A stretch of DNA of 48,426 nucleotides from a virus. The DNA lies in the IMG/VR virus record IMGVR_UViG_3300049846_000972, positions 1 through 48,426 of that record; one strand, given 5' to 3'. Shown one piece after another: positions 1 through 48,426 of the stretch. The translations under genes and the position numbers were made by a program. Positions within the stretch are counted from its first letter, which is position 1. Each line of letters begins with the position of its first letter. A model generated the notes under the pieces. It worked only from the letters and a program-made list of their open reading frames with translations, made no database searches and had not been told where the DNA came from.

Positions 1-16
1 GTTATAATATATAGTA

Positions 17-121
17 TTACTTCTTATCTATCTTATCAAGTAATATACCTGTAAGTACATATCCAGCCTCGAAGAAGAAGGCAAAGATAAGGATATATGC
101 AATGATTTCATTTATGTCCAT
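17..121 (-). CDS. 34-residue small membrane protein
   Basis: Tiny reading frame beginning MDINEIIAYIL and ending in the charged tail DKIDKK. The middle is strongly hydrophobic (IIAYILIFAFFF), enough for one membrane span. The ATG lies 14 nt inside the 3' end of the preceding 62-residue membrane gene, so translation is probably coupled. It is the last gene of the left-end leftward operon. No family recognised; membrane location is inferred from composition only. Confidence 0.5.
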   Translation of the reverse strand: MDINEIIAYILIFAFFFEAGYVLTGILLDKIDKK

Positions 122-296
122 TGTTATTGATTCTCTCTAATAATAAACCTGTTAGGTAATACACTAAGAACATACTACAGTAGGTTACAAATAGTGTAAT
201 TAACTGTAGATAGATATTAGCCTTGACAGCTAGAACTAAAAGGCCAATAGTTAAACATAGTATTGCAATGATAGTAATAAATAGAATGTCAATCAT
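108..296 (-). CDS. 62-residue two-span membrane protein
   Basis: Starts MIDILFITII and carries two hydrophobic stretches (about residues 3-22 and 30-50) followed by the short polar tail ERINNNGHK, which looks like a small two-span membrane protein. I chose the ATG at 296 because it overlaps the upstream stop in an ATGATTGA arrangement, the compact junction used throughout this operon. A longer version from 320 is possible (70 residues) but would overlap the upstream gene by 32 nt. Function unknown; such small membrane genes in phage early regions often act on the host envelope (inference). Confidence 0.6.
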   Translation of the reverse strand: MIDILFITIIAILCLTIGLLVLAVKANIYLQLITLFVTYCSMFLVYYLTGLLLERINNNGHK

Positions 297-606
297 TAAG
301 CTTGTTATTGCTGCCATCAATTGATCGTAGCATCTCAGTGATATCTGGTAGGGTACAACCTGAAGCCTGCTCTACAGCCTCCAATAGAGGCAATAGGGCG
401 AAGCGTAATTTAAGCTCGAGAGTAGTTAACTCTAATGTACTAAGAAGAGTATTAGGTAATTGTCTATATTGTTGAGCGATGAAGTATTCACCTGGTTTAG
501 TATTAATCAATAGGAAATAGCTCTCTACCTTATTGTTTGCTACATAGTCTTGTATAGCGTCTAAGTCATCAAGTAATAAAGCGTCTATCTTATCATTCTC
601 TCTCAT
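289..606 (-). CDS. Hypothetical acidic 105-residue protein
   Basis: Begins MRENDKIDALLLDDLDAIQDYV; acidic N-terminus, Leu-rich helical middle (TLELTTLELKLRFALLPLLE) and two cysteines. The start codon shares its A with the upstream stop (TAATG), and AAGGAGAA sits just before it as a good ribosome binding site. It has no motif I recognise. Part of the six-gene leftward cluster. Confidence 0.65.
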   Translation of the reverse strand: MRENDKIDALLLDDLDAIQDYVANNKVESYFLLINTKPGEYFIAQQYRQLPNTLLSTLELTTLELKLRFALLPLLEAVEQASGCTLPDITEMLRSIDGSNNKLND

Positions 607-803
607 TAGTTCTTCTCCTTATAGTAACTAACACCAAAGCCTAATATACGCAACTTATAGATAATACTAGTAATTGGTTTAGTTGAGTCTATTAGTTTAT
701 TGGTTTCATAGATACCGAATTTAGTTTCTAATGAAAGAGTTAGACTAAAGGTCTTTGGTTCTTTAGATCTTACTATTTCGATTGGAAAGTGATAATAAAT
801 CAT
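606..803 (-). CDS. Hypothetical 65-residue protein
   Basis: Starts MIYYHFPIEIVRSKEPKTF. A mix of beta-prone and basic segments with no recognisable motif. I prefer the ATG at 803, which forms a TAATG junction with the upstream stop; a start at 818 would add MGHIL and overlap the upstream gene. Junctions on both sides are one-base overlaps, so this gene is part of a tightly coupled polycistron. Confidence 0.6.
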   Translation of the reverse strand: MIYYHFPIEIVRSKEPKTFSLTLSLETKFGIYETNKLIDSTKPITSIIYKLRILGFGVSYYKEKN

Positions 804-1009
804 TAATATATGTCCCACTTTAAAGTTAATGTCTTAGGGTCTAAGTAATCTTCAATGATTACACTATTAAGGAATTCACACACAGCTATTGCATGAGCAC
901 GTTTAGCTATGGGATGACCAATAGGTTTATCTTCATACATAATACGATAGAAGCTTTTCGTGTAGTTAGTTCTTATTTTGCAATACTTTATTGTATACTT
1001 CATCTTCAT
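803..1009 (-). CDS. Hypothetical basic 68-residue protein
   Basis: Starts MKMKYTIKYCKIRTNYTKS (an internal ATG at 1003 is equally placed). Basic N-terminus rich in Lys, Tyr and Thr, then HPIAKRAHAIAVCEFLNS, reminiscent of a small helix that packs against a strand; no family recognised. It overlaps the 3' end of the upstream zinc-ribbon gene by about 40 nt in another frame. Confidence 0.6.
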   Translation of the reverse strand: MKMKYTIKYCKIRTNYTKSFYRIMYEDKPIGHPIAKRAHAIAVCEFLNSVIIEDYLDPKTLTLKWDIY

Positions 1010-1139
1010 CTACCTTGATATGTACAGTATCACATAACGTACATGTTGGAGAGTCTGGTTCATGGTCTGGGGATACATATAATGCTAATACTTTGTAGTA
1101 CTTACAGAATACATTATCACATGTGTAGTATCTTGTCAT
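966..1139 (-). CDS. 57-residue zinc-ribbon mini-protein
   Basis: Starts MTRYYTCDNVFCKYYKV. Cysteines at 7 and 12 (CDNVFC) and at 33 and 36 (CTLC) give a CX4C...CX2C pattern that would bind one zinc ion. The middle is acidic (SPDHEPDS) and the tail is charged. It is the first gene of the left-end leftward operon, just downstream of the extended -10 element near 1192-1200. The same cysteine spacing recurs in the genes at 47970-48125 and 47795-47983 at the other end of the window, so these look like distant paralogues. Its role is unknown; nucleic-acid or protein binding is the usual job of such ribbons (inference). Confidence 0.6.
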   Translation of the reverse strand: MTRYYTCDNVFCKYYKVLALYVSPDHEPDSPTCTLCDTVHIKVDEDEVYNKVLQNKN

Positions 1140-1191
1140 TATTGGTTCTTTTAGTGAGTTATACTATTCTTATCTGAGTTTACTAATGTAT

Positions 1192-1200
1192 ATTATAGCA
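1192..1200 (-). promoter_or_regulatory. Extended -10 promoter for the left-end leftward operon
   Basis: The minus strand reads TGCTATAAT here, a perfect extended -10 element (TGnTATAAT), about 55 nt upstream of the zinc-ribbon start at 1139. No good TTGACA lies at 16-18 nt, which extended -10 promoters can tolerate. The same TGCTATAAT recurs in the minus-strand elements at 1554-1592 and 47008-47049. Confidence 0.5.
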
Positions 1201-1289
1201 TACATATAGGTTATCTGTAAAGGGGAATTATAAAGTTTTAGACATAGAGATACCTTTGCAATATGGTATATACTTTAAAGCATAACCAC

Positions 1290-1554
1290 ATAGGCCCCTT
1301 TCCGTGCTTAACAGCTTTCTTAGCTGCTTTCCTTCATAGAGTGCTTATCAGGTACCGTATTTGTTTGACTTAGTAACACTTCGTTGACTGAGTGGCCACT
1401 TGACCATACATTCTAACCAACGCTATACTAAGACTAGGCAACGATGAACCGCCCGTATTAGCCAACCCCTTACATTACAAGGAGTTACTACCATATAACC
1501 TGTTTCTTCATTCCTTGAAAGCTTCCAAAGGTATTAAAAAAGCTTAACCTCTAT
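1290..1554 (-). ncRNA. Candidate structured noncoding RNA
   Basis: No reading frame of useful length exists on either strand between 1140 and 1762, yet the stretch is rich in potential helices. AACCCCTT (1464-1471) pairs with AAGGAGTT (1479-1486). CTTAGTA (1369-1375) pairs with TACTAAG (1426-1432) and encloses CGTTG/CAACG (1382-1386 with 1418-1422), which in turn enclose the palindrome AGTGGCCACT (1391-1400). CAGCT/AGCTG (1312-1316 with 1322-1326) forms a further hairpin. A well conserved minus-strand promoter lies immediately upstream (1554-1592), so a transcript of about 250-300 nt starting near 1553 is the simplest reading. Its class is unknown: no tRNA cloverleaf or tmRNA signature is visible. 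The exact ends are guesses. Confidence 0.45.
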
Positions 1555-1592
1555 ACATATATTATAGCACATTAACCTTAAAAAAGCATTAA
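1554..1592 (-). promoter_or_regulatory. Two-box leftward promoter, copy A
   Basis: On the minus strand this reads TTAATGCTTTTTTAAG, then six variable bases, then GTGCTATAATATATGTA. The second box contains the extended -10 TGCTATAAT. Both boxes are identical, with the same six-base gap, in the element at 47008-47049, on the same strand. The upstream box does not resemble TTGACA, so it may be the -35 element of a different sigma factor, possibly the one encoded at 4006-4557 (inference). It would drive the candidate RNA below 1554. Confidence 0.55.
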
Positions 1593-1713
1593 CAATAACA
1601 ACAACCCCCTAATTTAACCAATCCTCGGATGAAATAACCCCATATTTTAACCATAGTATAAGTTGGAGCTTATATAGCGTATCATGTTGTTATTATTATA
1701 GCTTATCATGTGG

Positions 1714-1743
1714 TTGCTCTTGTAGGGTCTTATGGTGTATACT
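1714..1743 (+). promoter_or_regulatory. Possible sigma70 promoter for the repeat-gene array
   Basis: TTGCTC (1714-1719) and TATACT (1738-1743) with an 18-nt spacer lie just upstream of the first repeat cistron, whose ribosome binding site is GAGGGGG (1751-1757). The -35 is only half consensus. The -10 matches that of the two strong early promoters at 3069 and 3489. Confidence 0.35.
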
Positions 1744-1762
1744 ACCTAGAGAGGGGGATTAT

Positions 1763-2086
1763 ATGACTAAAGAATATAAAGCTGTTAAGGATGTTGTTTA
1801 TAGTGCTGTTGATGAAGCTGCTTATATAGCTGTTTATAGGACTGTTAATAGGGAGCTAGATATTGCTGTTGGTAATGCTGTTTATAGGGCTGTTGGTAGT
1901 ACTGTGCATAGAGCTGTTTATAGTGCTGTGAATAGGGCTGTTTATAGTGCTGTTGATGAAGCTGCTTATATAGCTGTTTATAGTGCTGTTTATAATGCTG
2001 TTTATAGGGCTGTTTCTAGTGCTGTTGATGAAGCTGTTTATAGTGCTGTTTCTAGTGCTGTTGATCGGGAGTTAGATAATGACTAA
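1763..2086 (+). CDS. Repeat-array protein 1 (four-residue YxAV repeats), 107 aa
   Basis: Starts MTKEYKAVKDVVYSAV and ends DRELDND. Nearly the whole chain is a four-residue repeat of the form [YNDS]-x-A-V, for example VYSAVNRAVYSAV, encoded by a 12-bp unit such as TATAGTGCTGTT. The strong site GAGGGGG five nt before the ATG sets the start. It is the longest of five tandem paralogues at 1763-2828; the others have 67, 63, 67 and 57 residues. The spacing would put Ala/Val on one face of a helix or a regular solenoid (inference). I recognise no characterised family. The ATG of the next cistron overlaps this gene's stop by 8 nt. Confidence 0.7.
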   Translation: MTKEYKAVKDVVYSAVDEAAYIAVYRTVNRELDIAVGNAVYRAVGSTVHRAVYSAVNRAVYSAVDEAAYIAVYSAVYNAVYRAVSSAVDEAVYSAVSSAVDRELDND

Positions 2087-2282
2087 AGAATATGAAACTA
2101 TTAAGGGTGTTATAGGTGAGGCTGTTAGTACTACTATTCGCAGGTCGGTTCGAAGGGTTGTCTGTAGTAGTGCTACAGAAGGTGTTTATTGGGCTGTTGA
2201 TAGGGCTGTTAATAGGACTGTTAATATTGAGGTTTATAGAGCTGTTTCTAGTGCTATTGATCGAGAGTTAGATAATGACTAA
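2079..2282 (+). CDS. Repeat-array protein 2, 67 aa
   Basis: Starts MTKEYETIKGVIGEAV and ends DRELDND. It is the most diverged member: its middle contains TTIRRSVRRVVCSSATEGVY, with several Arg replacing the usual Tyr/Asn, so the copy is basic in its first half. The start lies inside the end of cistron 1 (8-nt overlap). The codons for R-E in the upstream C-terminus (CGGGAG) supply a GGGAG ribosome binding site seven nt before the ATG. Confidence 0.65.
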   Translation: MTKEYETIKGVIGEAVSTTIRRSVRRVVCSSATEGVYWAVDRAVNRTVNIEVYRAVSSAIDRELDND

Positions 2283-2466
2283 AGAATATGAAGCTGTTTG
2301 TGGTACTGTTTATAGGGTTGTTTATAATGATGTTTATTGGGCTGTTTGTAGTACTGTGAATAGGGCTGTTTGTAGTGATGTTTATAATGCTGTTTATAGT
2401 GATGTTAATATTGGGGTTTATAGGGCTGTTTATAATGCTATTAATCGGGAGTTAGATAATGACTAA
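2275..2466 (+). CDS. Repeat-array protein 3, 63 aa
   Basis: Starts MTKEYEAVCGTVYRVV, continues in YxxV repeats rich in Asp and Cys (AVCSDVYNAVYSDV) and ends NRELDND. It is one repeat unit (four residues) shorter than cistrons 2 and 4. The start overlaps the stop of cistron 2; here the upstream codons read CGAGAG, giving a weaker binding site. Function unknown. Confidence 0.65.
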   Translation: MTKEYEAVCGTVYRVVYNDVYWAVCSTVNRAVCSDVYNAVYSDVNIGVYRAVYNAINRELDND

Positions 2467-2662
2467 AGAATATGAAACTGTTAAGGGTGTTATTGATAGG
2501 GCTGTTTATCGTGATGTTTATAATGCTGTTTATAGGGCTGTTGGTAGTACTGTGCATAGGGCTGTTGGTAGTGATGTTTATAATGCTGTTAATAGGGAGC
2601 TAGATATTGCTGTTGGTAATACTGTGCATAGGGCTGTTATTGAGGAGATAGATAATGACTAA
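2459..2662 (+). CDS. Repeat-array protein 4, 67 aa
   Basis: Starts MTKEYETVKGVIDRAV and ends HRAVIEEIDND; the usual NRELDND terminus is altered to IEEIDND, yet the DNA still supplies GAGGAG seven nt before the next ATG. Contains a GSTVHRAVGSDVYNAV block shared with cistrons 1 and 5, evidence of exchange between copies. Function unknown. Confidence 0.65.
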   Translation: MTKEYETVKGVIDRAVYRDVYNAVYRAVGSTVHRAVGSDVYNAVNRELDIAVGNTVHRAVIEEIDND

Positions 2663-2828
2663 AGAATATGAAGCTGTTAAGGGTGTTATTGATGAGGCTG
2701 TTGGTAGTACTGTGCATAGGGCTGTTGGTAGTGATGTTTATAGTGCTGTTTATAGTGCTGTTTATAGGGTTGTTTATAATGCTGTTTATAATGCTATTAA
2801 TAGAGCGTTAGATAATGAGCTATTTTAA
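2655..2828 (+). CDS. Repeat-array protein 5, 57 aa
   Basis: Last copy, starting MTKEYEAVKGVIDEAV. It ends NRALDNELF because the array's junction sequence is lost: the reading frame runs on for three codons to a TAA at 2826. Like the others it is built of YxAV units (VYSAVYSAVYRVVYNAV). The start overlaps the stop of cistron 4 and uses the GAGGAG in that gene's end. Confidence 0.6.
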   Translation: MTKEYEAVKGVIDEAVGSTVHRAVGSDVYSAVYSAVYRVVYNAVYNAINRALDNELF

Positions 2829-2844
2829 CAGAGGATAGATTAAA

Positions 2845-3063
2845 ATGTACATAGGCAAATATGATGTAGGGTTTTATATTCCAGAGTCGTTACTGGAGGT
2901 GTTCATCTATAAAGTTTATTATGCAAAGTGTGAAGTATTCCCACCAATGCCTACTCGTTATATATGGTTTAAATATATATTCTTTTTAGGGCTGCTTATT
3001 TCCTATCAAGTGCAGGATGATGATCTCATTAGAGATTTAAATGATTGGAGTAGTTCTAAGTAG
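2845..3063 (+). CDS. Hypothetical 72-residue protein with one hydrophobic segment
   Basis: Starts MYIGKYDVGFYIPESLL and is rich in Tyr, Phe and Ile. Residues about 42-56 (WFKYIFFLGLLISYQV) could form a membrane span, followed by an acidic C-terminus (DDDLIRDLNDW). GAGG (2831-2834) precedes the ATG by ten nt. It follows the repeat array by 17 nt and precedes early promoter P1, so it may close the array transcript. No family recognised. Confidence 0.6.
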   Translation: MYIGKYDVGFYIPESLLEVFIYKVYYAKCEVFPPMPTRYIWFKYIFFLGLLISYQVQDDDLIRDLNDWSSSK

Positions 3064-3068
3064 TTGAT

Positions 3069-3096
3069 TTGACAAATTCAGAATATGTACTATACT
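3069..3096 (+). promoter_or_regulatory. Early sigma70 promoter P1
   Basis: TTGACA (3069-3074), a 16-nt spacer and TATACT (3091-3096). The block around the -10 (TATGTACTATACT, then AGTAAGAA) is repeated at P2 (3489-3516), showing that both are copies of one phage promoter. It lies upstream of the small gene at 3176. Confidence 0.75.
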
Positions 3097-3175
3097 TCTA
3101 GTAAGAAAGGAGAATAAGTAAACAACAAATAGAGGAATAAATAAGGAAGTGAAACCAACTAGAGGAGTATGTATC

Positions 3176-3406
3176 ATGTTACCAGTATATAAAGTACCAC
3201 ATAAAGCACAGAGATTAATTTATAGATTTAATCCGTTCACTAGATACTATGAAGTACTAGAGATACTACCAGGGACTAATAACAGAGTAAAGAGAGTTTG
3301 GGAGTTTGTACATGAGCATGAAGCACAAGAGTATATCAACTATATGGCCTATATGGATTGGGGACATACTCAGAGACAGCTTGAGGAAGAGTCAGAGGCT
3401 ATGTAG
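3176..3406 (+). CDS. Hypothetical 76-residue early protein
   Basis: Starts MLPVYKVPHKAQRLIYRF. Basic, aromatic N-terminal half (FNPFTRYYEVLEIL), then a charged helix ending QRQLEEESEAM. I start it at 3176, because the 13-base leader AGGAGTATGTATC directly before this ATG is repeated exactly before the ATG at 3843. An upstream in-frame ATG at 3149 would place that leader inside the gene. First gene after promoter P1; a weak terminator follows. The position suggests an early host-takeover protein (inference). Confidence 0.6.
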   Translation: MLPVYKVPHKAQRLIYRFNPFTRYYEVLEILPGTNNRVKRVWEFVHEHEAQEYINYMAYMDWGHTQRQLEEESEAM

Positions 3407-3416
3407 GTTACACTCC

Positions 3417-3438
3417 GGGGCAGGGAAGCCCTTGTTTT
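3417..3438 (+). terminator. Weak intrinsic terminator after the P1 gene
   Basis: GGGC (3418-3421), a six-base loop, GCCC (3428-3431), then TTGTTTT. The stem is only 4-5 bp, but it sits 11 nt after a stop codon and 50 nt before promoter P2, which fits termination or attenuation between the two early units. Confidence 0.45.
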
Positions 3439-3488
3439 ATGTCTAAGTAGTTGATTATATAAGGAGAAAAAATATTTTTGTTTTTCCC

Positions 3489-3516
3489 TTGACAAATGTA
3501 AATTATGTACTATACT
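3489..3516 (+). promoter_or_regulatory. Early sigma70 promoter P2
   Basis: TTGACA (3489-3494), a 16-nt spacer and TATACT (3511-3516), with an AT-rich upstream region (AAATATTTTTGTTTTT) that could act as an UP element. Closely matches P1. It begins the long plus-strand operon that carries the sigma factor and replication genes. Confidence 0.8.
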
Positions 3517-3551
3517 GAAAGTAAGAACATTAACAAGAAGGTAAACAGTAT

Positions 3552-3728
3552 ATGATAGCGTATCAATATAATCCAAAGACAAGACAACTTGAGAGAGTTA
3601 ATCTTAGTCATCATCACGATAAAATTAAACCAGTTAAACACTTTAGAAATATGAGTAGAAGTGAAATAGATTCTTTAATGCGTAGTCATATAGAGGGTAA
3701 CGACCATGGCAGAGATAGTCATAGTTAG
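3552..3728 (+). CDS. Hypothetical 58-residue His/Arg-rich protein
   Basis: Starts MIAYQYNPKTRQLERVNL and contains SHHHDK and HIEGNDHGRDSHS at the end. Basic overall, with a high histidine content that could bind metal. First gene after P2. Its 3' end overlaps the start of the next small gene by 23 nt in another frame. No family recognised. Confidence 0.55.
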   Translation: MIAYQYNPKTRQLERVNLSHHHDKIKPVKHFRNMSRSEIDSLMRSHIEGNDHGRDSHS

Positions 3729-3816
3729 TTTTACAGTGGGGCTTGCGCTAGTGATAGCATTTGCAATAGCAATCTATCATGAAGTACAAGATGAAAGAGA
3801 AAATAATGAAGAGTAA
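3706..3816 (+). CDS. 36-residue single-span membrane protein
   Basis: Starts MAEIVIVSFTVGLALVIAFAIAIYH followed by an acidic tail (EVQDERENNEE). One clear membrane span of about 20 residues with the charged tail on one side. GAGGG (3693-3697) eight nt before the ATG is a good binding site and supports it as a real gene despite its size. Function unknown. Confidence 0.6.
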   Translation: MAEIVIVSFTVGLALVIAFAIAIYHEVQDERENNEE

Positions 3817-3842
3817 TTAACCAACCAATAGGAGTATGTATC

Positions 3843-4013
3843 ATGAGTAAACAGCAACATGTAGTAAAGTGTCGTGTATGTGAACAAACAGTAGCACACA
3901 ACCAACATAAAGGAATGTGTATTGATTGTTATATTGAAATGTCGAGATATAAGATCATTCAATTAGGAATGCTCCGAGAAGATTTATTAAAAGAGAGTCT
4001 CGACAATGAATAG
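3843..4013 (+). CDS. 56-residue double-CxxC zinc-finger protein
   Basis: Starts MSKQQHVVKCRVCEQTV. CRVC (residues 10-13) and CIDC (26-29) make a four-cysteine zinc site, followed by a helical C-terminus (YKIIQLGMLREDLLKESL). The leader AGGAGTATGTATC before the ATG duplicates that of the gene at 3176. The stop overlaps the start of the sigma factor (ATGAATAG), so the two are translationally coupled; a role as partner or regulator of the sigma factor is possible but is only inference from position. Confidence 0.65.
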   Translation: MSKQQHVVKCRVCEQTVAHNQHKGMCIDCYIEMSRYKIIQLGMLREDLLKESLDNE

Positions 4014-4557
4014 ATTAGTAGAGAATATCGTAGATAGAGTATTGAGTAATTATTCTCGCAGCTTTAAAGAGCTATATAGAGATGATTATATACAAGAAGC
4101 AAGTATCGCACATTGGGAAGCAGAGAAAACATATAATAGAAAAGAAGTTCCATTAGAGGCTTATAGAGCTTTGAAGATTAGATGGGCGTTAGGTGAATAT
4201 ACTCGTAAGTTAATTAAAGGGTACTCACAGCATAAAGATTATCAACATTTTTCTATTGATGATTTAGAGTATCAAACACAGACTACTGCAGAGATTAGTG
4301 TGCCATTAGTTCCCGTGAGTATTGGGGATAGATACTCTGAAGTTACACACACGATGATCACTTCAGAGTGGGATAGTGACATCTTACTAGCTCAAATACT
4401 GGATATGGTCTCTGCTATTGAGAAAGAGATTCTCTACGGTAGGCTTCTGGAATGGACAGACGCGCAGATCGCTAAGAGTCTCGGTATATCGAGTAGTACT
4501 GTACAGCGTCAATTTACTGCATTGAGTGAGCGATTACAAGAGGGAGCTATTATATGA
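4006..4557 (+). CDS. Phage-encoded RNA polymerase sigma factor (sigma70/ECF-like)
   Basis: 183 residues. The N-terminal part looks like sigma region 2: DDYIQEASIAHWEA (the D-x-x-Q-E-a pattern of region 2.1/2.2), then EAYRALKIRWALGEYTRKLIK, which fits the DNA-melting and -10-reading helix. After an acidic linker, residues about 128-178 look like region 4, with a helix-turn-helix WTDAQIAKSLGISSSTVQRQ that would read the -35. The length fits a two-domain group 4 factor. It would redirect host RNA polymerase to middle or late phage promoters, and no phage RNA polymerase is visible here. Overlaps both neighbours. The family call is firm in outline; the promoters it uses are unknown, with the two-box elements at 1554 and 47008 as candidates. 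Confidence 0.8.
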   Translation: MNRLVENIVDRVLSNYSRSFKELYRDDYIQEASIAHWEAEKTYNRKEVPLEAYRALKIRWALGEYTRKLIKGYSQHKDYQHFSIDDLEYQTQTTAEISVPLVPVSIGDRYSEVTHTMITSEWDSDILLAQILDMVSAIEKEILYGRLLEWTDAQIAKSLGISSSTVQRQFTALSERLQEGAII

Positions 4558-4769
4558 AGTACATTTTCCGCATTGTGTATGAAAATAATAGAGATTATAG
4601 GGTCGATGCGAAACCTGAAGACTCCAGCTTTGATTGGGAAGTACTCCAACGCTATTTTGCTACAGTTACGGATGCACAAAACTTTATTCTTCGGTTAGTG
4701 GAGGAAGGACTTGAGGATCGCGTTATATTTCAATCTTCCCCTGTTTATTGTGGCCCAATTATTCATTAG
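4554..4769 (+). CDS. Hypothetical 71-residue protein
   Basis: Starts MKYIFRIVYENNRDYRVD. Alternating hydrophobic residues at the N-terminus suggest a beta hairpin, followed by a helix (TVTDAQNFILRLVEEGLEDRVIF). Starts in an ATGA overlap with the sigma factor stop, so it is co-translated. No family recognised. Confidence 0.65.
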   Translation: MKYIFRIVYENNRDYRVDAKPEDSSFDWEVLQRYFATVTDAQNFILRLVEEGLEDRVIFQSSPVYCGPIIH

Positions 4770-4777
4770 GAGGTTAT

Positions 4778-4924
4778 ATGCTAGATAGATATAGTTCACC
4801 AAGCCAGCCTGAGTGTAGATTCTGTGGGAGTTTGTTAGATGATACTAGACTTTGTTGGAGTTGCTATGATACAATGGACTACGATGAGATAGAAGAAGAG
4901 GATAAAACTAATGAGTCGAATTAA
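4778..4924 (+). CDS. 48-residue double-CxxC zinc-finger protein
   Basis: Starts MLDRYSSPSQPECRFCGS. CRFC (13-16) and CWSC (26-29) form a compact zinc site; the C-terminus is very acidic (DYDEIEEEDKTNESN). A near-ideal AGGAGG lies five nt before the ATG. The stop region overlaps the start of the next zinc-finger gene by 14 nt. Function unknown. Confidence 0.6.
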   Translation: MLDRYSSPSQPECRFCGSLLDDTRLCWSCYDTMDYDEIEEEDKTNESN

Positions 4925-5042
4925 CTTATCAGCAGAACGGTATTGTCATAAGTGTCATAGGATTAAATCAATCAAGGACTTTCTTAAACGATTGGCTGTG
5001 TTTCGTATTGCAGGTATATGCAGCCAGTGCCAAAGGGGTTAA
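4911..5042 (+). CDS. 43-residue basic double-CxxC protein
   Basis: Starts MSRINLSAERYCHKCHRIKS. CHKC (12-15) and CSQC (37-40) flank a basic helix (KSIKDFLKRLAVFR). Basic charge plus a zinc site suggests nucleic-acid binding (inference). The start lies 14 nt inside the preceding gene. Confidence 0.55.
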   Translation: MSRINLSAERYCHKCHRIKSIKDFLKRLAVFRIAGICSQCQRG

Positions 5043-5044
5043 CT

Positions 5045-5332
5045 ATGATGAAGCAAGCTGACAGTTTTAGAATAGGCTTTTTAGTGAGTCTAGTAGAGGT
5101 GGAAGGCGTGATTGTTGTTAGTATGAGTGAAATAGGCAACCCGCGTAACATTCAAGAGTTATTACAAACACGATCTGTAAGTGAGGCGTATCTATATTGC
5201 AAGCGGTTCGTGGATAAGTTAGACGTGAAACTATGGAGAGTTGAGAATACTATCTATAGACCTTCACATATGAAATGGGTTGTCTCGGCAGCTCCGGAAT
5301 TAAATGAATTAATCTCGAGAGCGTTGACTTAA
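5045..5332 (+). CDS. Hypothetical 95-residue protein
   Basis: Starts MMKQADSFRIGFLVSLVE. The N-terminal half is strand-rich with a hydrophobic core (GVIVVSMSEIG), the C-terminal half helical. AAGGGG six nt before the ATG at 5045 supports this start over one at 5018, which lies within the preceding gene. No family recognised. Confidence 0.6.
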   Translation: MMKQADSFRIGFLVSLVEVEGVIVVSMSEIGNPRNIQELLQTRSVSEAYLYCKRFVDKLDVKLWRVENTIYRPSHMKWVVSAAPELNELISRALT

Positions 5333-5333
5333 G

Positions 5334-5507
5334 ATGAGATGTAAAGCCTGCGGGGATAGAGTATCAGATACAGCTATACTAGCTAACACTGAGGAAGCCT
5401 TTATCAATAATGAATGCCTCTGTAGTGATTGCTTGAGCGTGAGTAATGAAGAAAATTATTGGATGCTGAAAATATATGAGAAGAAACAAGAAGATAGAGG
5501 CGATTGA
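5334..5507 (+). CDS. 57-residue zinc-finger protein
   Basis: Starts MRCKACGDRVSDTAIL. CKAC (3-6) and C-x-CSDC (28, 30, 33) provide a zinc site; the C-terminus is a charged helix (ENYWMLKIYEKKQEDRGD). It follows the preceding stop by one base, so translation is probably coupled. Fourth CxxC mini-protein in this stretch. Confidence 0.55.
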   Translation: MRCKACGDRVSDTAILANTEEAFINNECLCSDCLSVSNEENYWMLKIYEKKQEDRGD

Positions 5508-5670
5508 CGGCAACCCTGCGTTTCGAGCAGTTAGGTATTATTCCGAGTATGTTGAGCTTCTTAATTATCATATTGTTAGTATGACACCATTTGATTTAAT
5601 TACGATCTCGCTAGATGAGGTTTTATTTAGAGAAATGAATTATGACATGTATAGCCTGTATCAAATATAA
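5476..5670 (+). CDS. Possible 64-residue protein
   Basis: Starts MRRNKKIEAIDGNPAFRAV. It overlaps the preceding zinc-finger gene by 32 nt and the following Ntn-hydrolase by 29 nt, both in other frames, and has only a weak binding site. It fills an otherwise 134-nt gap in a densely packed operon, which favours a real gene. No motif seen. Confidence 0.4.
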   Translation: MRRNKKIEAIDGNPAFRAVRYYSEYVELLNYHIVSMTPFDLITISLDEVLFREMNYDMYSLYQI

Positions 5671-6220
5671 AGGCAAATTATATATTGCAGCAGATCGTCG
5701 GATAAGTTGGGAAACATCACAAATTCAAGAGTGTCCCTCACCTAAAGTAGTAAAGAGAGATGGGGTGATTATTGCTGGAGCAGGGGACGCATACTTATTG
5801 ACGCTGTTGACAAGTTGCCTTTCAATTCCGCATAATGAGACTGATATAGATACGTATATGCACCATCATTTTCAGAAAGCGGTTAAGAAGTTATTAATTG
5901 GACAGGGCTTTGTTGATCCTCACGGTCTGCTACGTGTACCGCCTGACATGGAACTTGAGTGTGTGCTTGCGGTACAAGGGATCCTCTGGTCTATTGCGAT
6001 TGTGAATGCTGAGGATGTACCTAATGGGCTCAGTTTAGTATTAATTGATAAGGTTAACACTCCATATGCTACAGGGAGTGGTGGTCAATTAGCTTGGGGA
6101 AGTCTGTTAACGACTGAAACTATGAATATGAAACCTAAAGAGCGTTTACAATTAGCTTTAAATGTAGCCTCTCTGGTGGATCCTGGGTGCGACAATAAGG
6201 TAGACATCGAACATGAGTAA
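5642..6220 (+). CDS. Proteasome/HslV-like Ntn-hydrolase
   Basis: 192 residues beginning M-T-C-I-A, so removal of the first Met would expose a Thr nucleophile. Counting that Thr as 1, Asp17 falls in YIAADRRIS and a Lys lies at 34 in SPKVVKRDG. This is close to the Thr1/Asp17/Lys33 set of proteasome beta subunits and HslV. VIIAGAGDAYLLTLL matches the hydrophobic beta-strand and glycine turn after the lysine, and YATGSGGQLAWG matches the conserved C-terminal GSG loop. Family knowledge: such subunits form ring peptidases, often fed by an ATPase. No cognate ATPase gene is visible here, so it may use a host unfoldase or act alone (inference). Sits directly before the primase-helicase gene, overlapping it by 8 nt. 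Confidence 0.75.
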   Translation: MTCIACIKYKGKLYIAADRRISWETSQIQECPSPKVVKRDGVIIAGAGDAYLLTLLTSCLSIPHNETDIDTYMHHHFQKAVKKLLIGQGFVDPHGLLRVPPDMELECVLAVQGILWSIAIVNAEDVPNGLSLVLIDKVNTPYATGSGGQLAWGSLLTTETMNMKPKERLQLALNVASLVDPGCDNKVDIEHE

Positions 6221-7856
6221 TGTGTTACCAGAGAAGTTTCCCTGTCCTAATTGTAGGGAGCAAGGTAAGGACTCTAGCGGAGATAATCTACGTCTCTATG
6301 ACGACGGGCATAAGTATTGTTTTGCATGTTCTTATTATGAACCAGCCGCGAATGATTTACTTACGCTTTGTAAAAATATAGATGCGTTCCCTACAGACTA
6401 CCCTGATGTTATTGACGATAACCCTATAGATGTTCTTAATGATGTCGTGCTAAACCTAGTCCCAGGTCTTACTACAACCCATGAGGACTTACCAGAGAGG
6501 GGTCTCACACGTGAAACCTGTCTAGCTTGTGGTATTCAAGTAGGTACGTATTATAAAGCGCCATGTTATGCCTTTGCGTATAATCAAGGAGTGAAGTTAC
6601 GCATTAAACCTAAGGAGTTTAGTTGGGTATCAGGGAGTGAGAACGCCTCTAGTATGTTTGGGCTGACGTTATTTAAAGACTATACCAAACCTATCATTAT
6701 TACTGAGGGTGAGTTTGATATGGCAGTATGTGTTCAGCTCGGCTATCAAGCGGTAAGTTTAAAGAGTGGCAGTCAATCAGCTAGGAAGAACATAGAACAA
6801 GATAAGGCAGAGCTGTTAAAGTATGCGGAAATATGGCTATGCTTTGATAATGACCAACCAGGATTACAGGCCCGAGAGGTCGCATTAAGTTTACTACCGA
6901 AGAATAAAGTTAAATGGGTGGAATTGGGTGAATTTAAGGATGTGAATGAGGCACACTTAGCTGGTAAGTCGGAAGAAATCCTACATACTGGCTTGCGAGA
7001 GTATCATCCAGAGGGTGTGCTTTTTGGTAGCCAGTTAGATTATGATGCGCTTTGGCAGTCACCGAAGCAGGGCTTACCACTCCCTTGGCCATTGATTAAT
7101 AAGATGCTTAAGGGATTAAATTATGGTAACTTTTATATGCTCTTTGGTGGCAGCTCCATCGGTAAGTCCAGTGTGTTACGTGAATTGGTTTATTATTACC
7201 GTAAGAAATTACCACAGATTAAAATAGCTAATATCTTTTTAGAAGAAGATCAAGAAGTAAGTCCTTTAACTTATCTTGCTATGGAAAAGAATATCCCTAT
7301 CGGTCAGTTAATGTTGAATAGAGACCTCATCCCAGAGCAGGAACGGAAAACCCTCTTTGATAGTTTATTAAATACTGATAACTTAATGTTTATTAATCAT
7401 GCGTATAAACGAGACAGTCAAACTTTATTAGATACTATCGAGTGGTTAGTAACTGCGAAAAAATACGATATTGTAATTCTAGATCATATCAGTTATATTA
7501 TAGGGAGAACAGCCAGTAAACAGGGAGAACGTCGAGATATAGATGAGTTATGTTATCAGTTACAGGATCTAGTGAAGCGTTTAGGGTTTATCTTGGTTGC
7601 TGCGAGTCATCTTGTAGATCCTCCGAGTGAGCCTGGTTGGGATGAAGGTAGAGTGCCTGGGTTATATAATGGGCGTGGTAGTAGAGTCTTAGCTCAAGTA
7701 CCTGATGGGATTATAGGAGTCTCTAGAAACATGAAGGATATTTATAACTGTGACGTGCTTAAGTTACATAACCTTAAAAATAGGTGGTTCGGGGAGCTTG
7801 GAGAGGCCGATCATTTGTTATTTATGAGCCCTACGGGGAGGCTTGTTATTAAATGA
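6213..7856 (+). CDS. T7 gp4-like DNA primase-helicase
   Basis: 547 residues, close to T7 gp4 (566). Zinc-binding domain: CPNC at 11-14 and CFAC at 36-39. TOPRIM primase core: ITEGEFDMAV (about 163-172) and WLCFDNDQPG (about 208-217). The DnaB-like helicase follows with Walker A GGSSIGKSS (about 312-320), an acidic motif FLEEDQEVSP, Walker B-like DIVILDHISYI, and an AASH element of motif H3. It synthesises primers and unwinds DNA at the fork with the polymerase encoded downstream. Overlaps its upstream neighbour by 8 nt and the next gene by 4 nt, inside the main replication operon. Confidence 0.93.
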   Translation: MSNVLPEKFPCPNCREQGKDSSGDNLRLYDDGHKYCFACSYYEPAANDLLTLCKNIDAFPTDYPDVIDDNPIDVLNDVVLNLVPGLTTTHEDLPERGLTRETCLACGIQVGTYYKAPCYAFAYNQGVKLRIKPKEFSWVSGSENASSMFGLTLFKDYTKPIIITEGEFDMAVCVQLGYQAVSLKSGSQSARKNIEQDKAELLKYAEIWLCFDNDQPGLQAREVALSLLPKNKVKWVELGEFKDVNEAHLAGKSEEILHTGLREYHPEGVLFGSQLDYDALWQSPKQGLPLPWPLINKMLKGLNYGNFYMLFGGSSIGKSSVLRELVYYYRKKLPQIKIANIFLEEDQEVSPLTYLAMEKNIPIGQLMLNRDLIPEQERKTLFDSLLNTDNLMFINHAYKRDSQTLLDTIEWLVTAKKYDIVILDHISYIIGRTASKQGERRDIDELCYQLQDLVKRLGFILVAASHLVDPPSEPGWDEGRVPGLYNGRGSRVLAQVPDGIIGVSRNMKDIYNCDVLKLHNLKNRWFGELGEADHLLFMSPTGRLVIK

Positions 7857-8074
7857 GAGAAGTATTAGTGTTTGTTGTGGTGTGTACAGTAGGGTGGCTA
7901 CTGGTCATTGCCTTCTTAGGCTTACTTTTTGGACTTGCCCTGCTACAGTCCCTCTTTATTAATTTCTTATTAGATTGTAATATCCCACGTATACTGATTG
8001 CGGGCTTATTATTTACATTATATTATGGGGTTTATAGTGGAGTAGTGTATATACTTAAAAGGGTGGCACCATGA
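7853..8074 (+). CDS. 73-residue two-span membrane protein
   Basis: Starts MREVLVFVVVCTVGWLLVIAF. Two long hydrophobic segments (about 4-35 and 45-65) and a basic end (YILKRVAP) fit a small inner-membrane protein. ATGA overlap with the primase-helicase gene. It sits between primase-helicase and polymerase, an odd place for a membrane gene; a role in tethering replication to the membrane is speculation. Confidence 0.6.
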   Translation: MREVLVFVVVCTVGWLLVIAFLGLLFGLALLQSLFINFLLDCNIPRILIAGLLFTLYYGVYSGVVYILKRVAP

Positions 8075-8274
8075 GCTCACAGCCTATTGATGTTGTAACC
8101 TGGGCCTTTTATCCAGATCCGTTAGTATTTCAATTTTATAATATAAATCCAAGTATTAATCATCAATTGTTTGGTGCCTTAAAAGGGCCGGTCAATCAAG
8201 CTGTGCAGTTCGATGTGTTTGCGGTTGTGTTTCCTATACTAGGGCGTGAAAGCTGGGAGATCGAGAATGGATAA
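8071..8274 (+). CDS. Hypothetical 67-residue protein
   Basis: Starts MSSQPIDVVTWAFYPDPLVF. Aromatic and beta-prone, no motif. Joined to the preceding gene by an ATGA overlap and to the polymerase N-terminal gene by an 8-nt overlap, so it is translated with them. No family recognised. Confidence 0.6.
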   Translation: MSSQPIDVVTWAFYPDPLVFQFYNINPSINHQLFGALKGPVNQAVQFDVFAVVFPILGRESWEIENG

Positions 8275-8947
8275 CTTTCTCGTCATTGACTTAGAGACTA
8301 CGACGCGAGAAATGTATGGAAGAAAAGCGAACCCATGGTACAATCAGATTGTTGCTGTTGGACTTGCCACTGAAACTGACGTTAGTGCTGAATATGTGTA
8401 CCCTAACGTATTGAAAGAATTAAAAATAAATGAGTCCGTTTTAGTCGGCTTTAACATGACTTTTGATTTATTATATTTATGGGCTCTATCTGATTTACAG
8501 GATTTCTTTAAACGTGGCGGGAAAGTATGGGATTGCCAGTTAGCAGAGTATATGCTTTCGGGGCAGCAACATAAGTTTCCAGCATTACGTGATATCGCAG
8601 TTAATAAGTATGGATGCCCCTATCGTGATAAATTAATGGAGCCTTACTGGGAAGCTGGCAAGGACACAACAGAGATTCCGATGGAGTTAGTTATTGAAGA
8701 TGTGACCTATGACGTGACCGACACACGTGCTATCTATTTACAGCAAGTCAGTGAAAGTAAAAAACAAGGGTTATATAACTTAATCATGGAACGTATGGAC
8801 GGGTTACTAGCCTGTATTGAATGTGAATATAATGGGATGTATGTTAATCAAGACATATTACAAACTAATAAGACAAAACTAGAAGTACAGATAAAAGAAA
8901 CTGAAGAGAAATTGCAACAATTAGTTGGGAGATATTGGCTTGTTTAA
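8267..8947 (+). CDS. Family A DNA polymerase, N-terminal 3'-5' exonuclease part
   Basis: 226 residues. The proofreading exonuclease motifs are present in order: VIDLETT with Asp8 and Glu10 (Exo I), VGFNMTFDLLYLW (Exo II) and YDVTDTRAIYL (Exo III). The following helix MDGLLACIECEYNGMYVNQD is the usual link into the polymerase domain. GGGAGA six nt before the ATG at 8267 sets the start. The frame ends at 8947 after QQLVGRYWLV, and the polymerase domain continues in the +1 frame. Omitting one G of the GGG at 8927-8929 would read QQLVGDIGLFNSDSP without a break. See the next entry and the finding on the split. Confidence 0.85.
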   Translation: MDNFLVIDLETTTREMYGRKANPWYNQIVAVGLATETDVSAEYVYPNVLKELKINESVLVGFNMTFDLLYLWALSDLQDFFKRGGKVWDCQLAEYMLSGQQHKFPALRDIAVNKYGCPYRDKLMEPYWEAGKDTTEIPMELVIEDVTYDVTDTRAIYLQQVSESKKQGLYNLIMERMDGLLACIECEYNGMYVNQDILQTNKTKLEVQIKETEEKLQQLVGRYWLV

Positions 8948-10190
8948 TTCAGACTCCCCCACCCAACTTTCCCAATTATTCTTTGGTGGAGTAATCAAAG
9001 TCACTGAGAAAGTGTGTGTTGGAGTTTACAAAACCGGACAAAAAAAGGGACAGCCAAAACTGCAAAATGAAACAAAAGAAGTTAAAATTGCTGGACTTGG
9101 GTTGCATCCTCATACGGACTGGAAGACAGCAAAACCAGGAATTTACAGCACTAATGAGGCGGTATTAAGTATTATTGCAAAGCGGGACGGAACGGATGCA
9201 GCCGAGATTGCTAAATTAATCTTAGAGTTACGTGGCTTGAGAAAACAGCTCGGAACATACTACGAAGCAACGGCTGAGGCTATTTATACTCTCGATAGTT
9301 GTATTCATCAAAATTATTTGCATTGTTATTCAGATACTAGCCGATTATCTTGTCGCAATCCTAATGTACAAAATCAACCTAAACCACCTAGCCTTGTAAT
9401 GGCCCACTTTACAAGTCGGTTTCAAGATGGTAAAATCATGACTGCTGACTATAAACAAGTAGAACTAGCAGTTCAAGCGGAGCTATCGGGAGATATACAA
9501 TATCAGCAAGATGTTAAAGATGGGATTGATTTTCACTGTAAACGATTAGCAATGAAAGAGGGGATAACTTATGGGTCTGTTCTTAAACTTCTTGAAAGCG
9601 ATTCTACCTACAAATATAAGCGTTCGCAAGTTAAAGGCTTCTCCTTCAGTAGAGCGTACGGAGCTGGTGCCAAAAAAATCGCAGAGCAAACAGGGATGCA
9701 AGAACAAGAAGTGCTGTTGCTCATCGAAAGAGAAAGAGAAGAGTACCCAATGTTGTTTAGCTGGCAAGAAGATCTTAAAAAAGAAGTAAATGCGAAGGGC
9801 CAGTATAGAAGCTTAACAGGCCGTTTATATAAGTTTAAGAAATATCCAGCCCCACAGTGGTTACAAGAGAGGGGAACCTTAGAAGCATATAGCCCCACCG
9901 AAGCAGTTAATTATATGGTGCAGGGGACGGCAACTGGGGATTTAGTATTGATTATGTTGGGGAAATTCTGGCGAGAATGTGCTCTAGTTAATCGAGATAA
10001 ATACTTGCTTATTAATACAGTTCATGATAGTATAATGCTAGATTGTAAGGCTGAATATATAACACAAGCAGAGAAGGATTTAAAAGTACTTGAAAGGTGG
10101 TCTGAAGTTTGTTACAATACCTTTGAGTATAACTGGACAGTGCCTATCCAGATTGATATACAAGTGGGCAATAGTTGGTTTGAAGTTTAA
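8925..10190 (+). CDS. Family A DNA polymerase, C-terminal polymerase part
   Basis: About 421 residues in the +1 frame relative to the exonuclease gene. It opens with GDIGLFNSDSPTQLSQLFFGG, the conserved FN-x-x-SP-x-QL element that in T7-like polymerases lies in the middle of one chain. Motif A is MTADYKQVELAV (about 172), motif B is KRSQVKGFSFSRAYGAGAKK (about 231-250) and motif C is NTVHDSIMLDC (about 365). Motif C has HDS rather than the usual HDE, leaving Asp as the key metal ligand. The only start codon near the frame's beginning is TTG at 8925, with a poor binding site. Joined to the upstream frame the protein would be about 640 residues, right for this family (T7: 704). Confidence 0.88.
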   Translation: MGDIGLFNSDSPTQLSQLFFGGVIKVTEKVCVGVYKTGQKKGQPKLQNETKEVKIAGLGLHPHTDWKTAKPGIYSTNEAVLSIIAKRDGTDAAEIAKLILELRGLRKQLGTYYEATAEAIYTLDSCIHQNYLHCYSDTSRLSCRNPNVQNQPKPPSLVMAHFTSRFQDGKIMTADYKQVELAVQAELSGDIQYQQDVKDGIDFHCKRLAMKEGITYGSVLKLLESDSTYKYKRSQVKGFSFSRAYGAGAKKIAEQTGMQEQEVLLLIEREREEYPMLFSWQEDLKKEVNAKGQYRSLTGRLYKFKKYPAPQWLQERGTLEAYSPTEAVNYMVQGTATGDLVLIMLGKFWRECALVNRDKYLLINTVHDSIMLDCKAEYITQAEKDLKVLERWSEVCYNTFEYNWTVPIQIDIQVGNSWFEV

Positions 10191-10200
10191 GAGAGGGTTT

Positions 10201-11247
10201 ATGATAGATAAATTAACGCCGGAACAAGAAGCAAAACTCCCAGAGTATCGGGACAAGTGGATATCTATAGGGTTATCTACCGAACCAGCAGATAGACCAC
10301 GGGCTGAAGCTGCGGTAAAGGAGTTATATAAACTCGTTGGCTTTCCTGAACCCGAGATTCAATGGCGAGATGATCCATTACAAGGGTCTAGAGCGGCTGG
10401 TGAATATGTAGAGAATTATTTTAAGGATAAACCCAAGCCCCAGAATTATGACGATCTTGTACGCTCTGCCCGCCGTAGTTGGATTGGAGGGTCGTTATGG
10501 GCTGGTTATGCAGCTTGGGCTGATTTCTTTAATCGCGAAGTAGGGATTGAAATTAATAGGGCTTATCTCGAGCTAGTTGAGTCTGTAGGGTATTATTTTT
10601 GTTTACGCGGGTTAGTGGTCTTAACAGAGCGGCCGAGTAAGATATTACGTGATGAACGTGGTAGGCTCCATAACCCTACGGGGAAAGCTATAGAGTACCC
10701 AAGCGGGTGGGGGATATATGCTATTCATGGTGTACGCGTCGATGAAGATATCATCCTGCATCCTGAGCAGATTACAGCCGAGCGGGTGTTAAAAGAGCCT
10801 AACGTGGAAATACGGCGTGTCATGCTTGATATCTTAGGCCGTCCAGCTTTTATGGCGCAGTTAAGTGCGGCGGGGCTAGTTGAAGTACTAGATCAAGACA
10901 TGGATAGTTTAGGCTTCCCCCGTAGGCTCATACGAATACAATTACCGGACGACGAGACTATAGTGGCGGTTGACGTTTTAAACTCTACGTTAGAGCCAGA
11001 TGGGACTAGGAAGCCTTACTTCATATTCCCAGAGCCTACTCTAAAGCCTGCTTTAGTACTAGCGGATGGGACTTCTAGGTTAATTGATGGAGCTCAAGCT
11101 CAAGAGTTGACCTGTCATAATGCGGTAGCGTCAACCTTTGGATATTATGGACATGAGTATGGAAAAAATGGACAGTTTAGGCAGGGGGATGTCCTAGTAG
11201 TCTTCAAGGATGGGGAAAACTTAAATGTAAACTTTCAAGAATCTTAA
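10201..11247 (+). CDS. DUF6745-like protein
   Basis: 348 residues starting MIDKLTPEQEAKLPEYRDKW. The order of elements matches my memory of the DUF6745 family: an N-terminal KLTPEQE...YRDKWI...LSTEP..R helix pair, a middle ERPSKILRDERGRLHNPTG, then AIEYPSGWGIYAIHGVRV and EPNVEIRRVMLDILG. Molecular function is not known for the family. AGAGAGGG just before the ATG sets the start. It lies between the polymerase and ssDNA-binding protein genes, followed by a small gene it often accompanies (recalled, not checked). Confidence 0.65.
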   Translation: MIDKLTPEQEAKLPEYRDKWISIGLSTEPADRPRAEAAVKELYKLVGFPEPEIQWRDDPLQGSRAAGEYVENYFKDKPKPQNYDDLVRSARRSWIGGSLWAGYAAWADFFNREVGIEINRAYLELVESVGYYFCLRGLVVLTERPSKILRDERGRLHNPTGKAIEYPSGWGIYAIHGVRVDEDIILHPEQITAERVLKEPNVEIRRVMLDILGRPAFMAQLSAAGLVEVLDQDMDSLGFPRRLIRIQLPDDETIVAVDVLNSTLEPDGTRKPYFIFPEPTLKPALVLADGTSRLIDGAQAQELTCHNAVASTFGYYGHEYGKNGQFRQGDVLVVFKDGENLNVNFQES

Positions 11248-11261
11248 TGAGGTATATAAAT

Positions 11262-11513
11262 ATGGCAAAGCAACAAATACAACCAATTATCCTAGCGTAT
11301 GGGGAAGTCACGGGGCACTGTCATCAAATTGAAGGTGGAAATACAAAAGCCAGCCTCCAGGTGAGGGAAGATGGTACCCGAGAGCTGACTATTTCAGAGC
11401 GTGCAGCATTAGTTCACGAAGAACATACAAAGCACGTCTTTTCACCTGGGACTGCTGACGTTCGTACACAAGCACAATATGTTATGGGTGAACTACAAAG
11501 GGCCGCTGACTAA
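11262..11513 (+). CDS. Small conserved partner of the DUF6745 gene, 83 aa
   Basis: Starts MAKQQIQPIILAYGEVTGHC; contains GEVTGHCHQIEG and LVHEEHTKHVFSPGTADVRTQ. The histidine-rich GHxH and HEEHxxH patterns could bind metal. I start it at 11262 with GAGG (11249-11252) upstream; an in-frame ATG at 11247 overlaps the previous stop and is also possible. Its final TAA overlaps the ATG of the ssDNA-binding protein gene. Function unknown. Confidence 0.6.
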   Translation: MAKQQIQPIILAYGEVTGHCHQIEGGNTKASLQVREDGTRELTISERAALVHEEHTKHVFSPGTADVRTQAQYVMGELQRAAD

Positions 11514-12205
11514 TGGCATATGAAACGATCATTACCGTTAAAGATGTACGGATAGATGCGCGGGACGATGGGGTTAACACCTATCAACTTGTGCATCTAG
11601 TAAGTACGCAAGGAGATAACTACATAGGGTTAGCTAGCAAGTTTAGTAGTCTTCCCGAAACAGGGCAAACATTGAAGATATTCTGTCAGCCTGTCAAACA
11701 GAATGGCAGAGAGCAAAAAACTATCATTAAAGCGCAAGAGGTAGATAATACTATGGCAACGTCTAAAACGACGAGAACAACGAAAGGGACACAAGGACAG
11801 TCAAAATTCTTTACAATTAAAGGGACTATTTTTTACGCTCACGTGAAGGAACCTAACACAAAGGGAGCCTATCCGTCGAACATGTATGAGTTAAATCTCA
11901 GTGTATCCTCACAGACTAAGACCGCATTAGAAAACTTAGGAGTTGAGGTAAAGAATAAAGGGAATGACTTAGGAGATTTTGTAAGGATTAAAAGCAGTTT
12001 CCAACCTATTGTTATTGATACAGAAGGGAATCAACTAGATACTATCCCGTTAATTGGTAATGGGTCAACAGGGATTATCACGGTATCTTTATATAAAAAT
12101 AAAGCTACGAAAGGTGGGAGCCAGTGCCTAGGACTTTCAAAGATTCAATTAACGAATCTTATAGAGTTTGTACCTAGCTCAACTCCATCTCTCACGGATG
12201 AATAA
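11513..12205 (+). CDS. Single-stranded DNA-binding protein (T7 gp2.5-like)
   Basis: 230 residues, close to T7 gp2.5 (232). The core after residue 95 carries FFTIKGTIFYAHVKEPNTKG and YPSNMYELNLSVSS, typical of phage OB-fold ssDNA-binding proteins. The C-terminus ends in an acidic tail (SLTDE), which in gp2.5 contacts polymerase and helicase. The first 75 residues form an additional beta-rich part (TYQLVHLVSTQGDNYIGL) that may be a second OB fold. Encoded between polymerase and the 5'-3' exonuclease. Confidence 0.75.
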   Translation: MAYETIITVKDVRIDARDDGVNTYQLVHLVSTQGDNYIGLASKFSSLPETGQTLKIFCQPVKQNGREQKTIIKAQEVDNTMATSKTTRTTKGTQGQSKFFTIKGTIFYAHVKEPNTKGAYPSNMYELNLSVSSQTKTALENLGVEVKNKGNDLGDFVRIKSSFQPIVIDTEGNQLDTIPLIGNGSTGIITVSLYKNKATKGGSQCLGLSKIQLTNLIEFVPSSTPSLTDE

Positions 12206-12208
12206 TTT

Positions 12209-13015
12209 ATGTTAGCTATTATTGACGCAGATACTATTGTGTATAAGGCTGCTGGTGCTTGCCAGGGTAAGGACGCCCTGGGTGAGCTCCAAGTTGAGCC
12301 GGTAGTAAATGCCTATTCAAATGCTAAAAACTTGATGTTAAAGATCCTAAGCGATACTGGCTGTAATGAGTATCGAGCATTCCTAACAGCGTCAGGGGAT
12401 ACGAACGCATTTCGCTTTAGATTATTTTCTGAATATAAAGCGAATCGATTAACGAGAGAACGCCCTGTTCATTATTATGAAGTGCGAGACTATTTAATTA
12501 AACATTGGGATGCTGAGGTCGTATCAGACATTGAAGCTGATGACGCGGTGTGTATGTTTCAATATGAGATGTATAAAAGTAAATTTCCCGAGTATAACTC
12601 CATGGAACAGACATTCGACGGGTTATTAAATGGAGACTGGCCCGCGATACTCTGTGGAATAGATAAAGACCTAGACCAGATTCCAGGCTGGCATTATAAC
12701 TACAATAAACAACAGTTTTACTATATTACCCCCCGAGAAGGGTTAATCAACTTTTACCTGCAATTATTAACTGGGGATAGTGCTGATAATATCCCACGTA
12801 TTAAAAAAGGTTGGCGTCAGGCAGCGTATGAGACGGCTTTAAGAGGGTGCTATAGTGAGGGTGAGATGTACTCCCTAGCCTATACAATCGCAAAAGAATT
12901 TAAAGAAAATCCTCATGAGTATTTACAATTAATTGGGAATTTGATACATTTAAGACGATATCCTAATGATTCTTACACTTTACCAGGAGTAGAGAGAGAT
13001 GCAGAGCAGACATAA
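12209..13015 (+). CDS. T7 gp6-like 5'-3' exonuclease (FEN family)
   Basis: 268 residues. Metal-site motifs appear in order: IIDADTIVYKAA at the N-terminus, DIEADDAVCMFQYEM, GIDKDLDQIPGW and GDSADNIPRIKKGW (the helix-hairpin-helix region). It probably removes RNA primers and resects or degrades host DNA for nucleotides, as gp6 does. Starts three nt after the ssDNA-binding protein stop. Confident on family; host-DNA degradation is inference. Confidence 0.88.
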   Translation: MLAIIDADTIVYKAAGACQGKDALGELQVEPVVNAYSNAKNLMLKILSDTGCNEYRAFLTASGDTNAFRFRLFSEYKANRLTRERPVHYYEVRDYLIKHWDAEVVSDIEADDAVCMFQYEMYKSKFPEYNSMEQTFDGLLNGDWPAILCGIDKDLDQIPGWHYNYNKQQFYYITPREGLINFYLQLLTGDSADNIPRIKKGWRQAAYETALRGCYSEGEMYSLAYTIAKEFKENPHEYLQLIGNLIHLRRYPNDSYTLPGVERDAEQT

Positions 13016-13208
13016 TCCCCCAGCAAACCAAGATACTATTTTAATTCATAATGGGCATATAGGGCGTATTTCTGAGCTATCTACATTAGTGCTTGAAGAA
13101 TTAAGCAACCTACTTTATGTAGAACTACACGAACGCCATCAAGATTATCAAGATTATCTTGAAGGTGTTAGCAATATTTGTAAGCCGAACCCTGAGAGTA
13201 AATTATAA
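12999..13208 (+). CDS. Hypothetical 69-residue protein
   Basis: Starts MQSRHNPPANQDTILIHNGH; the second half is a charged helix (LYVELHERHQDYQDYLEG). AGGAG lies about nine nt before the ATG, inside the exonuclease gene, with a 17-nt overlap. Its stop overlaps the start of the endonuclease gene (TAATG). No family recognised. Confidence 0.55.
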   Translation: MQSRHNPPANQDTILIHNGHIGRISELSTLVLEELSNLLYVELHERHQDYQDYLEGVSNICKPNPESKL

Positions 13209-13546
13209 TGGCTAAACTGAAACACCCGAAGGCTAAAGGAACACGCCTAGAGAATCAGGTTGTCTTGTCCTTTGCAATTGCTGGCTTTGACAGTAAACGC
13301 TGTTGGGGCAGTAATGGGGAATCCTGTGGACTCCCTAAAGAGGTGGATGTAGTAGCAGAAACTGATACAGGCCCATTTTATATCCAGTGTAAATCCACTA
13401 AAGCGTTAGCTAGTAAATACAAACCAGGAGATACAGTCGATGCGGTCGTTTTTAAAGAGAATCGGGGGGATATGTATATTATGCTCCGTCTTGATGATTA
13501 CTTATATCAAGTTGGAACTCGGGAAGAGCTGGGGAATAGTGAATGA
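13208..13546 (+). CDS. PDDEXK endonuclease, Holliday-junction-resolvase-like
   Basis: 112 residues. KAKGTRLENQVVLSFAIAGF supplies the N-terminal Glu, KEVDVVAET the metal-binding Asp and FYIQCKST the E/Q-x-K pair, the order seen in Hjc-like and T7 gp3-like PDDEXK nucleases. DTVDAVVFKENRGDMYIMLRL fits the last strand-helix part. In T7 phages the equivalent gene resolves branched DNA before packaging. Here it follows the exonuclease gene, matching that role. Confidence 0.7.
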   Translation: MAKLKHPKAKGTRLENQVVLSFAIAGFDSKRCWGSNGESCGLPKEVDVVAETDTGPFYIQCKSTKALASKYKPGDTVDAVVFKENRGDMYIMLRLDDYLYQVGTREELGNSE

Positions 13547-13562
13547 TTTATGGTGTGTACCT

Positions 13563-13748
13563 ATGACTGATATGAGTATTTTAATAATTGTTGCAATATT
13601 TGGTATGGCTTTTATTTTATATGTGGCCATGAAAGTTATGGATAAGCTAGATGAGCTTTTTGGGTTTAAAATGTGTAATGCGTGCTTGACTCAAATGAAG
13701 CGTATGGCACGAAAGCATAAACCTAGAAAGCGTAAAGCTTCAAAATGA
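13563..13748 (+). CDS. 61-residue membrane protein with basic tail
   Basis: Starts MTDMSILIIVAIFGMAFILY: one membrane span, then CNAC and a very basic tail (MARKHKPRKRKASK). I chose the ATG at 13563; the frame is open upstream to 13440, but that would overlap the endonuclease gene by more than 100 nt. It ends in an ATGA overlap with the next membrane gene. Function unknown. Confidence 0.5.
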   Translation: MTDMSILIIVAIFGMAFILYVAMKVMDKLDELFGFKMCNACLTQMKRMARKHKPRKRKASK

Positions 13749-13915
13749 TTACTATGAATTTTTTGCAATGGTTTCAAGCAATACTAATCGGCCTTAAGGT
13801 GTGTGGTTTTATAAGTGCATCTTGGTTTATTGTATTATTACCTCTAGAAATCGAGCTCGGGCTAATGTTCTTAGTCTATGGCTTTGTATTATTAGCTTAT
13901 AGGAATAAGAAGTAA
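13745..13915 (+). CDS. 56-residue two-span membrane protein
   Basis: Starts MITMNFLQWFQAILIGLK. Two hydrophobic segments separated by LPLEIELG, ending in the basic YRNKK. ATGA overlap upstream and TAATG overlap downstream place it firmly in the operon. Function unknown; two adjacent tiny membrane genes in a replication operon are unusual. Confidence 0.55.
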   Translation: MITMNFLQWFQAILIGLKVCGFISASWFIVLLPLEIELGLMFLVYGFVLLAYRNKK

Positions 13916-14685
13916 TGAAGAAACTACACCCACGGGAGAGAGTACGAGCTCTTAAGGATGCGTGCCAGCGCGGTAAGTTTGACATACTTTACGTAGATAC
14001 GGAAACCTCCCTAATGAAGGTATACACGTTTTACACTGGGAGAGATGTTTCTATAGGTGACCACCAGATTATAGAAGAGTCTAAGATTATAACTATACAG
14101 TGGATGTTTGAGGGGGATACAAAGGCTTCCTATCTAACTTGGGATGATAAGCAAGAAGATAAAAAAATGATCGAGAAGTTTACTGTGGAAGTACTCGAAC
14201 GCCCTAACTTACTGGTCGTAGGGCAGAATCACAAACGGTTTGATTATAAAGTATTGGCTGAGCGCTCTAAGTTAAATAGAAATACTCCAATGGACTTAGC
14301 GAATATTCATACAATAGATACTCTCTATTCCTCCAGAGCGTCGTTTAGGTCTCCTAGTCATAAGCTAGACTTTAGATCTCGCAAGTATGGTTTAGGTGGC
14401 AAGCGGGCTATGGAGTTTAATGACTGGGTCAAGATTGGTAACGGAGATAAGAAAGCATTAGCTAAAATGATTAAGTATGGCTGTAAAGATGTTACGGACT
14501 TACGTAAAATCTTTTGGAGAGAGCTCCCATATTATTTGACATTACCTGCACCTATTGATAAAATACTTAGAGAAACGGCGACTCGTTGTGAGTTTTGTGC
14601 AGCGAATAAGAAAGCTAGTTTCAATATCAAAGAGCGTTACGATGGGCTATTTGAGTGTTTAACCTGTGGAGATCGCTGGGAATGA
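13915..14685 (+). CDS. DnaQ/RNase H-like 3'-5' exonuclease with C-terminal zinc ribbon
   Basis: 256 residues. ILYVDTETSLMK (Asp and Glu of Exo I), LLVVGQNHKRFDYKVLAERS (Exo II with N and D) and MIKYGCKDVTDLRKIFW (Exo III) show a second DEDD-type exonuclease fold, separate from the polymerase's own. The C-terminus adds a zinc ribbon, CEFC...CLTC. The substrate (RNA or DNA) cannot be read; RNase-type phage proteins of this fold exist. It overlaps the next gene by ATGA. Confidence 0.72.
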   Translation: MKKLHPRERVRALKDACQRGKFDILYVDTETSLMKVYTFYTGRDVSIGDHQIIEESKIITIQWMFEGDTKASYLTWDDKQEDKKMIEKFTVEVLERPNLLVVGQNHKRFDYKVLAERSKLNRNTPMDLANIHTIDTLYSSRASFRSPSHKLDFRSRKYGLGGKRAMEFNDWVKIGNGDKKALAKMIKYGCKDVTDLRKIFWRELPYYLTLPAPIDKILRETATRCEFCAANKKASFNIKERYDGLFECLTCGDRWE

Positions 14686-15065
14686 TTAGAGACTTTATCC
14701 AAGGCTGTAAAAACCTTCGGATATTCTTTAAAGTGATCTGGGAGTTTCGCTGGTGGGATCAAGAGCATCTTTATAGGCTCATGATTGTTGCCCTACGAGA
14801 GATGGAGCGAGGCCACCGAAGTCCTATGGCACATACTCTGCATCATCTTCATAAAGCCCGAGATATTCAGATCACTAGATATTTATTAGAACGGATCTCA
14901 CAGGATAACTATTACGAAAGTGAATTTTGGCCCTTGATAGAGCGAGATATTCCGGCCAATCGTGAGGCCCGTATACGATTATATAAGAAGATGGAGCGAG
15001 CAAAGAGGGAAGATTGGGAAATGTTTATTAAACTATTTAGACAATCAGAAAGGTGGTGGGATTAA
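14682..15065 (+). CDS. Hypothetical 127-residue helical protein
   Basis: Starts MIRDFIQGCKNLRIFFKVIW. The FFKVIWEFRWWDQEHLYRL opening is Trp-rich and followed by long charged helices. I recall similar Trp-rich small proteins in other phage replication operons but cannot name a domain. The start at 14682 makes an ATGA overlap with the exonuclease stop. Probably soluble; function unknown. Confidence 0.6.
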   Translation: MIRDFIQGCKNLRIFFKVIWEFRWWDQEHLYRLMIVALREMERGHRSPMAHTLHHLHKARDIQITRYLLERISQDNYYESEFWPLIERDIPANREARIRLYKKMERAKREDWEMFIKLFRQSERWWD

Positions 15066-15066
15066 T

Positions 15067-15396
15067 ATGCCAATAAAATCCAAGTTAAAACCGTTTAAAA
15101 AGTTCTCCTTAGAGTGTTATCAAAATGAGGCAGGGGGTATAGTAGTGTTAGCTAAAATTGGTAAAAAAGAGCATTGGTTATTCAATATTGAGCATGGGCG
15201 GATATGTTTTGATATAGTTTACCCTTCGTCTGCACAAACAGCCCTGCAAAAAGTAGGCTTTGAGTTTGAAGAAGATGACGGAGGTATTAGGTTAGGCGTT
15301 CAAGGAGTATATATGTCAAGCGAGTCTATTAAAGAACGTCTTGATTATATTGTCGACCGTTTATTTGTGGAGGAAAGCTATGAGCAAAACCTTTAG
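15067..15396 (+). CDS. Hypothetical 109-residue protein
   Basis: Starts MPIKSKLKPFKKFSLECYQN, with GGTGGTGGG just upstream as binding site. The first half is strand-rich and glycine-containing, the second is an acidic helix (ESIKERLDYIVDRLFVEESY). It overlaps the start of the next gene by 17 nt. No family recognised. Confidence 0.6.
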   Translation: MPIKSKLKPFKKFSLECYQNEAGGIVVLAKIGKKEHWLFNIEHGRICFDIVYPSSAQTALQKVGFEFEEDDGGIRLGVQGVYMSSESIKERLDYIVDRLFVEESYEQNL

Positions 15397-15874
15397 AACT
15401 GAGGCGGGAACGGAAGTGATCATTAAGAGCTCCACTAATGACCTACAAGCGCAAGTAAGTATTACAGTATCAGATAGATGCGCTCAGAATTTATTGGCCT
15501 TTCCTGAGTTTCTTGACGTGTTTAAAGTCCTTATCGAGGGGGAGAAAAAGCACAAGCCTTTAGGGTGGCTAGAGCCCGACGGAGCAAAAACTTCTAGATT
15601 AGACCAATTTGCCTCCTTAAATCGTCATTGTGCGAAATACTTTATTGGAGAGGAGCTAGACGAGTCAGGGCTTCCCCATGAACTACATATCGCCTGTAGA
15701 GCCTTAATGTCATATACGAGAAAGAAACGGGGAATTGTACACCCAGACGATCCAATTATTCCCTTAAAGCATATACGCCCAGCACCTGCTCATATTGGAG
15801 AGAACTGCGTTACTATGGAGGAATCCGTGGCAAAGTTAAAAACGGCTAAATGGTGTAAACAGGGGGATGAGTGA
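15380..15874 (+). CDS. dATP/dGTP diphosphohydrolase-like protein (MazZ/DUF5664-like)
   Basis: 164 residues. The segment FASLNRHCAKYFIGEELDESGLPHELHIACRAL matches the DUF5664 helix pattern (R-H-x-x-x-x-x-x-GE-x-x-D-E-x-SG-L-x-H-x-x-H-x-x-C), whose Glu/Asp residues bind metal in the all-alpha NTP pyrophosphohydrolase superfamily. In Z-genome phages the MazZ relative helps exclude dATP or dGTP. No PurZ gene is visible here, so a general nucleotide-pool role is more likely (inference). The start follows a strong GGAGGA. The family call rests on one motif region. Confidence 0.5.
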   Translation: MSKTFRTEAGTEVIIKSSTNDLQAQVSITVSDRCAQNLLAFPEFLDVFKVLIEGEKKHKPLGWLEPDGAKTSRLDQFASLNRHCAKYFIGEELDESGLPHELHIACRALMSYTRKKRGIVHPDDPIIPLKHIRPAPAHIGENCVTMEESVAKLKTAKWCKQGDE

Positions 15875-15963
15875 GTCCTATAACTTTTATTATTAGCTTT
15901 ATTATTGCTAGTGCAATTTATGACATCTTAAAGTATATCATTCGGAGAAAATTTAATGCTTAA
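15871..15963 (+). CDS. 30-residue single-span membrane peptide
   Basis: Starts with GTG (read Met): SPITFIISFIIASAIYDILKYIIRRKFNA. One hydrophobic span then a basic tail, following AGGGGG by four nt. It overlaps both neighbours by a few bases. It sits just before the exported protease/lysis genes, so a holin-like or antiholin role is conceivable, but only its position suggests it. Confidence 0.45.
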   Translation: MSPITFIISFIIASAIYDILKYIIRRKFNA

Positions 15964-16624
15964 AAAACATCCAATCTTGTTGGCTGCTATCGCCCTTGTT
16001 TTAATTGCCCTAGCTATTCCAGGTGTACGTATCTACCACCATATTGAGTTACCAGATATAGATAAAAACCGTATCGTGTCCTCCACTAAGTTTTCATTAA
16101 TGCCACCCTTTATAGTAACTAAAACAGATATCACTATTGAAGATGGGATTTACTCCCCGGTATGGTATAAGGGTGTGGGGAGAGCCCTACGAGAAGCCCG
16201 TTTAGGAGATGAAGTCGTGTTCCATCTCTCAGGACATGGTGGAGATGTTGATACATTATTACAGCTTGTGAATCAAGTTAAACAATCCTCTGCAGTCGTG
16301 ACAATGTCTATAGAAGCCCCGGTTTATTCAGCCCATGCTTACCTAGCTCTCTTTGGGGATCGGATCGTTATGGGGAAATATAGCTTTTTAATGTTCCATT
16401 TTAGCTCTATCCTTGATCTAGATTGTAGTACACAGAAGGGACTAGATAGAGGCCAACCTCGAAAAGAAAAATGCGAACAGTATAAGTTAGCCAATATCCA
16501 AGTGGTTAATAAGTTATTACTCGATGCTCCTATTTTAAACCCACAGGAGAAGGCTGCCATCGGGCATGGTGGGGACGTGTATATTTCATATGAAGATTTA
16601 AAGACTAGAGGTTACTTACAATGA
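15956..16624 (+). CDS. Membrane-anchored ClpP/crotonase-fold serine protease
   Basis: 222 residues. Residues 7-24 (ILLAAIALVLIALAIPGV) form an N-terminal membrane anchor. The rest follows the ClpP/SppA fold: FHLSGHGGDVDTLLQLV (oxyanion GG and first helix), then VYSAHAYLALFGDRIVMG with Ser125 as nucleophile, and SFLMFHFSS with His148 as the base. A conserved insert DCSTQKG...RKEKCEQYK and a C-terminal GGDVYIS follow. Anchored proteases of this group degrade or clip envelope proteins. GGAGA before the ATG is a clear binding site, and the stop overlaps the start of the trypsin-like protease gene. Confidence 0.72.
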   Translation: MLKKHPILLAAIALVLIALAIPGVRIYHHIELPDIDKNRIVSSTKFSLMPPFIVTKTDITIEDGIYSPVWYKGVGRALREARLGDEVVFHLSGHGGDVDTLLQLVNQVKQSSAVVTMSIEAPVYSAHAYLALFGDRIVMGKYSFLMFHFSSILDLDCSTQKGLDRGQPRKEKCEQYKLANIQVVNKLLLDAPILNPQEKAAIGHGGDVYISYEDLKTRGYLQ

Positions 16625-17307
16625 CCTATAGATCAATTATTCTCCTATCAATTAGTTTAATGCTCTCCGTGGTACTTTATCTTCAATCACAAGTAACGCG
16701 GAGTGACGCCTGGACAGGGACAGCCTGGGCATTAAATAGTGAGGGATATCTAGTTACAGCCTATCATGTGGTCGACGGGAATAAGCAGTTACTAGTCTCA
16801 TATAAAGGGCAATGGTATCCCGCGAAGGTGGTCGCTATCGATAAACAGCAGGATATCGCCATTATTAAAGCTTCTTTAAAAGGATTAATTCCCATTCCCC
16901 TTTCTTTTGAGCCTCCGCATCAAACGCCTGGCAGTATCCTGGGGTATCCTGTTCCGGATGTAAAGGGGTGGAATTTAAAAATAACCACAGGGAAAATCAA
17001 TGGGGGTATATTTAAGGCTTCTTATATAAGCTTTAGGATTCTCCTCTGTCCTGGTAATTCTGGAGGCCCTGTAATAGACGAATTTGGAGCTGCTAGAGGG
17101 ATTGTTAATAGGGGGTATGATGCCTATGAGATTGACGAAAATCATTGCACTAAAGTAGGGGACGGGGCTGCAGCGAAGTATATTCAGGCCCTAGCACAAA
17201 AGACAAGTATCTGGTATACTACTCAAGGAGAACGTAAAGCGAGGGCTTCACATGAGTGGTTTACTACATATGAGAATAGTGTTCTTGCTGTTTATGGTTG
17301 GAATTAG
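16621..17307 (+). CDS. Exported trypsin/HtrA-like serine protease
   Basis: 228 residues. A hydrophobic N-terminus (SIILLSISLMLSVVLYL, about 5-21) is a signal or signal-anchor. The catalytic triad is visible in the usual order: His49 in VTAYHVVDG, Asp78 in KQQDIAIIKA and Ser147 in CPGNSGGPVID. No PDZ domain follows, so this is a bare protease domain, about half the length of DegP. It begins in an ATGA overlap with the ClpP-like gene and its 3' end overlaps the endolysin start. Periplasmic action during infection or lysis is likely (inference); it could also guard against host envelope proteins. Confidence 0.8.
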   Translation: MTYRSIILLSISLMLSVVLYLQSQVTRSDAWTGTAWALNSEGYLVTAYHVVDGNKQLLVSYKGQWYPAKVVAIDKQQDIAIIKASLKGLIPIPLSFEPPHQTPGSILGYPVPDVKGWNLKITTGKINGGIFKASYISFRILLCPGNSGGPVIDEFGAARGIVNRGYDAYEIDENHCTKVGDGAAAKYIQALAQKTSIWYTTQGERKARASHEWFTTYENSVLAVYGWN

Positions 17308-17794
17308 TATTATGACTACTTTAAACCAAGATAATAAGATAAATATTAAGATTATTCAACGACTAGCCTATCAAGTCTATGAAGGCAATCAAATACTAGC
17401 AGACCTAACAACAGCGCAAGCTATATTAGAGTCTAATCTATTAGGGTCTAAACCAAGCACACTAGCGTTTAAGTATAATAATTTGTTTGGGATAAAGGGG
17501 AAGGGAACCAAGGGCTCTGTAATGTTAGAGACTTGGGAAGAAGAGAAGGGAAAAGAAGTGCGATTAAAACAGCCCTTTGCTTGGAATGCCTCTATTGAGG
17601 ATAGTCTATTACAAAGGAAGCTATTGCTTGAAAATGGGACAAAAAATAAGCCCGATCGTTACCATCCAGTCTTAAAAGCTAAGACATTTGAGGAGGCAGC
17701 GCGGGCTTTAGTGTTAGGCGGTTATGCTACAGACAGCAAATATGCTACGAAATTAATTAATATTTATGAAAAGTATTTAAAACCTGTGAAATAG
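17252..17794 (+). CDS. GH73-type glucosaminidase endolysin with N-terminal signal-anchor
   Basis: 180 residues. The C-terminal 150 resemble the FlgJ/GH73 glucosaminidase domain: LTTAQAILESNLLGS with Glu60 as likely catalytic acid, FKYNNLFGIKGKGTKG, and FEEAARALVLGGYATDSKYATKLINIYEKY. It would cut peptidoglycan glycan chains. GAGGG six nt before 17252 supports a start giving MSGLLHMRIVFLLFMVGISIM, a hydrophobic segment like that of signal-anchor-release endolysins. A start at 17312 would give a cytoplasmic enzyme that needs the holin encoded on the other strand (44905-45336). Confidence 0.78.
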   Translation: MSGLLHMRIVFLLFMVGISIMTTLNQDNKINIKIIQRLAYQVYEGNQILADLTTAQAILESNLLGSKPSTLAFKYNNLFGIKGKGTKGSVMLETWEEEKGKEVRLKQPFAWNASIEDSLLQRKLLLENGTKNKPDRYHPVLKAKTFEEAARALVLGGYATDSKYATKLINIYEKYLKPVK

Positions 17795-17801
17795 GGTGAA
17801 T

Positions 17802-17999
17802 ATGAGTAGAGATAGACCATTAAGCACTGAAAATCGTTTACAACTCTTGGAAGCAGAAGTTAAGCAATTGAAACACCAGCTTTTAGAGACTATCCAGACT
17901 GTTAGACGTATCCAGGTTAAATTAGGTCTCCAAGACAGTCTAGAAGGGAAGGTACGATCTAAAGGGGACTTCTCTAAGTTCATCGATAATGATGATTAA
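17802..17999 (+). CDS. 65-residue coiled-coil protein
   Basis: Starts MSRDRPLSTENRLQLLEAEV; heptad-like leucines through residues 12-42 (LQLLEAEVKQLKHQLLETIQ) predict a coiled coil, then a basic and acidic tail ending NDD. AGGGTGA five nt before the ATG. Last gene of the rightward arm, just before the convergent terminators. A structural or accessory lysis role is possible; not recognised. Confidence 0.55.
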   Translation: MSRDRPLSTENRLQLLEAEVKQLKHQLLETIQTVRRIQVKLGLQDSLEGKVRSKGDFSKFIDNDD

Positions 18000-18012
18000 T
18001 ATAAATGTACTA

Positions 18013-18066
18013 AAAGGGCCCTTTAAGCCCTTTCTGAGCCGTTAAGTGTCCTTATTCGGCTCTTTA
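18013..18066. terminator. Convergent terminators between the two arms
   Basis: Two hairpins. AAAGGGC (18013-18019) pairs with GCCCTTT (18027-18033). GAGCCG (18036-18041) pairs with CGGCTC (18057-18062) and is followed by TTTAA on the plus strand. Read on the minus strand, the first hairpin ends in GCCCTTTTAG, so each strand meets a stem followed by T residues. They lie exactly where the rightward and leftward operons meet. Confidence 0.75.
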
Positions 18067-19068
18067 AGTTACTCTCTCAAGGCAGATCAATAGTGTGCAA
18101 CTCCCTGCCGTATAATCCGTTGTTCCCCCACTATACTTAGCCACAATAGCTGTCCCAGCAGCAGACGCTGTATTAATATGTGCAACAGTCGCAGGGAACG
18201 GCACTGGAGTACTATCACCCCACTTAGACGCTGCTAAGGATTGCAAAGTAGCTGCTGGAACAACTGTCCACGTAGAAGTGTTATCAGTAACGCTTAATAG
18301 TCGATTACCGCCACCCCCACTGAAGTTTGTTCCAGATCCGCTTAAAATAATATTTCTCACCTTGAATTGTTGACTACCAGCACTCGCTTGAATAGTCACA
18401 CTCCCCCCACTAGCTAATGCAGCTTGCCCACAAGTCACTTCTACCCAGAATAGCTGACCTTTTGGTCTGTCTTTAATCCATTGCGTACCGTCACAGGTTA
18501 AAGTGACATATTCATAGGATTGAGTTAAGGCTGTATAATTAGCCCCATCGATGTTTTCGGCAGCGTTTCCTTGAATTAAAACTAAATTAGAAGATGTATC
18601 CATTTTTTTCACACGGACTATAAAGCCATCTCCTGCCGTAGCTGCTGCAGGTAAAGTAATCGTTTTATTACCCCCTGAAGAATCAACAACTATAATTTTA
18701 TCTCTATCTGAGGTTGTAACCGTATAGTTGGTAGACTTTGCACTGGTTGCAACTAACTGCCCTAAAGTGACGACGTTATCAACCGTTCTTACCGTAACAT
18801 CGGCAGAGGTTTTCACGACCATCTTATAAGACTGTGTTACATAGCATTCATAAGGATTACCTCCACTAGAAGGTCTCCCAGAGCTATCACAGATCATTGG
18901 GTTAGGGTTAGCATTAGTCCCCGCAGCAGCATCCGCAGCCGTAGGATAAGTATTTAAGAGCGTGGTTGTCCCTGGCTGATAGATATAAATCTTACCACCA
19001 TTTAAGACTGTCCCGTCAGTATTAAAGAACTGCATAACGGGATTATAAGCTAGCATTGGTTTTGCCAT
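18064..19068 (-). CDS. Tailspike/fibre-like protein with head-binding-type N-terminus
   Basis: 334 residues. The N-terminus (MQFFNTDGTVLNGGKIYIYQPGT, then TYPTAADAAAGT and NPMICDSSGRPS) has the layout of the common tailspike anchor domain: fields of G-x-L-x-G-G-x-I-Y-x-Y, a sugar-like list, then NP-x-x-x-D-x-x-G. The rest is Ser/Thr/Gly-rich beta structure with no recognised enzymatic motif. The last gene of the late operon, ending in the shared terminator. It probably attaches to the tail and contributes to host recognition (inference). Confidence 0.7.
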   Translation of the reverse strand: MAKPMLAYNPVMQFFNTDGTVLNGGKIYIYQPGTTTLLNTYPTAADAAAGTNANPNPMICDSSGRPSSGGNPYECYVTQSYKMVVKTSADVTVRTVDNVVTLGQLVATSAKSTNYTVTTSDRDKIIVVDSSGGNKTITLPAAATAGDGFIVRVKKMDTSSNLVLIQGNAAENIDGANYTALTQSYEYVTLTCDGTQWIKDRPKGQLFWVEVTCGQAALASGGSVTIQASAGSQQFKVRNIILSGSGTNFSGGGGNRLLSVTDNTSTWTVVPAATLQSLAASKWGDSTPVPFPATVAHINTASAAGTAIVAKYSGGTTDYTAGSCTLLICLERVT

Positions 19069-19070
19069 AG

Positions 19071-19685
19071 TTAACCTTTAAGAAATAGAGAGGTTTGTAA
19101 CCAGTTTGAATCAGGATAATAAGACACTATAATAGTGCCCGTACCTAATAATTTAAAAATCTTTTGATAATCTTTAACGGGGACAGCGTAACAGCCTAAA
19201 CTTTTACCCGTCTTCCCATTGCCAATATATTTAGCGGAATGAACTTCAATATAGCGAACATAGGCGTTATTATTCCACCTTTCTAGCCCCGCCACCCTGA
19301 GTACTTTCCCATGCCGCCCGTAGTAGACTTCTTTCGTGATCTGAACACCCAGGCTCGTTGCGCCAGAACCGATTTGATTCGAAAACCTCTGTAAATATAT
19401 CCCTTTCCCAGAGCCCGCGCCATGTGCCACATATGTACTAAACAAGATAGTATTAGTAGAAGCGTCCACGACATATAAGCGTTTCTCGGTTGAAGGCTTG
19501 CGCCAGTCTATATATACAAAGATTGTTTTAGAGGTATATCCCCTATCATAAGCATTTTTCCACGCTATGTAGGAAGTATGATAAGCATTATTCCCCGTAC
19601 TGGCTGCCGCGTGTAGAGAAGCTACCAGGAGCAGTGAGCAAAGAAGCCAATGGGCTAGTGTCGATAGGAGGTTTCGGGTTTTCAT
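19071..19685 (-). CDS. Exported murein L,D-transpeptidase-like protein (YkuD_2 type)
   Basis: 204 residues. Clear Sec signal: MKTR, hydrophobic LLSTLAHWLLCSLLLVA, then SLHAAAS with a likely cut after AAA. The mature part carries the catalytic pattern of the L,D-transpeptidase catalytic-domain family: a conserved His149 in IEVHSAKYIG and Cys165 in GKSLGCYAVP. Such enzymes cross-link or, running in reverse, open peptidoglycan peptides. In a phage it could remodel the wall at ejection or exclude rivals (inference). The signal-peptide codons lie inside the 3' end of the upstream gene (98-nt overlap, different frame). No other ATG is available nearby, so the overlap looks real. Confidence 0.72.
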   Translation of the reverse strand: MKTRNLLSTLAHWLLCSLLLVASLHAAASTGNNAYHTSYIAWKNAYDRGYTSKTIFVYIDWRKPSTEKRLYVVDASTNTILFSTYVAHGAGSGKGIYLQRFSNQIGSGATSLGVQITKEVYYGRHGKVLRVAGLERWNNNAYVRYIEVHSAKYIGNGKTGKSLGCYAVPVKDYQKIFKLLGTGTIIVSYYPDSNWLQTSLFLKG

Positions 19686-19944
19686 TAGGTAAGACTTGTT
19701 TCGGTTGGGGTGGTAATAGTAAATTACGTTCGTTAGTGTCTAGAGCTATCTGTTTATTAAGCTGCTCTATGACTTTATTATGTAATTCTAAGCGTTTAGT
19801 GATATCACCTAATAGGCCCTTATGAGCATCTTCACTAAAGGCTTTTGACATAGCGTCCATAAAGTCTTTAGCGTCATCTCCAGCCAAATAATGATTAGAA
19901 TAATAGTTAATTAAATCCTGGCCGTTCTTATATTGTTTACTCAT
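19588..19944 (-). CDS. Hypothetical 118-residue helical protein
   Basis: Starts MSKQYKNGQDLINYYSNHYL; a helical, charged first half (KRLELHNKVIEQLNKQIALD, coiled-coil-like) and a Pro-rich end (PPQPKQVLPNENPKPPIDTS). It begins 8 nt inside the preceding ejection-protein gene and its last 98 nt also encode the start of the transpeptidase-like protein in another frame. Probably a small virion or assembly protein; not recognised. Confidence 0.6.
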   Translation of the reverse strand: MSKQYKNGQDLINYYSNHYLAGDDAKDFMDAMSKAFSEDAHKGLLGDITKRLELHNKVIEQLNKQIALDTNERNLLLPPQPKQVLPNENPKPPIDTSPLASLLTAPGSFSTRGSQYGE

Positions 19945-21769
19945 TATTAGCTCCTAGACGTGCTAGTTCTTCAGCAGTTAGAGTAGCTAGAGCTTTCTTT
20001 ATTGGCCCCGCCCAAGGTCTCCCCTCTGCAATACCTTTTAATATAGCGATACCCTTTGGAGTATTTAAGAAGTCACCGATCATTTTCTTGGCAACTACGA
20101 TACTACCAGCCCCAGCGATAGCCCCTAAAGGCCCACCCACTTGATAGCCGACTAATCCACCTAAGGCAGCACTTCCGGCTGTAGCTGATAAGTATTGGCT
20201 GGTTAGGTCGGTGATAGCATTCTTACTCGGAGCCCCACCCACAGCACCCACCTTTTCTAATAGCTTCTGAATACCTGGAACAATCTTTAAGTTTTCTTTA
20301 GATATTACTCCATCCATATCCTGTGCCCATTTATTCAACTTCCCTAACACTAAGTTTGGTTTGATACTTCCTGGATTAGCAAGTATGTTGTCAAATTGTG
20401 ATTTAATGAAAGCCTGTTCCGCCATATCTCGCCCCAGACCCTCATCCGCCATTAATTTAATAATCTCTTTAGTCTTCGCGGGGTTTGTCCCAAACTGTCC
20501 CAATAACTTGGAAGTGGCTTTATTAAGCTCAACTCCATATAATGGACTAGCCTCAGCCTTTTGAGATAGAGTTAATAATTCATCTAGGTTTAAAGCTTTC
20601 AGTGGGGAAACCTTATCTGCATAATGTTTAATAGCATCATCAAGCAGGTTAACCCCAGCGACAGTTTTCGGAACGATTGCCCGTATTTGATCTTCTACAT
20701 TCTTCAGTAATGATTTATAAAGGACTTGATTGCCACGGGTAACCCCACTGGCGGTAAAGAAGTCAGCAGCATTTTCTTTTAAAAAGTTACGGATGGTTAC
20801 AGCATTTTCCATACTTGGAGATTCTTTTAGCATTCCAAGCAGGTCTTGAAGTACTATAGGTTGTTTAGTTAATGAGGGAGGTAAGTCTTTAGCTAACGAC
20901 TCTGTAATTTGTCTTGGTAATGTAGCGTCTATTTGGCCTGGAACTGCTTTTATTGCATCCCACTTAGCTGTGTTCTCTGCCAAGACACCTTTCATCTTGG
21001 TCAGAATTGATTCTCTAGTTGTTCCTAGAATATCATCTGAGACATTCGCCATGGCTTGCTTAGGAATAGATTGTTTCGTTAAAAGTTTATTAGCTACCGA
21101 GCCAGCAATCCCACCAGCAGCATCAAAAGCCCCCTGGAAGAGGCCACCGATTAAGGCAGCTTGATTTTGTTGGTCTTTAGGTAAATCGGCAGCCATTCCA
21201 CCAGTAAGAGCAGCAGATCCAGCAATATTAAGAGGACTTGTTAATAATCCCCCAACAGCTTTAGGCACATTAGTAGCGGTGATACCAGCAGCATAAATAG
21301 GAAGTCGGACGAGAGTAGCACTTGGGTTTTCTTGGGCAGCTTTATTAAAAGGGTCTGAAGTATCATCCGATATCTTATAAATCTCAGTCGATTTCTTCAT
21401 AAAGTTATTAACTTGCTTTTCAGTCTTTGGACTAATAGCCCCAAGACGTTCTAAGATATATGCCCCAGTATTAACCGCAGTTTCTCCAGTGGTAGCACCA
21501 GCATGTGATAGATTACCAATAACAGCAGCAGGGCCACTCAAGGGAGTATTTAAAGTAGCATTAGAGACACCAAAAAGCTTTTCTTGCTCTGGAGTAAGTC
21601 GTTGCGGCGAGGCTTGAGGTGCAGCAGCATTCATAACTCCAACTTTTTGATAAAATGATTCTTTATCTAGATCAGAATAGAACTTTGCATGAAGCCCATC
21701 TAACAACTGTTGATCAGATAGATCTTTATATTGGGGATATTGCTGTCTAATTTCTTGTAACGAAGGCAT
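19937..21769 (-). CDS. Candidate internal/ejection protein, 610 aa
   Basis: 610 residues, mostly helical and Ala/Lys/Leu-rich. The start MPSLQEIRQQYPQYKDLSDQQLLDGLHAKFYSD is a motif common at the N-terminus of phage internal or tape-like proteins. Glycine-rich hydrophobic patches (AALGGLVGYQVGGPLGAIAGAG near the C-terminus, and GGLLTSPLNIAGSAAL) could insert in membranes. It is the last of four consecutive genes (24311-25192 down to here) with the sizes expected of P22-type ejection proteins (gp7, gp20, gp16). The role is assigned from position, composition and the N-terminal motif. Confidence 0.62.
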   Translation of the reverse strand: MPSLQEIRQQYPQYKDLSDQQLLDGLHAKFYSDLDKESFYQKVGVMNAAAPQASPQRLTPEQEKLFGVSNATLNTPLSGPAAVIGNLSHAGATTGETAVNTGAYILERLGAISPKTEKQVNNFMKKSTEIYKISDDTSDPFNKAAQENPSATLVRLPIYAAGITATNVPKAVGGLLTSPLNIAGSAALTGGMAADLPKDQQNQAALIGGLFQGAFDAAGGIAGSVANKLLTKQSIPKQAMANVSDDILGTTRESILTKMKGVLAENTAKWDAIKAVPGQIDATLPRQITESLAKDLPPSLTKQPIVLQDLLGMLKESPSMENAVTIRNFLKENAADFFTASGVTRGNQVLYKSLLKNVEDQIRAIVPKTVAGVNLLDDAIKHYADKVSPLKALNLDELLTLSQKAEASPLYGVELNKATSKLLGQFGTNPAKTKEIIKLMADEGLGRDMAEQAFIKSQFDNILANPGSIKPNLVLGKLNKWAQDMDGVISKENLKIVPGIQKLLEKVGAVGGAPSKNAITDLTSQYLSATAGSAALGGLVGYQVGGPLGAIAGAGSIVVAKKMIGDFLNTPKGIAILKGIAEGRPWAGPIKKALATLTAEELARLGANNE

Positions 21770-23181
21770 TAACGGATACCTAATGGGTCATTATTGGATT
21801 TACTTGATTGAGTATTAAAAGAGACCGGTTCAGGTTTCGGGTTATTCTGCAGCCATGATTCATACGCTGATTTATTTCCCCTACGTTCTTGAATACTATT
21901 TAAAGTTTTCCAGCCTAGGGCCCTGCCACGGTTAACAACATCCATTAAAAAATTGGCTGCCTCTTCAGCAGTCCCACTATAAGCCCCTGTGCCACCACTA
22001 GCAATACTTTCTAAAGCCAAACGTTCAGTATCTGTAAACCCTTGTGTACCGCCTTTTAAATTATAAATAGCATCTTTAGCAGTAAACGCAATATCCTTAA
22101 CTGCATTTTGAAATGATTGGTAAGATTGACTTGTGTTTTTAATAACTTCAGGCATATAAGGCCCCATAATATTAAACCAGCCAAACTTTTCCTTTTTTGC
22201 TTCGTCTAAATGTGTTTTTAAGCGTTGGATACTTGGGACAAATGCTTCTAACTTAGTATATTGATCGGTCGTTTCTTTATACAATATAGCATCTTGCTTG
22301 TCTAACTCTTTGTCAATATTCTTTTCAGCTTGAGGTTGCGAGATAGTTAATTGACCATTAGCTCCCATAGACACAGCCGGAGCTGAACTATCGGAACCTT
22401 TTGCGGAGGCTAGTTGATCTCCTACTTGTGCCATATAAACACCAAAGGCCGAGGCTTGAGACATTCCCTGTAAGTCTAGCCCTTTAAGCTTAGCAATATC
22501 TTCTTTAGGGGCTCCTAGTTCGACCGCTTGATCGTAGACCTTTTGGGCCATTAATAATTTTTGATCGTCTGGAATTTGTAAGCCTAGAATCTGTTGGACA
22601 AAAGCATTAGTTCTACCCATAAGTTGACGTTCTTCAGCTTTCATACCTGCGGCTTGATTCATTAAAGCTACTAACTTCTCATTGTCAACCTTTTGTTGAT
22701 CAATATTCAAGCTACCCTTACGGTAAGCATCTTCAGAGGCTAATTGTTTTTCTTGTAAGCCTAGTTGCTGTTGTTGCATACCTAAATCAGCAGACTTAAA
22801 GAGAGCATCTTGATCTAGTCGTTGTTGTCCTAAACCTAGCATCCCCTGTTGATACAGAGCTTGTTGTTGGTTACTGGCAATTTGTACTGCGCGGTCAGCA
22901 TCTCTATATTGCTTTTCAAAGTTTTGATTGATACTGTTCAGCTTAAGATCAAAGGCTTGCTTTGCTTCTTGTCGGTTTAACATCCCTTGCTCTTGAAGTG
23001 CTTGTACTTCCTTTTGTGCAGTCATTTGATCATAATCGCGCTGGAGCTTTAACTTTTCCAGCTCCATTTGAGCCTGTTCAAGCATACCAGATTCAATACC
23101 ATAAGTCTTAAGACCTAAGTTACCGACTTGATTACCTGCTAGAGCTGCTAATGCTTGGGGATTAAATTGATTAAGATTCAT
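21769..23181 (-). CDS. Candidate ejection protein, Gln-rich coiled coil, 470 aa
   Basis: 470 residues. The first 230 are a long Gln/Leu/Lys-rich helix (KLQRDYDQMTAQKEVQALQE and similar), predicted coiled coil, followed by a globular C-terminal part (GYKTLNSIQERR-type helix, GGTGAYSGTAEEAANFLMDV). Corresponds in order to P22 gp20-type ejection proteins. Its start overlaps the stop of the upstream gene by one base. Function inferred from position. Confidence 0.58.
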   Translation of the reverse strand: MNLNQFNPQALAALAGNQVGNLGLKTYGIESGMLEQAQMELEKLKLQRDYDQMTAQKEVQALQEQGMLNRQEAKQAFDLKLNSINQNFEKQYRDADRAVQIASNQQQALYQQGMLGLGQQRLDQDALFKSADLGMQQQQLGLQEKQLASEDAYRKGSLNIDQQKVDNEKLVALMNQAAGMKAEERQLMGRTNAFVQQILGLQIPDDQKLLMAQKVYDQAVELGAPKEDIAKLKGLDLQGMSQASAFGVYMAQVGDQLASAKGSDSSAPAVSMGANGQLTISQPQAEKNIDKELDKQDAILYKETTDQYTKLEAFVPSIQRLKTHLDEAKKEKFGWFNIMGPYMPEVIKNTSQSYQSFQNAVKDIAFTAKDAIYNLKGGTQGFTDTERLALESIASGGTGAYSGTAEEAANFLMDVVNRGRALGWKTLNSIQERRGNKSAYESWLQNNPKPEPVSFNTQSSKSNNDPLGIR

Positions 23182-24311
23182 TATTGTAAACCTCTAAAGG
23201 CTCCCTGACCCTGAAACATACTTGATAACGACTGAGCATTAGAGGCATTCTGAGCATTTGCTAGTTGAGCTCCTAAGAGACTCCCTTGCATCATATTATT
23301 AGACATACCAGCCCCTAAAGCTGCCCATATGTTAGCATCAAAGATACCAGCATTTGCGAGTAATTCTGCAATGTTTCCACCTGCAGCCATGCCCCAATTG
23401 CCTAGTTGTTGACCTGCTCCGATATCCCATTGACCGAATAATGAGCCTATACCACTGCCCATTTGATTCCCTATATTCCCCAGTTGATTGGAGATATTCA
23501 TACCAGTACCAGCGAGATTGCCTAATTGATCTTGATAACGCCCATAGATATTACTTAATAAGTTTTGTTGATTAATATACCCAGCAACCCTATTACCTTG
23601 AAGATCGGCTAATTTCTGCCATTCTCTTTGATAAAGATCTTGTTGTCCTTGGGTGTAGTCTGTATAGTTCTTATACATGTAATCAGTAAGACCAGCAGCA
23701 GCAGCGCCGCTTGCCCCTAAGCCTTTGGAGGCATACGCATTACGCAGACCACGTGCGCCTTCATTAATAGCCATTTGTAAGCCTGGGTCATTCTTAAAAC
23801 GTTCGGCTGGGTCTTGACTAAAGTTATTACCATATTGTAAACGGTAAGGAGTACCCGCCATAAATCCAAACATTGATAAGTTAGGATTCCTAAGCATAGA
23901 GTTTAAAGGGTTCCTATTCCAGCTTTCTTGCGCACCTTGTCCCATAACTAAGTTATACATGGGAAGTTCTTGAAAGGACTGAGGAGCTGTAGTCGCAGGG
24001 CCTGTGGGGGCTGTTGATAGGGCTGGTGCGTTTGGAGTAACTCGGGCTGTATTTGACGGCTTAGGAATAAACTGGCGTTGCTGTTGTTGTAGTCTTTGAA
24101 ACGTAGGATTATTGGGATCAATACTATCAATACCTGGAGCTATCGTACCAGTATAAGGAGTAGGGGTTGGTGCACCATTTAGCAGATATTGTTGCCGCGC
24201 TTCGTCTATAATTCTCCGAAACTCTGGAGTGTTTTCTGGAATGTCATATGCGCCCGGCGTTAATAATTGCGTATAGTTACCAATATTACCTGGATTAGGA
24301 GACCATACCAT
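23181..24311 (-). CDS. Candidate ejection protein, Asn/Gly/Gln-rich, 376 aa
   Basis: 376 residues starting MVWSPNPGNIGNYTQLLTPG. An N-terminal Pro/Thr-rich region (APTGPATTAPQSFQEL) leads into low-complexity Gly/Asn/Gln segments (NLAGTGMNISNQLGNIGNQM) with hydrophobic runs. Such composition is typical of phage internal proteins that refold in the host membrane. One-base overlaps with both neighbours. No specific family recognised. Confidence 0.55.
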   Translation of the reverse strand: MVWSPNPGNIGNYTQLLTPGAYDIPENTPEFRRIIDEARQQYLLNGAPTPTPYTGTIAPGIDSIDPNNPTFQRLQQQQRQFIPKPSNTARVTPNAPALSTAPTGPATTAPQSFQELPMYNLVMGQGAQESWNRNPLNSMLRNPNLSMFGFMAGTPYRLQYGNNFSQDPAERFKNDPGLQMAINEGARGLRNAYASKGLGASGAAAAGLTDYMYKNYTDYTQGQQDLYQREWQKLADLQGNRVAGYINQQNLLSNIYGRYQDQLGNLAGTGMNISNQLGNIGNQMGSGIGSLFGQWDIGAGQQLGNWGMAAGGNIAELLANAGIFDANIWAALGAGMSNNMMQGSLLGAQLANAQNASNAQSLSSMFQGQGAFRGLQ

Positions 24312-25192
24312 TAGAATAACCCCCCATTACGATACAGGTTTAGCATAGATTGATCTACGGGCATACCTTGCATACGTTGTTGTACTTGTTGTTGATACTG
24401 ATTATATTGAGCTTGTTGTGCTACTTGTTGTTGATAAGCATCATAAGCAGCTTTTTGTTTCTGAAACTGCGCAGTTTTCGATTGATTAGCTTGCGGGAAT
24501 ACTACATTATGTAAATATTGTTGTACCAGGCCTGTATTACCTGCTAAGCCGGTGCCATATTTATTCACGTCATTTGCGACACCACTTCCATAGTTTTGTT
24601 TCACCCAGTCTACAAAACCAGCATTAGTAATACCGTTATTCTTAATCCAATCTTTAGTTGTCTTGTCATTAACTTGTAAAAGGTGAGGCCCTGTTCCAGG
24701 ATCCATAACAGGATTTGATAAGTTCCCTTGCTCGGGAGCTGCAGACATAAACATAGATTGCATAAGCTGTCTATCAGCATCATTCACTAACGCTGATTGC
24801 ATGGCATTAAAGCCTGCTGTAGGTCTAGACAACCCGAGAGTATCCATATAAGCACCTAAAGCTTGATTCCCTGCATACATAGCAGGAGCATTATAGGCTT
24901 TCGCTGTTTGGTAGCCTCCCCACATATTACTTGCAGCGTCTTGTTTAGCTTGCAATAAATATTTAGAGAGATCCATTCTAGCTTGGCCTAAATAGTCCTC
25001 AATGGTTTTCTTAGCTTGGCGAGTACCTTGTTGGTTGGCACCTCTAGCTTTCTCCATATGCTGACTTAATGTGTCATTCATACGGTTAACTAGCTGTGTG
25101 ATCTGTTCGCCAATATCAGGTTGTTTTTTACCGCCACCTAATAGACCACCGAGACCACCACCAAGCAACCCACCTGCGAGTTCAGCCCACAT
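24311..25192 (-). CDS. Candidate ejection protein, Gly-rich N-terminus, 293 aa
   Basis: 293 residues. The N-terminal LAGGLLGGGLGGLLGGG glycine run is a membrane-active type of sequence also seen at the start of P22-like ejection proteins. Then a helical region, and a Gln/Tyr-rich C-terminus (QQQVAQQAQYNQYQQQVQQR). First of the four-gene ejection cluster. Function inferred. Confidence 0.58.
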   Translation of the reverse strand: MWAELAGGLLGGGLGGLLGGGKKQPDIGEQITQLVNRMNDTLSQHMEKARGANQQGTRQAKKTIEDYLGQARMDLSKYLLQAKQDAASNMWGGYQTAKAYNAPAMYAGNQALGAYMDTLGLSRPTAGFNAMQSALVNDADRQLMQSMFMSAAPEQGNLSNPVMDPGTGPHLLQVNDKTTKDWIKNNGITNAGFVDWVKQNYGSGVANDVNKYGTGLAGNTGLVQQYLHNVVFPQANQSKTAQFQKQKAAYDAYQQQVAQQAQYNQYQQQVQQRMQGMPVDQSMLNLYRNGGLF

Positions 25193-25194
25193 TC

Positions 25195-25524
25195 TTATTG
25201 CCCCTCTGGTTTTGGATATTTATCTTTAATAACTTGGATCATTTGTTTCCACCCATCGAACCCGTAGTTATACATGTAATCGAGTTGATCTTGTAAAGCA
25301 GGATATTCCGCTATACGTTTATTAATGTAGTCTGTCGCGGCGATGTAATCTTGTGGATTAAAAGCATCTAACCAAGCTTGAGCGGCAGCTTGTTGTGCTG
25401 GGGTTGCTGCAGGGTTAAATGAGATACGCCATGTTGCTTTATCATCTAGATTCCCAAATGACACCCCATCTACAGGAGCTAGGAGCTTAAGTTGTTGATC
25501 GATATATTCTTGTAAAGTTGTCAT
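25195..25524 (-). CDS. Small tail protein or fibre-assembly chaperone, 109 aa
   Basis: 109 residues. PAATPAQQAAAQAWLDAFNP and RIAEYPALQDQLDYMYNYGFDGWKQMI are patterns I associate with small phage proteins encoded next to tail-fibre genes (AT-x-x-Q-x-x-AA and EYP-x-x-x-QLD-x-x-Y-x-x-G-x-x-x-W). It lies 12 nt after the 775-residue fibre gene, consistent with a fibre-assembly role. The family name is uncertain. Confidence 0.6.
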   Translation of the reverse strand: MTTLQEYIDQQLKLLAPVDGVSFGNLDDKATWRISFNPAATPAQQAAAQAWLDAFNPQDYIAATDYINKRIAEYPALQDQLDYMYNYGFDGWKQMIQVIKDKYPKPEGQ

Positions 25525-25536
25525 AAAATTTTCTAA

Positions 25537-27864
25537 TTAACAGTAGTGTAATCCACTAATCCCAGATAAAAGATTGCCCGATCCCCCCGTTCCCGTCCAT
25601 GTTTGAGTATCAGCCCCAGCTCCCTTCTCTAACCAAGCGAAATAATGTCTACCTATACCTGGATGATCATAATAATTAGCATGAGTCAACATAGCGGGCT
25701 GCCCGCTATTGGTTGTTGCGCTGTCCCATAAAGTAGCGGAGTTTGCAGAGGTACTATCAACCCCGATACCAGTATTAGCAAAACGTCCGGTGCCTGTACT
25801 CGTAGACCAGTGCGCAAAACAATTCACTTCAATAGGATGCTCAGCGACTCCAAAAATACAGTCTATTTGATTGGTCGTAGTGGCGTTGGCTTGTCGCCAT
25901 GTGTTAGTTGAATAAGTCCAGGATGCTGTGGCATCAGTAGCTAATAATGTCCTTAAAACACGATTATAATAGTTCCATACATATCGCTTTGCTTCAGAAT
26001 CTTCAGTTTGTCCAGAGACAGTAGTGGTTCTCAACGAACCTACATAACGTTTGCTAGTCGTTCCTGATTTAACATATACCCCATCTTGCAGAGTAATCCC
26101 TGTTGCTCTTGTAGTGTCGTTAGTCCATGCAACAGTTTCTGCAACTACAGACCCACCCGACAGATACAAAAAGATATCGTACATGGTACTTGTAGTTGCA
26201 GGGACAGAGATAGTAATTTCAGTAAAACTATATAATTCCCAGATTGTACCATCATAAAGGGCTATTTGTGCACCTTGATAGGGAGTTACATAAATGCTAG
26301 TTGCTGCTGTCACGTCTGCTGTCGTGACTGGGGTGCCAGAGGTTAATGTTAGTCTAGTATTACAGATCTGTTGAATACCTAAAAAGATATCTGTAGTATC
26401 TATATTTAAACCTGTTTTAGGGACAAGCCACGTGACAGCTCCTGCAGAATCATCCCAAAAGAGTATACGATCAGCATTAGGATCACTTAAAGAAGCCCCC
26501 GTACCTCCTTTGGCAAGAGAGACTGTAGGGAGATCATCATTAACTAATGCTCGAAAGGCAGGAGTAGCTGCACCACCACTAGAAGGGCCTGCAAATACTT
26601 TATTAGCTGTTTGGGTTGCCCAAGTGACTGCGAGAGTCCCTGTTGTGGTTACAGGAGACCCAGACACCGCTAGCTCTGAAGGTACGGTCATAGCTACTGA
26701 AGTAACCGTACCAGTTCCAGCCGCAACCCATTTTAAACCCGTAGTCTCTGCACTATCCGCAGATAATACATAACCATTTGTGCCTACTGGCAGGCGAGTA
26801 TCAACACTACTATAGACCCAGATATCGCCCTTTGTATTTAAAGGACTTGCCCCTGACGGAGTAGCCCATGTGCCATCCCCTCTCCAGAATGTTGTTGCTG
26901 AAGCAGAGGTACCACTATTAAGATTTGTTACAGGGAGATTGCCCGTAACACCAGCAGAGAGACTGACTTGATTCCAGGTAGGGGCAGCACTATTAACACC
27001 ATTCCCTATCTGTTGTAAATACTTGGTGGTTGTAGTAGTATTACCAGCAAGCTTTGATAAGACATTGCTAGCAGAGCTGTAAAGAGTATCCCCAAGCGTG
27101 TAGGTCGTGATATTCGTCCCAGCATTAGCTATAGGGAGAGCACCAGTAACCCCATTAGTGAGATCTACTTGAGCCCAAGCAGGGTTATTTGAGGCACCAG
27201 TATTAGATAAATAACGTGTAGCTGAAGCATTCTTTACTAGTTTTGACCAAGTATCTGCCGCGGATGCATATAGTATATCACCTTGGGCGGCACTTGTCAA
27301 GCCTGTTCCGCCTTTAGTAACCCCTATAGTATTGGCTGACCAAGTACCTGTAGTTACAGTGCCTAAGGTCACTAAATTCGTGGAACCTGCCCAAGTGCTT
27401 AAAGCTGTATTCTCTACATTGTTTAAGCTTAAGAGAGTCTTAGTAGTAGCTGCTGATAGTTCTTCTATTACCCCAGATCCAGCCGTATTCCTACCGAGAA
27501 TAGTAGCCGTACTAATGTTTTGCATCTTGGCAAAGGTGACTGCCGAGGCAGCAATAGTCGTAACCCCTGAGCCAGAGATTGAAACATCCCCTGTAACGCT
27601 TACCGTTGCCCATTGTGTGCCGTTCCCTATCAGGAGGTTACCACTAGTGGGGGTAGTTGTGCCTAGCGTAGCGCCGTTTATTTTGGCTACAGTAGGGTTC
27701 GGATAAGTCCCCGATAAGTCACCACCAGCAGCCCCACTTAATCCTCCCTCTGCAATACCTTCAAAGGCAGCATACCAAACGGGGTTGAAAGTGAATATAG
27801 GATTACCTAGTGCATCTTTGGAGGTAGTACCAATAGAAACGGTAATCGGTGGTAAAGTTGCCAT
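25537..27864 (-). CDS. Large tail fibre, probable receptor-binding protein
   Basis: 775 residues. Begins [20 protein letters not shown]. The N-terminal half has repeating shaft modules with common fibre motifs: [55 protein letters not shown], and the [19 protein letters not shown] block shared with two other fibres here. The C-terminal 300 residues lose the repeats and contain Trp/Tyr-rich globular sequence ([29 protein letters not shown]), the usual receptor-binding end. It follows the gp10-like gene in the tail cluster. Host specificity is inferred. Confidence 0.78.
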
Positions 27865-27866
27865 TT

Positions 27867-29312
27867 TTAATTCTTACCTAAAGTGGCATTTAAATATATG
27901 TTTTGTATCATTAAATCAATATCATCAGTTAGGACAAACTTATATACTCTACGTCGAGAGGTGCCTAACTTATTGATTCTTGCTTGCCAGAGATATTGAC
28001 CTTGAGCACCCAAAGCGACATTTCGAGGAGAACCAAAGGTAATACCCCCATCATTAGAGCTATATACTTGTAAGACTGGAGAAGCACCTGCAGTTCCTCT
28101 ACCCGTACTAGCATCGATAACCATTTGATAATGAGAGAGATACTTATTCTCTTCGGAGACCTCGGGGGAGATCCGTTCACGTCTGATAGTCACTGAATCT
28201 TCGGTGTTAACTGTATAATCTTCAACAAAGATTTTCCCCGAAAAGGCATCTAAAAAGAAACTCTTTCCATTAAAGTTAGCGTGAAAGGCACCTCGAAAGG
28301 CACCTTGTATGGGGGTACCATCAGCGGCTAAAGCGGGATGCTGTGAGCGTCTATTATGCCATAGCTTAGTAGAAAAGTCGTAAACTAACGTGTCGTTTAA
28401 AGACGGGATAGTTAAATAATACCAATAAGCCCCATTCTTAGTTTGCTGTACGTACCCGTAAGCATCTTCTAATGTAGCCGCTTGGTTTAACTTCCACGAG
28501 ATGTTTGCATCCGAAATAGGGGTTGGGGGGTTCCAGCCATCATAAAAGAATATAGCAGCTTCCCCTTCTTTAGCTTTTCCTAAGAATACAAAGCCATTTG
28601 ACCACGTAGCTAGAGAATGCTCCGATAGGATACCTATAGAGACTGTAGAGCGGGGCAAGCGAGCATATGGGCTGCTACCGTCATTGATAAAGACTTCAAT
28701 AGCCTCAGTGGTAAAATTAAATATTTGCTCCCTTAAAGCACCTACAGCAATCACGGGAGCCGCTTTAAAGGTAGGGGCATAGGTCTGAACTGAAGTCCAA
28801 TTTAAAAAGCCTGTGGTGTCGCTTTCGAATACATATCCATTAGCAACGACAATTCCATATTGATCTAGATAAGTAGCATGTCCAATATTGTCTGGAAAGT
28901 CTACATCAGTAATTTGAGTTAGAGCCCCTGTATCTACATCATAGACATAACTTGCAGACCGTCCAAAGATACCGAGTTCGTTTTGCATATTACATTCTAG
29001 GTTAAGACGACTAGAGCCCTGTTCTAAGTTCGTTAAAGTTCCTATCGTAGTATAGGTGCCATTAGTGGTAATTTCATACAAGACCTTATCCACAACAGCA
29101 AAGAGCTTAGTCCCCACAGCAGTTCGGAAAGTAAATAACCCTCTACCATAGCGACCAGGTAAAGTGGTATAGGTTGTTAAGCCTGGGGTGGGCTGCAACG
29201 AAATCTCTGACTTATCGCCAGGCCCAGCCACAGGAAACCAATTAACACTTGCTTGTGAATTAGCAGTGGGAAACCTAGAAGCGGCAGTCCCACCGAGTAA
29301 ATTAATTTTCAT
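27867..29312 (-). CDS. P22 gp10-like packaged-DNA stabilisation (tail needle hub) protein
   Basis: 481 residues starting [42 protein letters not shown] and [21 protein letters not shown] near the N-terminus are typical of the phage stabilisation family, followed by beta-propeller-like blades ([15 protein letters not shown] and similar) and a C-terminal strand-rich part. In P22, gp10 extends the tail from the portal after gp4. I chose the ATG at 29312, just after the upstream stop; an in-frame ATG at 29354 would overlap it. Next to the gp4-like gene as expected. Confidence 0.8.
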
Positions 29313-29313
29313 A

Positions 29314-30249
29314 TTAACCAAAAGATATGTTGATAGGAGCGTCGTCAGAGTCAAAGCGTTGGACTATAGCCAGCTCTTTATCTGCTTTCGGTTGGAGCAT
29401 TTGCAGCTCTTCATATTTGCCATAATGATAAGCTAGTTCACAGGCTAGGTTGACAATGAGAGCATAAACCCACTCTTGAGGGAAATCTGCATAGTCTGTG
29501 GTGTTCGTTATATCGGCTAAAGATTCTTGATAGCTGAAGACAATAACATTATTTACGTCACTGGGGCGTGGAAATAGGTAAGCGGTACCAGTATATGGGG
29601 TTGAACCACTTAAGAGTTTGTCATAATATAGTTGATTAGGTTTTCCACTGGAAGATTTAACGGGAATATCAAAGTATTCATCATGCCCTATCATAGACAT
29701 AGCAGACTCAGTATTACTGTTGCCTAAGTCCATACAAGTAGCTCGGATAATCCGCAAGGGTCTTGTTATTTTCGTGGTAAAAGTTACAACGGTGTTATCA
29801 GCCGCAGCGGCCCCTGTTAAAGCATCATTGATAATAACTGAGGTAGAACTAGGAACAGAAGATATAGTACTCCAAAAGCGGCTGCCGCTATCGAGCTCAA
29901 TACCAATATAATCACTAGCAGACATACCACTAGAAGAAGTGACAGAAATAGTAGTTTGCCCAGAGGCTTCAGCAGCACTGATTGTAGTTGAGACATAAGA
30001 GTTTGTAGCATATGTGCCTGCACTCCCTAATGAATAACTAGCGGTGTCTTTGGCTGTAAATAGATAACCTATACGTCTTTTCCATAGGTTCATACCCATA
30101 GCTTCCCATTTCTTAATCATTAAGTTAAGAACATCCGAAGCATAGGCGTATTCATCATAGTCGGGAGTAGCATTTAAGTCAATAACATTAATCGCTTGTA
30201 ATGCTCTTGTTATAATATTTGTTTTATTTAAATTAAAGGTTGCGGTCAT
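29314..30249 (-). CDS. P22 gp4-like tail accessory factor (head-completion protein)
   Basis: 311 residues. FNLNKTNIITRALQAINVI opens the family pattern, DEYAYASDVLNLMIKKWEAMG is the second conserved helix, and the C-terminal DFPQEWVYALIVNLACELAYHYG block is characteristic. The middle contains a Ser/Thr-rich insert (TTISAAEASGQTTISVTSSSG), probably an Ig-like domain. In P22, gp4 is the first protein added beneath the portal. Its stop is followed at once by the gp10-like gene. Confidence 0.8.
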   Translation of the reverse strand: MTATFNLNKTNIITRALQAINVIDLNATPDYDEYAYASDVLNLMIKKWEAMGMNLWKRRIGYLFTAKDTASYSLGSAGTYATNSYVSTTISAAEASGQTTISVTSSSGMSASDYIGIELDSGSRFWSTISSVPSSTSVIINDALTGAAAADNTVVTFTTKITRPLRIIRATCMDLGNSNTESAMSMIGHDEYFDIPVKSSSGKPNQLYYDKLLSGSTPYTGTAYLFPRPSDVNNVIVFSYQESLADITNTTDYADFPQEWVYALIVNLACELAYHYGKYEELQMLQPKADKELAIVQRFDSDDAPINISFG

Positions 30250-30252
30250 TTA

Positions 30253-30624
30253 TTAACTGCCCCATGGTAGATTCCACTCACCCCAGACCTGATTATCTAA
30301 GTCTTCCCAATTAACTTGAGGTATAGCACTCATAGGGTCTTGAGTCGAGAGATCAATATTTTGTACGCCTTGTGGTACGTCTGCAGGGTTAGCTGCATAA
30401 TGGTTATTTCGTGTGATATCTGGTGTTTCTTCGGGTTCTACTTTATAAGGAACTAATCCATAGTCTATGCTATCGTAGCATGTACGGCAGACTAAGAGAC
30501 CACCACGACCAGTATATTTATCTAAGACTTTACTTTGAGAATACCAGGATTGCATTCCACATATATCACAATATAGAGGATAATCCCCAAGTTTCATTTT
30601 GTCTTTATAGGAGTTCTTACGCAT
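30253..30624 (-). CDS. Zinc-finger virion or assembly protein, 123 aa
   Basis: 123 residues. CDIC and CRTC (YPLYCDICGMQSWY, LLVCRTCYDSID) form a treble-clef-like zinc site, followed by an acidic, Asn/Pro-rich tail ending WNLPWGS. It lies directly before the gp4-like tail gene, a position where I recall small CxxC proteins in related podoviruses. Function unknown. Confidence 0.62.
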   Translation of the reverse strand: MRKNSYKDKMKLGDYPLYCDICGMQSWYSQSKVLDKYTGRGGLLVCRTCYDSIDYGLVPYKVEPEETPDITRNNHYAANPADVPQGVQNIDLSTQDPMSAIPQVNWEDLDNQVWGEWNLPWGS

Positions 30625-31796
30625 TAGCTAATAGTCCTATAACGAATAAAAGACCCTGCTTTTAATACAGACGCACTGTTATTAGACTCTGCTAAAAAGG
30701 AGAGTGTGTTTACCGCCGTTAAAATAACTCCCGAAACGCGCAGAAGATATACAATATTATCTGTTCGTTCATGAAAAGCAACATCGGTAGAGAGATTGAC
30801 CCGTTCAAACTTCGCTTGTTTAGTTGTTGTTCCGGTACTATCAATCCCTATTGCCCGAGTATAGGCATAATCTCCAAAAGTCCCCCCGATATTGACATAA
30901 TTATATGTTGAGAAGTTTATGGAGGTTAGTAGATAAATTTCAAACTGAACTGTGGTTTCCTGAGCTCCGACATTAAAACTCGCAAGGGTAGTATTTATAT
31001 CAGAATCGTCGGCTGCGACTGTTGCATAAATCCACGGTGAAATACCAGAAACGATCTGCTTTCCAGGAGCTCGCGCTAGTCCACTACCAATAGTTAATAA
31101 ATCCACTTGACCTGCAGAATCATCCCAAAAGAGTATACGATCTGCATTAGGATCACTTAAAGAAGCTCCAGTACCACCATTATCGAGTCCTAGGGGTGTT
31201 CCAGACCAGTTTGAACCATTAATTGTAGATAGCGTCGCAATACTTCCAAGGCCCAGGGTAGTACGCTGCTCAGCCGCGTCTGCGTCGTCCAAAATAGCGC
31301 GCCCTGCTGCTGTACAGGTAATTTCTTCAACCGTACCAGCTCCAGCAGTGCTCCTTCCTAAAAGCTTATCGGTAGCTGATACATTCTGTATTTTAGCGTA
31401 TGTTACCGCTTGATTGTCTATAGTAAAAACCGTACCACTAGAAGAAGTTGTGATATCTCCAAAGTCCCGATCTACTGAGGCCATTGATAATGTCCCTGCT
31501 GATAAGGTTAAATTACTACCGATAGTAACTTCACCTAAAGGGCCTGTCGATCCTGAAGTAGAGCCTATAAGTTTATTAGCTGCAACTTGGTTAGGTATAA
31601 CATTAGAATTTACAGTTAATGAACCCGTGACTTCTAAATTACCAGAAAATTTCATCGCCCCTGTTTTAAATTGGATTGGTACAGTCGTAGAACTATTTAA
31701 CGTTTCAGGTGAGACAAAACTCGCAGTTAACCCGCCTGGAAGCTGTAATAAAGATGACCAAGTATTTTTTGGCGTAGATGAAGCTATAGTTGCCAT
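30624..31796 (-). CDS. Fibre-like virion protein, shuffled-module paralogue 2
   Basis: 390 residues. Residues about 50-240 match the neighbouring fibre (31796-33019): [38 protein letters not shown] and [20 protein letters not shown], then the [19 protein letters not shown] block. The C-terminal 140 residues differ entirely, which suggests an exchangeable head on a common shaft. A 141-bp stretch (31495-31635) is identical to 32721-32861. Stop and start overlap neighbours by one base. Confidence 0.75.
31495..31635 (-). repeat. 141-bp identical fibre-module repeat, copy 1
   Basis: Base-for-base identical to 32721-32861 as I read it, encoding the GNLTLSAG to NEPVTS-type shaft segment in reverse. 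The surrounding few hundred bases stay similar but with scattered changes. This is a substrate for recombination between two adjacent fibre genes. Confidence 0.8.
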
Positions 31797-33019
31797 TAGG
31801 TGTACGTCCTATAGCGTAAGAATGAACCAGTTTTTACGGTAGCTGTCTCGGTAGTTCCATTACCGGAGCCTACTTTAATTTGCAATTGGAATGCTCCAGA
31901 GGTAGAGCCCCCAGCGATTACGACCGCGAACCCTTCTATTAAATACCCCGTCGAGGTAGCTGGGTAAGTTGTGGGAGCTCCTGCACTAGCCGCCCCTACA
32001 GCCAAGAAATCTACATTTTCTGTGGTAGTCGATGAGCCTACATAATGTAAGTTGCACCCACCAGTTGTTAAACTTGTCGGCCAGGAGATAGACGGGATAG
32101 GGCACATAGTCGTGTGTGAAGCTTCTACAACGAGCAAAATTTCAATATGATAATTAGTGTTTATACTCGGAGTAAAGGTCAATCCTGTAATATTAGTGAA
32201 ACTAGTACTCGTCGTTGCAAAGTCTGAACCTAATTTAACATACGTCCAGGGGTCTGTCCCCCCTGTACCAGATAAAGTAGTCCCAGCAATAGATAGAGAG
32301 CCTCCAGCCGTAAGCCAATCACAGGCTCCGCCAGAATCGTCCCAAAAGAGTATACGGTCAGCATTAGGATCACTTAAGGAAGCTCCAGTACCACCATTAG
32401 TTAAAGCTAAGTCTGTCCCAGACCAATTGGAGTTATTAATTGTTGAGGCTGTTGCTAAGCTTCCTAAGCCTAAAGTTGTTCGTTGATTAGAAGCTGCAGC
32501 ATCATCGATTAAGGCTCTCCCTGCTGCGGTGCAGGGGATTTCTTCAACCGTTCCAGCTCCAGCAGTGCTCCTTCCTAAAAGCTTATCAGTAGCTGATACA
32601 TTCTGTATTTTAGCGTAGGTTACCGCTTGATTATCTATCGTCCAAGTCGAGCCACTACCGGATAATGTTATATCTCCTTTATCCCCATCGGAGACTGATA
32701 TTGCAGTGCCCGATAATGTACCTGCTGATAAGGTTAAATTACTACCGATAGTAACTTCACCTAAAGGGCCTGTCGATCCTGAAGTAGAGCCTATAAGTTT
32801 ATTAGCTGCAACTTGGTTAGGTATAACATTAGAATTTACAGTTAATGAACCCGTGACTTCTAGATTACCTTGTACTTTCGCCCCTGTACTAGAAACTTGT
32901 AGAGGTAAAGTCGATCCATCACCCAGTTCTAAGTTTTGGAGTGTCCCAGATAAAGTATAGGGAAACTGTACAAGGTATTGATAAGTGTCTGCTGGAAATT
33001 GATTCTGTAAAGAAGACAT
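31796..33019 (-). CDS. Fibre-like virion protein, shuffled-module paralogue 1
   Basis: 407 residues starting [20 protein letters not shown]. Shares its shaft with the gene that follows it, and a block with the 775-residue fibre. The C-terminus ([20 protein letters not shown] onward, a beta-rich domain ending [12 protein letters not shown]) is unlike the paralogue's except for the final GSFLRYRT, also present at the end of paralogue 2 ([10 protein letters not shown]). Role in host contact or capsid decoration is inferred. Confidence 0.75.
32721..32861 (-). repeat. 141-bp identical fibre-module repeat, copy 2
   Basis: Second copy of the shaft segment, 1226 bp from copy 1, in the same orientation. 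Recombination between them would delete one gene's worth of fibre and fuse the N-terminus of paralogue 1 to the C-terminal head of paralogue 2. Confidence 0.8.
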
Positions 33020-33020
33020 G

Positions 33021-33632
33021 TTATTCTTCCGTCCATTCTATTTCTACAGTACAGGTGGTGGCTGTAGCTACATGCAATTGAAGGCCAACTCCCTGAGTCG
33101 TCCCTCTTAAGGTTATTGCCATAGATTCATCCATACCTCTGAAATCAAAGACTAGATCAGTCATTGGAGAGCCATCAACTGCAGTAGTAGATTTATTTAA
33201 AGCTCTACGAGAAGCAATACGACCTAGTGCTGTGCCTGTCGTTGGAGCGGCAGTATATACTTGACATAAATTGGAAGTCCCTGCTGCATCATTAGCGTCA
33301 AGGGGGACTTGGGTTAAAGTAACAGGGGTTCCGCCTGTAGGTTGTGAGGAATATTTAATTAAGGAGACACCCTGTATAGCGAGAGTTGTAGTAGTTAACC
33401 CAGAGACTATAATACGTTGAACACGCAAAGTTTTTGAGGCACTGCCATAAATCACAGCGAAGGGGGCTGTTGCAGAAGCTGCTGCAGCTACTGTATCTGC
33501 TGTACATGCTCTATAGGTTGGTTTAGATCCCATCAGATTCCCGCGAGCATCATACATAGTTACCCGTGCGGCTTTGCTAGTTGCATCGACTGTTAAGTTA
33601 TCAGAGGAAGCGCCGGATTTTATAACTGCCAT
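33021..33632 (-). CDS. Virion structural protein, beta-rich, 203 aa
   Basis: 203 residues starting MAVIKSGASSDNLTVDATSK. Ala/Thr/Val-rich beta sequence with ARVTMYDARGNLMG near the start, a style common in phage decoration or baseplate proteins. Lies between fibre-like genes. No specific family recognised. Confidence 0.6.
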   Translation of the reverse strand: MAVIKSGASSDNLTVDATSKAARVTMYDARGNLMGSKPTYRACTADTVAAAASATAPFAVIYGSASKTLRVQRIIVSGLTTTTLAIQGVSLIKYSSQPTGGTPVTLTQVPLDANDAAGTSNLCQVYTAAPTTGTALGRIASRRALNKSTTAVDGSPMTDLVFDFRGMDESMAITLRGTTQGVGLQLHVATATTCTVEIEWTEE

Positions 33633-33635
33633 ATT

Positions 33636-35498
33636 TTATCCCACTAAATAGTTAATTTTAAATTTATCTGCTAAATATGAACCGTCAGCAGTCGTTATAT
33701 ACATATTAAATTGTCCAGTACCATTACTGCAGACAATATTTAAGCTATCCATTTCGCACTCATCTAAATCTTTACCCGTAGGAGCTTCATAGGCAAGATA
33801 GGCGATAATCTGGTTAGAGGTACTTACACTTGCGTCTGTAATTGTAAAAGTACCCTCTGCGACAGGTGTGGTTCCGAAGTCAACTTCAGTTTGTTTAATA
33901 TCTGTAGAGGAAGCACCAGGAGAAGTCCATGTACCATCCGCCCGTAAGAAATTAGTTGTTCCACCACCTGAGGCCGGAGCTAAACCCTTTAGACCACTGG
34001 TAAAGGTATCAAGAAGAGTAGTAGCTTGAGTGCCTGTTAATTCTTCAGTATCCCCTGCACCTGCAGTAATACGACCTAAGAAACGGCTAGTAGCTGAAAC
34101 ATTTTGCATCTTAGCATATGTTACAACATCATTATCAATTGTCCAGGTAGCACCACCACCCGAAACTGTGATATCTCCCTTATCACCGTCAGTAACACCA
34201 CCCCCACTAGAGGCAATAGTGATATCAACTTGATCGTTCCCTGCATCGTCTGCTATTGTAAGGGTAACATTCGTACCCTCTATAAAATTTAATTGTTTTC
34301 TGGTTCCAACAACAGCCCCAGAGTTTTTAACCACTTCTACTTTTTGAGTGCTTGAGTTAGCTATAACAGCAGCCGTTATCGTATTACCAGCATCATTATA
34401 AGTAAAATCGACGGTGCTAGAATCTGTTAAGATATTCCCAACAGCGTCTTGAGCTAATTCATCGGTATATTGGGTGATCGTTACAGTCGGGGTAAGAGTA
34501 TTACCAGCGTCATTATAAGACCATGTAATGCCTGTACCATTCTGTATAAGTACAGCAACTCTATCATCTACCCTTTCATCAGTATAATAAAGGTTTGTAC
34601 CTTCAGATAAGTTTGTAGTCGAGAAGGGACTTAAAGATATAGTCGGAGTAAAGGTATTACTAGGATCATTATAGCTCCATGTAATGCCTGTACCATTTTG
34701 TATAAGAACTGAAACTCTATCATCAACTCGTTCATCGGTATAGTAGAGATTGGAGCCTTCAGAGAGGTTACTTGTGGAGAATGCACTTAACGATACTGTT
34801 GGAGTAAGAGTATTACTTACGTCACTATACGACCATGTAATGCCTGTACCATTCTGTATAAGTACAGCTACTCTATCGTCTACCCTTTCGTCTGTATAAT
34901 AGAGATTAGAGCCTTCAGAAAGGTTAGTTGTGGATTTCCCACTAAAAGCACTGTCAAAGCGTGCTTGGGTGTAATAAAGGTTTGTACCTTCAGAAAGGTT
35001 AGTCGTACTAAAGGGGCTTAACGAGATAGTAGGTGTAAAGGTATTACTAGGATCATTATAAGACCATGTAATGCCTGTACCATTCTGTATAAGTACAGCA
35101 ACTCTATCGTCTGTAGCCTCATCAAAGTCAGAGATAAAAGCAGCCGTTTTAGTGCCGGTAATTTGAGAAGACGCTATCGAGAGATTAGCCTCGTTTACGT
35201 CTAAAGTTGCCCCACTTAAGGAGAGCTTGCTAGACCCAACAGCTAATACAGTCTCATTTGTTAATGTACCATTAGCAGCTAAAACAACGTATTGAGCATC
35301 GGCAGGGGCCCCACCTCCACCACCCCCAACAGTCGCAAAGGTCACTGGGGAGGTTGACGTACAGATTTTAGCTGTAGGAGTCCCTGACGTATCCATCCAA
35401 AGATCGGCTAATGTAACACCATCGGCTGCTGTAGGAGCACTAGACCCCTCAAACATCTTAATAACGGAGCCAGTGGAAGATTTAACCCAACGAGCCAT
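33636..35498 (-). CDS. Fibre-like protein with internal NLSEG-NLYYT repeats, 620 aa
   Basis: 620 residues starting MARWVKSSTGSVIKMFEGSS. Residues about 130-350 contain four copies of VLIQNGTGITWSY and four of NLSEG[ST]NLYYT followed by DERVDDR, spaced about 50-55 residues, a repeat common in tailed-phage fibres. Then KMQNVSATSRFLGRITAGAG links it to the other fibres here, and a C-terminal globular part (TPVAEGTFTITDASVSTSNQ onward) ends it. The repeats are also near-identical in DNA, so copy number may vary. Confidence 0.75.
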   Translation of the reverse strand: MARWVKSSTGSVIKMFEGSSAPTAADGVTLADLWMDTSGTPTAKICTSTSPVTFATVGGGGGGAPADAQYVVLAANGTLTNETVLAVGSSKLSLSGATLDVNEANLSIASSQITGTKTAAFISDFDEATDDRVAVLIQNGTGITWSYNDPSNTFTPTISLSPFSTTNLSEGTNLYYTQARFDSAFSGKSTTNLSEGSNLYYTDERVDDRVAVLIQNGTGITWSYSDVSNTLTPTVSLSAFSTSNLSEGSNLYYTDERVDDRVSVLIQNGTGITWSYNDPSNTFTPTISLSPFSTTNLSEGTNLYYTDERVDDRVAVLIQNGTGITWSYNDAGNTLTPTVTITQYTDELAQDAVGNILTDSSTVDFTYNDAGNTITAAVIANSSTQKVEVVKNSGAVVGTRKQLNFIEGTNVTLTIADDAGNDQVDITIASSGGGVTDGDKGDITVSGGGATWTIDNDVVTYAKMQNVSATSRFLGRITAGAGDTEELTGTQATTLLDTFTSGLKGLAPASGGGTTNFLRADGTWTSPGASSTDIKQTEVDFGTTPVAEGTFTITDASVSTSNQIIAYLAYEAPTGKDLDECEMDSLNIVCSNGTGQFNMYITTADGSYLADKFKINYLVG

Positions 35499-35683
35499 TA
35501 ATCACTCTTCTTGCGTTGCGATTGTCTAACTAAAACTAAAGGGCGATATAAATAGAAAGCACCTCTAGGGATAACTTCAAGTTGTGTTTCACAGACTTGA
35601 CAAATAAGCGTAGCTGACCCATGTGGGGGGATAATCCCATCAACTAGGTAGCTAGTTTTACACATAGGACACGTTGCACGCAT
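35498..35683 (-). CDS. 61-residue zinc-ribbon protein
   Basis: CPMC at residues 5-8 and CQVC about 22 residues later (ATCPMCKTSYLVDG, LICQVCETQLEV), in the style of the MJ0042-type zinc ribbon with P-x-x-G between. Basic C-terminus (RQSQRKKSD). Overlaps both neighbours by one base in the head/tail region. Function unknown. Confidence 0.6.
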   Translation of the reverse strand: MRATCPMCKTSYLVDGIIPPHGSATLICQVCETQLEVIPRGAFYLYRPLVLVRQSQRKKSD

Positions 35684-36072
35684 TAATCTTTTTTCCTCAG
35701 ATAGAGAGTGATATCATAACCGTCACCAGCCGCATGGCCAGTTGTAGTTAATAAGATATCCCCAGGGCCACCAGTATTTGCACCAATAAGACCGCCGCTA
35801 TCACGCCAATCTAGAAAGCCTGAGCCTTGAAGAACAGCGATCTGTTCATCGGAAGTTTGATCCCAAAGTAACGAAACTCGCATAGAAGACACGTCAAATT
35901 CAATACGTTCTACAACCAGCTTGGATGGCTCTAAACCATTTAAACCTGTATAGGCTGATTTATCTACCTTTGCAACAGCAGATTCACCTGTACCGTCTGA
36001 AAGGTTCGTTAAATGAACCACTAATTTTTTGGGAGTGTTTAATACTACTTTCGTAGTGACTGTATCAGCCAT
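35683..36072 (-). CDS. Virion protein, 129 aa
   Basis: 129 residues. KKLVVHLTNLSDGTGESAVAK, VERIEFDVSSMRVSLLWDQT and GPGDILLTTTGHAAGDGYDI are patterns I recall from small head or tail proteins of marine and freshwater podoviruses (VxHLTxxSDGTGE ... GDxYDIT). Starts after a terminator, suggesting separate control from the capsid genes. The exact role is not known. Confidence 0.62.
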   Translation of the reverse strand: MADTVTTKVVLNTPKKLVVHLTNLSDGTGESAVAKVDKSAYTGLNGLEPSKLVVERIEFDVSSMRVSLLWDQTSDEQIAVLQGSGFLDWRDSGGLIGANTGGPGDILLTTTGHAAGDGYDITLYLRKKD

Positions 36073-36084
36073 TATATTACACCT

Positions 36085-36116
36085 TTTAAATAAAGGAGCT
36101 GTTCATTAACAGCCCC
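36085..36116 (-). terminator. Intrinsic terminator downstream of the capsid genes
   Basis: On the minus strand GGGGCTGTT (36116-36108) pairs with AACAGCTCC (36103-36095, one G-T pair) around a four-base loop and is followed by TTTATTT. It would end or thin the capsid-gene transcript before the tail genes. A second stem, TTGAGGGA/TCCCTCAA (36129-36136 with 36149-36156), lies just upstream without a T-run and may protect the 3' end. Confidence 0.7.
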
Positions 36117-36166
36117 ATATAAGAATACTTGAGGGATGTTTTAATTCTTCCCTCAAAGAATCTATC

Positions 36167-37129
36167 CTACGCGTCAGCAGCGGGGAGGAGATAACCACTA
36201 GCTCCAGCAACACCGGAAGCATAGTTAGCAAAACATCCCAGACCACTCGATGCTGTAATCAATAACTCAGCAGCAGTATCTGCATGTTGAGCAAAGTTTT
36301 CTGCAACGATACCGGTCAGCGTAGAGCCGTTAGTATGTAACAGAATAGCCCCTGTCGCGGTATCAGTATTTAACCGATAGACGGAATTTTTTACCATTCG
36401 TAAGTTAGTGACAATTTTACCGTTAGCGATAGTGACTAAGGCAGCCTTGTTGTTATTCACACCAAGGTTTACATAGTTACCTTCTATACGAACACGGTCA
36501 AGCGTATTGTCTTGCTTTACTAAGGATAACGTCGCTAGGTCGGGTTCGATCCAGGTGTTATTTAATAAGCATAATCCATCAGCCGCATTGTCTACTGTAC
36601 TGGTGTCTACAATATTTAAGAAATTCATATTGGTGGCCGTTGCTTTAAAATAGCAAGACTCAATACAAAAATCCGTAGCTGCTGCAACATCAAATACAGT
36701 TACAATATCCGCAAAATTTGCGGAGATTATTAAGTTTTTTACCGCACAGTTAGCGGCAGACACAGTAATTGATGCAGTAGTTGCAGTATCTAAAGTGATT
36801 GTAGGTCTGGAAGTCCCAACACCTAAACCAACAATAGCTACACCTGCCACATCAATCGCAATCCCAGCAGCAGCGGAAATTGTTTCAGCATGGCCAGGCA
36901 TGACACAAATAATGTCACCACGGCCAGCAGTACAACGTCCAATTGCATAGTCGATAGTAGAGAAAGGACGTAAGTAGCTACCTTTATTGGTATTACTTCC
37001 GGCCTTGCCACCATCGGGCAATACTGAGGAATTGTTTACAAAAAATACTTTACCAGGGAATAACTGTTGAATGGGAACCCCACGAATAGTTACACCGTCT
37101 AGAAAGTATGCAAAATTAGAAATAGTCAT
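36167..37129 (-). CDS. Beta-helix virion protein, 320 aa
   Basis: 320 residues. SYLRPFSTIDYAIGRCTAGRG is the entry motif of pectate-lyase-like right-handed beta-helix phage proteins, followed by rungs rich in I/V/A/N (ITVSAANCAVKNLIISANFA, VRIEGNYVNLGVNN). No catalytic residues seen. Encoded straight after the major capsid protein and before the terminator, it may be an abundant capsid decoration or a spike (inference). Confidence 0.65.
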   Translation of the reverse strand: MTISNFAYFLDGVTIRGVPIQQLFPGKVFFVNNSSVLPDGGKAGSNTNKGSYLRPFSTIDYAIGRCTAGRGDIICVMPGHAETISAAAGIAIDVAGVAIVGLGVGTSRPTITLDTATTASITVSAANCAVKNLIISANFADIVTVFDVAAATDFCIESCYFKATATNMNFLNIVDTSTVDNAADGLCLLNNTWIEPDLATLSLVKQDNTLDRVRIEGNYVNLGVNNNKAALVTIANGKIVTNLRMVKNSVYRLNTDTATGAILLHTNGSTLTGIVAENFAQHADTAAELLITASSGLGCFANYASGVAGASGYLLPAADA

Positions 37130-37146
37130 TTTTAACCTCTTGCGTA

Positions 37147-37181
37147 CCGCGAAGCGGCTGGACAGTGGTTAAGCTGCCCAG
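37147..37181 (-). other. Tandem intercistronic hairpins after the major capsid gene
   Basis: CTGGACAG (37158-37165) pairs with CTGCCCAG (37174-37181), and CCGC (37147-37150) pairs with GCGG (37154-37157). They lie in the 71-nt gap between the capsid and beta-helix genes. No T-run follows, so a role in mRNA protection or partial termination is more likely than full termination. Confidence 0.45.
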
Positions 37182-37200
37182 ACAAGTCGCAATGTAGTTA

Positions 37201-38115
37201 CTAAGCTCCAGGTGTACCAACGATACAACGATGATCACCGACTGAAACAGCATAGCGTTCAGCAGCAGATAAGATTGTATCAAAGGTGAATGGATCTTGT
37301 GACGATTGAGTGAAGATACCCTCACGTTTCACCATCATGAGACCATTTTCAGCATCGGTTGAGATAAAGAATGCGTCGGAATCGGTTAAGCGTTTCCACA
37401 CATATACTTTACTGACCATGCCTTCTACACGAACAGCGTTGACGTCATTGTTAGCACTGCCAGGTTCATTAACAGATTTCAAAACTCTATGAGCTTCAAA
37501 ACGTAATGCTGGAGGAATGATTAAAGCTGAAGGGTTATAGTCACCCAGTAAGCCATCATCATTAACAAAGTTGTCAATCAACAATTGCATAGCTTCCATG
37601 GAATCAATAGAGAAGTCAGCAGCGACTGCTAACAAGTTACTATTGGAACCACCAGCTTGCACAGTGTGATCTGAAGCGCAAAGCACTTTAGTATCACCAT
37701 AAGTGACTGAAGCAAACGCATTATTCAATACATTAGCCATTTGAAGATCGCGTGCATGAGCTAAAGACTTAAGTTGTTCACGTGCAATACGTGGCAGTAA
37801 GTTTTCATACACATTATCTTTAATCATTTCGCGAGTAATGCGAGCTGATTTTTCATAGCAATGTACGGGAATGCGGAAGACCCAGGATTGATCGATACTA
37901 TCGTAAGTGATAGGTGAGCCTTCGTTTTTACGACCAGCCACGCCCATACCTGCGAGTTGCATCATTTCGTAGTAACCTTTATCCGTCATTACTACTTTAA
38001 ATATTTCGTCCCCTACACCTTTATAATTTTTACCTTCTTGGTCAATTATAAGGTCAAGTCCATACTGGAGGGCGCGTGGAATATTACCACGGTTAATTCT
38101 TGAACTATTAGCCAT
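37201..38115 (-). CDS. Major capsid protein
   Basis: 304 residues, HK97-fold type by arrangement. SRINRGNIPRALQYGLDLII, VGDEIFKVVMTDKGYYEMMQL, then the SPITYDSIDQSWVFRIPV E-loop region, SARITREMIKDNVYENLLPR spine helix, and C-terminal RVEGMVSKVYVWKRLTDSDAF. It follows scaffold and decoration genes in the standard order. Near to Mu gpT-like capsid proteins in style. Confident on role, less on subfamily. Confidence 0.85.
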   Translation of the reverse strand: MANSSRINRGNIPRALQYGLDLIIDQEGKNYKGVGDEIFKVVMTDKGYYEMMQLAGMGVAGRKNEGSPITYDSIDQSWVFRIPVHCYEKSARITREMIKDNVYENLLPRIAREQLKSLAHARDLQMANVLNNAFASVTYGDTKVLCASDHTVQAGGSNSNLLAVAADFSIDSMEAMQLLIDNFVNDDGLLGDYNPSALIIPPALRFEAHRVLKSVNEPGSANNDVNAVRVEGMVSKVYVWKRLTDSDAFFISTDAENGLMMVKREGIFTQSSQDPFTFDTILSAAERYAVSVGDHRCIVGTPGA

Positions 38116-38127
38116 ATTATATTACCC

Positions 38128-38718
38128 CTATACGCCAGCCGTACCAGTACCACCATTCACTTGAATATTGTTGAGTCTAACTAATACTTTGTTCGAAGCG
38201 GAATTAGATTCATTATCCAATCGTGGGGAGTGGCCCAGGATATTGACTTGTAAAGTTGCAGTGGTGTTTTTACTTGATACGTCAACTAACGAAGCAGAAA
38301 TACCAGTTGTAGTATTCGCAGCAACGATAGAGAGATTAGCATTCAAGCCAATGTCTGCATCAGCAACTGCCGCACTCGCTTGTGCTTCATATACGTCTGC
38401 ATTGTTAGCTACACGAATGATAGCATACATCGCAACGGAAGCAGGTCGATGAGTACGGTCTAAGCTAAAGCTGGAAGCTGCAATTTCATGTGGGACAAAG
38501 CCTTGAATGACACCATAAATAGCATCACCAGCGCCTACCACAATTACAGTTTTCACTTTTGGCCCATTACCAATAGAACCACTTGAACCAGCGATCTTCA
38601 CTGCATCACCGCGGGCCATTGCTGTACCGTCTGAAGCTGGAAAGAGAACTAATTCTGAGCGGCCATCGGCAGATTGTTCATAAAGACGTAAGCCAAACGG
38701 CGTGTCTCGATTTGCCAT
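38128..38718 (-). CDS. Capsid decoration or head protein, 196 aa
   Basis: 196 residues starting MANRDTPFGLRLYEQSADGR. Beta-rich, with GTAMARGDAVKIAGSSGSIG and DAIYGVIQGFVPHEIA; this layout is typical of the small head protein encoded just before the capsid protein in this type of phage, often a decoration protein. Separated from the capsid gene by 12 nt. Confidence 0.65.
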   Translation of the reverse strand: MANRDTPFGLRLYEQSADGRSELVLFPASDGTAMARGDAVKIAGSSGSIGNGPKVKTVIVVGAGDAIYGVIQGFVPHEIAASSFSLDRTHRPASVAMYAIIRVANNADVYEAQASAAVADADIGLNANLSIVAANTTTGISASLVDVSSKNTTATLQVNILGHSPRLDNESNSASNKVLVRLNNIQVNGGTGTAGV

Positions 38719-38743
38719 AATAACCTCAATAATAAGTTATTGT

Positions 38744-39166
38744 TTATGTTTCAGAAGAATCGAGATCAATATCTGATTGATACGTGATTTGCGTACCACC
38801 TTCAGAGGTGATCTTTTTCGATTTTCTAGCGTTTAATGAACGTTCATGACGTTCTTTATCAGCCTTAATTCTATCTAATTGATTTTGCTTATGCCGTTCT
38901 TTAGGAATACTCATAAGAATTGCTTTGTGGCCACCTTTTAAACTTTTAGTTAAAGGTTTCAATCGAGCGAGGTCACTATCATCCCCGTCGTATACCACAT
39001 CCCAGCCCTTATCCATATAACGTACGGCTCTTTCAGGATCATGCTCATAAGTAGTGATTACCCACTTATAAGTTTTATCAGAATCTTGGTTGATTTTTGT
39101 GTTTGCATTATACTTTAGCTGTTCCCTAAAGTGATCTCTCACTTGGTCACGTGTTACTTTAGTCAT
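38744..39166 (-). CDS. Hypothetical 140-residue protein of the head cluster
   Basis: 140 residues starting MTKVTRDQVRDHFREQLKYN. Basic and charged, with KWVITTYEHDPERAVRYMDKGWDVV near the middle and a basic helix toward the end. Lies between scaffold and decoration genes; one-base overlap with the scaffold gene. Possibly an assembly factor; not recognised. Confidence 0.6.
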   Translation of the reverse strand: MTKVTRDQVRDHFREQLKYNANTKINQDSDKTYKWVITTYEHDPERAVRYMDKGWDVVYDGDDSDLARLKPLTKSLKGGHKAILMSIPKERHKQNQLDRIKADKERHERSLNARKSKKITSEGGTQITYQSDIDLDSSET

Positions 39167-40095
39167 TATTCGATTTCTCCATCGGCTTTAAGTTTACGAA
39201 TAAAATCGTCTTGGGTATATTTATAACCATTTCGCTCTGCTATACGCTTCGTGGCTTGATATACTTGTTTTAAGTCATCACTCAGACTATTAAAGACTTT
39301 ATTTGGTTGTGTTGAAGGTGCTGTCTTATTGACTGAAGACTGAGCAGGGGAGATCACAGGCGCACTTTTTCTTTGCGGCGTTGCTACGATATCCGGATAT
39401 TCAAGCTTCATTGCAGCTTCAAGTTGTCTAGACAGTTGATCATACGTTTTCGGGACGGGGATACCATACTGCATCGCATGAGCACCTGATAGAATTTCTT
39501 TTTCAATTTCATGGGCACGTTGTACAAGCTCTGGGTGTTCTTGATTAAACCAATGCTTATTACGATCCTGGAAAGCAGACAACGCTTGTTGGGCTTCTTG
39601 ATGATAAGAAACTACTTGTTGTTGCTTTTCTTCTAATTCTTGTTGGGCTTGCATCTTCGCTAAGTCCTTTATAGCGTTAACGTCACCTTCATCCTCGGCC
39701 TGTTTCATTGCTTGCAATAACTCTCGCTTTGCAGCTTCTCGTTCCCTGTTACGGACGTTATCAATATATTTCACTAGAGCTTCTTGCTCTTTTTCACGTT
39801 GTTCTAACTTTGTCTTTAATCCTTTTAAGATATCCTTAACTTCGTCATAAGATTCTCCAAACTTGTTAAATTGTTCGGGAGTCTTAAAACCATCCTCTGT
39901 GCCATACTTGGCGACATATTGGTCTTTGGTTAGGTATCCGTGTTTTTTAGCCTTCTCTACAATCTCAACAGGTTGGGTTTCAGCCTCAGCCGTTGTTTCT
40001 GTAGGTTCGCTAACTTCTTCAGTTTGTTCGTTGACCACTTCATCCTGTTGGTCTAGTAAGCTATCTTCCTTATCTAAATTACTTTCGTCTGTCAT
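39166..40095 (-). CDS. Scaffolding protein
   Basis: 309 residues. A very acidic N-terminus (DEVVNEQTEEVSEPTETTAE), long charged coiled-coil middle (REREAAKRELLQAMKQAEDE) and a basic C-terminus (VYQATKRIAERNGYKY) are the hallmark of scaffold proteins, whose C-terminus binds the coat. Position two genes upstream of the capsid protein fits. Sequence identity to a named family not recognised. Confidence 0.75.
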   Translation of the reverse strand: MTDESNLDKEDSLLDQQDEVVNEQTEEVSEPTETTAEAETQPVEIVEKAKKHGYLTKDQYVAKYGTEDGFKTPEQFNKFGESYDEVKDILKGLKTKLEQREKEQEALVKYIDNVRNREREAAKRELLQAMKQAEDEGDVNAIKDLAKMQAQQELEEKQQQVVSYHQEAQQALSAFQDRNKHWFNQEHPELVQRAHEIEKEILSGAHAMQYGIPVPKTYDQLSRQLEAAMKLEYPDIVATPQRKSAPVISPAQSSVNKTAPSTQPNKVFNSLSDDLKQVYQATKRIAERNGYKYTQDDFIRKLKADGEIE

Positions 40096-40098
40096 ACT

Positions 40099-40518
40099 TT
40101 ATACCTTTTCGTCTATTCCCACTACGTCCGTGTCGTTTATAAAATGGTAAGTACCTTCTTTATCTATCTGGTACGTTTCATTGGGTATAAACCACACGAT
40201 ATCTCCTAAACTAGGAGTTTCACCTATGTCAGTCCCTCGCTTTTCTATAAATAGCTCTCCAAAGGCGTCTGGAGCCATTTTAATAATGCGTCCTCGTTTA
40301 ATAGGTGTCCTTAGCTTATCTTTTACTTTAAATTTTACGTCCCCTGTTTCTTTATCCATAACGTCTTCTCCGTAGACAATTTGAAAGCCTTTTTCTTTAA
40401 GGCTGGGCGCTTCCTGCTCTAATTTATATAACTTTGCTATATGTTCTTCGACACTTTCCTGAACAGCTTCTATTAATAGCCGCCCTAGAAATGGTCTAGG
40501 TAGATGTTCTATCCTCAT
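40099..40518 (-). CDS. GroES-like co-chaperonin (T4 gp31-type role)
   Basis: 139 residues. Follows the Cpn10 layout: FLGRLLIEAV at the start, a long mobile-loop region (about 18-70), then KRGRIIKMAPDAFGE and PSLGDIVWFIPNETYQIDKEG, ending YHFINDTDVVGIDE, which matches the GroES barrel strands and C-terminal D-x-x-x-I. Phage co-chaperonins redirect host GroEL to fold the capsid protein, and this gene lies in the head cluster between portal and scaffold. The family match is by pattern; a search is needed to be certain. Confidence 0.65.
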   Translation of the reverse strand: MRIEHLPRPFLGRLLIEAVQESVEEHIAKLYKLEQEAPSLKEKGFQIVYGEDVMDKETGDVKFKVKDKLRTPIKRGRIIKMAPDAFGELFIEKRGTDIGETPSLGDIVWFIPNETYQIDKEGTYHFINDTDVVGIDEKV

Positions 40519-40723
40519 CTTTAAGGTCTCTTATTGCTTTCTCAATAAACTTTAAGCCATCCAGGTAGCCTACAGCACGACAGTATTCACGCTCCAGGTC
40601 TGGATTCGTTGTTAAGATCCCACTTGTGATACGTTCCCTAATCCTATCCGCTTCGTCACGCAGATCGCGTAACACTTTTTGCGTAATCTCGTTTTCTGCC
40701 CAGAAATATACATCAGTTATCAT
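40496..40723 (-). CDS. Hypothetical 75-residue helical protein
   Basis: 75 residues, nearly all helical and charged (QKVLRDLRDEADRIRERITS and YLDGLKFIEKAIRDLKDED). Overlaps the portal gene's 3' end by 11 nt and the co-chaperonin gene's start by 23 nt. It looks like the small helical gene often found beside portal genes; function unknown. Confidence 0.6.
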   Translation of the reverse strand: MITDVYFWAENEITQKVLRDLRDEADRIRERITSGILTTNPDLEREYCRAVGYLDGLKFIEKAIRDLKDEDRTST

Positions 40724-42722
40724 TAGACTTTGTGCTCATTTTATGGACTTTTAAGCGTTCCGTTTCAGCTTCATAAGCAGCAATCTTCGCGAGTTGCTGC
40801 TGGATAATAAGCTGTGTTTCTTCTAGTAACATCTTTTGCTGTTCTAGTTTGTTATCCTGAATGGAATCTTCAACCCTAACCTGAGAGTCGGTGGCTTTAA
40901 TTTGTGTTTGGACTTGTTGCAATTGAAGTTTACCAGCCTGAAGTTGGACTTTCGCTTGGTCAACCATTGCCTTATTATCCAGCTTTTCTTTTTCTAATTG
41001 CAGCTTGATCATATCTGGATTTTGAGAAGGATCTGGCGGAGGTGCAATCATCTTCTCGGGTTCGGCATAATCTAGATCTCTAAAGATTCGATAAAGAAGC
41101 TCTGGAACGTTAGTGGCGCTTACGATCTGAGAGGAAAGCATTTGAAAGAGAAATTGCACTTTCGCATACTTTTGAGAGTCTGTCCCTAGGGTAGGATCTG
41201 CAACAGGGCATATATCAATTTCTGACATATCGAAATCAGCAGCCGCAACCTTCACGGAACCCCCAACAAAAGAGGCATACTTGGGGGCGTCCATGTATTT
41301 CCCATGAAGCTCACACCAAATTTTAAACTCCTTCTTCAAGGAAATATAAACTTTTTGGACTAGCGGTCTAAATGCGCGAGTAGCTTGTTCAACCATAGCA
41401 AGCATAGTAGTTGCTGGAACATTCTGGCCAGCCATATCACCTGTTAATACGTCAGTAATAAAACCAGTCTTTTCCCCTGCCTGGATCATAGTCTGTAACA
41501 GACCAAGAAGAACATTTGAAGGCTCTTTGAATGGTAATGGGACAATGTGCTGCTGTGGGTTAATCGTAGGGTCACATTCAAGTTTTACGAATTTACCCAT
41601 CTTAAATTTCATGTCATGCTCTTTAGTCTTAAAGGCTGACGTTAAAAACCCACCTTGGGTATTGCTTAAAGTACCCGCATCAATTAACTGCCTCAGCACT
41701 GAGGTGATAGACTTATTTTGATGAAGGAGTAAATAATTTAAACCGATGCTATAAAACTTACCGTCTGGGGAGTCAATGCAATGATAGTCGACTAAGTCTA
41801 TTCTAGGCTTAATAGAGATAAGCTTTCCTTCGTCTGATAAGTTAATATCCGAGAAATCGAAAGCGGGATAGATACCTAATAACCAGTTTTGAGATTCTAG
41901 GATATAAACCTTATAGGGCTCTGCATAGCCATCATCGTCTAAATCTAGGTAGGTAAACTGACATTTAACTTCAAATACTGGGTTGAGCTCTTGAGGTGCC
42001 TCATCTTCGACTTGTCTATCAAGTAGGCTTAAGTCTAAGTCATCACTAAAGTACCCTGCCCTAGTTTGCTCAATAATCTGGTTTTTAGTCATCCTATGAA
42101 TGACTGTAATACGCCTTGCTTTATGTAAAGACGTTAGGTTATGGTTAATAATAACATCTTCTGGCGGTAATACTTCCGAGCAATTTTTCTTACGGACTGG
42201 GTCATAATATACCTGTCTAAAGGCTGTACCCCAGCTTGCTACAATATGAAATAACTTATGCGTATCTTTAAGCCATTCGTCAGACTCTAAAAGAAACTCA
42301 TAGTTTAGGAATTTTTCAACTCTTTGGGCCTTCTTTTCCTTGGGATGAATCATCATTCCTGGGGCCACTTCGATAGGCTCATTTTCACCCACAACCGCAA
42401 TTTCTACGACTTTATCGTTTCTTACGATTGATTGGCACATTCTGCTAGCTAATTGAATAACAGCAGGGGCTAATAATGGGTACACCACCTTAGCTGATTT
42501 TGGGAATGGAAAATCCTTGTTCGGGTCATTAAACGCCTCTTCACAGTGTTTAATAACTTTCATGGCTTCTAGGTTAGTTTCTAACCAGTCTAGCCGAGAA
42601 TCTTCATCTACTTGACAGCCAAGGATAACATCTTGGACGATCTGACGTTTTTCGTCATCGTCAAGAAACTCAGCGACATTCGTAGAGTTTAGAAACTTTA
42701 AAAGCTTATCTATTGCAGCCAT
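40713..42722 (-). CDS. Portal protein (P22 type)
   Basis: 669 residues, near the 725 of P22 gp1. Signature features: a stem opening with RLDWLETNLEAMKVIKH, FPKSAKVVYPLLAPAVIQLASR, WGTAFRQVYYDPVRKKNCSEV, PPEDVIINHNLTSL with ARRITVIHRMTKNQI, and a C-terminal helix rich in Gln (KLQLQQVQTQIKATDSQVR) that matches the P22 barrel. It forms the dodecameric channel for packaging and ejection. Follows terminase by three nt. Confidence 0.85.
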   Translation of the reverse strand: MAAIDKLLKFLNSTNVAEFLDDDEKRQIVQDVILGCQVDEDSRLDWLETNLEAMKVIKHCEEAFNDPNKDFPFPKSAKVVYPLLAPAVIQLASRMCQSIVRNDKVVEIAVVGENEPIEVAPGMMIHPKEKKAQRVEKFLNYEFLLESDEWLKDTHKLFHIVASWGTAFRQVYYDPVRKKNCSEVLPPEDVIINHNLTSLHKARRITVIHRMTKNQIIEQTRAGYFSDDLDLSLLDRQVEDEAPQELNPVFEVKCQFTYLDLDDDGYAEPYKVYILESQNWLLGIYPAFDFSDINLSDEGKLISIKPRIDLVDYHCIDSPDGKFYSIGLNYLLLHQNKSITSVLRQLIDAGTLSNTQGGFLTSAFKTKEHDMKFKMGKFVKLECDPTINPQQHIVPLPFKEPSNVLLGLLQTMIQAGEKTGFITDVLTGDMAGQNVPATTMLAMVEQATRAFRPLVQKVYISLKKEFKIWCELHGKYMDAPKYASFVGGSVKVAAADFDMSEIDICPVADPTLGTDSQKYAKVQFLFQMLSSQIVSATNVPELLYRIFRDLDYAEPEKMIAPPPDPSQNPDMIKLQLEKEKLDNKAMVDQAKVQLQAGKLQLQQVQTQIKATDSQVRVEDSIQDNKLEQQKMLLEETQLIIQQQLAKIAAYEAETERLKVHKMSTKSNDN

Positions 42723-42725
42723 TCA

Positions 42726-44240
42726 TTAATACCCTGTAAAAGGATCTCTGTCGGATCTATCCGGATCGTTCTCACGCACGCCCCGATCCCAAAGAGACTC
42801 TTCAGGCTTCGAGATATATTCAAACTTGGAATAGACATACCCTAGAGCGTCTAATAAGTGATCCTGCTGATTTTTAGCCGGCTTATTAGGGTCTTTTGGG
42901 TCATAGTGATATGCCATAAGTTCTTTTTTAAACTCATGACAAGTGGTAAATATTTTTAAAGCCCCTGTTTCAAAGGCATTTAAGATACGGGCTCTTGTCG
43001 AGTCTGTATTTTGAACACCTGGAATCAAGTCAAGTCCTTTAGACCTAAAATAATCGTATCGTGTAGCACCGTCATCTTTATGGCCTGAATGTGGATCACA
43101 AGCCCCTGGTATCCATACACCTTTTGTTCTAATCGCTTCTATATGAAGTTCATCTACTACTTTACCGCGTTTATATTCGGTATAGATGTACCTGATATGG
43201 GTATGAGGGTCTTCAGCAACCCAGACAGCAGCCGTTGCAGTCCATCCAAAGTCTAACCCAAAAGCTCTAGGCCAATACTCTGGAATCTTGAATGCTGGTA
43301 CTGTTATAAATTCTTCATCCACTGGATAGATCAACCCCGATCCGAACATTGGGATACCCTTAGTACGGGCAGCCCTTTCATTAGGTGACATTTCAGCTAG
43401 TAAGGCTTTCTTATCATCCTGTGTTAAATGTGGGACATCTTCCCACTCTACACGCTCAACAAACCGCTCCGCATCCGCAAAAGGGACACCACCTTCAGGG
43501 TAATACCCATCCGGTAAGAAACGCTTCACAACAGTGGAAAAGCCCTTCATAGGGGTGAACGCTAACATGGCAATCCCAGGCTCTCTACCTGCAGTTCCCA
43601 TTAAGCGCATTATACATTCGTTATATATTTCTTCCTTTGGTTCTTCGTCAAAGGCGGCTACGTCAATCTTTGCAGCCTGAAATTGTTCTCTAGACATTTC
43701 GTTAGTTTTAACGACTAACTGGACAGTTTGACCATTTTTATGTCTAATGATTGCAGAGCCAATCCCACCAGGGGTGCCCTGTAGTGCATTAGTATCCACT
43801 ATGCCTATATTGTTATTCTTCTTGGCGAGTGGTAGTAACCCTGTTCCTAAATCGTCCCCAGCTTCCCCAAAAAGAGTTTTTTGTAAGGAATCGCGCCACA
43901 ATGGGCCAGTTTCAGCGATTACCCAGATAGCACGTGGGTTTTTAAGTTTTTTACCTTCCCACCATTCGGGATACATCCCAGTAGCATGATAGGCAATCTC
44001 AGTGGCTAACCAAAAGGATTTACCCGATCTATTACCACCCATGAAAGCACGAAAGCGGTATTTCTTCCCTGCTGCCATAATCCGCATATGCTTAGGATAT
44101 TTCTCCCTAGCATAAGGGCCGGTAAGCGGGTAGATATACTTTAACTTGCTAAACTTGGACTTTTCTTCAAGAGTTAAGATTGTATCAAGAATCTGTAATA
44201 ATTCTTCTTTACTCTTGTTCTTTAGGTTCTTTGGATCCAT
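42726..44240 (-). CDS. Terminase large subunit
   Basis: 504 residues. ATPase domain with Walker A FMGGNRSGKS (about 67-75) and Walker B DVAAFDEEP (Asp198, Glu199). RNase H-type nuclease with FGLDFGWT (Asp330), a second acidic site in PGACDPHSGHKDD and a last D-H-x-x-DA element (about 460-465). It drives DNA into the capsid and cuts the concatemer. The ATG at 44240 lies 32 nt inside the small-subunit gene; no clear binding site precedes it, so translation is probably coupled. Confidence 0.9.
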   Translation of the reverse strand: MDPKNLKNKSKEELLQILDTILTLEEKSKFSKLKYIYPLTGPYAREKYPKHMRIMAAGKKYRFRAFMGGNRSGKSFWLATEIAYHATGMYPEWWEGKKLKNPRAIWVIAETGPLWRDSLQKTLFGEAGDDLGTGLLPLAKKNNNIGIVDTNALQGTPGGIGSAIIRHKNGQTVQLVVKTNEMSREQFQAAKIDVAAFDEEPKEEIYNECIMRLMGTAGREPGIAMLAFTPMKGFSTVVKRFLPDGYYPEGGVPFADAERFVERVEWEDVPHLTQDDKKALLAEMSPNERAARTKGIPMFGSGLIYPVDEEFITVPAFKIPEYWPRAFGLDFGWTATAAVWVAEDPHTHIRYIYTEYKRGKVVDELHIEAIRTKGVWIPGACDPHSGHKDDGATRYDYFRSKGLDLIPGVQNTDSTRARILNAFETGALKIFTTCHEFKKELMAYHYDPKDPNKPAKNQQDHLLDALGYVYSKFEYISKPEESLWDRGVRENDPDRSDRDPFTGY

Positions 44241-44664
44241 CGAGGAGGAGGGGACTTATAGTTGGATCTGATAATTTATCCACAAGAATCTCTATTAACT
44301 CTTGCTCTGTCTTTGTAGCGGCAATACTGATATTGTTTTGAATATTTGTGACTTGTCCAGCTACTTGACCATCTCGCTGCCAGCCACCAGCGCGAAACTT
44401 GTTATTCATGATTGAGATCCAGTACTTGTAACCTTTATCGTCACCGGACTTCATACGCTCTAGAGCAAACTCTAGATATTTAGCCTCCGCTAAAGGTAAA
44501 CCCTCTTCATAGGCTGCTTTAAACTCTGGTTTAGTTCGAATCCATTCGTAAAAGGTCTCACGTGAAATACGAAACTCTTTACATATTTGGCAGTCTAATA
44601 ACCCTTGTTCCATTAGTTTAACTAATTTCTCTGGGTGACTATCCTTCCATTTCGTTAAGGCCAT
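44209..44664 (-). CDS. Terminase small subunit
   Basis: 151 residues. The N-terminal helix-turn-helix KLMEQGLLDCQICKEFRISRETFYEWIR would recognise the packaging site, followed by oligomerisation helices (AEAKYLEFALERMKS) and an Asn/Gln-rich segment (VAGQVTNIQNNISIAATKTE). Position before the large subunit confirms the role. Confidence 0.82.
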   Translation of the reverse strand: MALTKWKDSHPEKLVKLMEQGLLDCQICKEFRISRETFYEWIRTKPEFKAAYEEGLPLAEAKYLEFALERMKSGDDKGYKYWISIMNNKFRAGGWQRDGQVAGQVTNIQNNISIAATKTEQELIEILVDKLSDPTISPLLLDGSKEPKEQE

Positions 44665-44666
44665 AG

Positions 44667-44903
44667 TTATTTATTCTTTAATAGAAACTCATAGAGCTTT
44701 ATTTGAAGGTCTTTAATATCTTGTAAATCTTCCTTCACTGGCTCTAAATGGTCTGCTAGAAGTTGGCGTGCATCTTCTTCCGATATTTTTGATTTCATTT
44801 CTTGCTCTAAATTTTCAATCTTGTTCATAAGGTATTTAAAGAACCCAATAAGCCCTGGAATAACCAAGACTAGGAGTATATCTATAATTAATTTAATATC
44901 CAC
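44667..44903 (-). CDS. Membrane-anchored coiled-coil protein, spanin-like
   Basis: 78 residues: a single N-terminal membrane span (IIDILLVLVIPGLIGFFKYL) then a charged coiled coil (NKIENLEQEMKSKISEEDARQLLADHL). This is the topology of an inner-membrane spanin, though no outer-membrane partner gene is seen nested or next to it. It directly follows the holin. Alternatively it is a XhlA-like accessory protein. Confidence 0.5.
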   Translation of the reverse strand: MDIKLIIDILLVLVIPGLIGFFKYLMNKIENLEQEMKSKISEEDARQLLADHLEPVKEDLQDIKDLQIKLYEFLLKNK

Positions 44904-44904
44904 A

Positions 44905-45336
44905 TTAAGCGATCTTCTTCTCTACAAGCTTACGTAACACACTAGCGATACTTAAGTCTTTTACGATTTTTTCTACAGTACGGGCAGGAATATAACCACC
45001 CACACCTATTTTTAATAAGGTAAATATTTCTTCCATCATTGGACTTAATGGAGCATTAATGTTCGGTGGTTGGTAGCCAAAGAAATAGGCTCCTAAGATA
45101 ACCATACACATAACCATTAATAGCGGTCTCCAAAGGCGTTCTAAGACTGACCCTTGGGACATTATAGCGGATAATACTTGAGCACTCGCCGCTGCTGATT
45201 GAGCATCAACGTCATTAATAGACTTTAATAACCCAATAGCGTCCTGGACTGTTTTTGCTTGTTCCCCTTTAAAACCGAAGAACGCAGCAACTCCAGACCC
45301 TATAGCAGAGATAATTGAACCAATTATGGTAGGCAT
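44905..45336 (-). CDS. Holin (three-span, GTA-type)
   Basis: 143 residues. LERLWRPLLMVMCMVILGAYFFG and FTLLKIGVGGYIPARTVEKIVKD match the 3TM/GTA holin family (WRP near the first span, then G-x-GGY-I-x-x-R-x-x-EK). The N-terminal IIGSIISAIGSGVAAFFGF is the other span. It sets lysis timing by permeabilising the inner membrane for the endolysin at 17252. Starts in a TAATG overlap with the small gene before it. Confidence 0.78.
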   Translation of the reverse strand: MPTIIGSIISAIGSGVAAFFGFKGEQAKTVQDAIGLLKSINDVDAQSAAASAQVLSAIMSQGSVLERLWRPLLMVMCMVILGAYFFGYQPPNINAPLSPMMEEIFTLLKIGVGGYIPARTVEKIVKDLSIASVLRKLVEKKIA

Positions 45337-45452
45337 TATTCAGCGATCTTTTTTGCGATTTCTTTAATTTTAATGACTAATGCAGGTACTACTTTGCGTT
45401 CTACTACGAGAGCACAAATAAAACCTAATAAAAAGAATAATAATTCAGTCAT
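45336..45452 (-). CDS. 38-residue single-span membrane protein
   Basis: MTELLFFLLGFICALVVERK then a basic, hydrophobic tail (VVPALVIKIKEIAKKIAE). One membrane span. It overlaps the upstream gene by ATGA and the holin by TAATG, so its translation is tied to the holin. A regulator (antiholin) or second spanin component is plausible, but the sequence does not show which. Confidence 0.5.
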   Translation of the reverse strand: MTELLFFLLGFICALVVERKVVPALVIKIKEIAKKIAE

Positions 45453-45664
45453 GGTTGTCTCTTTATAACCTCGGCAACATTCTCTCTCGGATCGATAATG
45501 ATAGCTTTAACTACCATATGGATGTTTTGAGGATAGATAATTTCTTTTAGAATCCCATTATAGTAAGGGCTCCGTGGGGCCTTTACTTCTCGGAATGTAA
45601 TATAATTGTATATATACCAGAGTCGACCTTTTTCGTCGGTGTATTCATCTACTTTCCAGTACAT
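45449..45664 (-). CDS. Hypothetical 71-residue protein at the head of the late operon
   Basis: MYWKVDEYTDEKGRLWYIYN onward; beta-rich with SPYYNGILKEIIYP. First gene after the structured region 45670-46137. Overlaps the next gene by ATGA. No family recognised. Confidence 0.6.
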   Translation of the reverse strand: MYWKVDEYTDEKGRLWYIYNYITFREVKAPRSPYYNGILKEIIYPQNIHMVVKAIIIDPRENVAEVIKRQP

Positions 45665-45669
45665 AAACA

Positions 45670-46137
45670 GCGTTCACCCGCTTTTTAACCTTTTCTTTTA
45701 GTTGAGCTGCTGTTCCAAACAGTAACTGTCCCTAGCGGATCTAGTTTACTGGGCGGGTCAGGCTGTAATCAGTAGCCTTGCGGACTTATCGGGCTGATTC
45801 TCCGTTATCCCCGTAAAGCCCCTTATGATGAAGAGCTCGCCTCTCAAAGGTCATCACACCCAAGAGCGTTCACAATTAAACTATACGGATTGATAAACGT
45901 TAAAATTAGTGCTGTATGGCGTTTTAAGCCTGAAGCTGTACAGCCCAGCTGTAAGAGTCTTGTCGTGAGACAGTTCGCCCAAGGGCAAAAGTATTTCAAG
46001 ACTCTCGGGGGTACTCTCCTAGGTGATAGTCTCTGGGGAAGAGGCTAAGAGAGCTTTTTCACCTAAGTACTTTTCCGTTCTCGGCTACTTAGGAGGCCGA
46101 GTAAGTTCGACCTGCACTAAGCGGCGTAACGGGTAAT
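45670..46137 (-). ncRNA. Structured noncoding region, candidate late-operon leader RNA
   Basis: 475 bp without a credible gene on either strand, packed with long helices. AGAGTCTTG (45954-45962) pairs with CAAGACTCT (45997-46005), enclosing a GCC/GGC hairpin around 45977-45986. CCTAGGTGA (46018-46026) pairs with TCACCTAAG (46059-46067), extended by GTACT/AGTAC (46011-46015 with 46066-46070). CTCGGC (46080-46085) pairs with GCCGAG (46096-46101). ACAGTAACTGT (45719-45729) is self-complementary. It is a likely transcript of the minus strand because genes on both sides run that way. Best readings: a long leader with antitermination or attenuation, or a stable small RNA cut from it. Its class is unknown. 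Confidence 0.5.
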
Positions 46138-46139
46138 CA

Positions 46140-46511
46140 TTAAACGAGTTCTAATATTTCGATACTCTTTGGGGTAGTTACTTCATATACTAAACCGTAT
46201 TTATCGGCAATTCTCTTAAGCTCGCTATCCAATAATGAGTGATCATTACAGGCAATAGGAGCAAAGTCAAATAAGTGGGTAATATCTTTAATAAGTGGAT
46301 TAAACTCGTGAACATTTCCCACTAAAAATTGAAGGTTTAATTCGATCTCTTTGTCGGTGTCCCCAGCCACAAACCTAGCAATAGCACATCGTTGGGATAG
46401 ATCATCAGGATTGCACCAGCCCCATTTACGGAACTCAAAGGAACCAAACTGATTGCCATACTTACGAAGACTGTCGCAGGCTTGATTAAAAAAGTCTTGT
46501 TTTGATATCAT
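46140..46511 (-). CDS. Hypothetical 123-residue protein
   Basis: MISKQDFFNQACDSLRKYGN onward; soluble, mixed alpha/beta, with CAIARFVAGDTDKEIELN and LLDSELKRIADKYGLVYEV. Its stop overlaps an in-frame ATG of a 7-codon micro-frame, probably meaningless. No family recognised. Lies upstream of the structured late leader on the same strand. Confidence 0.6.
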   Translation of the reverse strand: MISKQDFFNQACDSLRKYGNQFGSFEFRKWGWCNPDDLSQRCAIARFVAGDTDKEIELNLQFLVGNVHEFNPLIKDITHLFDFAPIACNDHSLLDSELKRIADKYGLVYEVTTPKSIEILELV

Positions 46512-46523
46512 AATGGAGTACTC

Positions 46524-46871
46524 TCATTTATTCCAGCCAGTCTTGTTTTCTAAGTATTTTAAAAGGCGTCGCTGCCCTTTCTCAGTCTTCATAAGCTCAT
46601 AGGGACTAGCACCTAGAGTTTTATTAAACTGTTGTACGTATTCTTGATATTTATCTGGGTTATTTACTACAGCCGCTATTGCCACACAGATTTTATCTTT
46701 AAGGGGCATAACTTTGTAGGTTTTATAAAATTCTTCAAAGGTCATGGGTGAATCCTCCGAGTAGCGCCCTAAACAATATCCCACTTGCAGCAGGTTAAGA
46801 GGATTTAGGGCGGGGCTATCTGTATTATAGTATGCCACAACTCGGGCCTTTATGTAAAGGCTGCTTGACAT
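46524..46871 (-). CDS. Hypothetical 115-residue protein
   Basis: MSSSLYIKARVVAYYNTDSP onward; mostly helical with PMTFEEFYKTYKVMPLKDKI and a basic C-terminus (KTEKGQRRLLKYLENKTGWN). First gene downstream of the two-box promoter at 47008-47049, with a 135-nt leader containing a 13-bp hairpin. No family recognised. Confidence 0.6.
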   Translation of the reverse strand: MSSSLYIKARVVAYYNTDSPALNPLNLLQVGYCLGRYSEDSPMTFEEFYKTYKVMPLKDKICVAIAAVVNNPDKYQEYVQQFNKTLGASPYELMKTEKGQRRLLKYLENKTGWNK

Positions 46872-46897
46872 TGCGCCAAGCTTTCCCAGGAAACTAG

Positions 46898-46931
46898 GGA
46901 GAGAATGTAGTAGATACTCTACACCCTCTCC
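46898..46931 (-). promoter_or_regulatory. Leader hairpin upstream of the 115-residue gene
   Basis: On the minus strand, GGAGAG, GG and TGTAG pair with CTACA, TT and CTCTCC (two G-T pairs), giving about 13 bp around an eight-base loop. It sits between the promoter at 47008 and the start at 46871. No T-run follows, so a regulatory or protective leader is likelier than a terminator. Confidence 0.5.
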
Positions 46932-47007
46932 AATCGGTCATCATGAGAGTAAGAACCAATGCGTAGTGAGTTCTCTTTTCTACCTAGATAACCAAAATAG
47001 TAACTCT

Positions 47008-47049
47008 TACATATATTATAGCACAAAATTCTTAAAAAAGCATTAAGAA
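47008..47049 (-). promoter_or_regulatory. Two-box leftward promoter, copy B
   Basis: Same arrangement as 1554-1592 on the same strand: TTAATGCTTTTTTAAG, six variable bases (here AATTTT on the minus strand), then GTGCTATAATATATGTA. Sixteen and seventeen bases are identical between the copies, about 3 kb apart if the genome is circular. The extended -10 TGCTATAAT would start transcription near 47007, toward the 115-residue gene. Confidence 0.6.
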
Positions 47050-47053
47050 CCTA

Positions 47054-47320
47054 TTAATTATATTTTTTTGTAATGTGGGGCAATTCTAAATATTTAAACA
47101 AATTGCGATCAACTACAAGATTTTTATAGTTTTCTTCTTTAATTTTAACATTTTCCGCTATCACCTCGGGGGTGGCCACTTTAGCGGGCTTCATACAAGT
47201 ATAACACTTAAGAGGTAGGCTATACTCTATTTCTAGCGGATACTGTATTGTAAAATTCGCGGGTAAACAGTCACAATGGTAGTCTAAGTAACAAAAATTG
47301 ATAGAATCTGGCTTAACCAT
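47054..47320 (-). CDS. 88-residue cysteine-rich protein
   Basis: MVKPDSINFCYLDYHCDCLP onward. Cysteines in CYLDYHCDC (10, 16, 18) and CYTC (39, 42) could bind zinc, as in the CX4C...CX2C mini-proteins elsewhere. The rest is helical and basic. Ends just before promoter copy B. Function unknown. Confidence 0.6.
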   Translation of the reverse strand: MVKPDSINFCYLDYHCDCLPANFTIQYPLEIEYSLPLKCYTCMKPAKVATPEVIAENVKIKEENYKNLVVDRNLFKYLELPHITKKYN

Positions 47321-47463
47321 ACTCTGTATATATTCCCGAACGGATTAAAATTACTTGTAAATCTGCCCTTCTAGGGTAAAAATACCCAAACGGGGTCTAA
47401 ATGCTTAAAAATCCTATTCTAGTACCCTTTAAGAGCTAAATTTCCCCTAATAGGTGAATAAGG

Positions 47464-47523
47464 CTAACATAATAGGACTAATAATAGAATAATTAATAGG
47501 GAAATATATACCCACTGTAGCAT
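47464..47523 (-). CDS. Possible 19-residue membrane micropeptide
   Basis: MLQWVYISLLIILLLVLLC, a pure membrane span, preceded by GAGGAGTAT. The binding site is good although the spacing is short. It is the only plausible gene in the stretch 47321-47794. Too short to identify; could be chance. Confidence 0.3.
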   Translation of the reverse strand: MLQWVYISLLIILLLVLLC

Positions 47524-47794
47524 ATACTCCTCAACTATACGCCGCCCAGCATATACGACATGAAATTAATAATACATTCTTATGTGTAACCCACCATGGA
47601 AGCCCTGGGGGACACTTACTGCAGCAGAAATAACATTTCATAGATACCTTGCATTTTCGGTATTAGACTCCGAATTTACGTGGTTTTTCCGGAGTTGCCC
47701 GGCTTTTCCGGTATACTCAATCATGAAAATTGAACGTTGAGCTGCCAATTTTCCAGGATATTTGACAACTCTATGCACAATTTTCCAGGCTGGG
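47524..47794. other. Gene-free stretch with short GGAAAA repeats
   Basis: Together with 47321-47463 this is the gene-free stretch 47321-47794 apart from the possible micropeptide. The minus strand carries several CCGGAAAA/CCTGGAAAA copies (about 47680-47790), some in near-inverted context (CCGGAAAAGCCGGGCAACTCCGG), suggesting protein-binding or regulatory sites. I see no clear promoter; a TTGACA at 47762-47767 on the plus strand has no -10 partner. Confidence 0.35.
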
Positions 47795-47983
47795 CTAGGA
47801 TTTCTTAGGGCAGGGATTACTGCTACCCCTTACCACCCCTGCGGGGTTGCCTAGAAGTCGTGTCATATGCGAATGGCAAGCCTGACAGACGATAGGTTGC
47901 ATATCATCTTGGATCATTTCTTCAATAATACATTCATTCAGGATACAGTCTTCATTTGGGCATTGGTAATCAAACACTTTCAT
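47795..47983 (-). CDS. 62-residue FmdB-like zinc-ribbon protein
   Basis: MKVFDYQCPNEDCILNECII onward. CPNEDC (8-13) and CQAC (33-36) then SHMTRLLGNPAGVVRGSSNP, the style of FmdB-type ribbons (M-x-x-F-D-Y-x-C ... C-x-x-C ... R-L). Overlaps the preceding gene by 14 nt. Function unknown; often regulatory. Confidence 0.55.
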   Translation of the reverse strand: MKVFDYQCPNEDCILNECIIEEMIQDDMQPIVCQACHSHMTRLLGNPAGVVRGSSNPCPKKS

Positions 47984-48125
47984 TAGAGTCTCCTATCGGA
48001 TGAGCTGGTAGCATTTCATGGCCACAGATCGTACATACGGGTAAGTCGTCATCGTCTAGAGACCATTCTATCCCATAAAGAGTACATGAGTAGTGGCGGC
48101 AGGTGAATGTCGTATGTTTTGGCAT
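47970..48125 (-). CDS. 51-residue zinc-ribbon protein
   Basis: MPKHTTFTCRHYSCTLYGIE onward. CRHYSC (9-14) and CTIC (31-34) give CX4C...CX2C spacing matching the genes at 966-1139 and 47795-47983. Starts just downstream (minus strand) of the 48128-48237 control region and overlaps the next zinc gene, so the two are probably co-expressed under that region. Confidence 0.55.
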   Translation of the reverse strand: MPKHTTFTCRHYSCTLYGIEWSLDDDDLPVCTICGHEMLPAHPIGDSNESV

Positions 48126-48127
48126 AA

Positions 48128-48164
48128 GAGTGTCACTAGTTAGTTGTAGATTAAGATAGTCTTA
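48128..48164 (-). repeat. 37-bp direct repeat, copy 1
   Basis: Exact match to 48201-48237. Contains the palindrome TAAGATAGTCTTA and the block GAGTGTCACTAGTTAGTTG. It abuts the start codon of the zinc-ribbon gene at 48125, so protein binding would affect its expression. Confidence 0.8.
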
Positions 48165-48181
48165 TTTATAACTTAATATTA

Positions 48182-48206
48182 ACACTCAAGAATGTCAAGT
48201 GAGTGT
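48182..48206 (-). promoter_or_regulatory. Possible promoter and operator between the direct repeats
   Basis: An inverted repeat ACACTC...GAGTGT (48182-48187 with 48201-48206) encloses a minus-strand TTGACA (48198-48193). A -10 at normal spacing is not obvious (TATTAA at 14 nt). Together with the flanking 37-bp repeats it looks like a regulated start for the two zinc-ribbon genes or a replication-initiator site. Confidence 0.4.
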
Positions 48207-48237
48207 CACTAGTTAGTTGTAGATTAAGATAGTCTTA
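48201..48237 (-). repeat. 37-bp direct repeat, copy 2
   Basis: Exact copy of 48128-48164, 73 bp away. Here the palindrome is extended to TTAAGATAGTCTTAA, a 15-bp dyad. The two copies could be operators or iterons. Confidence 0.8.
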
Positions 48238-48276
48238 AGAGAGCTTTTTGTTTTTTCCGATAAAGGGCGAGGTGAT

Positions 48277-48336
48277 ATGAATATAATTATAAGGGATTCC
48301 TTCTTTGCCCCTCCCCTTCATAGATTATCGTTATAG
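48277..48336 (+). CDS. Possible 19-residue micro-frame with ideal binding site
   Basis: MNIIIRDSFFAPPLHRLSL, preceded by GAGGTGAT, a perfect match to the 16S anti-Shine-Dalgarno, four to five nt before the ATG. The rest of 48238-48426 shows nothing else I can name. Short peptides like this may be regulatory leaders, or the match is chance. Confidence 0.25.
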   Translation: MNIIIRDSFFAPPLHRLSL

Positions 48337-48426
48337 GTACTTAATAGATAACTATCTTTATCGTGGAATAGTAATTAACCTAGAGAGCTGGAGAGGGATA
48401 CTCGTAAGTTGTTGATATAATGTGTG

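Follow-up and report, generated by a model that had tools for sequence, protein, structure and literature searches.

The window analyzed here is the whole 48,426-nucleotide stretch (positions 1 to 48,426) of the IMG/VR virus record IMGVR_UViG_3300049846_000972, which encodes a primase/helicase, a DNA polymerase, an exonuclease, a portal protein and a terminase. Near its left end, leftward genes ending at 1139 are separated from a rightward operon by ~620 bp without a called gene (1140–1762), which contains a 24-bp tandem repeat (1666–1711) and had no match in Rfam. The opening gene block of this operon, which includes the replication genes, is an array of short coupled cistrons at 1763–2828 on the plus strand. 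The same operon encodes a sigma-factor-like protein (phrog_351; 4006–4557, plus strand) and a trypsin-like peptidase (PF13365; 16621–17307, plus strand), and a structural protein (PHROG 697/15416; 33636–35498, minus strand) contains a 156-bp (52-aa) unit repeated ~2.9 times at 34482–34934. A megablast search of the first 25 kb of the window against INPHARED returned no match.

The initial annotation, made from the sequence alone, described five cistrons of 107, 67, 63, 67 and 57 amino acids, and this was confirmed, with ATG starts throughout: cistron 1 at 1763–2086, cistron 2 (whose repeats are the most diverged) at 2079–2282, cistron 3 at 2275–2466, cistron 4 at 2459–2662 and cistron 5, the last, at 2655–2828. 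Recomputing the start-to-start spacing gave the same 316, 196, 184 and 196 bp, all equal to 12n+4. The reported 12-bp repeat also stands, but its consensus is x-x-A-V rather than Y-x-A-V: of the 73 core units, 34 begin with tyrosine, and positions 3 and 4 vary as well. The register of the V/I column is constant from the start in every cistron, and since the frame change is offset each time by a 4-bp re-phasing, all cistrons read x-x-A-V; this re-phasing at all junctions, together with independent copies in other phages, rules out a chance or artefactual origin of the array. Repeat gain and loss in 12-bp units, as originally proposed, is supported and extends to whole cistrons: a 196-bp period (~2.5–3 copies, 76–80% match) indicates that entire cistrons were duplicated besides the 12-bp units.

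At each junction the stop codon overlaps the next start by 8 bp (ATGACTAA; for cistrons 1 and 2 at 2079–2086), not by 1 or 4 bp, with a TAA stop in one frame and an ATG in the next. A purine-rich ribosome-binding site (GAGAGGGGG, 1749–1757) precedes cistron 1, and that of each internal start falls within the final codons of the cistron upstream: GGGAG in cistron 1 for cistron 2 (2067–2071), GAGAG in cistron 2 for cistron 3 (2263–2267), GGGAG in cistron 3 for cistron 4 (2447–2451) and GAGGAG in cistron 4 for cistron 5 (2642–2647), all on the plus strand. The GGGAG site of the initial annotation is therefore present at two junctions and replaced by GAGAG or GAGGAG at one junction each; similarly, the RELDND C-terminus is exact in cistrons 1–3, reads EEIDND in cistron 4, and gives way to RALDNELF in the last cistron, where the coupling tail is lost.

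That the proteins belong to no characterised family was borne out, as searches of Pfam, PHROGs and NCBIfam gave no cistron match above cut-off and only weak, chance-level ones below it. A PADLOC search with cistron 1 and one cistron of another array (L222) found no match, and tblastn of cistron 1 against phages found nothing, a weak negative because BLAST masks low complexity. Net charges calculated for the five products span −14 to +3. Structurally, AlphaFold2 modelled cistron 1 as all-helical with two long helices (pLDDT 75, low pTM of 0.39), and Foldseek found nothing significant for this model. The hydrophobic moment peaks at 90–91 degrees in five of five proteins tested, a period of four, and a solenoid fold is possible given the Gly-, Ser- and Asp-rich units of other members.

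Pattern scans recovered the same architecture in at least four more IMG/VR phage records, with 23, at least four, four and at least four coupled cistrons. Record IMGVR_UViG_3300048031_000576 (G001, 57 kb) has an array of 12 coupled cistrons (L130), found by an A-V-Y repeat scan, and 11 further cistrons from a second scan; its junctions are ATGACTAA, ATGATTAA or ATGAATAA, with two ATGA, and its tails (REINHD, EEVSHE and similar) contain GGGAG or GGAGG. The array of IMGVR_UViG_3300048606_000041 (G002) spans the contig ends, with at least four cistrons in the second scan and GTGGATGA junctions accompanied by AGGAGGTG. Among the matches listed by a third IMG/VR scan were IMGVR_UViG_3300012931_000013 (G003), with four cistrons, ATGA overlaps and the conserved tail DNSTYTRADILRVEKIIQGQLS, and IMGVR_UViG_3300044527_001279 (G004, 7.5 kb), with at least four diverged cistrons. 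The compared loci of these four records have no DNA in common with the window outside the array, and the G+C of the array-bearing records spans 0.38 to 0.62. Rather than being of fixed length, the homologues vary in both length and cistron number. A SAVx array at the contig ends of IMGVR_UViG_3300002460_000076 (L233), in two frames, may be either an array or a split DUF6745 gene. Several candidates were discarded: blastn matches to Vibrio and Rheinheimera phages turned out to be other low-complexity proteins, and many matches of an early pattern scan were AVAVAV low-complexity frames. Two junction-pattern scans were uninformative: the six matches of the genome scan contained no short x-x-A-V array on scanning, the gap setting of the viral scan (4–7 bases) left out the L130 spacing, and its six matches held no array on translation.

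Coupling equivalent to that of the window was found at more than 20 junctions in the four further records, the stop/start overlap coinciding with a ribosome-binding site in the upstream cistron, although the sites are weak in arrays L222 and L262. The start codon, the 8-bp or 4-bp overlap and the internal ribosome-binding site are kept despite differing sequences (ATGACTAA, ATGATTAA, ATGAATAA, GTGGATGA and ATGA). Because the last cistrons of the window array, both G001 arrays and the G002 array lack the tail, the RE[LI][DN][NH]D ending looks like a translation-coupling signal and not a protein motif, that is, a protein tail that apparently exists to carry a ribosome-binding site and a start codon. 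In G001 and G002 the N-termini of the first cistrons and the C-termini of the last are distinct, so the ends that the other cistrons share likewise seem to result from the coupling signal. Judged from these sequence features, translational coupling of the cistrons is very likely; termination–reinitiation at overlapping gene pairs is already known (PMC6728339).

Evolutionarily, the units differ from one another mostly in ways that alter the protein. Across 26 arrays and DUF6745 inserts, 8 of 78 fourfold-degenerate sites vary between units compared with 81 of 209 zero-fold sites (Fisher p = 1.4e-6, no more than an approximate value, since the units of one gene are non-independent); array L262 is the exception, with synonymous variation equal to non-synonymous. 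The G001 unit is NNC-NNT-GCC-GTG, and its aspartate codons are GAC in 55 of 56 cases at x1 and GAT in 55 of 55 at x2, which excludes codon bias and indicates that the third bases are passed on as part of the repeat. Nearly all variation in G002 falls at 3 of the 12 unit positions and is non-synonymous, and in one DUF6745 insert (L046) all 35 units read TCG GCG GTC, with variation limited to bases 1 and 2 of the fourth codon (G, D, Y, R). Homogenisation combined with diversifying selection would explain this pattern. A pN/pS above 1 between repeats may partly reflect relaxed constraint, and strongly relaxed constraint or faster divergence among new repeats is a general pattern (PMC5120217). Gap lengths modulo 12 in pairwise alignments (31% at 0) were confounded by alignment noise and were not used.

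The proposed functional partner of the array is a 348-aa DUF6745 protein (PF20530; E = 1.9e-32, 112.7 bits, where the cut-off is 27) encoded 7.4 kb away at 10201–11247 on the plus strand, which has no tetrapeptide-repeat insert. Elsewhere, in phages, a prophage and bacterial plasmids, DUF6745 proteins contain an insert of 12–60 copies of array-type tetrapeptide units, whose SAVx, GAVx, DQLx and SSLx repeats resemble those of the arrays; the unit is x-(G/D)-Q-L in a Mycobacterium abscessus prophage and x-S-S-L in a metagenomic phage, at the equivalent position. Among the matches listed, PF20530 occurs in three of the five array records (the window, G002 and G003), and the insert is missing from all three. 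No match was found in G004, a fragment of 7.5 kb, or in G001, whose arrays are the largest; for partial records such a negative does not prove absence. The DUF6745 stop overlaps the first array start by ATGA in G003, and in G002 the gene lies two genes upstream of the array, with one gene between. The array cistrons themselves (window, L130, L222) have no PF20530 domain above the curated cut-off. Only two relatives of the window protein were found in INPHARED (50,697 phage records), both with the insert, and DUF6745 was present in 2 of 399 Pseudomonadota genomes.

The arrays seem to have split off from the fast-changing repeat region of DUF6745. Fusion in some genomes alongside a split but adjacent form elsewhere is a classical indication of functional association, and a partnership between arrays and DUF6745 is probable; the proteins may interact physically. 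The AlphaFold2 model of the window DUF6745 protein has a core pLDDT of 84 and no significant Foldseek match among solved structures. The sole profile match of this core, pairing its repeat columns with a designed helical repeat protein, was set aside as likely repeat similarity. We found no paper on DUF6745 in a search without preprints and with few subscription papers, and because neither a paper nor a solved-structure match gives its function, a binding role rests on analogy. The PADLOC model PDLC03396 ('type II nicking endonuclease') matches DUF6745 proteins in their SAVx repeats and so probably contains, or is contaminated by, such repeats; PADLOC matches of DUF6745 proteins, mostly within repeat regions, were dropped as indications of function. 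On plasmids of Streptomyces (L324) and Deinococcus (L327), DUF6745 genes without tetrapeptide repeats adjoin an STM4011-4015 radical-SAM cluster, and the Deinococcus taeanensis protein (L327:3365-4366) has N-terminal leucine-rich-like repeats in their place.

Directly downstream of the window DUF6745 gene, at 11247–11513 on the plus strand, lies a gene for a small protein (88 aa; GEVTGHCH...HEEH...RAAD) from a family that adjoins DUF6745 genes in other phages and bacteria: beyond the window, members were seen in G002, Streptomyces, Deinococcus and the M. abscessus prophage, with a related sequence near DUF6745 on a Nocardia plasmid. Relatives lie at L161:13596-13949, L324:3900-4229, L327:3069-3365 and L322:2044-2439. 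The family, whose motif is mostly QGDVLI...GEVTGHxH...HEEH...QREY, had no Pfam match above cut-off and no NCBIfam match. In the window, the corresponding QGDVLV is seemingly at the DUF6745 C-terminus.

We posit, with a probability of roughly 0.45, that the array is the DUF6745 repeat module unfused into polycistronic, diversified small recognition proteins. The cistrons would be read in turn from one mRNA by termination and re-initiation, each using a ribosome-binding site in the last codons of its predecessor and an ATG or GTG overlapping the stop, and would probably be made in comparable amounts. The products would combine a common A-V core with differing x residues, giving a varied set of small repeat proteins. 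Most DUF6745 proteins have these repeats fused in cis, whereas in the window phage and two others, where DUF6745 is insert-less, the co-occurring arrays may supply them in trans. Recognition is our best guess for what the array proteins do, a tentative one drawn by analogy. The most likely target of the exposed x residues would be a partner that itself changes fast, for example a protein of the host, of a competing phage or of a defence system. Diversifying selection would act while 12-bp units and whole cistrons are gained, lost and shuffled to give new variants. A more elaborate and rather doubtful version is a repertoire system, with the array as a library, hypervariable residues setting the targets, a common DUF6745 effector acting in trans, and shuffling renewing the set. 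Of the functions suggested at the outset, variable surface-like proteins are not favoured, as nothing points to the surface and the array opens a replication-gene operon and is tied to DUF6745; the tuning of copy number found no supporting evidence.

The products might instead be structural, forming helical or solenoid polymers that can stand in for one another, as in a scaffold, a filament or a membrane coat, with x residues under relaxed constraint and cistron number serving only as dose. The period-4 hydrophobic pattern, the long helices of the AlphaFold2 model and the generally accelerated divergence of repeats (PMC5120217) all fit, but under relaxed constraint silent changes should be no rarer than replacements, whereas fourfold sites hardly vary in most arrays and inserts, and the net charges of the products differ widely, so we regard this account as somewhat unlikely. 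Less likely still are anti-defence decoys, a library of small proteins saturating or misleading a host defence sensor independently of DUF6745. Their position as the first genes of a rightward operon with primase/helicase and DNA polymerase, and the G001 arrays without a detected DUF6745, would agree with such a role; the negative PADLOC searches, the lack of direct evidence of a defence partner, and the association with DUF6745 in three of five array records argue against it.

Two further accounts concern how the variation arises, and both seem improbable. Tandem 12-bp repeats are prone to slippage, and neutral or selfish expansion of a gene that stays open by chance, with little function, would accord with this and with freely varying cistron number and length and no family match. 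It does not predict a frame re-phased at every junction, sites and overlaps kept at more than 20 junctions of differing sequence, mainly non-synonymous change, or the DUF6745 link. A diversity-generating retroelement or other directed mutator writing the variable codons seems, if anything, slightly more remote: the confinement of variable codons to positions 1 and 2, their third base being frozen (NRY or NNC/NNT), recalls AAY-derived codons, but no RVT_1 reverse transcriptase was found in the window, G001 or G002 (the latter two perhaps incomplete), the four bases are not all present at several variable positions, and variation runs throughout the arrays and not in one 3' cassette.

Comparison with known systems helps to place the unfused, diversified repeat module that we favour. 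Its closest relatives, the insert-bearing DUF6745 proteins, have the same x-x-A-V unit, a homogenised 12-bp DNA repeat and non-synonymous variation in one or two codons, but are single long open reading frames in which an N-terminal helical part precedes the repeats and the DUF6745 domain follows them, whereas the arrays are separate coupled small proteins without that domain. In the high-internal-conservation (HiC) WD, ANK and TPR repeats of fungal NLR receptors, near-identical repeats likewise carry a few hypervariable, diversified positions, change in number and evolve in concert (PMC4986451), the criterion being that repeats are at least 85% identical over a minimum of 100 residues. Units are almost the same in G002 and in most DUF6745 inserts but less alike in the window and L262, and diversifying selection at few positions was found here too, approximately, as units are not independent. 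HiC units are ~30–40 residues long and sit in large NLR proteins (PMC4986451). The arrays differ in having four-residue units, being phage-borne, comprising many cistrons and lacking an NLR domain. Repeats identical save for hypervariable positions that set binding are also found in TAL effectors, as 34-residue units of a single DNA-binding protein; the arrays have 4-residue units spread over many proteins, with no sign of nucleic-acid binding. Overlapping gene pairs have the same stop/start overlap and internal ribosome-binding site but are typically unrelated genes (PMC6728339), whereas the arrays are chains of 4–12 paralogous repeat cistrons.

A literature search without preprints and with few subscription papers found nothing on coupled repeat-cistron arrays, and the initial suggestion of an undescribed system apparently holds, with coupling judged by sequence criteria: what appears new is a polycistronic form built of tetrapeptide units and linked to a partner without the insert. 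If our reading is true, a hypervariable repeat domain has become a chain of coupled mini-genes, an undescribed architecture present in at least five phage records, and it would offer a testable handle on DUF6745 and on phage recognition diversity built from a very small repeat unit. This suggests a previously undescribed route by which phages may obtain a varied set of small binding proteins.
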